Source: a virus. From it: DNA of 29,633 bases. The translations under genes and the position numbers were made by a program. The notes beneath the pieces were generated by a model, which worked only from the letters and a program-made list of their open reading frames with translations, did no database searches and was not told the origin of the DNA. The stretch is taken from positions 1-29,633 of the IMG/VR virus record IMGVR_UViG_3300036832_000379; one strand, 5' to 3'. Positions 1 to 29,633 of this stretch are shown here, piece after piece (the first letter of the stretch is position 1; each line of letters starts with the position of its first letter).

Positions 1-2
1 AC

Positions 3-458
3 CCAATGTGCGATATGCTTAGAGACGCTGGGTGGAGCATCAACCGATTCGAGTTCGGGGCCAAGGCGCGTAATCACGCCATCTATAAGGATCGGGCGGT
101 AGAGATCTGGAAGAATCTCTCGATGCAGATCGATAAGCGGGAGATCGTCCTGATCAATGACCCGGCCCTAATCTCCCAGCTGACCACCAGGAAGATCTTC
201 TACGACCTGAAAGGACGGCTGCGCCTGGAGTCCAAGGACGATCTGCGAGCCAGAGGGGTGAAGAGCCCTGACCGGGCTGACGCGGTGGCCGGTGCCTTCG
301 CTCACGGGAGCCCGTCCTTCGCCACCTACACCAGGCAGCGGGAATCGCCGTTCACCCAGCTGGACGCTTACTGGGACGGGTTCGATGCCGAGCAATCGCA
401 GGTCGGGGACGGGCAAGCCGAGAAGATCCAGAAGCAGCTTGGCTCATGGACAGGGTAG
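3..458 (+). CDS. terL: Terminase large subunit, C-terminal part (partial, cut by window edge)
   Basis: The reading frame is open at the left edge, so this is the 3' part of a longer gene; the first ATG at position 6 is probably internal. The segment looks like the nuclease half of a phage large terminase, which cuts concatemeric DNA during packaging. Visible are the strand/helix pattern VLINDPALISQL, a basic stretch around FYDLKGRLRLESKDDL, and the typical closing motif SPDRADAVAGAFAHG. In this motif the Asp of PDRAD is the conserved late metal-binding residue of TerL nucleases. A short tail rich in Asp and Gln follows. Its place directly before the portal/capsid block fits. The ATPase half (Walker A/B) lies outside the window and cannot be checked. 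Confidence 0.82.
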   Translation, partial: PMCDMLRDAGWSINRFEFGAKARNHAIYKDRAVEIWKNLSMQIDKREIVLINDPALISQLTTRKIFYDLKGRLRLESKDDLRARGVKSPDRADAVAGAFAHGSPSFATYTRQRESPFTQLDAYWDGFDAEQSQVGDGQAEKIQKQLGSWTG

Positions 459-564
459 CGATTCCGCTGAAACCAACTCGTTCGCAAAAGCGGCGTTTGC
501 GACGAAAGCATTTAGCTGCCGCGATCAGATTAGGCAGAAAAAAGCCAAAAGAATAAAATATTTT

Positions 565-588
565 AAGGGGCCGAAAGGCCCTTTTTTT
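565..588 (+). terminator. Intrinsic terminator after terL
   Basis: A GC-rich stem, GGGCC (568-572) paired with GGCCC (577-581), closes a GAAA tetraloop and is followed by seven T residues (582-588). The A/G residues at 565-567 can extend the pairing into the T tract. It lies 107 bases after the terL stop, so it should end transcription of the packaging unit before the structural genes. Confidence 0.85.
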
Positions 589-730
589 GTGCCTTATCTG
601 AACGTTTTGCGAGAACTTTTTGGATGGTTTCTGGACCCTGTTTTGAAAGTTTTTAAACGGCCTTTTTAGGGGTTTCCGGCAAAGAAAAAGCTTGTTCAGA
701 TGTCATCGGAGTGTCTTTTCGGGAAACATT
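589..730 (+). other. Intergenic leader before the head genes
   Basis: This T-rich, lower-GC stretch between the terminator and the first head gene holds no convincing ORF. A promoter for the late genes would be expected here because the preceding terminator isolates the block. TTGAAA (643-648) is the best -35-like hexamer, but no good -10 hexamer sits 16-18 bases downstream, so no promoter is claimed. Confidence 0.4.
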
Positions 731-1288
731 ATGGACGATCCTTCTCCCGAGCACACCGAGCCCACGCCTGTTTCCACCGTCGATCACCCCCAGCAGAAGC
801 CTGATCCCAACGCTGCCGCGATCGCCCGGGAAGCCGCCACCCCGCAACCGTCCGAGTTCGGGCCGCACGCCCCGGATTCCCTGGCCATCGACCCCAAGAC
901 CCGGGAACGCGGGAAAGCGGAGTTCACGACCGGCGATTCCCTGAAAGATATCATCGGGAAAAGCTTCTTCGTGGCTGATGACGCCGAGGAAAAGGAACTG
1001 ATCCAGATCGATCCGCGCGTTCTCCAGCTTCATTACAGCGACGGCTCGATCATCACCGTCCGGCTGGAAGCCCGGAAAGGCGAATGGAACGCGGTCGACG
1101 CTTTGCCTGCCGACGACAAGGTGCGCGAGAACCTGAACGACAAATACCGGGACGCCAAGAAAGCCCGGGAAGATCAGCTGGAGAACGCCGCCAAGGCCCA
1201 TCAGGAGAATGACGTGCCTCAGCAGCAGAACGCGCCGGAACAGAACGCTCCCCAGGAGTACCAGCAGTACCAGGAGAACGCGGTCTAG
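731..1288 (+). CDS. Hypothetical protein between terminase and portal (185 aa)
   Basis: I do not recognise this protein. The ATG at 731 is preferred over an upstream TTG at 692 because the extra residues look unlike the rest. The N-terminal 60 residues are rich in Pro, Glu and Thr and probably disordered. The middle holds a compact-looking segment (FFVADDAEEKELIQ to VRLEARKGEWNAVDALP) with alternating hydrophobic residues, likely beta-rich. The C-terminus is a charged helix (KYRDAKKAREDQLENAAKAH) that ends in a Gln/Asn-rich tail. Acidic accessory head proteins often sit here in podoviruses, but nothing in the sequence proves a virion role. Confidence 0.72.
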   Translation: MDDPSPEHTEPTPVSTVDHPQQKPDPNAAAIAREAATPQPSEFGPHAPDSLAIDPKTRERGKAEFTTGDSLKDIIGKSFFVADDAEEKELIQIDPRVLQLHYSDGSIITVRLEARKGEWNAVDALPADDKVRENLNDKYRDAKKAREDQLENAAKAHQENDVPQQQNAPEQNAPQEYQQYQENAV

Positions 1289-1322
1289 AGACACCCGGAA
1301 AAAGGCTGATGCCTATATAGAT

Positions 1323-1553
1323 ATGGCAACACTGGTTAAAAACGCATTTCACGGGGGTCCGGGGAGCCACTGCAACCTTTGCCTGGACGCCCAGACCGGG
1401 ATTGTCATCGGCACCCAGGTGGCGATCGGGACCAAGTACACCGCGATCCCGGAAGCTTTTCTGCCCAACAATAAGGTCAAGGTGCGGATGAATTCCCTGG
1501 CCTCACCCGGATCGTTCGGGCTTATCCTTCGCAAAGGGTCACTGGTAGTCTGA
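1323..1553 (+). CDS. Small hypothetical protein with a CxxC motif (76 aa)
   Basis: I do not recognise this protein. It starts at an ATG following an A/T-rich stretch with only a weak upstream purine run. It contains a CNLC motif near residue 17, then Gly- and Val-rich alternating segments that suggest a small beta domain. A lone CxxC could bind metal only with partners or as a dimer. It ends four bases before the portal ATG, and its stop codon lies within the GAGGGG run that precedes that gene, so the two are probably co-translated. The start could be further upstream in the same open frame. Confidence 0.55.
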   Translation: MATLVKNAFHGGPGSHCNLCLDAQTGIVIGTQVAIGTKYTAIPEAFLPNNKVKVRMNSLASPGSFGLILRKGSLVV

Positions 1554-1557
1554 GGGG

Positions 1558-3639
1558 ATGGACGACAGCTCAATACCAAGGGAGACCGGGAAAGACGGGC
1601 AGGACGACACCCAGGATCTCTACGAGAAGATCTGCAAGGATCTGGAAGACCGCTCTGATTGGGAAGGCCGGGTCTTGCTCTGGCACAAGATGCGGACGGC
1701 GGGCGTCAAGCGTTCTCGGAAACCGTGGCCCGGTGCCGCCGACATGCATGTCCCGATCGGGGATACTATTATAGGCAAGCTCAAGAGTTTCTACATGACC
1801 TGGGTCTTTTCGCCCGAGTTATTGGCCAGCTTTTACGCCCTGGAAGATCAGGGCGACAGCTACACCGATTCGGTGGCGCAATGGTTCGATTTCCAGCTGA
1901 GGGAGAAATCCAATTTCACCAACATGATGATGTGCGCCCTGGATTCCACCCTCCAGAACGGCATCGGTCTGGTTAAAACCTACTGGGACGCCGCCCGCAA
2001 CCAGCTGGCTTTTGCCAGCATCCATCCTTATTACCTGATTGTCCCCCCTTGGACCACCGAGATCCAGAGAGCAGACCGGGTCTGTCACGTCATGCACATG
2101 TCGGAAGCCGATTATCGCCGGAGCGGCGAGGAGTGCGGCTATAACATGGACGAGGATTTCATCGAATCGATCAAGGGCGAAGGAAAAGATGATCGCGGCA
2201 GGTTCACCCAGGAAAAGATCGAGTCCGAGGGATTGAGCTACAGCCGGATCAAGGATCTGATTGTCTTGTGGGAAGTTTATGTCCGAGGGGACGACAACAA
2301 CATCTGGGTCCACACCTTTTCCCCCCTTCAGCCGGATGAACCGGCCCGGGAAACCTTCAAGCTGCCCTACGACCATAAACAGGTTCCGATCTCCGTTCTT
2401 CCTTACGAGTTCCTCGACCCCAGTTATTTCAGTTCGCGCGGGGTGATGGAGCTGGTCCAGATGTACGAAGCGTCTGCTAGCAAGATGTGGAACGAGAAGC
2501 TGGATTACATGTCGATTGCCAACCGGCCTGTCTTGAGTTCGCAGGGCGGATCGATCAACGCCCAGAATATCCGGTGGGAGCCTGGCGCCGTTTATGATGC
2601 GGTCCTTCAATTGGTTCAGCAACCGCCGCCGCCAGTCAATTTTGACGAGGAAGTTCAGAGCAATCGCTCTTTTGCCGAGCAGCGGGTCGGGATCCCGGAC
2701 TTCGGGATCGGCCAGGACAATACCCAGACCAAGAGCCGGACCGCTACCGAGGTCAACTCGATCACCAATATCATGCAGCAGAGCAACGATCTGCGCGCCC
2801 GGGTGACCAAGAACGCGATCAACGGGGTCTTCGATCAAGCCTGGAGCATCCTCAAGCAGTACAACAAAAAGGATCTCGATTATTTCTGGCGGACCCGCCG
2901 GATTACTCTGCCGGACGCTGCTCTGGATAACAAGTACGTCCTGAGACCGAATGGTTCGGTGGATGGGTACTCTAAAGATAAAGAAATTCAAAAGCTCATG
3001 CAGCTCCGGCAGCTGGCCGGTGGCAGTCCGTGGATCATCGTCCCGGAAATCGATCGCAAGATCGTCGAGCTGATGGATGCCGGATGGATCCCGCAACTCT
3101 ATCAGGAGCCGCCTTCGGTCAGTGCCAACCAGCAGCAGAAACAGGCGCTGGAAAACTGCACCATGATGGACGGCTTCGCCCCTCAGGTCACGCCGGACGA
3201 CGATCACTTGGTTCATCTCCAGATCATGGACGGGTTCATCAACTGGTCCGCTAAACGCGGGCAGGTCATCCCGCCGGATCTTCTGATGGGCTTCATGCAG
3301 CACGGCCAGCAGCATGTGCAGGCCGGGCAAGCCGATCCCGCTTACCGGAAACAGCACGCCCAGGATCTTCAGGTCTTTGCTCAGAAGATTCAGGCCACCA
3401 TCAATCAGTTGCAGGGACCACAGCAGAAGGTTTACCCGATGGCCCAGCAGGGAGCCGCTGTCGGCCTGGCCAAGCTTCGAGGAGGTGCTCCCGGAGGGGG
3501 TGCAGGTACGCTGCCCGGCGGTCCGCCGCCAGGAGGAAATGGAGTTCCTCCTCCCGCTGCCCCGCCTCCGGTGCCGCAAGCCGGTGCGCCCGCGCCGAAT
3601 ACCGCGCCTAACCCGGTCAATGGAGCGGTGGCAGGATGA
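1558..3639 (+). CDS. Portal protein
   Basis: This 693-residue protein matches the size and pattern of podovirus portal (head-tail connector) proteins, which form the ring at one capsid vertex through which DNA enters and leaves. Diagnostic is the N-terminal WPGAADMHVP segment (residues 57-66), followed by helices that end near TLQNGIGLVKTYWD. That pattern recurs in portal proteins of this class. A typical segment with RTATEVNSI follows in the middle. The last 50 residues or so (about 642-693) are Gly/Pro/Ala-rich and probably disordered. The GAGGGG run sits directly against the ATG, too close for an ideal Shine-Dalgarno, so initiation may depend on termination of the preceding gene. A GCTAGC site lies at 2476. 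The 3' end overlaps the next gene by ATGA. Confidence 0.88.
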   Translation: MDDSSIPRETGKDGQDDTQDLYEKICKDLEDRSDWEGRVLLWHKMRTAGVKRSRKPWPGAADMHVPIGDTIIGKLKSFYMTWVFSPELLASFYALEDQGDSYTDSVAQWFDFQLREKSNFTNMMMCALDSTLQNGIGLVKTYWDAARNQLAFASIHPYYLIVPPWTTEIQRADRVCHVMHMSEADYRRSGEECGYNMDEDFIESIKGEGKDDRGRFTQEKIESEGLSYSRIKDLIVLWEVYVRGDDNNIWVHTFSPLQPDEPARETFKLPYDHKQVPISVLPYEFLDPSYFSSRGVMELVQMYEASASKMWNEKLDYMSIANRPVLSSQGGSINAQNIRWEPGAVYDAVLQLVQQPPPPVNFDEEVQSNRSFAEQRVGIPDFGIGQDNTQTKSRTATEVNSITNIMQQSNDLRARVTKNAINGVFDQAWSILKQYNKKDLDYFWRTRRITLPDAALDNKYVLRPNGSVDGYSKDKEIQKLMQLRQLAGGSPWIIVPEIDRKIVELMDAGWIPQLYQEPPSVSANQQQKQALENCTMMDGFAPQVTPDDDHLVHLQIMDGFINWSAKRGQVIPPDLLMGFMQHGQQHVQAGQADPAYRKQHAQDLQVFAQKIQATINQLQGPQQKVYPMAQQGAAVGLAKLRGGAPGGGAGTLPGGPPPGGNGVPPPAAPPPVPQAGAPAPNTAPNPVNGAVAG

Positions 3640-4019
3640 ATACTTTCGTAAAACATTTTGTGGAGAAAATGATCTGGATCCTGATCAGCCAGCCGTTCCA
3701 GCGATCGGTTAACTGGGAACGAGGCGATAAGCTGGCCCTGGATCAATTCTTCAAAACCGCGACCGGAGTCCGGTTACTTGAACTTCTGCGTCAGACCGTT
3801 GCTAGCAACACGTTCAGAGCCGTTTACCATGATTCGGTGAGCGAGAACGCGCGAGCCCGGGGGATGCAGGACTTACTGGCGATCGTCCATCGTCTGCGCA
3901 GTTTTCCTCCCGAGGAGAGCTTGGAGCCGGGCGAGGATGTTGAGCCGCTGCCCTCAGAAAAGAACCGGTTCGATAGCAGCCGGTTTGCAGTCAACGGGGG
4001 AAACACCGCTATCAGATAA
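3636..4019 (+). CDS. Hypothetical protein between portal and scaffold (127 aa)
   Basis: I do not recognise this protein. Its ATG overlaps the portal stop (ATGA), which implies translational coupling. The N-terminal two thirds look helical, with hydrophobic residues spaced as in amphipathic helices (VKHFVEKMIWILI, then LDQFFKTATGVRLLELLRQTV). The last 40 residues are acidic and proline-containing. Small helical proteins at this position are common in podovirus head modules and may assist portal or scaffold assembly; this is inference from position only. Confidence 0.72.
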   Translation: MNTFVKHFVEKMIWILISQPFQRSVNWERGDKLALDQFFKTATGVRLLELLRQTVASNTFRAVYHDSVSENARARGMQDLLAIVHRLRSFPPEESLEPGEDVEPLPSEKNRFDSSRFAVNGGNTAIR

Positions 4020-4026
4020 TTAGAAG

Positions 4027-4962
4027 ATGCCCGATAACGCCACCGAAAGCAGCACTGGATCAGAAACTTCATCGTCACCGAGCGAATCGTTTGGCGGCAG
4101 CGAAAGTTCAGGGTCACCGGCTGCTAGCACCAAGGAAGGTCACGCTCCTGGTTCTGCCGCGTCTCTCCGGCCAACGCCAGGGGAACCATCACGGAACCAG
4201 AACGGAGAATCCAGACCGCAATCCGCCCAGCAGAAGAAAGAAGAATCGCGGTATGAACGGACCAAACGCGAAAGAGCCGAGTTCCGTTCTCAGCAGGAAG
4301 CTTTCAGGTCTCAACAACAGGAGTTTGCCAAGCAGCGAGCCGAGTTTGAGGAGTCCAAAAAGCCGAAACGCGATTACACCCTCTCCGACTTGAAGAAGTA
4401 CCGGAACGAGTGGGCAGCGGAAGCTGAACAGGGGATTGACGGTCGAGCGGATCTGGTGGCCCAGGCCGATCGCGAGATCAAGGCGATGGAGCAGGAAGAG
4501 CTTCAGAAGAAGCAGGATTCCCGCACCATCGTGGAGCTGCCGAAATATGGCACCCCGGAACACCGCAAACAATGGGAAGACGGCGAACGAGAGATTCACG
4601 CCGAAAACCCTGAGTTTATGGTTAAGGGGACCAGGATCGACAGCAAGATGCGCGAGATCCTGGGCGGACCGCACGCCATGGCTTATAAAGACCATCCGCA
4701 AGGCATTTGGGCGGCGTATGACCGGGCACAAAAAGAGCTTCTTCAAGAGGACAACCAAAGCCTCAAGGAAGAAAACGAATCACTAAAAGCGGAGCTGCAA
4801 AAAGCGACCGGGCGAACCTCGATAGGCGGCGGCGTTCCGGGCCGGATCGGTTTGGAAGGAAATAATTCCACCAAGGATTTTTCCAAGCTGACCAGCGCGG
4901 AGATGCGCAAACGTCTGCTAGCACATCGGGGCAAGCCGGACAGCTCAATGCCCTGGCTCTAA
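4027..4962 (+). CDS. Capsid scaffolding protein (putative)
   Basis: The 311-residue protein has the composition of a scaffold. It has a Ser/Gly/Glu-rich disordered N-terminus (about 1-65), long charged helices likely to form coiled coils (about 70-112, 141-165 and 240-262), and a basic C-terminus ending in Leu. Scaffolds guide assembly of the major capsid protein and are then released or degraded; their C-terminal basic helix usually contacts the coat protein. The position directly upstream of the major capsid gene is the standard one. No enzymatic motif is visible. The call rests on position, length and composition, because scaffold sequences are poorly conserved. The GCTAGC at 4917 is read here as Leu-Ala codons. 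Confidence 0.7.
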   Translation: MPDNATESSTGSETSSSPSESFGGSESSGSPAASTKEGHAPGSAASLRPTPGEPSRNQNGESRPQSAQQKKEESRYERTKRERAEFRSQQEAFRSQQQEFAKQRAEFEESKKPKRDYTLSDLKKYRNEWAAEAEQGIDGRADLVAQADREIKAMEQEELQKKQDSRTIVELPKYGTPEHRKQWEDGEREIHAENPEFMVKGTRIDSKMREILGGPHAMAYKDHPQGIWAAYDRAQKELLQEDNQSLKEENESLKAELQKATGRTSIGGGVPGRIGLEGNNSTKDFSKLTSAEMRKRLLAHRGKPDSSMPWL

Positions 4963-4980
4963 GTAAATCCTGTATCTATT

Positions 4981-6000
4981 ATGGCAACAACTGTAAACCA
5001 ACCAATCTACGGTGCGGTTTCCACTACCGATAAGGCGAGTGAATACCGCATCTATTTCAGCAAGAAGCTGCTGGAACATCAGGTGGACGAACTCCAGCTG
5101 TACCAGTTCGCTTATCAGGCTGAGATCCCGCAAGGGCAAGGCTCCAAGACGATGAGGATGTTTCGTCCTCCCGTTGCTAGCATTGCTAACGTCATCAGCC
5201 TGACCGAAGGCACGCCGCCGTCGCAAGCGCCTTACAAGCTGATCTTCGAGTTCATCACTCGCAGTCTTCAGCAGTACGGCTCCTATGCGCAGGTGTCCGA
5301 CATCGTGGACGAGACCGAGTTCCTCAACACGGGTGATGCCTTGATGCAGAAATTCGGTGAGGAAGCCGCGCTCTGGTGCGACACGTTAGTTCGCGATGCC
5401 TGCATCAATGGCAGCACGGAGGAACCAACCAAGTTCGGCAAGATGTATGCCGGTACGGCAACCGACTTCGCTTCCCTGATCGCGTTGACCGGCCAGAACG
5501 GGCGCTTCAGCGGCGATGACCTGATCGATGCGGTGACCAAACTCCGGGTCCAGAAAGCCAAACCATTCTCGGACGGCACCTTCGTGGCGGTGGTTTCGCC
5601 GGAACAGGAACGCGACTTGATTGAGGAGCAGGGATCCGCCTGGGTCTACGCTTCAGCCTTCAATAAACCCGACCAGATTTGGAAGGGGGAGATTGGCACA
5701 CTTTCGGGGATCAAAGTGATGCGGGCGACCAACGCCAGCTATCAGAACACGGAAGGCGTCAACGTGTCCGGGGGCAAGGCAATTGCCGCTCTGGTCTTTG
5801 GAAAAGACGCTTTTGCGGTCCCGAAATTAGCGGGCGAAAATCCGTCCAATCCGAAGGTCTACACCATCACGGACCCGGATTCAGCTAACCCGTTCAACCA
5901 ATTTATCACTTACGTTTGGAAGACTTTCTACAATTCAGTGTGCCTCAGTACCTGGAACGGGATCGTCCTCCAGACTTTGACCGCCTACACAGGCACCTAA
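4981..6000 (+). CDS. Major capsid protein, N4-gp56 family
   Basis: The 339-residue length and the pattern of N4-gp56-type capsid proteins (HK97 fold) are visible. A helical arm is followed by a basic strand (KTMRMFRPP), the loop LTEGTPP (residues 74-80), and the segment QQYGSYAQVSDIVD (97-110). Then comes a long helix ending in EEAALWCDTLVRD, and later strands with TFVAVVSPEQERDL. These elements occur in this order in the family. The protein forms the capsid shell. The gene starts 18 bases after the scaffold stop at an ATG with no visible Shine-Dalgarno (an AT-rich stretch precedes it). This is odd for what should be the most abundant late protein. GCTAGC occurs at 5176 as Ala-Ser. Confidence 0.88.
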   Translation: MATTVNQPIYGAVSTTDKASEYRIYFSKKLLEHQVDELQLYQFAYQAEIPQGQGSKTMRMFRPPVASIANVISLTEGTPPSQAPYKLIFEFITRSLQQYGSYAQVSDIVDETEFLNTGDALMQKFGEEAALWCDTLVRDACINGSTEEPTKFGKMYAGTATDFASLIALTGQNGRFSGDDLIDAVTKLRVQKAKPFSDGTFVAVVSPEQERDLIEEQGSAWVYASAFNKPDQIWKGEIGTLSGIKVMRATNASYQNTEGVNVSGGKAIAALVFGKDAFAVPKLAGENPSNPKVYTITDPDSANPFNQFITYVWKTFYNSVCLSTWNGIVLQTLTAYTGT

Positions 6001-6005
6001 CCCCT

Positions 6006-6335
6006 ATGGCGGCACTGATTGGAGTCACGATGAAACCCGCTGCTGCCGGGAGCGGGTACACCTGCAAGGTTCCCTTGGATCTGCTAGCAGAAGACGGCGT
6101 TCCTCCGGCAGAGGGCGATCAGGTTTCGTACTCAGTCGACGGGACTGTGCAGAGCGTGGACGCGGAAAACGCCACCATCAAGCTGACCGCGATTAACGGT
6201 CAGCCGGTCAGCGACGAATCGGCCAGCGACGAGGCAACAGAAGACCAGAGCCAACCTCCGGGTGGTCCGTCCACTGCCGATCTGGGGGCCAAGCTGAGAA
6301 AAGGGGCTGCTAGCAACCCGATGCCGATGTTCTGA
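6006..6335 (+). CDS. Small protein following the capsid gene (109 aa; possible head accessory)
   Basis: I do not recognise this protein with certainty. The first 65 residues alternate hydrophobic and polar residues with many Gly, as in a small beta-barrel (GVTMKPAAAGSGYTCKVPL, then SVDGTVQSVDAENATIKLTA). An acidic, Pro/Gln-rich tail follows. The ATG lies six bases after the capsid stop. Small beta-barrel proteins encoded just after the major capsid protein are sometimes head decoration or head-tail joining proteins, but this is only positional inference. Two GCTAGC sites fall inside this short gene (6083 and 6309). Confidence 0.68.
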   Translation: MAALIGVTMKPAAAGSGYTCKVPLDLLAEDGVPPAEGDQVSYSVDGTVQSVDAENATIKLTAINGQPVSDESASDEATEDQSQPPGGPSTADLGAKLRKGAASNPMPMF

Positions 6336-6341
6336 TTTCTG

Positions 6342-6509
6342 ATGCAGATCATCTCGAAATCAAGCAAACCGGAATCTGAACGGCGGGCCAAAGAGCACGC
6401 CGAGCAGACCCGGCGGCATTATTACGGGCGGGAGATCCGCGACGGGAGCCGGTTCATCAGCAAGGCCGGAAGCAAGAACCAGATCAAGAAAGCCCTGGAC
6501 GAAGCATGA
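6342..6509 (+). CDS. Small basic protein (55 aa)
   Basis: This short gene starts at an ATG seven bases after the previous stop and ends in an ATGA overlap with the next gene. It therefore fills the gap exactly, which is the main argument that it is real. The product is strongly basic and probably helical (ESERRAKEHAEQTRRHYYG, then SKNQIKKALDEA). I do not recognise a family. A nucleic-acid or virion-packing role would be guesswork. Confidence 0.62.
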   Translation: MQIISKSSKPESERRAKEHAEQTRRHYYGREIRDGSRFISKAGSKNQIKKALDEA

Positions 6510-7006
6510 AATTCGCTGCCCTGAACCCAAAACTGTTTGAGAGCAAAGACGGGAAAGACGCTCGCCTGAGGGAACAGATGTCCCAGCTGTACGGGCTCTT
6601 TGATCTGGATGTCAATACCGGCACGCCGAGCGAGATCTGGATGAACCGGAACCTGAAGAACGTCCGGTTTCCGTTCCCGCTTCAGAGCCATCTTTTCCCG
6701 GACTTCTGGTATCGCAGGATCCAGGTCAACAAACGTGCTGGCGAGGCCCTGCTCCGGGTCTACAACGATTTCCACGTCCTCTACACCGTGGAAGCGATGC
6801 ACCAGAACGGGCTCGACCAGTTCGTCCGCTGTTACCAGTTCGGGGCCGGGAGGCCCACTCTCTTCTGGTACGGAGGCGGCTGGGAACTCTCGAAGAAAGT
6901 TGACGGAGAAGTGCTGGCGGAAGCGACCAGGATCTTTCTCAAACACGGATGGAAATTTTGTGGCCTGGAAGACAAGAGCCGCTGGAGAGAATTTGAATTC
7001 TGGTAA
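6506..7006 (+). CDS. Hypothetical protein (166 aa)
   Basis: I do not recognise this protein. It starts by ATGA overlap with the small gene before it. It is rich in aromatic residues (FRFPFPLQSHLFPDFWYRR, then GRPTLFWYGGGWELS) and ends with FEFW. This looks like a folded globular domain rather than a disordered virion protein. It lies between head genes and the endolysin. No metal-binding or catalytic signature is evident. A role in lysis or in head-tail joining is possible from position only. Confidence 0.72.
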   Translation: MKFAALNPKLFESKDGKDARLREQMSQLYGLFDLDVNTGTPSEIWMNRNLKNVRFPFPLQSHLFPDFWYRRIQVNKRAGEALLRVYNDFHVLYTVEAMHQNGLDQFVRCYQFGAGRPTLFWYGGGWELSKKVDGEVLAEATRIFLKHGWKFCGLEDKSRWREFEFW

Positions 7007-7169
7007 ACAAAAACGCAGCAAAAAGAAGTTAGGTCCAGAAACTTCCGGGGTGAAGAAGCCGGTCGACCATCTCAAGGGCCGGATCTCTGACACCCAGCAA
7101 AAGATCACCGCTGCCTTCCGCCGGATGAATCTGGCAGCTCCCAGCAGAACCTATGGCAATCGACGATAG
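6993..7169 (+). CDS. Small basic protein with TTG start (58 aa, tentative)
   Basis: The gap between the 166-residue gene and the endolysin holds an open frame that begins at TTG (6993). It is preceded by GGAG (6984-6987) at a spacing of five bases and ends inside the endolysin gene. The product is highly basic (GKQKRSKKKLGPE near the N-terminus, [19 protein letters not shown] at the end) with one probable helix. It overlaps its neighbours by 14 and 17 bases, as do other genes here. No family is recognised. The alternative is that these 150 bases are non-coding. Confidence 0.48.
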   Translation: MNSGKQKRSKKKLGPETSGVKKPVDHLKGRISDTQQKITAAFRRMNLAAPSRTYGNRR

Positions 7170-7599
7170 ATCAGCAAAGAACATCGCAACCCTCGACCCA
7201 AGGGTCCAGCCGCTGGCCACCCAGTTAATCGAGGAAGCCCAGGCGCGCGGGATCAACGCCAAAGTGATTGGCGGCACTCGGACCTACCAGGAACAGGACG
7301 ACCTCTACGCGCAGGGACGGACGAAGCCAGGAAAGATCGTGACCAAAGCACGCGGCGGCCAGAGTTGGCACAATTTCGGGCTTGCCTTTGACATCGGCAT
7401 TTTCAGCCCGGACGGCAAAGAGTATTACGGCGAAAGCGAAGCTTATCGGGAGGTTGGGAAGATCGGGGAAACGCTTGGCCTGGAATGGGGCGGGGCCTGG
7501 AAGTTCGTCGACGAGCCTCATCTGCAATATAACCCGAAAAACTACACCCTGATGCAGATGCAGGAACGCAAAGAGGAAGGAAAAGATCTTCTCGCATGA
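7153..7599 (+). CDS. Endolysin: M15-family peptidoglycan peptidase
   Basis: At 148 residues this matches single-domain M15 (VanY / L-alanyl-D-glutamate peptidase-like) endolysins, zinc enzymes that cut the peptide stems of peptidoglycan to release progeny. The family signature is present. [12 protein letters not shown] gives zinc ligands His73 and Asp80, and FVDEPHLQ gives His123 as third ligand with Asp120 as the likely catalytic base. [18 protein letters not shown] is the usual upstream substrate-site segment. There is no signal peptide, so export would need a holin. The next gene encodes a small membrane protein and overlaps by ATGA. The gene sits inside the structural cluster between head and fibre genes. 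Confidence 0.9.
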
Positions 7600-7757
7600 G
7601 CACTCTCGTAATTCTGATCATCATTCTGCTGCTCTTTGGCGGCGGCGGCGGTTACTACGGGTACAGACGGTACGGCTACGGCGGCGGTCTCGGGATCTTC
7701 GGCGTTGTCCTGATTATCCTTTTGTTGGTCTACCTGTTTGGAGGATTGCGGTTTTGA
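7596..7757 (+). CDS. Two-helix small membrane protein, DUF3309-like; candidate holin
   Basis: This 53-residue product starts by ATGA overlap with the endolysin. It has a hydrophobic helix ([12 protein letters not shown]), then a Gly/Tyr/Arg hairpin ([17 protein letters not shown]), then a second hydrophobic helix ([14 protein letters not shown]). This layout resembles the DUF3309 family of tiny membrane proteins found in bacteria and phages. The immediate coupling to the endolysin and the two-transmembrane form make a holin role reasonable, but no DUF3309 protein is known to me to be a proven holin. The 3' end carries the GGAGG that serves the next gene. Confidence 0.75.
7740..7744 (+). promoter_or_regulatory. 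Shine-Dalgarno for the TTG start of the collagen-like fibre
   Basis: GGAGG lies nine bases before TTG (7754), which overlaps the previous stop as TTGA. No ATG is available in a suitable place, and the resulting N-terminus (MSD...) resembles that of the following fibre gene. This supports the TTG start. Confidence 0.75.
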
Positions 7758-8956
7758 GTGACCCGGTGGCCAGGATCCGTTTCAAGAACAGCCCGCAAGG
7801 AATCACTGCGATGAAGCTGAATAAGCTCGTCGACATGATCGGGTCGGGCGGAGGAGGCACGGCAGGGCCTCCAGGTCCAACTGGACCTCCTGGACCAACT
7901 GGACCTCCTGGGCCGACAGGACCAAAAGGCGCTGACTCAACGGTGCCGGGACCTCCGGGTGCGACTGGTGCTACAGGACCGCAAGGTCCGCAGGGAACAC
8001 CTGGAGCAACGGGTGCGACTGGGCCGCAAGGAATTCCAGGGACGACAGGTGCTCAAGGGCCGATCGGGTTAACGGGTGCAACCGGTTCACAAGGGCCAAA
8101 GGGCGACACTGGCGCTGCTGGTGCGACGGGTCCAACTGGTCCTGCGAGTACAGTGCCCGGGCCTCAGGGTGCGACCGGGCCACAGGGTCCGATTGGATTG
8201 ACGGGGCCAGCGGGGGCAGATTCAACGGTGCCCGGTCCGCAGGGACCGCAAGGAACGCAAGGAACGCAAGGAACGCCTGGGGCGACTGGAGCACAAGGTC
8301 CGAAAGGCGATACCGGCGCAACTGGTTCACAAGGGCCGATTGGGTTAACGGGATCGACGGGAGCGACTGGTCCGGCGGGTGCAGACTCGACAGTGCCAGG
8401 GCCGCAGGGGCCAAAAGGTGATCCAGGAGCGACTGGCTCGCAAGGTATCCCGGGAACAGCAGGGGCAACCGGGCCGCAAGGGCCAAAGGGTGATCCAGGC
8501 GCTACGGGCGCAACCGGACCAACGGGGGCACAAGGAATACCGGGTACAGCTGGGGCAACCGGGGCGACAGGCCCGCAAGGTCCTCAAGGTGTTCCCGGAA
8601 CCAGCGCGAGTTTGGGAACGTGGATTGCATTGACTCTTGCTAGCGGGTGGACCGGGGCGGGTGATTACCGGATTCAGACTGATGGGACTGTTTCAATGGT
8701 TGTGACTCGCGGAAAAATCACGCAAGCTTCCGGTGCTGCGTTGCTAGCATTCACCCTCCCCTCAGGCGCACGTCCGTCTTTGGCCCGAATGCTGATGTTA
8801 GCAGGGATGCAGACCGAAGGCGAGACGATCTACCACGCTAACGTCGATACTACCGGCACCGTGACTATCACCCCGGTGGTGCGGGCGGTTTTCACTTGGC
8901 CAGTCACTACCACCGCGCAGGACATTTATCTCGACGGACTTTCTTTCAGCTTATGA
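7754..8956 (+). CDS. Collagen-like tail fibre protein
   Basis: The 400-residue product has three parts. Residues 1-37 form an N-terminal segment containing ITAMKLN, shared with the next gene. Residues 38 to about 283 are an almost uninterrupted Gly-X-Y collagen repeat, rich in GPQ, GAT and GPT. It is broken by four short inserts of the form ADSTVPGP or ASTVPGP. Residues 286-400 form a Ser/Thr/Gly-rich beta-type domain that probably caps or nucleates the trimer. Collagen repeats in phages form rigid triple-helical stalks. A fibre role is inferred from the repeat, the shared N-terminus and the position before another fibre gene. The start is TTG with a good Shine-Dalgarno. GCTAGC sites lie at 8639 and 8743, only in the C-terminal domain. 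Confidence 0.88.
7865..8602 (+). repeat. Gly-X-Y coding repeat, with short perfect tandem units
   Basis: This is the repetitive DNA of the collagen-like stalk. It contains a 9-base unit repeated three times (GCAAGGAAC, 8248-8274) and near-repeats of 18 bases around 7868-7920. [10 protein letters not shown]-coding block recurs near 7930, 8215 and 8382. Such DNA can change length by slippage or recombination, giving stalks of different length. Confidence 0.8.
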
Positions 8957-10299
8957 GCGACATCACGACAACTAGAATCTTCGCGGATGGCGAGAAGAAT
9001 ATCACTGCCGCCAAGCTGAACGACATCATTGGCAGTGCGGCAATCCAACCGGCTTTTGTCTCTGCGAAGCCGGTGGCTAGCTCGGTGGACCCGGCGGATA
9101 ACCTGCTGCTTTTGAACAAGGCCGGGGCCTACGCGCAAGTGCCGTTTTCCACCTTGTCGAGTTCGATCACTGGCAGCGCAAACCCGAATCCTGCAATCTG
9201 GGATGTCAGGCTGAAATCTTTTAACGCCATCGGCAACCCGAATTTTGAAATTGGGCAGTCAGTTGCGGGTGGGGCAATACCAGTAGTGTCAGCAGGGGGT
9301 AGATGCGCTGATCGTTGGTTTATTCAACAGACGGCATCCGCTACTTTAGCCGCTAACACCCAGAGGAACGGTAACACGGCGACTGGCAATCAGATCTTAG
9401 TGCCCGGAACAAATTTCTCGATCTCAAATGTCTTTTTGCGAACAACCTTAACTACTCAACAGGCTTCTTTAGCGGCTGGCGATATTCTTTGGATTCTCCA
9501 GAATGTTGAGGGGACTTATTTCAGAGAGCTGCAAAATGACGTGCATTCGATCCAAATTTTGTGTCGGTCGAGTGTGGCCGGATTAAAGTTTAGTTTGAAT
9601 TTGCGTGATGGTCCATCGACTACCAAAAGTTTGTCCAAACTATGTACTATTCCAACCGCAAACACCTGGACGCTTCTGACTTTTCCGAATCTGCCTGCTT
9701 GGCCTCCGACCAGTAATTCTTTGTCCAGTGCGGGCGTCCTCGCATATTATCTATCAGTTACTTTAGCGAGCGGAACGACGTACATCCCTCCGGCTAATGA
9801 CACTTGGCAGAACGGGAATTTTATCGGTGCAGTGGGCCAAGATAATTTTGCCAGCAAGCCCGTTAATTCGACTTTTGATATTGCCTTTGTCCAGCACGAG
9901 CCGGGTGCGGTTTGTTCGCAGTTGATGGACTTTTCTTGGGCCACAAATTATGATGCTTGTTTGCGCTATTATCAGAAATCATACGATTACGCGATTGTAC
10001 CAGGAGCGGCGAATCAACAAGCGGGAGAAATTATTTTTGTTAGTCCAGCGGTAGCGACCGGTGGATTGTATGTGCCGGTCAGGTTCCCGAAAATTATGGC
10101 GAAAGATCCATCGGCTATGGGGTATAGTCCGATCACGGGGTTGAGTGGAGCGATTCGTAATCTGACGGCGAATGCGGATATAGGTTATGCAGGATTTGTG
10201 CAAGCCGGACAAACTGGTTTTGGCGGATGGTCATTTGGCGCCGGAATTACCGCTAGTTCGTCTATGGCAGGTCATTACACGATGGATACCGGTTGGTGA
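8953..10299 (+). CDS. Tail fibre / receptor-binding protein with C-terminal lectin-like domain
   Basis: The start at 8953 is chosen because it forms an ATGA overlap with the collagen gene and gives an N-terminus ([16 protein letters not shown], then ITAAKLN) like that gene's ITAMKLN. The product has 448 residues. After a linker, the segment [13 protein letters not shown] begins a beta-rich domain. DRWF, later the [15 protein letters not shown] strand, and CLRYYQKSY near residue 340 follow the pattern of a jelly-roll sugar-binding domain common at the ends of phage fibres. It probably binds a surface polysaccharide. The body of the gene, from about 9240, has clearly lower GC (about 43% in sampled lines against about 57% in the hub gene) and no GCTAGC site after 9076. 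This suggests the domain was acquired by exchange. Confidence 0.8.
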
Positions 10300-10305
10300 A
10301 ATGCT

Positions 10306-11307
10306 ATGACCGTTACCGACATCATCAATTTCACTACTCACACCGTTGGTGATTATTCCAGCGAGATGCAGAGCTATGCCCGGGAAGCGATCCGGCTCAA
10401 ATACCAGACTCTGTACGATGCCCACCTTTGGCGGGAGAGTATGCGGGTGGTCGATCTGGTGATTGACCCGACCTTGAACGGAGCGTTCTTCATCCCGCTG
10501 GACACCGAGGAAGTCGTCTGGTGCAAGCTCAGCCGGGATGGGGTCAATTATCAGCGGCTGACTTACCGGGAACGCGACTGGGTCGAGCGGGTCAGCGGCG
10601 GAAATTCGCTAGCACCGTTCTCTATGCCGGTCTTTTACCGGGCTGAAAATCTAGGCTGGCCTTATCTCAATCCGGGCAAATTGACCTTAACCACTCTGGA
10701 GCTGGCCAGTTTCCCGGTCCATATCGAGGGCCTGAATTCTGCCGGGTACGGGGTCCAGGACGATTTTTTAATGGCTGCAACCCAGCAGGCCGGTGGAACA
10801 ATCATTCCCACCAGCGTTCAGACCTCTAATTCCTATACCCAGGTGACGATGATTTCCAAAGGATTCGGGATCGTCAATATCTTCGCTGAGAACCCGGCTG
10901 GAGGGGTGACGGTCCAGGCTCCGCAACAAGTGACCGAGCTGATCTATTCGCAGTTCCGGCTTTATCCGAACCCGATCTATCAGATCAACGGTGTTCCGCA
11001 ATCCTGCTTTGTTCAGGCCCAGGTGAAGTTGAAAGCCGATGTCCTCAACAACGACATGTCCGTGCCCCGGATCTCACATATCTGGGATGCTTTGATCGAG
11101 TTTACTCTTTCCTCGCTTTATACCAAGGTCCGACAGCTGGCCAAAGCGGATGCCCGTGAACAGAAGGCAATTGCCCACGTTCAGGCGGCGGTCAACGTCG
11201 AAAAGAATCAGTCCGAGATGCATCAGCAGGTTATTCCGGCGATTTATGAGACGGGCGATTACATGGACGGCCAGAGTCGCCCAACCAGTTATCATCCATG
11301 GGGGTAA
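10306..11307 (+). CDS. Tail adaptor / tail tubular protein A-like (putative)
   Basis: The 333-residue protein begins with a helical segment (MTVTDIINFTTHTVGDYSSE, then YAREAIRLKYQTLYDAHLWRE) of the kind seen in podovirus adaptors that dock onto the portal ring. A beta-rich middle follows, then another helical region (AKADAREQKAIAHVQAAVNVE). It precedes the hub gene, as the adaptor does in T7-like and N4-like gene orders. It is longer than T7 gp11, which has about 200 residues, so an insertion domain is likely. The assignment is by position and fold pattern; strict sequence similarity was not tested. Confidence 0.55.
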   Translation: MTVTDIINFTTHTVGDYSSEMQSYAREAIRLKYQTLYDAHLWRESMRVVDLVIDPTLNGAFFIPLDTEEVVWCKLSRDGVNYQRLTYRERDWVERVSGGNSLAPFSMPVFYRAENLGWPYLNPGKLTLTTLELASFPVHIEGLNSAGYGVQDDFLMAATQQAGGTIIPTSVQTSNSYTQVTMISKGFGIVNIFAENPAGGVTVQAPQQVTELIYSQFRLYPNPIYQINGVPQSCFVQAQVKLKADVLNNDMSVPRISHIWDALIEFTLSSLYTKVRQLAKADAREQKAIAHVQAAVNVEKNQSEMHQQVIPAIYETGDYMDGQSRPTSYHPWG

Positions 11308-11310
11308 AGA

Positions 11311-12858
11311 ATGGCCCAATGGAACGATCAGCTGAATGACGAAGTTCTGGTAGATGGCTCGGTCCCGATTAACGGGATCAATAATACCCTGCCGCCGAAT
11401 GCCATTGACCCGAAGCTTGCTAGCAAGGCCATCAATCGCCTGACCGCGATGGATAACCTGAATCGCCCGAGGCCGGGAACGATCGCCCGGATGCTGGCTC
11501 AAGGCGCATCGATGGACTCGATCCATCACTTGGGGGTTGGTCAGTTTCTTTACAATCACGCCAGTTCCTGGGGGATTTACGATTCCCGGAGCAATGTGAA
11601 TGCTGTGGCCAGTGGCGGACCAGCCTGGGCCTCAGGGGACCAGATCTATTCAGCTCTTTGCGACAAGGTTCTCTACTTCACCCGGGGCGGCAACCTGTAC
11701 AAGTACGACACGGTCGCCAAGACTTTCGGAACCAATCCTATTCCCAGCCAGTACCCGACAGCCGCTTACCCGATCTGGGCTTCTAACCGTTTGATCTATG
11801 CTTACCAAAACAACCTGCTGGTCAGCGATATTCTCGATCCCGAAGTCTGGGATGTCACCAACCAGAGCGTGACCCTCGACCCGATCACCACCGACCTGAT
11901 CACCGGCCAATGTGTCTGGCAGAACCAGACGGTGGCCGTGTTTAGGAATGGCAGCACCTGGATTATTGCCACCGGCCCGAACCTCAACGTGGTCGATTGG
12001 GAGGTCAACCGTGCTAGCGCCACCATCGGCTGCTGCTGTCATGGGACGATCGTCCAGTGCGGGGTGGAAGTCTTTTTCCTGAGTGAGACCGGGCGCGGGG
12101 TGTTTGCTCTTTCCCAGATGCCGACCTCCGATCAGATGGGAGTCTGGCTGCCTATCTCTGCCCCGATCAAGATGTACATGGACCGGATCAACTGGGCGGC
12201 GATCAAGAACGCCAGGGCAACCTTCTGGAACGATCTCTACATGCTCTCGGTGCCGATCGACGGGTCACTTTTTAATAATTTCATCTTCATTTATTCGGTC
12301 ACTCTGAACACTTGGCAGGGGCGCTGGTGTTTCGACATCTTTAACAGCGACTATGGGTTTAGGGATTCGGCCCGGGACCGGACCAATCCCGACGCCACTC
12401 TCCTCTTGGTCGGCACTTTGGACGGGGTAGTCTCCGAATTCACTTATCCGACCGACCGCCGGTATTACGACACCGATTTAAACAGCGTGCAAAATCCGGT
12501 TGATTCGCTGCTGACCACCAGAAGTTTTACTTTCAGCGAGAGCCTGAACCAGATCCAGCCGCATTCGGCAAAGTTGCAATTCCTGGAGTCCGAAGAAGAC
12601 GTGACCATCACCGTGATCGTCGACCGGACCATCGAGCCTATCACCACCGTCAGCGCGACCAGTGGCGCGCTCCTGCAACTGACCATTCCTGGCCTGCCCT
12701 TTGACCTGGATCTGACCGGCTTTTATTATTGCCCGCTTTCCCTGCTTTCAATCGGGATTTGCAATGAGTTGCAGATTCAGATCGAGGGAGACGGTAACTG
12801 GACCATTTTCCAGGTCAAGGTAGCGGCCTGGGAAGCAGCCCCCATGATGACGATATGA
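11311..12858 (+). CDS. Tail hub/nozzle protein, beta-propeller-like (putative)
   Basis: The 515-residue protein has a P22-gp10-like start. A NGINNTLPPNAIDPKLAS segment is followed by the conserved-type turn NRPRPGT (residues 51-57). Repeated beta blades follow, with motifs such as DKVLYFTRGGNLYKYD, WASNRLIYAY, WQNQTVAVFRNGSTW and VFFLSETGRGVFAL. These repeats suggest a propeller that closes the tail tube, as in packaged-DNA stabilisation or nozzle proteins. Three consecutive Cys residues (about 241-243, in GCCCHG) are unusual. The gene starts three bases after the adaptor stop. GCTAGC sites lie at 11419 and 12013. Confidence 0.62.
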   Translation: MAQWNDQLNDEVLVDGSVPINGINNTLPPNAIDPKLASKAINRLTAMDNLNRPRPGTIARMLAQGASMDSIHHLGVGQFLYNHASSWGIYDSRSNVNAVASGGPAWASGDQIYSALCDKVLYFTRGGNLYKYDTVAKTFGTNPIPSQYPTAAYPIWASNRLIYAYQNNLLVSDILDPEVWDVTNQSVTLDPITTDLITGQCVWQNQTVAVFRNGSTWIIATGPNLNVVDWEVNRASATIGCCCHGTIVQCGVEVFFLSETGRGVFALSQMPTSDQMGVWLPISAPIKMYMDRINWAAIKNARATFWNDLYMLSVPIDGSLFNNFIFIYSVTLNTWQGRWCFDIFNSDYGFRDSARDRTNPDATLLLVGTLDGVVSEFTYPTDRRYYDTDLNSVQNPVDSLLTTRSFTFSESLNQIQPHSAKLQFLESEEDVTITVIVDRTIEPITTVSATSGALLQLTIPGLPFDLDLTGFYYCPLSLLSIGICNELQIQIEGDGNWTIFQVKVAAWEAAPMMTI

Positions 12859-13301
12859 AGACTGCCCATTCACAGGAATTCGTCGAGGCCATGCTGGTGC
12901 TAGCACCGCTCTTGCGGAAGCACCAGCCATTGAAAGATCTCGGGTTTATCGAGATTTGCGATTGGGTGGCTCATTACTGGAATCGCGGCACCATCTCTTA
13001 CCTGATCGATGACGATGGCGAACCTCGCGCGGTTTGCCTGATGAAATACTTCAGGAACATCAGGCAATTTTTGGAGCCGCACGTACACGAACCGTGCGGG
13101 CGAATGTGTATGATCGAGCTTTTGGTTGCTAGCGAGCCGGTTTCAATGGCTGCTGTCTGCCGGGAGCAGATCGCGAGATTCGGACCGCAGCACGTAGTGA
13201 TGTTTGATCGTGGCGAGCGGACCGAGAACGGGGCACCGCGAATGTATATTTGGTCTAAATTCATGACCCTTGTAAGGAGGCTGACATACGGATCACTATG
13301 A
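12855..13301 (+). CDS. Virion-region protein, possibly GNAT-fold (148 aa)
   Basis: The start is an ATGA overlap with the hub gene. The residue pattern fits a degenerate GNAT acetyltransferase fold: helix-rich N-terminus, a strand pair around GTISYLIDDDGEPRAVCLMK, the strand CMIELLVASE followed by a long helix (VSMAAVCREQIARFG), and a final strand HVVMFDRG with a basic tail. GNAT-like proteins of about 140 residues occur between tail and internal-core genes in T7-like phages (gp13 position). No clear acetyl-CoA loop (Q/RxxGxG/A) is visible, so catalysis is doubtful. Fold assignment is inference. Confidence 0.5.
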   Translation: MKTAHSQEFVEAMLVLAPLLRKHQPLKDLGFIEICDWVAHYWNRGTISYLIDDDGEPRAVCLMKYFRNIRQFLEPHVHEPCGRMCMIELLVASEPVSMAAVCREQIARFGPQHVVMFDRGERTENGAPRMYIWSKFMTLVRRLTYGSL

Positions 13302-13414
13302 GAACCTCTGATTTAGAACTTTTTGAAAATGGGATAGAAGAACCCGAGCGACGTTGCAAGATTTGCTATCAGGAAAACCAAAAACGATATCAAGCTCGAA
13401 AGGAGGGTTGCTAA
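13298..13414 (+). CDS. Mini-protein with a CKIC motif (38 aa)
   Basis: This short frame starts by ATGA overlap with the preceding gene and stops one base before the next TTG start, so it fills the gap exactly. It is charged, with an acidic N-terminal half, then RRCKICYQENQKRYQARKE. CKIC is a half zinc knuckle. Its 3' end also carries the strong Shine-Dalgarno of the next gene, so the frame could simply be a translated leader. No family is recognised. Confidence 0.5.
   Translation: MRTSDLELFENGIEEPERRCKICYQENQKRYQARKEGC
13399..13407 (+). promoter_or_regulatory. Shine-Dalgarno deciding the TTG start at 13416
   Basis: AAAGGAGGG is the strongest ribosome binding site in the window. It lies eight bases before TTG (13416). 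There is no ATG within range that keeps the N-terminus, so TTG is the start. Confidence 0.8.
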
Positions 13415-13415
13415 T

Positions 13416-13955
13416 TTGGGAGCCTCTAAAACTCCAGACCCGGTTACCCCGGGTGAAGCTGCCCAGGCGGCAGTTGGCACTGCTGGCGCGGGCGAAATGA
13501 TGGCGATGGCCAATCAGCCGATCGAGCAATACGGTCAGCTGGCAACCACCGAACAGCTGGGACCAGCCCAGATGCAGACCCAGCAGGCGCTAGCAAATCA
13601 GGCGGCTCTGCAAGGGGCGCGCGCCCAGATGGATATTCAATCCCGGGTCGATCCGCAAGCTTACGCTCAAAGACAAATGCGGATGAATGCGGCCAATGAG
13701 CGTCTGGGTAAATTGTATGGGGTGGCAAACCCGAACGCCATCTCGTATCAGGGCGGCAGTCAGGCGTATCAGATTCCAGGCTCGGAGAATCAGCCTGACC
13801 TTTCCAAGTTGCGGCAGATTGCCAATGCGGTGGCCTCCAATGTTTCAACTGCCGGTGTTAACAAGGAAGGCGCTAACCCGGTCTTGAAAGGCCCAACTAA
13901 ATCGTTGCCTGTCACTGCGGGAACCTTTCCTTCGCAACCTTACAGCTACCTTTAA
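13416..13955 (+). CDS. Internal virion protein, Ala/Gln-rich (putative, 179 aa)
   Basis: The start is TTG with a strong Shine-Dalgarno. The product is rich in Ala, Gln, Gly and Met (MGASKTPDPVTPGEAA, then AQMQTQQALANQAALQG). It contains an N-terminal helix with a small-residue pattern (TAGAGEMMAMANQ), a helical middle, and a Ser/Pro-rich tail. The composition and the position at the head of the internal-protein cluster resemble small ejection proteins such as T7 gp14, but no direct similarity was established. It ends directly against the next ATG (TAA-ATG with no gap). Confidence 0.65.
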   Translation: MGASKTPDPVTPGEAAQAAVGTAGAGEMMAMANQPIEQYGQLATTEQLGPAQMQTQQALANQAALQGARAQMDIQSRVDPQAYAQRQMRMNAANERLGKLYGVANPNAISYQGGSQAYQIPGSENQPDLSKLRQIANAVASNVSTAGVNKEGANPVLKGPTKSLPVTAGTFPSQPYSYL

Positions 13956-15458
13956 ATGGCAACCACCCCGGTCCAAGGTCAAATCGTTAGCACCCTTCCC
14001 GATGCGGGTTGGGGCGATTCGACGCTGGTCAACTGGTACAACCAGAACAAGGGAAAATATTACTGGGATGCGCAAGGTGACCAGAAGCAGATCCCGACCA
14101 GCGGCAACCCTAACGCGGGCCAAATTCGCGGGTACGTTAATCAGGGCACCTTTCAGGGGATGCAGACCACTGATCCAGCAGCAGCCCAGACAGCTCAGAC
14201 AGCACAAGCAGCACAAGCAGCTCAAGCCCAGGCGGCAACGGCAGCTGGAGGGGCTGGAGGGGCTGGAGGAACGGCAGCTGGCGTAAACAGTACGAATTCA
14301 AGCGGAGCTACACCTATGGCAAATTCCTATTATTCACCGACCACCGGCCAGCCACAGGTCAGCTCGCAGGATGCGATCAATTATTACGCGGCGATGGGGG
14401 GCAACCCGAACATCGATGCCGGGACCGCGATGTCCTATTTTACCGCTAAGAACCCGAATTTCGGTGCTAGCGGAGTCGATCCCCAGGCCGCGATCAATTA
14501 TTACGTCCAGCAAGGTGGTAACCCGAAGATTGATCCGGCGACCGCTGTTTCGTTTTACGAGGCTCAGCATCCACAGGAATTAGCCAAAGGGGTGGCGGAC
14601 GCGGCCAAAACGCCGGAGCAACGCGCCCTGGAGCAGATGGCCCAGACCGATCCGAACACCGAAGCTTTGCGCAATCAGCTGTCCGGCTCTTACTCGACTT
14701 CGCTTGCTCAAGGGGCGAAACCAAGTGCCTCCGATTTCCAGAGCTACCTGGACACTTATAAGCAGGTTGATCCGACAGACGCTGCCGGGAACGCCGCTTT
14801 AAGCAAGCAGTTATCCGATCAGGTGGCTCTGGGAAGCCAGCTGGACCCGGTGACCGCCCGCCAAGTCGAGCAGGCCACTCGGGCTGGCCAAGTTGCTCGC
14901 GGAAACGTGTACGGCACTCCGCAGATGGTCCAGGAAGCGATGACCACCGGGCAAGCGGGCTTAGCCTTGCAGCAGCAGCGGCAGCAAGCCATGCAATCGT
15001 ACCTGGGCAGCGGGGTAACCCAAGGCGACATCGCCCTCAACATGTATAACCAGGGGCAAGCCAATCTTCGCTCCAACCAACAAGCGACCCTCGGATATCT
15101 CGGGAGCGGCAGCACGCCGTATCAGGCCGGGGCTTCATATCTGAGTGCAGCCGAAGGTAATGCTGCGCAGGCCGCGCAAGGCGGGCCACAATATAACCCG
15201 GCCAGCTTGGGCAACGTCTCCGGCCAGCAGCAGCAGCAGTACGGGCTCGACATTGGAAGCCAAGCCCAGAATTATTTCAACAGCCTGAACAACGCTTACG
15301 CCGGTGGCGCAGGAGGAAAGACTAAAAACCAGACGGCAGCGGCACTTGGCGGTGCGGCATCCGGGGCTATCGCCGGAATACCGGCAGCAGGTGCTACCTA
15401 TGGAGGATCAGTGGTAGGAGGAGCAATCGCCGGAGGTTTAAGCGGCTACTATTCGTAA
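13956..15458 (+). CDS. Internal/ejection virion protein with duplicated motif and glycine-zipper tail
   Basis: The 500-residue product begins right at the previous stop. After a Trp/Tyr-rich N-terminus and an Ala/Gln/Gly linker (about 75-110) it carries two copies of a 30-residue unit: DAINYYAAMGGNPNIDAGTA (139-158) and AAINYYVQQGGNPKIDPATA (178-197). Long Gln/Ala helices follow. The last 45 residues are a hydrophobic small-residue stretch of the glycine-zipper type (ALGGAASGAIAGIPAAGA, then GGSVVGGAIAGGLSGYY). Such tails insert into or line up within membranes. This suggests a channel-forming ejection protein for the envelope; function is inferred from composition and position. Confidence 0.72.
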   Translation: MATTPVQGQIVSTLPDAGWGDSTLVNWYNQNKGKYYWDAQGDQKQIPTSGNPNAGQIRGYVNQGTFQGMQTTDPAAAQTAQTAQAAQAAQAQAATAAGGAGGAGGTAAGVNSTNSSGATPMANSYYSPTTGQPQVSSQDAINYYAAMGGNPNIDAGTAMSYFTAKNPNFGASGVDPQAAINYYVQQGGNPKIDPATAVSFYEAQHPQELAKGVADAAKTPEQRALEQMAQTDPNTEALRNQLSGSYSTSLAQGAKPSASDFQSYLDTYKQVDPTDAAGNAALSKQLSDQVALGSQLDPVTARQVEQATRAGQVARGNVYGTPQMVQEAMTTGQAGLALQQQRQQAMQSYLGSGVTQGDIALNMYNQGQANLRSNQQATLGYLGSGSTPYQAGASYLSAAEGNAAQAAQGGPQYNPASLGNVSGQQQQQYGLDIGSQAQNYFNSLNNAYAGGAGGKTKNQTAAALGGAASGAIAGIPAAGATYGGSVVGGAIAGGLSGYYS

Positions 15459-15475
15459 CTATAAAGGATAATGTT

Positions 15476-15616
15476 ATGCCAAGCACATCGAAATCTCAGC
15501 AAAGGTTGATGGGCGCTGCGCTAGCAGCGAAACGCGGCAAACCATCTTTCCCGATGGCCAAGAAGATCTCTAAACAGATGACCGAAAAACAGCTTAAGGA
15601 TTATGCCAAAAAATAA
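15476..15616 (+). CDS. Small basic phage protein (46 aa)
   Basis: ATG at 15476 is preceded by AAAGGA (15463-15468) at a suitable distance. The product begins MPSTSKSQQRLMGAALAAKR. This matches a frequently seen family of tiny phage proteins that start MP-x-x-S-x-x-Q-x-x-x-M and end in a short basic helix (here EKQLKDYAKK). No function for the family is known to me. It overlaps the next gene by 14 bases. A GCTAGC site at 15520 encodes Leu-Ala. Confidence 0.75.
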   Translation: MPSTSKSQQRLMGAALAAKRGKPSFPMAKKISKQMTEKQLKDYAKK

Positions 15617-15818
15617 GACCCCTTTCCCATTGGTAGGAAAAGCAGTCAAACCGGTGATTGCTCCGGTTGCTCCTGCTAGCATCATCCCCAAGCCAATCAA
15701 GAGCCTTGTTCCGGCAGCAGGCCCGATTGTCGCTAATCCGGCCAGGCCGGTCAAGCTTCCGAAAACCTTGGGAACCGGCACAATTCCAAAAGCGCGCAAG
15801 ACAAAAACTTACCTGTAA
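15603..15818 (+). CDS. Small Pro/Lys/Ala-rich protein (71 aa)
   Basis: The ATG overlaps the end of the preceding small gene and has AAGGA upstream. The product is low-complexity, basic and proline-rich (for example KAVKPVIAPVAPASIIPKP), with an Arg/Lys-rich end (KARKTKTYL). It is likely disordered. It lies among internal virion genes and may be a minor virion or DNA-associated protein. No family is recognised. It resembles short proline-rich tails more than an enzyme. Confidence 0.6.
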   Translation: MPKNKTPFPLVGKAVKPVIAPVAPASIIPKPIKSLVPAAGPIVANPARPVKLPKTLGTGTIPKARKTKTYL

Positions 15819-15832
15819 CCAGGGGTAAAGGT

Positions 15833-16963
15833 ATGGCAATCAATTATTTGCAACGGATTCAGGCCAGGAATCAGGCTAATGTGCCTAGCGATTTTTCGCG
15901 CGGCGCTGCTGCTGGCAAAAGCCTTATCGGTGATGCGATGGGTAACATTGCCAAAGCGATTGATACCGCTAAGAAAGATGCCTTAGCCAATAAGCTGATG
16001 AACACGCAGGATGCTCCGCGTGCCGCGTTGGTGTCACCCGGCTTTGCGTCTGGGAGTGCGGGAGGTGGTGCAAATCCTTCGGCCCCTCAAGCTGATATAC
16101 CTGATCCAGACCCAGACCCGGTTCAGACCAATCAGCCTGGGGCATCTATCAACCCGGACTTTCAGCCTGAATACACTTTTCAGGACATGCCCGACAACAG
16201 CCTGAATGGAGCAGCTGCCAAAGCGAAAGCGGCGTCATCGCTATCAGCCACTCCGGCGGGACCAACTCCAAACGTTATTGCTCCAGGGGTCAGCACTGCC
16301 GGGACTGCGCCAGCTTCCGGCGGCGTGGATGAAATGAATCTGCGTAAGGAAATGCTGGCAATGCAGGTACAGAAACAAGCGATAGCTTCATCCCAGGCCA
16401 AAGCCGCCGATGAAACTGCTGAAGCAGCTGGGACCGGTCGTTACGCGATGGATGCTGCTCAGAAACGAGCTAATCTGCTCCATACCCAGGCGGAGATCGA
16501 AGCTTTGAAAAACAAGCCATCTAAAGAGATTAAAAATCCTCCAGCGGTCAATATCGCTTCAGAGCCGGTGATAGATCAAGCTCAGTTGAACCGTCACATC
16601 AACGGCACGTATGGCAACGGAGTCGCTGAAGGATTAGCTCAACTCGTTAGCGACGGCAGTAAAGACGCCACTATTGATCCACAAACCCTGCAAAGTTCTA
16701 ATATGGTGACAATCCCTTTAGGAGCAAATAAATCCGCCAAGATCCCGGTAAGCGAAGCGGCGAATTTCGTTAAACAAATGAACGCGTTACGGCTTAAACA
16801 AGGACAGTCAGCGTATCGAGTTCCAGGCGAGGACCAGACGACAGGTTCCAGTGCAGCCATTCCTTATCCTGCCAGCAATAATCTAGACGTTTATTCGAGG
16901 GCTCCAGGGACTTGGGTTCGACTGCCGAACGGAAAAGTGGCTCAGGTTCCGGCCAGGAAATAA
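15833..16963 (+). CDS. Internal virion protein (putative, 376 aa)
   Basis: The N-terminal 55 residues form a helix with many small residues (MAINYLQRIQARNQANVPSD, then RGAAAGKSLIGDAMGNIAKAI). A long Pro/Gly/Ala linker follows, then a charged helix (VDEMNLRKEMLAMQVQKQAI to AEIEALKNKP) that may form a coiled coil. The C-terminal third looks folded and ends in WVRLPNGKVAQVPARK. It lies immediately before the giant protein with a three-base gap, the usual place of a core/ejection partner. No catalytic motif is seen. Unlike most of the window it holds no GCTAGC site. Confidence 0.66.
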   Translation: MAINYLQRIQARNQANVPSDFSRGAAAGKSLIGDAMGNIAKAIDTAKKDALANKLMNTQDAPRAALVSPGFASGSAGGGANPSAPQADIPDPDPDPVQTNQPGASINPDFQPEYTFQDMPDNSLNGAAAKAKAASSLSATPAGPTPNVIAPGVSTAGTAPASGGVDEMNLRKEMLAMQVQKQAIASSQAKAADETAEAAGTGRYAMDAAQKRANLLHTQAEIEALKNKPSKEIKNPPAVNIASEPVIDQAQLNRHINGTYGNGVAEGLAQLVSDGSKDATIDPQTLQSSNMVTIPLGANKSAKIPVSEAANFVKQMNALRLKQGQSAYRVPGEDQTTGSSAAIPYPASNNLDVYSRAPGTWVRLPNGKVAQVPARK

Positions 16964-16966
16964 AAA

Positions 16967-19900
16967 GTGGCTGTTACGGCAGATCTGGAAGAGGAGATTC
17001 GGCAGAAAAAACAGGCCGAAGCCGAAGACGCTCTTTCTTTACTGGAAGATGACGCGAGCCGAGCCCAAGCTCAAGACGGGAGCGGCGATAGTTACGAAGC
17101 CTCTTCCGAAGCGGTCAGCAAATCAGTTGCGCCATCAGAAAAGGTTTCCAAACATTACGGGGATTGGCGGGATTGGCCCTCTCTTGATACCAAGACGGAC
17201 GAACAAGTGGTGGCGGCACCCAAAATGCTTCCCGACCAAATCGATGTCGGGTTTGGTCCGGGAGTAGCCCCACCGGATATCAACCCGGTTGAAGAACGGC
17301 AACGGAACATGCCGGGCGCGATCGATCTCCCCAGCGTCGAAGCGCAGATTTTGAAGCCCACCCAGCCGGTCTCGGTCTCTTCGCGGGAACTGGACGAAGC
17401 GCCCGCCGCCGAGCTGGTGAAAAACCCGGACTATACGCCGAGCGGGCAGCTGGTGACCCCGGAAACACCGCCGGTATTGCCCTATGTCCGTCGCGCTGAG
17501 TTAGCGAAACCTCTCACGGGCACGACTGGCTTTGCGGTGGCCGATCCCGACCCGGATAACCCGGACTACAAAACGCCACTATCGCCAAGTGAAGAGAAAC
17601 AATTTCGATCGTGGGTAAAAGCTAACAAGATCCCATTCGACGACTCGCCATCCAGTGATTACGACATGCGCGGGTTTTGGAAAGCTGCGCAAGAAGGGGA
17701 TCCTGACGCCAGCACTGCGGTCAGTAAATTTGATGGCAGAATCCATTTTAGCGATAAATTCAAAACACCATTTCATCGAACGTTTTCCAATGAATCGCAG
17801 TACGCGACCAGCGACGCTCCGCATTGGGAAGGTGATCGGCTGATTGATAATCAAGGCAATGTAGTCGCGGACGAAACGCCACCCACGAAAAACGTGCCTG
17901 GATTCATTTCGGGGAGCAAGAATGCCATTCTAAATCCAGAAGCGGGACTCTCACCAAAACAGGCGTACCCGGAACAGATTGTTAGTCCAGAAGAGAAGGC
18001 GGGAACCAAAAGTGTCGTTGATCAGCCAGCATTGCCTGCAACGACGACAACGCCGCAACCCGTCACGACACCAGCACCTGGAGCTAAAGAACCAGCGGTA
18101 CCAACAACGGCCCAACCAGACAACTGGAAAAGCTGGTTAACTGAAGATGGCACGGTAGCGGACCCAACTTTCAAGCCGGATGTTAAAACTCCAAATATCC
18201 AGCCCGGCACGGGAAGCTCGCGAGTTCAGGAGGGCGCGAGTCTCAAAGGAACTAATCCGGTCTTGACCGAGATTGTTTCCGCTGCCGCTAACGCGTTGCC
18301 AGAAGGGTACACCATTCGCGCCACTTCCGGGGTGCGCACTACTGGGCAAGGACAGCACACGCTTGGGAAAGCACAGGACTGGCAGATTTACGGCCCTGAC
18401 GGTAAGCCGATTGTCAACCGCGGCGATGATGCAACCGGCCTTTATACTCTGCTAGCACGGAACGCTTACGGGTATCAGGAAAAGTATCACCCGGAACTGA
18501 CCGGGCTATTTCAGTGGGGCGGACAATTCGGAACTTCCACCGCCAACAATCCGAACGAACCCGACTTGATGCACTTCGACATCGGAGGTCGTCGCGGGAG
18601 GATTGAGCGTTACAGCCGGGAATCGATCGGTGCAGCATTGCCTCCAGGAGAAGGTGCTGGTCCGGCCCAGCCAGAAGAGTCGCCACTCAATACGCTGGTT
18701 AAGCTGGATTCCAGTGGCCTGAATGTCACCCATTTCGGGTATAAGGGCGACGCTAATCTGGACTCTGATAGCGCCGCCGGACACGGCAAATACGTCAGCC
18801 AGATGATTCCTGGTTATGACGTGGCTCTGAATGCAGCGGCGGCTAGACTGGTCGGGAATCCGCAACCGGGAGAAACCTTTCAATACGCGGGACGTGAATG
18901 GCGGTATGGCGATAAGGTTCCCGAAAAGTACAGCGACGCACGATTTGATATCTATGATCAATCCGGCAACATTTTAACCGGCGACATGCCAGTGGGCAAG
19001 GCAGGCGCGGCGGCTGCTGCGGCTGGACCTAAAAAGGAGGATTGGGAATCCTGGGATACGATAGACCCTGCCGTTGCCGATGCTGCTAACAAAAAACTGA
19101 CAGAGGAGGTCAACGCCCAGGCGGCTAAGCTGGATGCTTTCAAGGAAGCACACCAAAACATCGGTGAAGTTTTGCAGATGCTTGATAAACCAGCGTCTGA
19201 TAACGGAGTGACTCCAGAAGTTCAGCAAGCCTGGGGAGACGATTTTAAAAAGTCAGCAGCCAATCACGTTCGAGACGTTTTGCAACAACCGAAACTGACC
19301 GACGAACAGGCGCTGGCCAAAGCTCGTGAGAACCCTCTCCTGGGAAGCGTTGGGGAGGTGATGAGTAAATGGATCCCGAACATCAAGAAGGCCGGGATAG
19401 ATTTCCAATCCATGCTCTTAATCACCAGTGACCCTGCTGGTCCGATGGGCAAACGCCGGATTGAACAGTTCGCTCACGCGATGGAGCCGAACGCTACTCC
19501 GGCCCAGATCAAGGAATTCATTGACCATTTGTATAACCTGCCGCCGGACGTGCTAGCGCAGACACTTTCTATTTACGCCAACGACATGAGCAAGCCTGGG
19601 CCACAAGGCCCAAGCTCGCTGACCGGCCCGACCCAAGAGAAGCCATACGTGCCGCCGGGATCGATCGATATTCCGGCGCTGATCGAGGACGTTAAGGCCC
19701 AAGGCAATCCAGCAGCACTAGCAGCGTATAAAGCGCGGGAAGCAACTGTAGTTTCTCTACAAGCCGAGGCAGCCAAACAGTTGCGGTCATCTCCAAATTT
19801 TGAGGGAACACCGTGGCAAAATTGGACTCAGTTGGGCGGGCAAGCGCCGGTCATGATTGCCCAGATGCTGACCGGACCAGCGGGTGAAGCGACGGTCGCA

Positions 19901-22900
19901 GCACAGATTTTACAACAATCGAAAGAAGACATTAAACGGGAACATCCGTTCATGTCCGAAGAAGACATTGATGGACAGGCTTCTGCTAGCACGCTTTTAC
20001 AGCTGGCTCCGCAATTGCTCGGGTTCAGGGCAATGGGCGGCAAACTGGGCGCATTAACCGGGGTAATCAAGAATTTTGAGAACCCATTAGTGAGAATTGG
20101 GTCAGGAGCCACAGCTCATTTTGGAGTTACTGTCGCCGCCTCGGAAGCTCAGAAGATCGCCAAGAACGTGGCGGAAGGGCGGAACTGGAATGAAGGTTTA
20201 GGGCAGAATATTCTGGAGGAAGGAATACCTGGACTGATTGGCGGTGGGCTAGCAACTTTGCACCGGGGCGAGCCGCCGCCGGTCTCACCCCTTAAGCCGC
20301 CGCCGCCGGAAGAACCGCCGCTGATCAAGCCGGAAGAAAAGATCGAGCCGCCGGACCCGACCAGACCGCCGCCGCCGCCGGATGATACGCGCCGGACTGA
20401 GCAGGAACCGCCACCGCCAATCGACCCGCAAAGAGAGCAGAAACGCGAGCCGGACACGCCGACCACCCTGGAGCCGGAGACCGAGCCGGAACAGCAGCAT
20501 GCCGACCAGCAGCAGGCGGAACTAGACCAGCAGAACAAGGACGCTTACGAACGCGACAAGGCGAAGGTAGAAGGCAGGCAAGTTGAAGAACCGCCACCGG
20601 AATCTTCCGGTCTGGAAATGGAAGCAAAGGACGCTTACGGAAATGTAATAGGCAAAACCGAAGCACGAAAAGGAAGATCGTCGGCTCGCACCACCGTTGG
20701 TGAAATGTTAGATGCTGGAGGGGACAGTGCTGTTCTCGCTCAAAAAGCGTTAGATGACGGCTGGAGTCGAGACGATCCGATGCCGAAACCCGGCGAACAG
20801 CCGCCGATCCCACAGCCGCCACCGCCGGAGCCGCCGGTCACGCCCCCTGAACCGGCTAAAGAACAAGCTCGCGTTGAGAAGAAAGCCGCGCAACAACGCG
20901 AATCAGTGGCTTCCGATAAATTCCTGACTGAAGAGGATCACGCCCAGCTCAAGCCGGACGTGGAAGCAGTCCAGCAAGCTCATCGTGAGATGAGGGACAA
21001 CCCGACCACTGGGAATACCAAGAAGTACAATGACACTTACGGGAAACTTCAGGATAAAGTCTTCGCCAAGTTCAAACCGATCTTTGACCTGTTGGGAATA
21101 AACAGCGCCCCGGCTGAAGGCCCATTCGGTATTAGAACGGGTTTCTCCGCATCAACGGATGAAAGCGGTTTTTACAGGTTAAACCACGACAGCGTAGCTA
21201 ACGCCAAATGGATACGTGATAAGCTGGATGACGGGACTAATCCGGCTCAGATGATCTCCAAAGCGTACCAGGAAGAGTTGATGCACTTCCTGCATTTCAA
21301 CACCGAAAAGAAAGGGTGGCAGAAGCGGATCAAGGAGCCTGGGGCAAAGCTAAGTTTCATCGAGCACATCCGTGACAGCAGTAAGAAGGCGTTTACCCAA
21401 TACATCAGGATGCAGCGAGCCGCCCGAGCCAGGGGCGATCACGCGACAGCAGACGCGATGTGGAACGCTCTCCGCGATTCGGCTCACGCATACGATCACC
21501 CATTTGCCGGGTTGGGTTATGGATCAGCACATACGCAAGCTTGGGAAAATACGATTAATAAACTGTGGGAAGACATGCGCTCACCGGATCTGGCCACCAG
21601 GGGAAAAGCGGTAATAGACGCTCATTCGCTGTACGCGGAACTGGTCCGGCAAACTTCGCAGCTGGCGCACGGGACCGAGATTACCGAACATTCGGCTAAC
21701 CGGGGCGTCTGGAAGATGGCGCAGGATTGGTGGCAAGGGGTGCTCGATCATCTGACTGATCTGAAAGACCGGCTGACTAACAAGGACGACCCCTTAAGCA
21801 AGACCCGGCTGGCCGAGACGGTTAAAGGGGTAAAGAAAGAGATCGCGGCGATCGATAAACAGCTGGCGAAAAGCAAACCAGCAACGGTCGATCTTGCTAG
21901 CGAGATCGCCAAGGCACACGCCGCCGAAGACCTGCTGAGCGCAGCTGCTCCCGGAGGTCTTCCCCCTAAACCGAAAAAGCAATCCTGGGAAGAGTTCAAA
22001 ACCAAGATGGCAATGGTCTTCAAGTCGGGCGAATCGGCGATGCTCGACAACCCTGAGACCAGGACGCTGGCCTTCAAGATCAAGCAGCGGCCCAGCATCG
22101 AGCAACGGCTCGGAGCTGATACAGAAGTTCACAAGGTCTATGACGCGATGGACGCGGCCCACAAGGCGAACCCGAAAACCTTTCACGCGGAATGGGAAGC
22201 GTATCATCGGGCGGAACAATCCGGGCAGCCGTTACCGGCAGTCGCGCCGGAAACCCGGGCAGCCATCGACGCCTGGAAGAATTCTGCTAGCAAGATGTTC
22301 GACGAGATGGAACGCCTGAACACCAAGGTGGTCACCTCGAAAGGGAACATCCGGCCAGCTCGCCGGATCGGTGCTAACTACTGGCCCAGGATGTTATCGG
22401 ACGATTTCAAGGACATCGTGGCGAACCGGAATGCGCACCGGGCAGGCGACTGGCAGACCCTGGTAAATAAAGAGATCGCTGCCGGGCACATTAAGAACGA
22501 GCAGGAGATGCTCGACAAGTACGCGGGCCTGCATCATTCGGACGAGACCAGTAACGAACCATTCAGCAACATGGAACGGGCGCGCGAGCTGAATGTGGCG
22601 CACGATTATTACGATTTCTCCCCTAAGGCCGCGATCAAATATCTGAACCGGGGCGTTAAACGGCTGGCCACCATCGAAGCGTTTGGGCAGAAGCTCTCTA
22701 ATAAAGGGAAAGATTATTTCGATCACTCGATCGACGACGTGGAGAAGTCCACTACCCTGACCGGCAAGCAGAAAGAGGCAGTCCGCAACCGGATCAACCA
22801 GGAACGTGCCGCCGAGTATCAGCAGCAGCGGCTGGATAACACCAGCGACTGGAGCGACAAGGTGCGAACATTTGCCACTGGAGCACAGCTGGGCAACCCG

Positions 22901-24643
22901 ATTACTTCGCTGATGAACCTAATCGGCGGCGGGGCGCACAACCTGATCCAGAGCGGTCCGGTCAACTTCCTGAAGACGGTAGGCGACATGCCGAATTTCA
23001 ACAAGCTCCGGCTGAAGGCCAGAGAACTAAACATCCTGCGAGCCAACATGCGGGACGTGATGCACGACATGGAGCTGACCCAGAACCAGACCTGGGCAAC
23101 TAGAAAGATTCAGGGCTTTACTAAAGGGATGCTGAAATGGGGCGGGCAACATCTGACGGAAGACATTAACAGGGTCTTCGCAATGCAGAACGGAAAGAAC
23201 TGGCTGAACGACTGGAGCCGAAACTTCGGCAGAAACAACGCCAAGGGTCGAGCAGCTAACGAACAGATCCAACGCCTGGGATTCGCACCCGGCGACCTCC
23301 AGAGCCTGTATAACGAGCACGGCACCGGCACTTTAAGCGATGATTTCTTGAGACAGTGGGTGATGCAAACGCATGGAAATTACGGTCCGTCCCAGACCGC
23401 TGCCCACATCTTCCATAGCCCGGTTGGAAAAGCCTTGCTCCAATACCAGCAATGGGGCGCGAATGCCAGCAGGTTTCTGACCCGCGAGTTTATTGCTCCG
23501 CTGACCCGGTCGACCGTGAACTTGAAGAGCGGGACTTCGGCATCACGGGCTGACTTCACGTATCACCTGGGACGGAACATCGGGATGATCGGCACTATGG
23601 TTGGCTCAGGGGCGCTGGCGGTGATGGGAAGAAACATGATCCTGGGCCGGAAAGATCAGGACCCCACGGCTGCTGATATCATTAAGCGAGTTCAGATAGG
23701 GGATTACGGAGCGGCTTTAGGGGAAGCACTACAGAAATCCTGGAGCAGCATCATTGCTTCCGGGATCGCGGGATCATTCGGCAATTACGCCGACCTGCTA
23801 GGCAGTGCTACTCAGGGAACGATCGGTTTCAAGACCAAAGACCCACGAGTACCGGCCAGCATGCAGCCGATCACTTCGCTGGTGAATCTGGCAAACAGTA
23901 TTATCCATGAAGGTAAACCGAGCCCGAAAGCAGTCGACGATTTCTTCAGTAGTCTTCTCTCGCAATACAAATACGGGTCGGAGTTTGCCAAAAACGTTGC
24001 TAGCGCGGCAAATATCCCGACTCCATGGAACATTGCCAAAGCGCATCAAGCCGATCAGGATTTGAATTTCCTGAGGATTGAAACCCGGCAATACGAGAAA
24101 GAATCGCCGGAAATTCAGCATAAGATCGCGATCTCCGGCCCCCGGCCTCAGATCCAGTATGTCCGCAACCGTGCTAGCGCGGCTAAGGACGATATTCACG
24201 CGGCGTTAATCACTGGTGACGCGGATAAAGTCAATCAGGCGATCAATGATTACAAGAATACCTTGGCAGTGCCTGATCAGGCAAAAGCAGTTGATAATCT
24301 AAGGTCGTCTATCGTTACCTCGTTCCCGATCAAACCGGGTGGCAGCGAGAAGCTGTCAGACATCCAGCAGTTCCTCCAATGGGCCAAGGACAAGCTGCCG
24401 GAAGGGGAAGCCCGCCGGATTTTTGCCAGCGCCCAGACCTACGCCAAGACGGCGGTAGAGACCGGCCTGTTCGATAAAGAGAAGAAGATGCAGTACCTCT
24501 CGAAGCTGAACTACGACACCTTCGGGGCTCCAGCAGTAAAAATTGCCAGTCAACACGCCGCCAACGTGGGGCTAGCAAAATTCAACGCAATTATCGCGCA
24601 GCGTAAAGCGCAGGCAGCGCAGGCAGCGTTGCAGAATCGTTAG
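16967..24643 (+). CDS. Giant multidomain internal virion protein (2558 aa) with peptidoglycan-active domains
   Basis: GTG start three bases after the previous stop. A disordered N-terminus leads to an M15-like zinc peptidase domain (about 415-550): GQHTLGKAQD gives His464 and Asp471, PDLMHFDI gives Asp533 and His536. Residues about 585-670 (LNVTHFGYKGD to RFDIYDQSG) resemble the 3D/double-psi barrel modules of wall-lytic proteins. Three W-x-x-W linkers (near 66, 386 and 692) bracket these domains. A helical region follows, then two Pro-rich linkers (about 1100-1180 and 1275-1300), a possible metal site EELMHFLH (1436-1443), and a long helical C-terminal half with a hydrophobic segment near 2204-2226. 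Length and position fit the ejected core proteins of podoviruses, which digest and cross the cell wall. It ends in an Ala/Gln helix. The domain calls are by motif only. Confidence 0.85.
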   Translation: MAVTADLEEEIRQKKQAEAEDALSLLEDDASRAQAQDGSGDSYEASSEAVSKSVAPSEKVSKHYGDWRDWPSLDTKTDEQVVAAPKMLPDQIDVGFGPGVAPPDINPVEERQRNMPGAIDLPSVEAQILKPTQPVSVSSRELDEAPAAELVKNPDYTPSGQLVTPETPPVLPYVRRAELAKPLTGTTGFAVADPDPDNPDYKTPLSPSEEKQFRSWVKANKIPFDDSPSSDYDMRGFWKAAQEGDPDASTAVSKFDGRIHFSDKFKTPFHRTFSNESQYATSDAPHWEGDRLIDNQGNVVADETPPTKNVPGFISGSKNAILNPEAGLSPKQAYPEQIVSPEEKAGTKSVVDQPALPATTTTPQPVTTPAPGAKEPAVPTTAQPDNWKSWLTEDGTVADPTFKPDVKTPNIQPGTGSSRVQEGASLKGTNPVLTEIVSAAANALPEGYTIRATSGVRTTGQGQHTLGKAQDWQIYGPDGKPIVNRGDDATGLYTLLARNAYGYQEKYHPELTGLFQWGGQFGTSTANNPNEPDLMHFDIGGRRGRIERYSRESIGAALPPGEGAGPAQPEESPLNTLVKLDSSGLNVTHFGYKGDANLDSDSAAGHGKYVSQMIPGYDVALNAAAARLVGNPQPGETFQYAGREWRYGDKVPEKYSDARFDIYDQSGNILTGDMPVGKAGAAAAAAGPKKEDWESWDTIDPAVADAANKKLTEEVNAQAAKLDAFKEAHQNIGEVLQMLDKPASDNGVTPEVQQAWGDDFKKSAANHVRDVLQQPKLTDEQALAKARENPLLGSVGEVMSKWIPNIKKAGIDFQSMLLITSDPAGPMGKRRIEQFAHAMEPNATPAQIKEFIDHLYNLPPDVLAQTLSIYANDMSKPGPQGPSSLTGPTQEKPYVPPGSIDIPALIEDVKAQGNPAALAAYKAREATVVSLQAEAAKQLRSSPNFEGTPWQNWTQLGGQAPVMIAQMLTGPAGEATVAAQILQQSKEDIKREHPFMSEEDIDGQASASTLLQLAPQLLGFRAMGGKLGALTGVIKNFENPLVRIGSGATAHFGVTVAASEAQKIAKNVAEGRNWNEGLGQNILEEGIPGLIGGGLATLHRGEPPPVSPLKPPPPEEPPLIKPEEKIEPPDPTRPPPPPDDTRRTEQEPPPPIDPQREQKREPDTPTTLEPETEPEQQHADQQQAELDQQNKDAYERDKAKVEGRQVEEPPPESSGLEMEAKDAYGNVIGKTEARKGRSSARTTVGEMLDAGGDSAVLAQKALDDGWSRDDPMPKPGEQPPIPQPPPPEPPVTPPEPAKEQARVEKKAAQQRESVASDKFLTEEDHAQLKPDVEAVQQAHREMRDNPTTGNTKKYNDTYGKLQDKVFAKFKPIFDLLGINSAPAEGPFGIRTGFSASTDESGFYRLNHDSVANAKWIRDKLDDGTNPAQMISKAYQEELMHFLHFNTEKKGWQKRIKEPGAKLSFIEHIRDSSKKAFTQYIRMQRAARARGDHATADAMWNALRDSAHAYDHPFAGLGYGSAHTQAWENTINKLWEDMRSPDLATRGKAVIDAHSLYAELVRQTSQLAHGTEITEHSANRGVWKMAQDWWQGVLDHLTDLKDRLTNKDDPLSKTRLAETVKGVKKEIAAIDKQLAKSKPATVDLASEIAKAHAAEDLLSAAAPGGLPPKPKKQSWEEFKTKMAMVFKSGESAMLDNPETRTLAFKIKQRPSIEQRLGADTEVHKVYDAMDAAHKANPKTFHAEWEAYHRAEQSGQPLPAVAPETRAAIDAWKNSASKMFDEMERLNTKVVTSKGNIRPARRIGANYWPRMLSDDFKDIVANRNAHRAGDWQTLVNKEIAAGHIKNEQEMLDKYAGLHHSDETSNEPFSNMERARELNVAHDYYDFSPKAAIKYLNRGVKRLATIEAFGQKLSNKGKDYFDHSIDDVEKSTTLTGKQKEAVRNRINQERAAEYQQQRLDNTSDWSDKVRTFATGAQLGNPITSLMNLIGGGAHNLIQSGPVNFLKTVGDMPNFNKLRLKARELNILRANMRDVMHDMELTQNQTWATRKIQGFTKGMLKWGGQHLTEDINRVFAMQNGKNWLNDWSRNFGRNNAKGRAANEQIQRLGFAPGDLQSLYNEHGTGTLSDDFLRQWVMQTHGNYGPSQTAAHIFHSPVGKALLQYQQWGANASRFLTREFIAPLTRSTVNLKSGTSASRADFTYHLGRNIGMIGTMVGSGALAVMGRNMILGRKDQDPTAADIIKRVQIGDYGAALGEALQKSWSSIIASGIAGSFGNYADLLGSATQGTIGFKTKDPRVPASMQPITSLVNLANSIIHEGKPSPKAVDDFFSSLLSQYKYGSEFAKNVASAANIPTPWNIAKAHQADQDLNFLRIETRQYEKESPEIQHKIAISGPRPQIQYVRNRASAAKDDIHAALITGDADKVNQAINDYKNTLAVPDQAKAVDNLRSSIVTSFPIKPGGSEKLSDIQQFLQWAKDKLPEGEARRIFASAQTYAKTAVETGLFDKEKKMQYLSKLNYDTFGAPAVKIASQHAANVGLAKFNAIIAQRKAQAAQAALQNR

Positions 24644-24867
24644 TTCCGGCTGTGATATTTCGATCCTCGGACGGATTCGTAGCGGCGGCATTTCTTAGCC
24701 AGATGCCTCTCTAGCTTGTCGCGGTACTCGATCTCTTTCCTGATCCTCCGGCGCATCCACCAGTCGGTGACCGGCAACCCGCAGCAGAAGACGATCAGGA
24801 AGGTAATGGACACTCCCTCGATGATAATTAATAAGGCTTGTTCAGCTGTCACGGATTGACATTTCAA
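24640..24867 (-). CDS. Small membrane-anchored basic protein on the opposite strand (75 aa, tentative)
   Basis: This is the only plausible - strand gene. It fills the space between the giant gene and the replication block and converges with the giant gene, overlapping it by four bases. The product has one hydrophobic helix (ALLIIIEGVSITFLIVFCC) followed by a strongly charged helix (WWMRRRIRKEIEYRDKLERH) and a basic end. That shape is typical of type II membrane proteins such as spanins or minor lysis proteins, but no lipobox or partner gene is seen. The TTG at 24867 has no Shine-Dalgarno; a GTG six codons in is an alternative start. Confidence 0.45.
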   Translation of the reverse strand: MKCQSVTAEQALLIIIEGVSITFLIVFCCGLPVTDWWMRRRIRKEIEYRDKLERHLAKKCRRYESVRGSKYHSRN

Positions 24868-24884
24868 CGAAAAGTGTGATTTAT
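24856..24884 (+). promoter_or_regulatory. Possible sigma70-type promoter for the replication block
   Basis: TTGACA (24856-24861) is a perfect -35 hexamer. Seventeen bases later ATTTAT (24879-24884) is a weak -10 (three of six). The next gene begins with ATG at 24889, so transcription would start at or near the start codon and give a nearly leaderless message; that gene has no Shine-Dalgarno. The site overlaps the 5' end of the - strand gene. It lies where a new transcription unit would be expected. Confidence 0.35.
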
Positions 24885-24888
24885 CAAC

Positions 24889-25134
24889 ATGGAAAAGCCT
24901 AAATCTGAGCCTCTGATTTGCCGTGGAGCAACTGCTATCGAGCGGTTGGGCCGCGCCCTTTTCGAGGACGCAATTAACGCAGGATGGCTTGTCTCACGAT
25001 CCTTTAAGCCGGGAAAAAACCGGAATAAAGCCAGCGTCTTCTACGCTATGGAAGACATCCTGGGCGTGGAGAGGCGCATCCTGAATGGGGAATACCCGAT
25101 AGCAAAAAAACAGAAAGTAACTACAACTAAGTGA
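24889..25134 (+). CDS. Small protein, possibly DNA-binding (81 aa)
   Basis: First gene of the recombination/replication block. The pattern ATAIERLGRALFEDAINAGW, then VFYAMEDILGVERRIL, has two helices and a Gly-Trp turn, reminiscent of small winged-helix proteins of the excisionase/MerR type, but key features are too few for a firm call. The C-terminus is Lys-rich. The start codon has no Shine-Dalgarno. The 3' end overlaps the RecT gene as GTGA, so the two are coupled. It could regulate the block; this is inferred from position. Confidence 0.66.
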   Translation: MEKPKSEPLICRGATAIERLGRALFEDAINAGWLVSRSFKPGKNRNKASVFYAMEDILGVERRILNGEYPIAKKQKVTTTK

Positions 25135-26093
25135 GCGAAGAAATCATTCCAATTAGCGAAACAGGATTCGTCTACGACAACTACAGCGCCCTGGAACTGA
25201 TCTGTAAGAAGATCATGGACTCGGGCATCACCAGACTGGGCAACACCGCCCAGATCGCACTGGTCATCATGCGCGGAAAGTCTCTGGGCCTCGATCTTTT
25301 CGATAGCCTGGAGAACATCCACATTATTAACAACAAGACCACCCTGGCCGGGGATCTGGCGATGGCGCTGGTCGAACAGAGCGGTCATTTCGTCGACAAG
25401 CAGCATGTCTACGAGGGGTCAGGCGACAACCGGAGCTGCACGGTCACGGTGCAAAGGAAAGGCCGGGAGAAAAAGGTCTGGAGCTTCTCAATGGCGGAAG
25501 CGAAGAAGGCCGGGCTGCTGGAGAAGAAGTCGAGCCCATGGCTAACCTTCCCGGACTCGATGCTCTATTATAGAGCGTTAGGATTCGCCTTGCGCCGGGA
25601 GTTCCCGGACGTGCTGCGCGGAATGCATCTCTCGGAAGAACTGGATCAGCTGGATGGTGAGAAGATGGCTCAGGTGACCGAGATAGTAGACCTGACCCCG
25701 GAAAAGGCGAAGCGCAAGCCGCGTGAGAAAGGAAACACTCCTAACGGCTCCGAGACAACTCCCACCAGCTTCACCGAGACGGCGGCTGAGGCAACGGCTG
25801 AAGCAGAGAAAGCCACCCAGGCCCTTCCTCCAGAACCAGTCAAACAAGAGCAGGAACAGCCGCTGCCGGGAACAGAAGCCCCGAAAGCTAACCTGACCCC
25901 GATGGAAGAACTGAAATCTCTCTGCACGTTCGCGGGGATCAGTGACAAGACGTTGCTCCACATCGTAGTGGACGGACTGAAGCTCTCGCGAGCCTCTGCC
26001 GTTTCGGAGTTCAATGAAGCTCTGTGCGCCAAGCTGGTCAGAAACTTCGAGGTTATCAAGGCGCAGGCCCAGCGGATTGGAAACGGAAAATGA
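25131..26093 (+). CDS. recT: RecT-family single-strand annealing protein
   Basis: The start is GTG overlapping the preceding stop. Of 320 residues the first 200 follow the RecT family. KSLGLDLFDSLENIHIINNK leads to TTLAGDLAMALVEQSGHF (residues 50-87), then a strand pair CTVTVQRKG, AEAKKAGLLEK, and FPDSMLYYRALGFALRREFP followed by a DVLRGMHLSEE end. This is the usual order. A disordered Pro/Glu/Ala linker and a short helical domain complete it. RecT proteins anneal single-stranded DNA in recombination-dependent replication. The next gene encodes a nuclease and overlaps by ATGA, giving the classic exonuclease-annealase pair in the order annealase first. Confidence 0.85.
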   Translation: MSEEIIPISETGFVYDNYSALELICKKIMDSGITRLGNTAQIALVIMRGKSLGLDLFDSLENIHIINNKTTLAGDLAMALVEQSGHFVDKQHVYEGSGDNRSCTVTVQRKGREKKVWSFSMAEAKKAGLLEKKSSPWLTFPDSMLYYRALGFALRREFPDVLRGMHLSEELDQLDGEKMAQVTEIVDLTPEKAKRKPREKGNTPNGSETTPTSFTETAAEATAEAEKATQALPPEPVKQEQEQPLPGTEAPKANLTPMEELKSLCTFAGISDKTLLHIVVDGLKLSRASAVSEFNEALCAKLVRNFEVIKAQAQRIGNGK

Positions 26094-27151
26094 GTTTCAA
26101 TTCAAGAGACGGGATACCATCGGCCAGCTCAATCCAAAGGTACTTCAGCTGCCCGGCCAGCCACCGGATGGGTTTGCTAGCAGAGGAATGGGGGCAGGTG
26201 GCCAGCGTGGACCGCCCTGAGGCAGAGATGGGCACCGCGATTCACCGGGCAATCTTCAACCAGGACAGTAGTACCCTGACTGAGGACGAAGCGCGCAACA
26301 TCTATTCCAAGCTGATGCGGCGGCTGAACGAGGTCATCGCCTCCTGGAACGCCACCAACGACGACCTGATCATCAAGGAGGAACGGCTCTGGATGCACAA
26401 CGGCATCCTGCCGGTCTTCTCCGGGCAGGCTGACTACATGCGGATCGACGGACGGCGCGGCCTGATCGTCGACATGAAAACCGGTTGGTCCAAACCGCCG
26501 GAGCCCAAGGATAACGACCAGCTGAAATCGCTGGCCGTCCTGATGGCGATTCATTATCCGCAAGTGGAACTGGTCCAGACCCAGATCATCTCGCCCAACT
26601 ACAGGTTCATCGCTCACCTGATGCCCCGGACAGAAATAGAGAAGTACCAGAAAACGCTGGAAGATCTACTGAGACGGATCAACGAGAAGACCCAGCCTAA
26701 CCCCGGCGATTACTGCAAACATTGTAAGGGGCTCCTGATCTGTCCGGCGGTCCGAAGAGAAGCCAGCTGGGTAATTGGGCTAGATGATGGAGGCGACCTG
26801 CCATCGGTCCTGCCAGAGGGCGAGAAGGGAGCCAAGATCCTGGCGGCAATAGTCAAGATGAAGAAGTTCATCGTCGCGGTGGAGGATTACTACAAGCTGA
26901 TGTTAGCAAAGAATCCCTCAGCGGTTCCGGGCTGGGGTTTGTTCCAGGGCGACACGATCAGGTACTTCAAAGACCCGGAGAAAACCTTCGATGTGTTGCG
27001 TGAATCTATTAGTGAAGAGGATTTATGGAAGGCGATCACTATCTCGGTCGGAGGGATCGAGAAGGCGCTGCCAAAAGGGAAGTCAATCCCGGAAGACTTG
27101 CTAGCAACCAAGCAAAATCGGCCCAGCTTGGGAAAGACCAAGAAAAGTTAA
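26090..27151 (+). CDS. RecB/Cas4-type PD-(D/E)XK nuclease with probable Fe-S cluster
   Basis: The start is the ATG overlapping the RecT stop, giving 353 residues. The nuclease motifs are in place: GTAIHRAIF (His52), GQADYMRID (Asp115), IVDMKTG (Asp128, Lys130) and the Gln motif DQLKSLAVLM (Gln144). Four Cys residues are placed as in Cas4 and AddB-type nucleases, one near the N-terminus (Cys21) and three after the core in YCKHCKGLLICPA (Cys209, Cys212, Cys218). They would hold a 4Fe-4S cluster. The enzyme probably resects DNA ends to supply strands to the RecT partner. A C-terminal region of about 120 residues is helical, likely for DNA or partner contact. GCTAGC sites lie at 26176 and 27100. 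Confidence 0.85.
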   Translation: MSFNSRDGIPSASSIQRYFSCPASHRMGLLAEEWGQVASVDRPEAEMGTAIHRAIFNQDSSTLTEDEARNIYSKLMRRLNEVIASWNATNDDLIIKEERLWMHNGILPVFSGQADYMRIDGRRGLIVDMKTGWSKPPEPKDNDQLKSLAVLMAIHYPQVELVQTQIISPNYRFIAHLMPRTEIEKYQKTLEDLLRRINEKTQPNPGDYCKHCKGLLICPAVRREASWVIGLDDGGDLPSVLPEGEKGAKILAAIVKMKKFIVAVEDYYKLMLAKNPSAVPGWGLFQGDTIRYFKDPEKTFDVLRESISEEDLWKAITISVGGIEKALPKGKSIPEDLLATKQNRPSLGKTKKS

Positions 27152-27217
27152 AAAGGCCCCTGAAAAAAATCCCAAAATTCGAGTTTACATGTTCATACTT
27201 TTCGCTACTTTGCAGGA

Positions 27218-27406
27218 ATGGAAACAAAAACAGAAAAACCGATATGCAGCATTTGTGGAGACTTCATCGAACCGGAATGGTTCGGGTGGACGGACGGCCA
27301 CAACGCTCAACCCATCACGGACGGACGTTGCTGTGGCATCTGCAATGACACTGTCGTTATCCCGGTCAGGTTGCGGCAGATGTCCAGGATGATACACGGA
27401 AAATGA
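27218..27406 (+). CDS. Zinc-ribbon protein (62 aa)
   Basis: The product has CSICGDFIEP near residue 10, then GHNAQPITDGRCCGICNDT. This gives two pairs of Cys in a zinc-ribbon order; the GHNAQP-x-x-DGRCC core recurs in a widespread family of small phage proteins of unknown function. A basic tail (RLRQMSRMIHGK) follows. The purine run GCAGGA sits directly before the ATG. The stop overlaps the next ATG as ATGA. The 66 bases upstream hold no clear promoter or terminator. The protein may bind a nucleic acid or a replication partner; the sequence does not tell which. Confidence 0.78.
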   Translation: METKTEKPICSICGDFIEPEWFGWTDGHNAQPITDGRCCGICNDTVVIPVRLRQMSRMIHGK

Positions 27407-27534
27407 AGTACTTGATCCTGATCTTCCTTACAGTCGTCGCCACCTGGAGCATCCTTTTCTGGGTGCTCTTCGTCACCACCCGCGAGGTGACCGGCCCACT
27501 CCCATGGAGGCCGGATCACAGCCCGCACTTCTAA
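27403..27534 (+). CDS. Single-helix membrane mini-protein (43 aa)
   Basis: This frame starts by ATGA overlap with the zinc-ribbon gene and stops one base before the next ATG, filling the space exactly. The N-terminus is one hydrophobic helix (MKYLILIFLTVVATWSILFW, continuing VLFV), then a short polar tail ending PWRPDHSPHF. No signal-peptidase or lipobox site is obvious. Small one-helix proteins in early operons can interfere with host membrane functions or exclude other phages, but no family is recognised and its role is open. Confidence 0.62.
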   Translation: MKYLILIFLTVVATWSILFWVLFVTTREVTGPLPWRPDHSPHF

Positions 27535-27535
27535 A

Positions 27536-27985
27536 ATGAAACGAGATAAACTCACCCCGGCGATATTGGATAAGATGTCGCTGGAGGATCGGAAACGGTA
27601 CGACCCCGGCTATCTTCAGGAAGACCCGATGCCGATCGTCAAGCCGATCAACAAGTTCAACGCACGGCTGGAGAAGGACGAGCACGTCATTTTCCAGAAC
27701 TGGCTGAACCTGCACAACTATCCGTTCATTCACAGCCGGACCGACAAGAAGACCTCGCAGAACCTCGGTGTGCCCGACTTCATCGTGTTCAAGAAATGCG
27801 TCTTTCTGAACAAGACACCGATCCGCTCCGCGGTTGCCCAATCCCTGATGATTGAATTCAAGGTCCAGAGCAACACGATGAGCGAGGTCCAGGCTCTGTT
27901 TGCTTCGCTCTGCGAAGGCCAAGTCTGGGTCTTTGGGAAAGCGGTGGACGCGATCGAGCTGGTCTTCCAGCAATTTGGTTCATAA
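27536..27985 (+). CDS. VRR-NUC-type PD-(D/E)XK nuclease
   Basis: The 149-residue product follows the VRR-NUC pattern. There is a helix with an early acidic residue (EKDEHVIFQNWLNLHNYPFI), then HSRTDKKTSQNLGVPDFIVF with Asp81, then LMIEFKV with Glu107 and Lys109, and SEVQALFASL with Gln119, ending in VWVFGKAVDAIELV. These are the metal-binding Asp/Glu-x-Lys set and the late Gln of the fold. Such proteins act as structure-specific nucleases or junction resolvases. It probably processes replication or recombination intermediates together with the RecT/nuclease pair upstream. Confidence 0.82.
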   Translation: MKRDKLTPAILDKMSLEDRKRYDPGYLQEDPMPIVKPINKFNARLEKDEHVIFQNWLNLHNYPFIHSRTDKKTSQNLGVPDFIVFKKCVFLNKTPIRSAVAQSLMIEFKVQSNTMSEVQALFASLCEGQVWVFGKAVDAIELVFQQFGS

Positions 27986-28012
27986 AATAAACAGAAAAAG
28001 AAAGAAAGAGAG

Positions 28013-28018
28013 TATAAT
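28013..28018 (+). promoter_or_regulatory. TATAAT hexamer in a purine-rich leader (weak promoter candidate)
   Basis: A perfect TATAAT lies four bases before GTG (28022). No acceptable -35 lies 16-18 bases upstream; the sequence there is A-rich. The preceding AAAGAAAGAGAG run may serve as a ribosome binding site instead. If it is a promoter, its message would be nearly leaderless, like the candidate at 24856. Confidence 0.22.
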
Positions 28019-28021
28019 ACA

Positions 28022-28396
28022 GTGCCTAGCTATACATCGGGTTCAGGAAATGAAGTGTTGCCAGAAGGCGACTACAAGTTTGAAATCAAGTCTGCCACCC
28101 TCGGCAGCAGCAAGAACGGCAACGAGAAGATCGAGCTTAGGCTGGCGATCGAAGGAAGCGATCAGTCCGTCTGGGACACACTCACCTTTGTGCCGTCTTC
28201 CACCTGGAAGATTGACCAGTTACGGGAGAGCTACGGAGATATTGTCCTCCCGGGCGAACACGTTGAAATCAAGCCATCCGAGCTGGTTGGCAAGAAAGGT
28301 CTCGTCTCCCTGAAGCAGGAGACTTTTGAAGGCCGGGTCCGCAACAAGGTGGCCAGCTATATCAAGCAGGACATCGACGAGCTGAAGATGGACTAA
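28022..28396 (+). CDS. DUF669-type protein, likely ssDNA-binding
   Basis: GTG start, 124 residues. The pattern is that of DUF669 phage proteins. It starts with LPEGDYKFEIKSATLGSSKN and continues GNEKIELRLAIEGSDQSVWD with a TLTFVPSSTWKIDQL helix. It ends with KKGLVSLKQETFEGRVRNKV and an acidic tail (DIDELKMD). These proteins sit in replication blocks and are thought to bind single-stranded DNA in place of an SSB. The acidic C-terminal tail resembles the partner-binding tail of SSB proteins. The family function is not firmly proven. Confidence 0.72.
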   Translation: MPSYTSGSGNEVLPEGDYKFEIKSATLGSSKNGNEKIELRLAIEGSDQSVWDTLTFVPSSTWKIDQLRESYGDIVLPGEHVEIKPSELVGKKGLVSLKQETFEGRVRNKVASYIKQDIDELKMD

Positions 28397-28401
28397 CCTC
28401 T

Positions 28402-28424
28402 TTCCTTAAGTCGAGAATAAGGAA
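28402..28424 (+). repeat. Short inverted repeat after the DUF669 gene
   Basis: TTCCTTA (28402-28408) and TAAGGAA (28418-28424) form a perfect seven-base stem with a nine-base loop. It is AT-rich with no T tract, so it is not a terminator alone. It lies five bases before the GC-rich hairpin at 28429 and could be a protein or RNA-processing site. Confidence 0.6.
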
Positions 28425-28428
28425 GACG

Positions 28429-28476
28429 CGCCGGGCGGGGTATTACCCAAAGAATACTCTCCCGGCGTTGTTTTTT
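28429..28476 (+). terminator. Intrinsic terminator or attenuator directly before the next ATG
   Basis: CGCCGGG (28429-28435) pairs with CCCGGCG (28461-28467). The stem continues after a small internal loop with GTATT (28440-28444) paired to AATAC (28453-28457), and has an eight-base top loop. TTGTTTTTT follows (28468-28476). This is a complete intrinsic terminator, but its T tract runs right up to the ATG at 28477. It may set the ratio of the upstream SSB-like protein to the downstream genes. Confidence 0.78.
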
Positions 28477-28881
28477 ATGGCCTTCACCGAAAAGGAACAG
28501 AAGTTGTTCGCGCTAGCAATGGACCCCGCCGCTAAACCCGGCGAGATCCAGAACGCGGCAGCTGCCCTGATCAAATCACTGCGCGATCGCGGGATCGACG
28601 CCCACAGCGGCGAACACAAATCGTTTACCCCGAAACAGGCACCGCCGCCGCCAACGCCGCCGGATACCAAGTCGCACGAAAAATGGTCTTCGGAAGATTG
28701 GCCGGGGACCATCATCATAGGATTCGGCAAACACAAGGGTAAACGTTTGGCTGAAATCCCTCCCGACTACATGCGGTGGTGCATCAATAATTGGGACCAC
28801 GACCGGAGCGGGGATTTGATAGCAGCAATGGCGTGGCTCCTGGAAGACTTACACAACAAACAGAGAAACAAATACCGATGA
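28477..28881 (+). CDS. DUF3820-like protein (134 aa)
   Basis: The ATG is directly at the end of the terminator T tract and has no Shine-Dalgarno; an in-frame TTG at 28468 lies within the T tract and is not better. The N-terminus is helical, followed by a Pro-rich linker (about 54-63). The C-terminal domain holds IGFGKHKGKRLAEIPPDYMRW (81-101, in part), which matches the DUF3820 pattern of G-x-x-KG-K-x-L-x-x-x-P-x-x-Y. In other phages this domain accompanies exonuclease or replication genes; its function is unclear. GCTAGC at 28512 encodes Leu-Ala. Confidence 0.72.
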   Translation: MAFTEKEQKLFALAMDPAAKPGEIQNAAAALIKSLRDRGIDAHSGEHKSFTPKQAPPPPTPPDTKSHEKWSSEDWPGTIIIGFGKHKGKRLAEIPPDYMRWCINNWDHDRSGDLIAAMAWLLEDLHNKQRNKYR

Positions 28882-29168
28882 AACCAAAAAGCGTCTCGAT
28901 GCTGAAAGCGAGAATCACCAAATGCGACCGGCGGACCGAGATGATCTGGAACCAGATCCGGGAAGCCTCGCGAACACCGGGCTCCGTCCACGGTATGTCG
29001 TTCCGCCGATGGGAACGCCAGCTGACCGAGCTGAAAAACCGGAAACGTAATCTGGAGTACCGGCTCAAGAGGACGATCAAGGAGCAGGAAGACCGCCGGA
29101 AGGCCAGGGCAATCAAGGCAGAGATCCAGGCGATCAGAAAGGCCAGCGATGTCCAAAAGCCGAATTGA
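28878..29168 (+). CDS. Basic coiled-coil protein (96 aa)
   Basis: The start overlaps the DUF3820-type gene as ATGA. The product is almost entirely helical and very basic (MKPKSVSMLKARITKCDRRT, later WERQLTELKNRKRNLEYRLK and KEQEDRRKARAIKAEIQA). It likely forms a coiled-coil dimer and could bind DNA or RNA through Arg/Lys faces. No family is recognised. It overlaps the following primase gene by 20 bases. Confidence 0.66.
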   Translation: MKPKSVSMLKARITKCDRRTEMIWNQIREASRTPGSVHGMSFRRWERQLTELKNRKRNLEYRLKRTIKEQEDRRKARAIKAEIQAIRKASDVQKPN

Positions 29169-29633
29169 GGCGCTGTGCGCGGCGGTCTCAGTCACCTGGG
29201 CATGGCAGTACTTTGAGTTACCGGGCGAGCCCGGCAGAAACTGCCGGTCACCATTCAGGAAAGATAAGAACCCCTCATTCTCGGTCTGGCTGGACCAGAG
29301 CGGGATCGAGAAATGGAAAGATCACGGATCGGGTGAGATGGGCTCCGTGATCGATTTCTGGATGAAGGTCAAGGGGGTCAGCCTGCTGGAGACCCTGAAA
29401 CAGATGGAAGCAGTGGTCGGGTTGGGGCTGGCCCAGGCCCCGAAACAGGGCGGCACGTACAAACCAGCTCAGGAAGAAGAACCTGCTAGCAAGAAAGAGA
29501 GACTCGTCTGGCCATCGCATCTCAGGCCCCCGACCGACCAGGAATGTCTGTCGCTCTCGATCCTGCGCGAGATCCCGTCCACCGCGTTCAACACCGCGTG
29601 GCGACTGGGGACACTGATGGTCGGTTACCACCC
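29149..29633 (+). CDS. Primase / primase-helicase N-terminus (partial, runs off window)
   Basis: The frame from ATG (29149) is open to the window end, with 161 codons visible. The N-terminus carries GRNCRSPFRKDKNPSFSVW (residues 29-47), the shape of the DnaG-type zinc-binding start (CPF-H-x-(D/E)K-x-PSFSV). It is followed by DHGSGEMGSVIDFWMKVKGV, typical of the segment after the zinc site in phage primases. Only one Cys (Cys32) is evident here, so the zinc site may be degenerate. TOPRIM or helicase domains would lie outside. It follows the recombination/SSB-like genes, a natural place for replication start functions. GCTAGC at 29485 encodes Ala-Ser. Confidence 0.66.
   Translation, partial: MSKSRIEALCAAVSVTWAWQYFELPGEPGRNCRSPFRKDKNPSFSVWLDQSGIEKWKDHGSGEMGSVIDFWMKVKGVSLLETLKQMEAVVGLGLAQAPKQGGTYKPAQEEEPASKKERLVWPSHLRPPTDQECLSLSILREIPSTAFNTAWRLGTLMVGYH

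Follow-up and report, generated by a model that had tools for sequence, protein, structure and literature searches.

Ejection genes of T7-like phages form a cluster that ends with a larger gp16-like gene (PMC8954989). The hydrolase domain can move from one ejection protein to another, and mosaic hydrolase domains have been described (PMC8954989). Phage SU10 has five ejection proteins that exit its head; one of them, gp20, has transglycosylase activity and breaks down murein (PMC9509320). We analysed a stretch of DNA of 29,633 nucleotides from a soil phage (the window) that encodes a protein of 2558 residues, here called P0001. Our analysis indicates that P0001 is probably a large gp16-like internal virion or ejection protein of a phage with an SU10-type portal, and that its N-terminal region carries an exchangeable wall-hydrolase cassette. 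Three results come directly from computation: the M15 module and its zinc residues, the exchange of cassettes among relatives, and the synteny of the locus.

Genome context and layout of P0001

The portal gene of the window (1558..3639, + strand) is of the SU10 type (PF23899, 7.5e-11), which suggests a short tail. Relatives were identified via their capsid protein, which is 76-87% identical to that of the window, and the gene order portal-scaffold-capsid-tail-gD-gE-gF-giant gene is kept in them. On the basis of this synteny, gD (13416..13955, + strand, 179 aa) is the first gene of a probable ejection cluster and is gp14-sized, followed on the same strand by gE (13956..15458, 500 aa) and gF (15833..16963, 376 aa). 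The gene for P0001 is the last and largest of the cluster, which lies after the tail genes. The relative L066 has two homologous versions of gE side by side (7053-8474 and 8480-9625). The window also encodes a 400-aa collagen-like GxP repeat protein (7754-8956) upstream of a tail-fibre gene.

PHROG and PDB searches gave no sequence match of P0001 to T7 gp16, SU10 gp20 or any PHROG. By position and layout, P0001 should nevertheless be an ejection protein of the gp16 or SU10 kind and would be expected to work like T7 gp16 or SU10 gp20; synteny likewise points to a location in the virion. An earlier note on this DNA had proposed a self-contained machine for crossing the wall. This goes beyond the evidence, as the other probable ejection proteins gD, gE and gF are encoded directly upstream.

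The open reading frame of P0001 extends from 16967 to 24643 on the + strand as one uninterrupted frame with a GTG start, exactly as had been claimed. AGGAA is found a few bases 5' of the start, and the stop codon of the upstream gene lies 3 bases before it. The residues and segments singled out previously (H464, D471, D533, H536, 585-670 and EELMHFLH at 1436-1443) were all located at the positions given for them. Pfam, NCBIfam and PHROG scans with the whole protein and with pieces of it produced no convincing match except via homologues.

P0001 begins with a segment, DLxEEIRxR..ADAL, that is kept in the relatives occupying the same genomic slot (residues 1-25, 17041 being the last nucleotide of 16967..17041). 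Proline-rich linkers had been claimed, and these were borne out: residues 1-415 contain 12% proline and residues 1131-1340 (20357..20986) contain 16%. The first of three DWxxW junction motifs, YGDWRDWPSLDT, was recognized by eye at residues 63-80 (17153..17206); the second and third are at residues 385-399 (18119..18163) and 689-705 (19031..19081). Such junction repeats occur in 2 or 3 copies per protein (P0001, L060, L061, L063, L068, L055 and L072). The motif type varies by phage, being DWxxW in the window and L060, GYxFxPV in L061 and L063, and NYxLxP in L068; the copies, chosen partly by eye, are alike within one protein. PAPDxLxQVERxELV units are repeated in the N-terminal linkers of L055, L060, L061, L063, L066 and L068 (L063 by eye). 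Residues 203-305 (17573..17881) form a module common with the C-terminus of ORF25 of the Tunturiibacter phage Tunturi_3 from Finnish soil, where it occupies residues 964-1069 of 1070 (51% identity, 1e-23).

The M15 zinc peptidase module

The M15 module spans residues 417-560 (18215..18646). The motif H-x2-G-x-A-x-D occurs once in P0001, and the protein contains the H-x6-D and D/E-x2-H metal and catalytic signature of M15 peptidases. H464-x6-D471 (18356..18379) holds the predicted zinc ligands with the spacing found in Ply500 and LysB4; D533-x2-H536 (18563..18574) holds the predicted catalytic Asp and third zinc ligand in the DxxH arrangement of the same enzymes. A scan of viral contigs recovered homologues of this module that are 55-72% identical and belong to proteins unrelated to P0001 outside it, and a second scan using an alignment of these first homologues reached relatives down to 36% identity. 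None of H464, D471, D533 and H536 varies across 13 other loci, of which some are near-identical to one another, down to that 36% identity; this is far above chance. In the alignment of 14 sequences S454, W517 and G518 are also without variation.

The M15 segment of P0001 itself matched no Pfam, NCBIfam or PHROG family; Pfam was reached via relatives and structure. Homologues at 36-51% identity match Peptidase_M15_4 (PF13539; 9.4e-5), mostly just below the curated cut-off. An AlphaFold model of the module had a mean pLDDT of 73. Foldseek searches with this model placed the L-Ala-D-Glu peptidase of RB49 first (E 6.8e-4, probability 1.00), followed by LysECD7 and LysB4, while VIA gave LysECD7 a Z of 8.1 (3.4 A, 102 aligned) and ChiX a Z of 7.4. 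Thus, the predicted model has the M15 fold, and for the M15 part of segment 400-680 the fold check proposed earlier came out in favour of the claim. From the invariant residues, the Peptidase_M15_4 matches of the homologues and the model, the M15-like zinc peptidase proposed for these four residues is a sound assignment as to predicted fold and active-site residues, and the module is predicted to act as a zinc-dependent murein peptidase.

The accessory module and the EELMHFLH string

The segment following the peptidase had been described as a 3D/double-psi-barrel-like domain at residues 585-670. A real module is conserved here, with limits of about 571-685 (18677..19021); it is 77% identical in L057 and 63% identical in L080. 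Each of the three proteins in which it was found has a wall hydrolase directly before it, namely the M15 module in the window and an amidase in L057 and L080, and by this association it is probably wall-related. The barrel fold, on the other hand, was not confirmed. At a threshold of E 10, ten records gave no hit to the 3D (PF06725) or DPBB (PF03330) profile, while control genomes did. The AlphaFold model, built on three sequences, had a pLDDT of 64 and no significant structure match; this low-confidence model reached a Z of 2.4-2.7 at most against designed DPBB proteins. LolC/MacB periplasmic domains were considered and rejected, as their Foldseek/VIA scores (Z up to 4.9) are at the level of a common arrangement and the model is poor.

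EELMHFLH (residues 1436-1443, 21272-21295) had been put forward as a possible metal site. The string reads EExxHxxH rather than HExxH, a motif that occurs nowhere in P0001. [HE]E..H is expected 0.31 times per shuffle of the protein; the exact EE..H..H string is rarer, at 0.004 per shuffle, although it was chosen after being seen. No relatives of the region were found in searches of viral contigs and phage records, so no measure of conservation applies, and the metal site is without support.

These results bear on whether P0001 combines two or three separate wall enzymes, i.e. an M15 peptidase, a 3D/DPBB lytic transglycosylase and a metal-site enzyme, as a self-contained wall-crossing machine. 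The position of 571-685 directly after the hydrolase in the window, L057 and L080 fits such an arrangement, and a glycan cutter beside the M15 peptidase would also fit, as an SLT domain or a tail lysozyme is paired with M15 elsewhere. However, the failure of the 3D and DPBB profiles alongside matching controls, the low Z against designed barrels and the absence of HExxH lead us to regard this arrangement as improbable. The broader claim of more than one wall-active module is partly supported: the M15 module is well supported, the second is a genuine module conserved beside hydrolases whose 3D/DPBB nature is unproven, and the metal site lacks support.

Exchange of wall-hydrolase cassettes among relatives

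The slot relatives of P0001 are proteins of 1072-1575 aa that have a core in common with it, the Ala-rich region of residues 707-1130 (19085..20356). Most of them consist of a hydrolase, then one of two accessory modules, then the common core. The hydrolase differs between phages. Pfam Amidase_2 was found in L057, L061 and L068, just below the cut-off in L066 and by eye in L063. The protein of L055 contains M15_4 (27.9 bits, above the cut-off), that of L060 contains a third, unclassified hydrolase-like module, and that of L072 contains no recognizable hydrolase. A SleB-like label for the L060 module was a guess and was dropped; by eye this module is similar to one of L075, and Pfam gave no match for it. 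The accessory module of the 571-685 type is present in the window and L057, and a second type, A4, in L055, L061, L066, L068 and L072. A4 has no PDB match and no convincing Pfam match, and homology between it and the 571-685 module found no support, with only 19 aligned columns.

L057 is the closest relative and has an amidase instead of M15. Its 571-685 module is 77% identical to that of the window, and the region 571-1091 is 35% identical. As these two proteins have the same accessory module and core but a different enzyme, they provide the clearest sign of exchange. From these data we conclude that the wall-hydrolase cassette has been swapped between relatives on a conserved core, so that P0001 has an exchangeable N-terminal wall hydrolase as gp16-like ejection proteins do.

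The M15 module is also found outside the slot, in tape-measure-like proteins with mostly weak PHROG matches. In some of these it is accompanied by a second wall module, which is Phage_lysozyme2 in L091 (1.1e-26), SLT in L092 (8.7e-6) and, weakly, a lysozyme in L074. The suggestion that few internal proteins combine such modules is weakened by the pairing of the same M15 with SLT (L092) or tail lysozyme (L091), and by the mosaic domains already described (PMC8954989). The occurrence of the closest M15 homologues in these proteins also raises the question of whether P0001 is the tape-measure protein of a long-tailed phage. We consider this highly unlikely in view of the SU10-type portal, the ejection-like cluster and the lack of any tape-measure match for P0001 itself.

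A second M15 enzyme in the window

A separate endolysin is encoded at 7153-7599, which brings the M15 enzymes of this phage to two. The endolysin is a different M15, close to Ply500 and LysB4, and its alignment with them shows the H-x6-D, WGG, D-x2-H layout. Hedgehog domains have the same fold as the M15 peptidases but do not act as murein peptidases; among the structure matches of the P0001 module they rank after the M15 L-Ala-D-Glu peptidases. Since the activity of the P0001 module is a prediction and the fold is common with Hedgehog domains, the module might be inactive and merely bind the wall, or might act at lysis or virion maturation. Against inactivity, 4 of 4 metal and catalytic residues have been kept over the whole range of homologues, and the endolysin can already serve lysis. 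We therefore view these alternatives, too, as highly unlikely.

The C-terminal half of P0001

The slot relatives end with a conserved C-terminal domain after the core, and the gene that follows encodes a separate protein of 523-551 aa. The window lacks both this domain and the gene of about 530 aa, and has residues 1341-2558 (20987..24640) in their place. No relatives of this C-terminal half were found in viral contigs, phage records or GTDB genomes; the contig and GTDB genome scans need exact short peptides and exclude close relatives only. Descent from the downstream protein of about 530 aa by divergence was considered and discarded, the hhalign score being 16.8 compared to a shuffle mean of 17.6. 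Residues 2442-2547 matched staphylokinase chains weakly in phmmer (E 0.0022 with a very long query) and also PHROG 4358 (0.066); we judged both to be chance. Scanning P0001 by Kyte-Doolittle 19-mers revealed no clear transmembrane segment; the maximum, 1.22 at residues 2208-2226, is below ordinary transmembrane hydrophobicity, and the long helical ejection region of the earlier note is a conjecture.

GC3 was 0.46-0.62 for gF and the N-terminal modules (15833-19040), 0.64-0.68 for the C-terminal half (20972-24640) and 0.67-0.72 for the other phage genes. An assembly artefact joining two phages, to which the orphan residues 1341-2558 and the missing downstream gene could point, is extremely improbable, since the two flanks come from a single phage lineage (recT and exo likewise match the relative G001), the C-terminal GC3 is nearer to that of the other phage genes than the N-terminal modules are, and the frame is single and uninterrupted. 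It is conceivable, but we think it unlikely, that residues 1341-2558 are an unrelated replacement for the C-terminal domain and partner of about 530 residues of the relatives, such that one chain now combines the wall cutter, the periplasmic core and passage through the inner membrane, with the junction motifs marking and helping cassette exchange or docking.

Proposed function and comparison with known systems

As a gp16-like ejection protein, P0001 would exit the head via the tail at infection. The M15 peptidase would then cut murein stem peptides locally, and the 571-685 module might bind the wall or also cut it. The common core and the C-terminal half may assemble in the periplasm and inner membrane, where the DNA would pass. 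What is new here is a variant of the ejection-protein type with M15. It is of interest for the swap series and for its orphan C-terminal half rather than as a multi-enzyme machine, which is unproven. One wall-hydrolase cassette is common to probable ejection proteins and tape-measure-like proteins. Moreover, the relatives form a natural series in which close backbones, as measured by the capsid identities, carry entry proteins predicted to cut different wall bonds: the amide (amidase), the stem peptide (M15) or, where no enzyme was recognized, none assigned. The swap series makes the contribution of the entry hydrolase, and whether it tracks host wall chemistry, directly testable.

P0001 resembles SU10 gp20 and Kuravirus gp20-24 (PMC9509320) in the SU10-type portal and in the presence of several ejection proteins, one of them murein-cutting. 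SU10 gp20 is described as a transglycosylase, whereas P0001 is predicted to be an M15 peptidase; PHROG and PDB, the libraries searched, revealed no homology. T7 gp16 (PMC8954989) is likewise the product of the largest and last gene of its cluster, with an N-terminal wall hydrolase followed by a long region. It differs in being a transglycosylase of 1318 aa, compared to 2558 aa, M15 and long Pro-rich linkers in P0001, and the two have no detectable sequence similarity. The M15 L-Ala-D-Glu peptidases of RB49, LysECD7, ChiX, T5 and Ply500 agree with the P0001 module in fold, H-x6-D, D-x2-H and WGG. However, these are endolysins or cellular enzymes, whereas the M15 of P0001 is a module within a giant structural protein and has no Pfam match of its own. 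Finally, the proteins of L091 and L092 carry the same M15 module together with another module on a single polypeptide, as P0001 does, but on another backbone protein and with a recognized glycosidase or transglycosylase as the partner.
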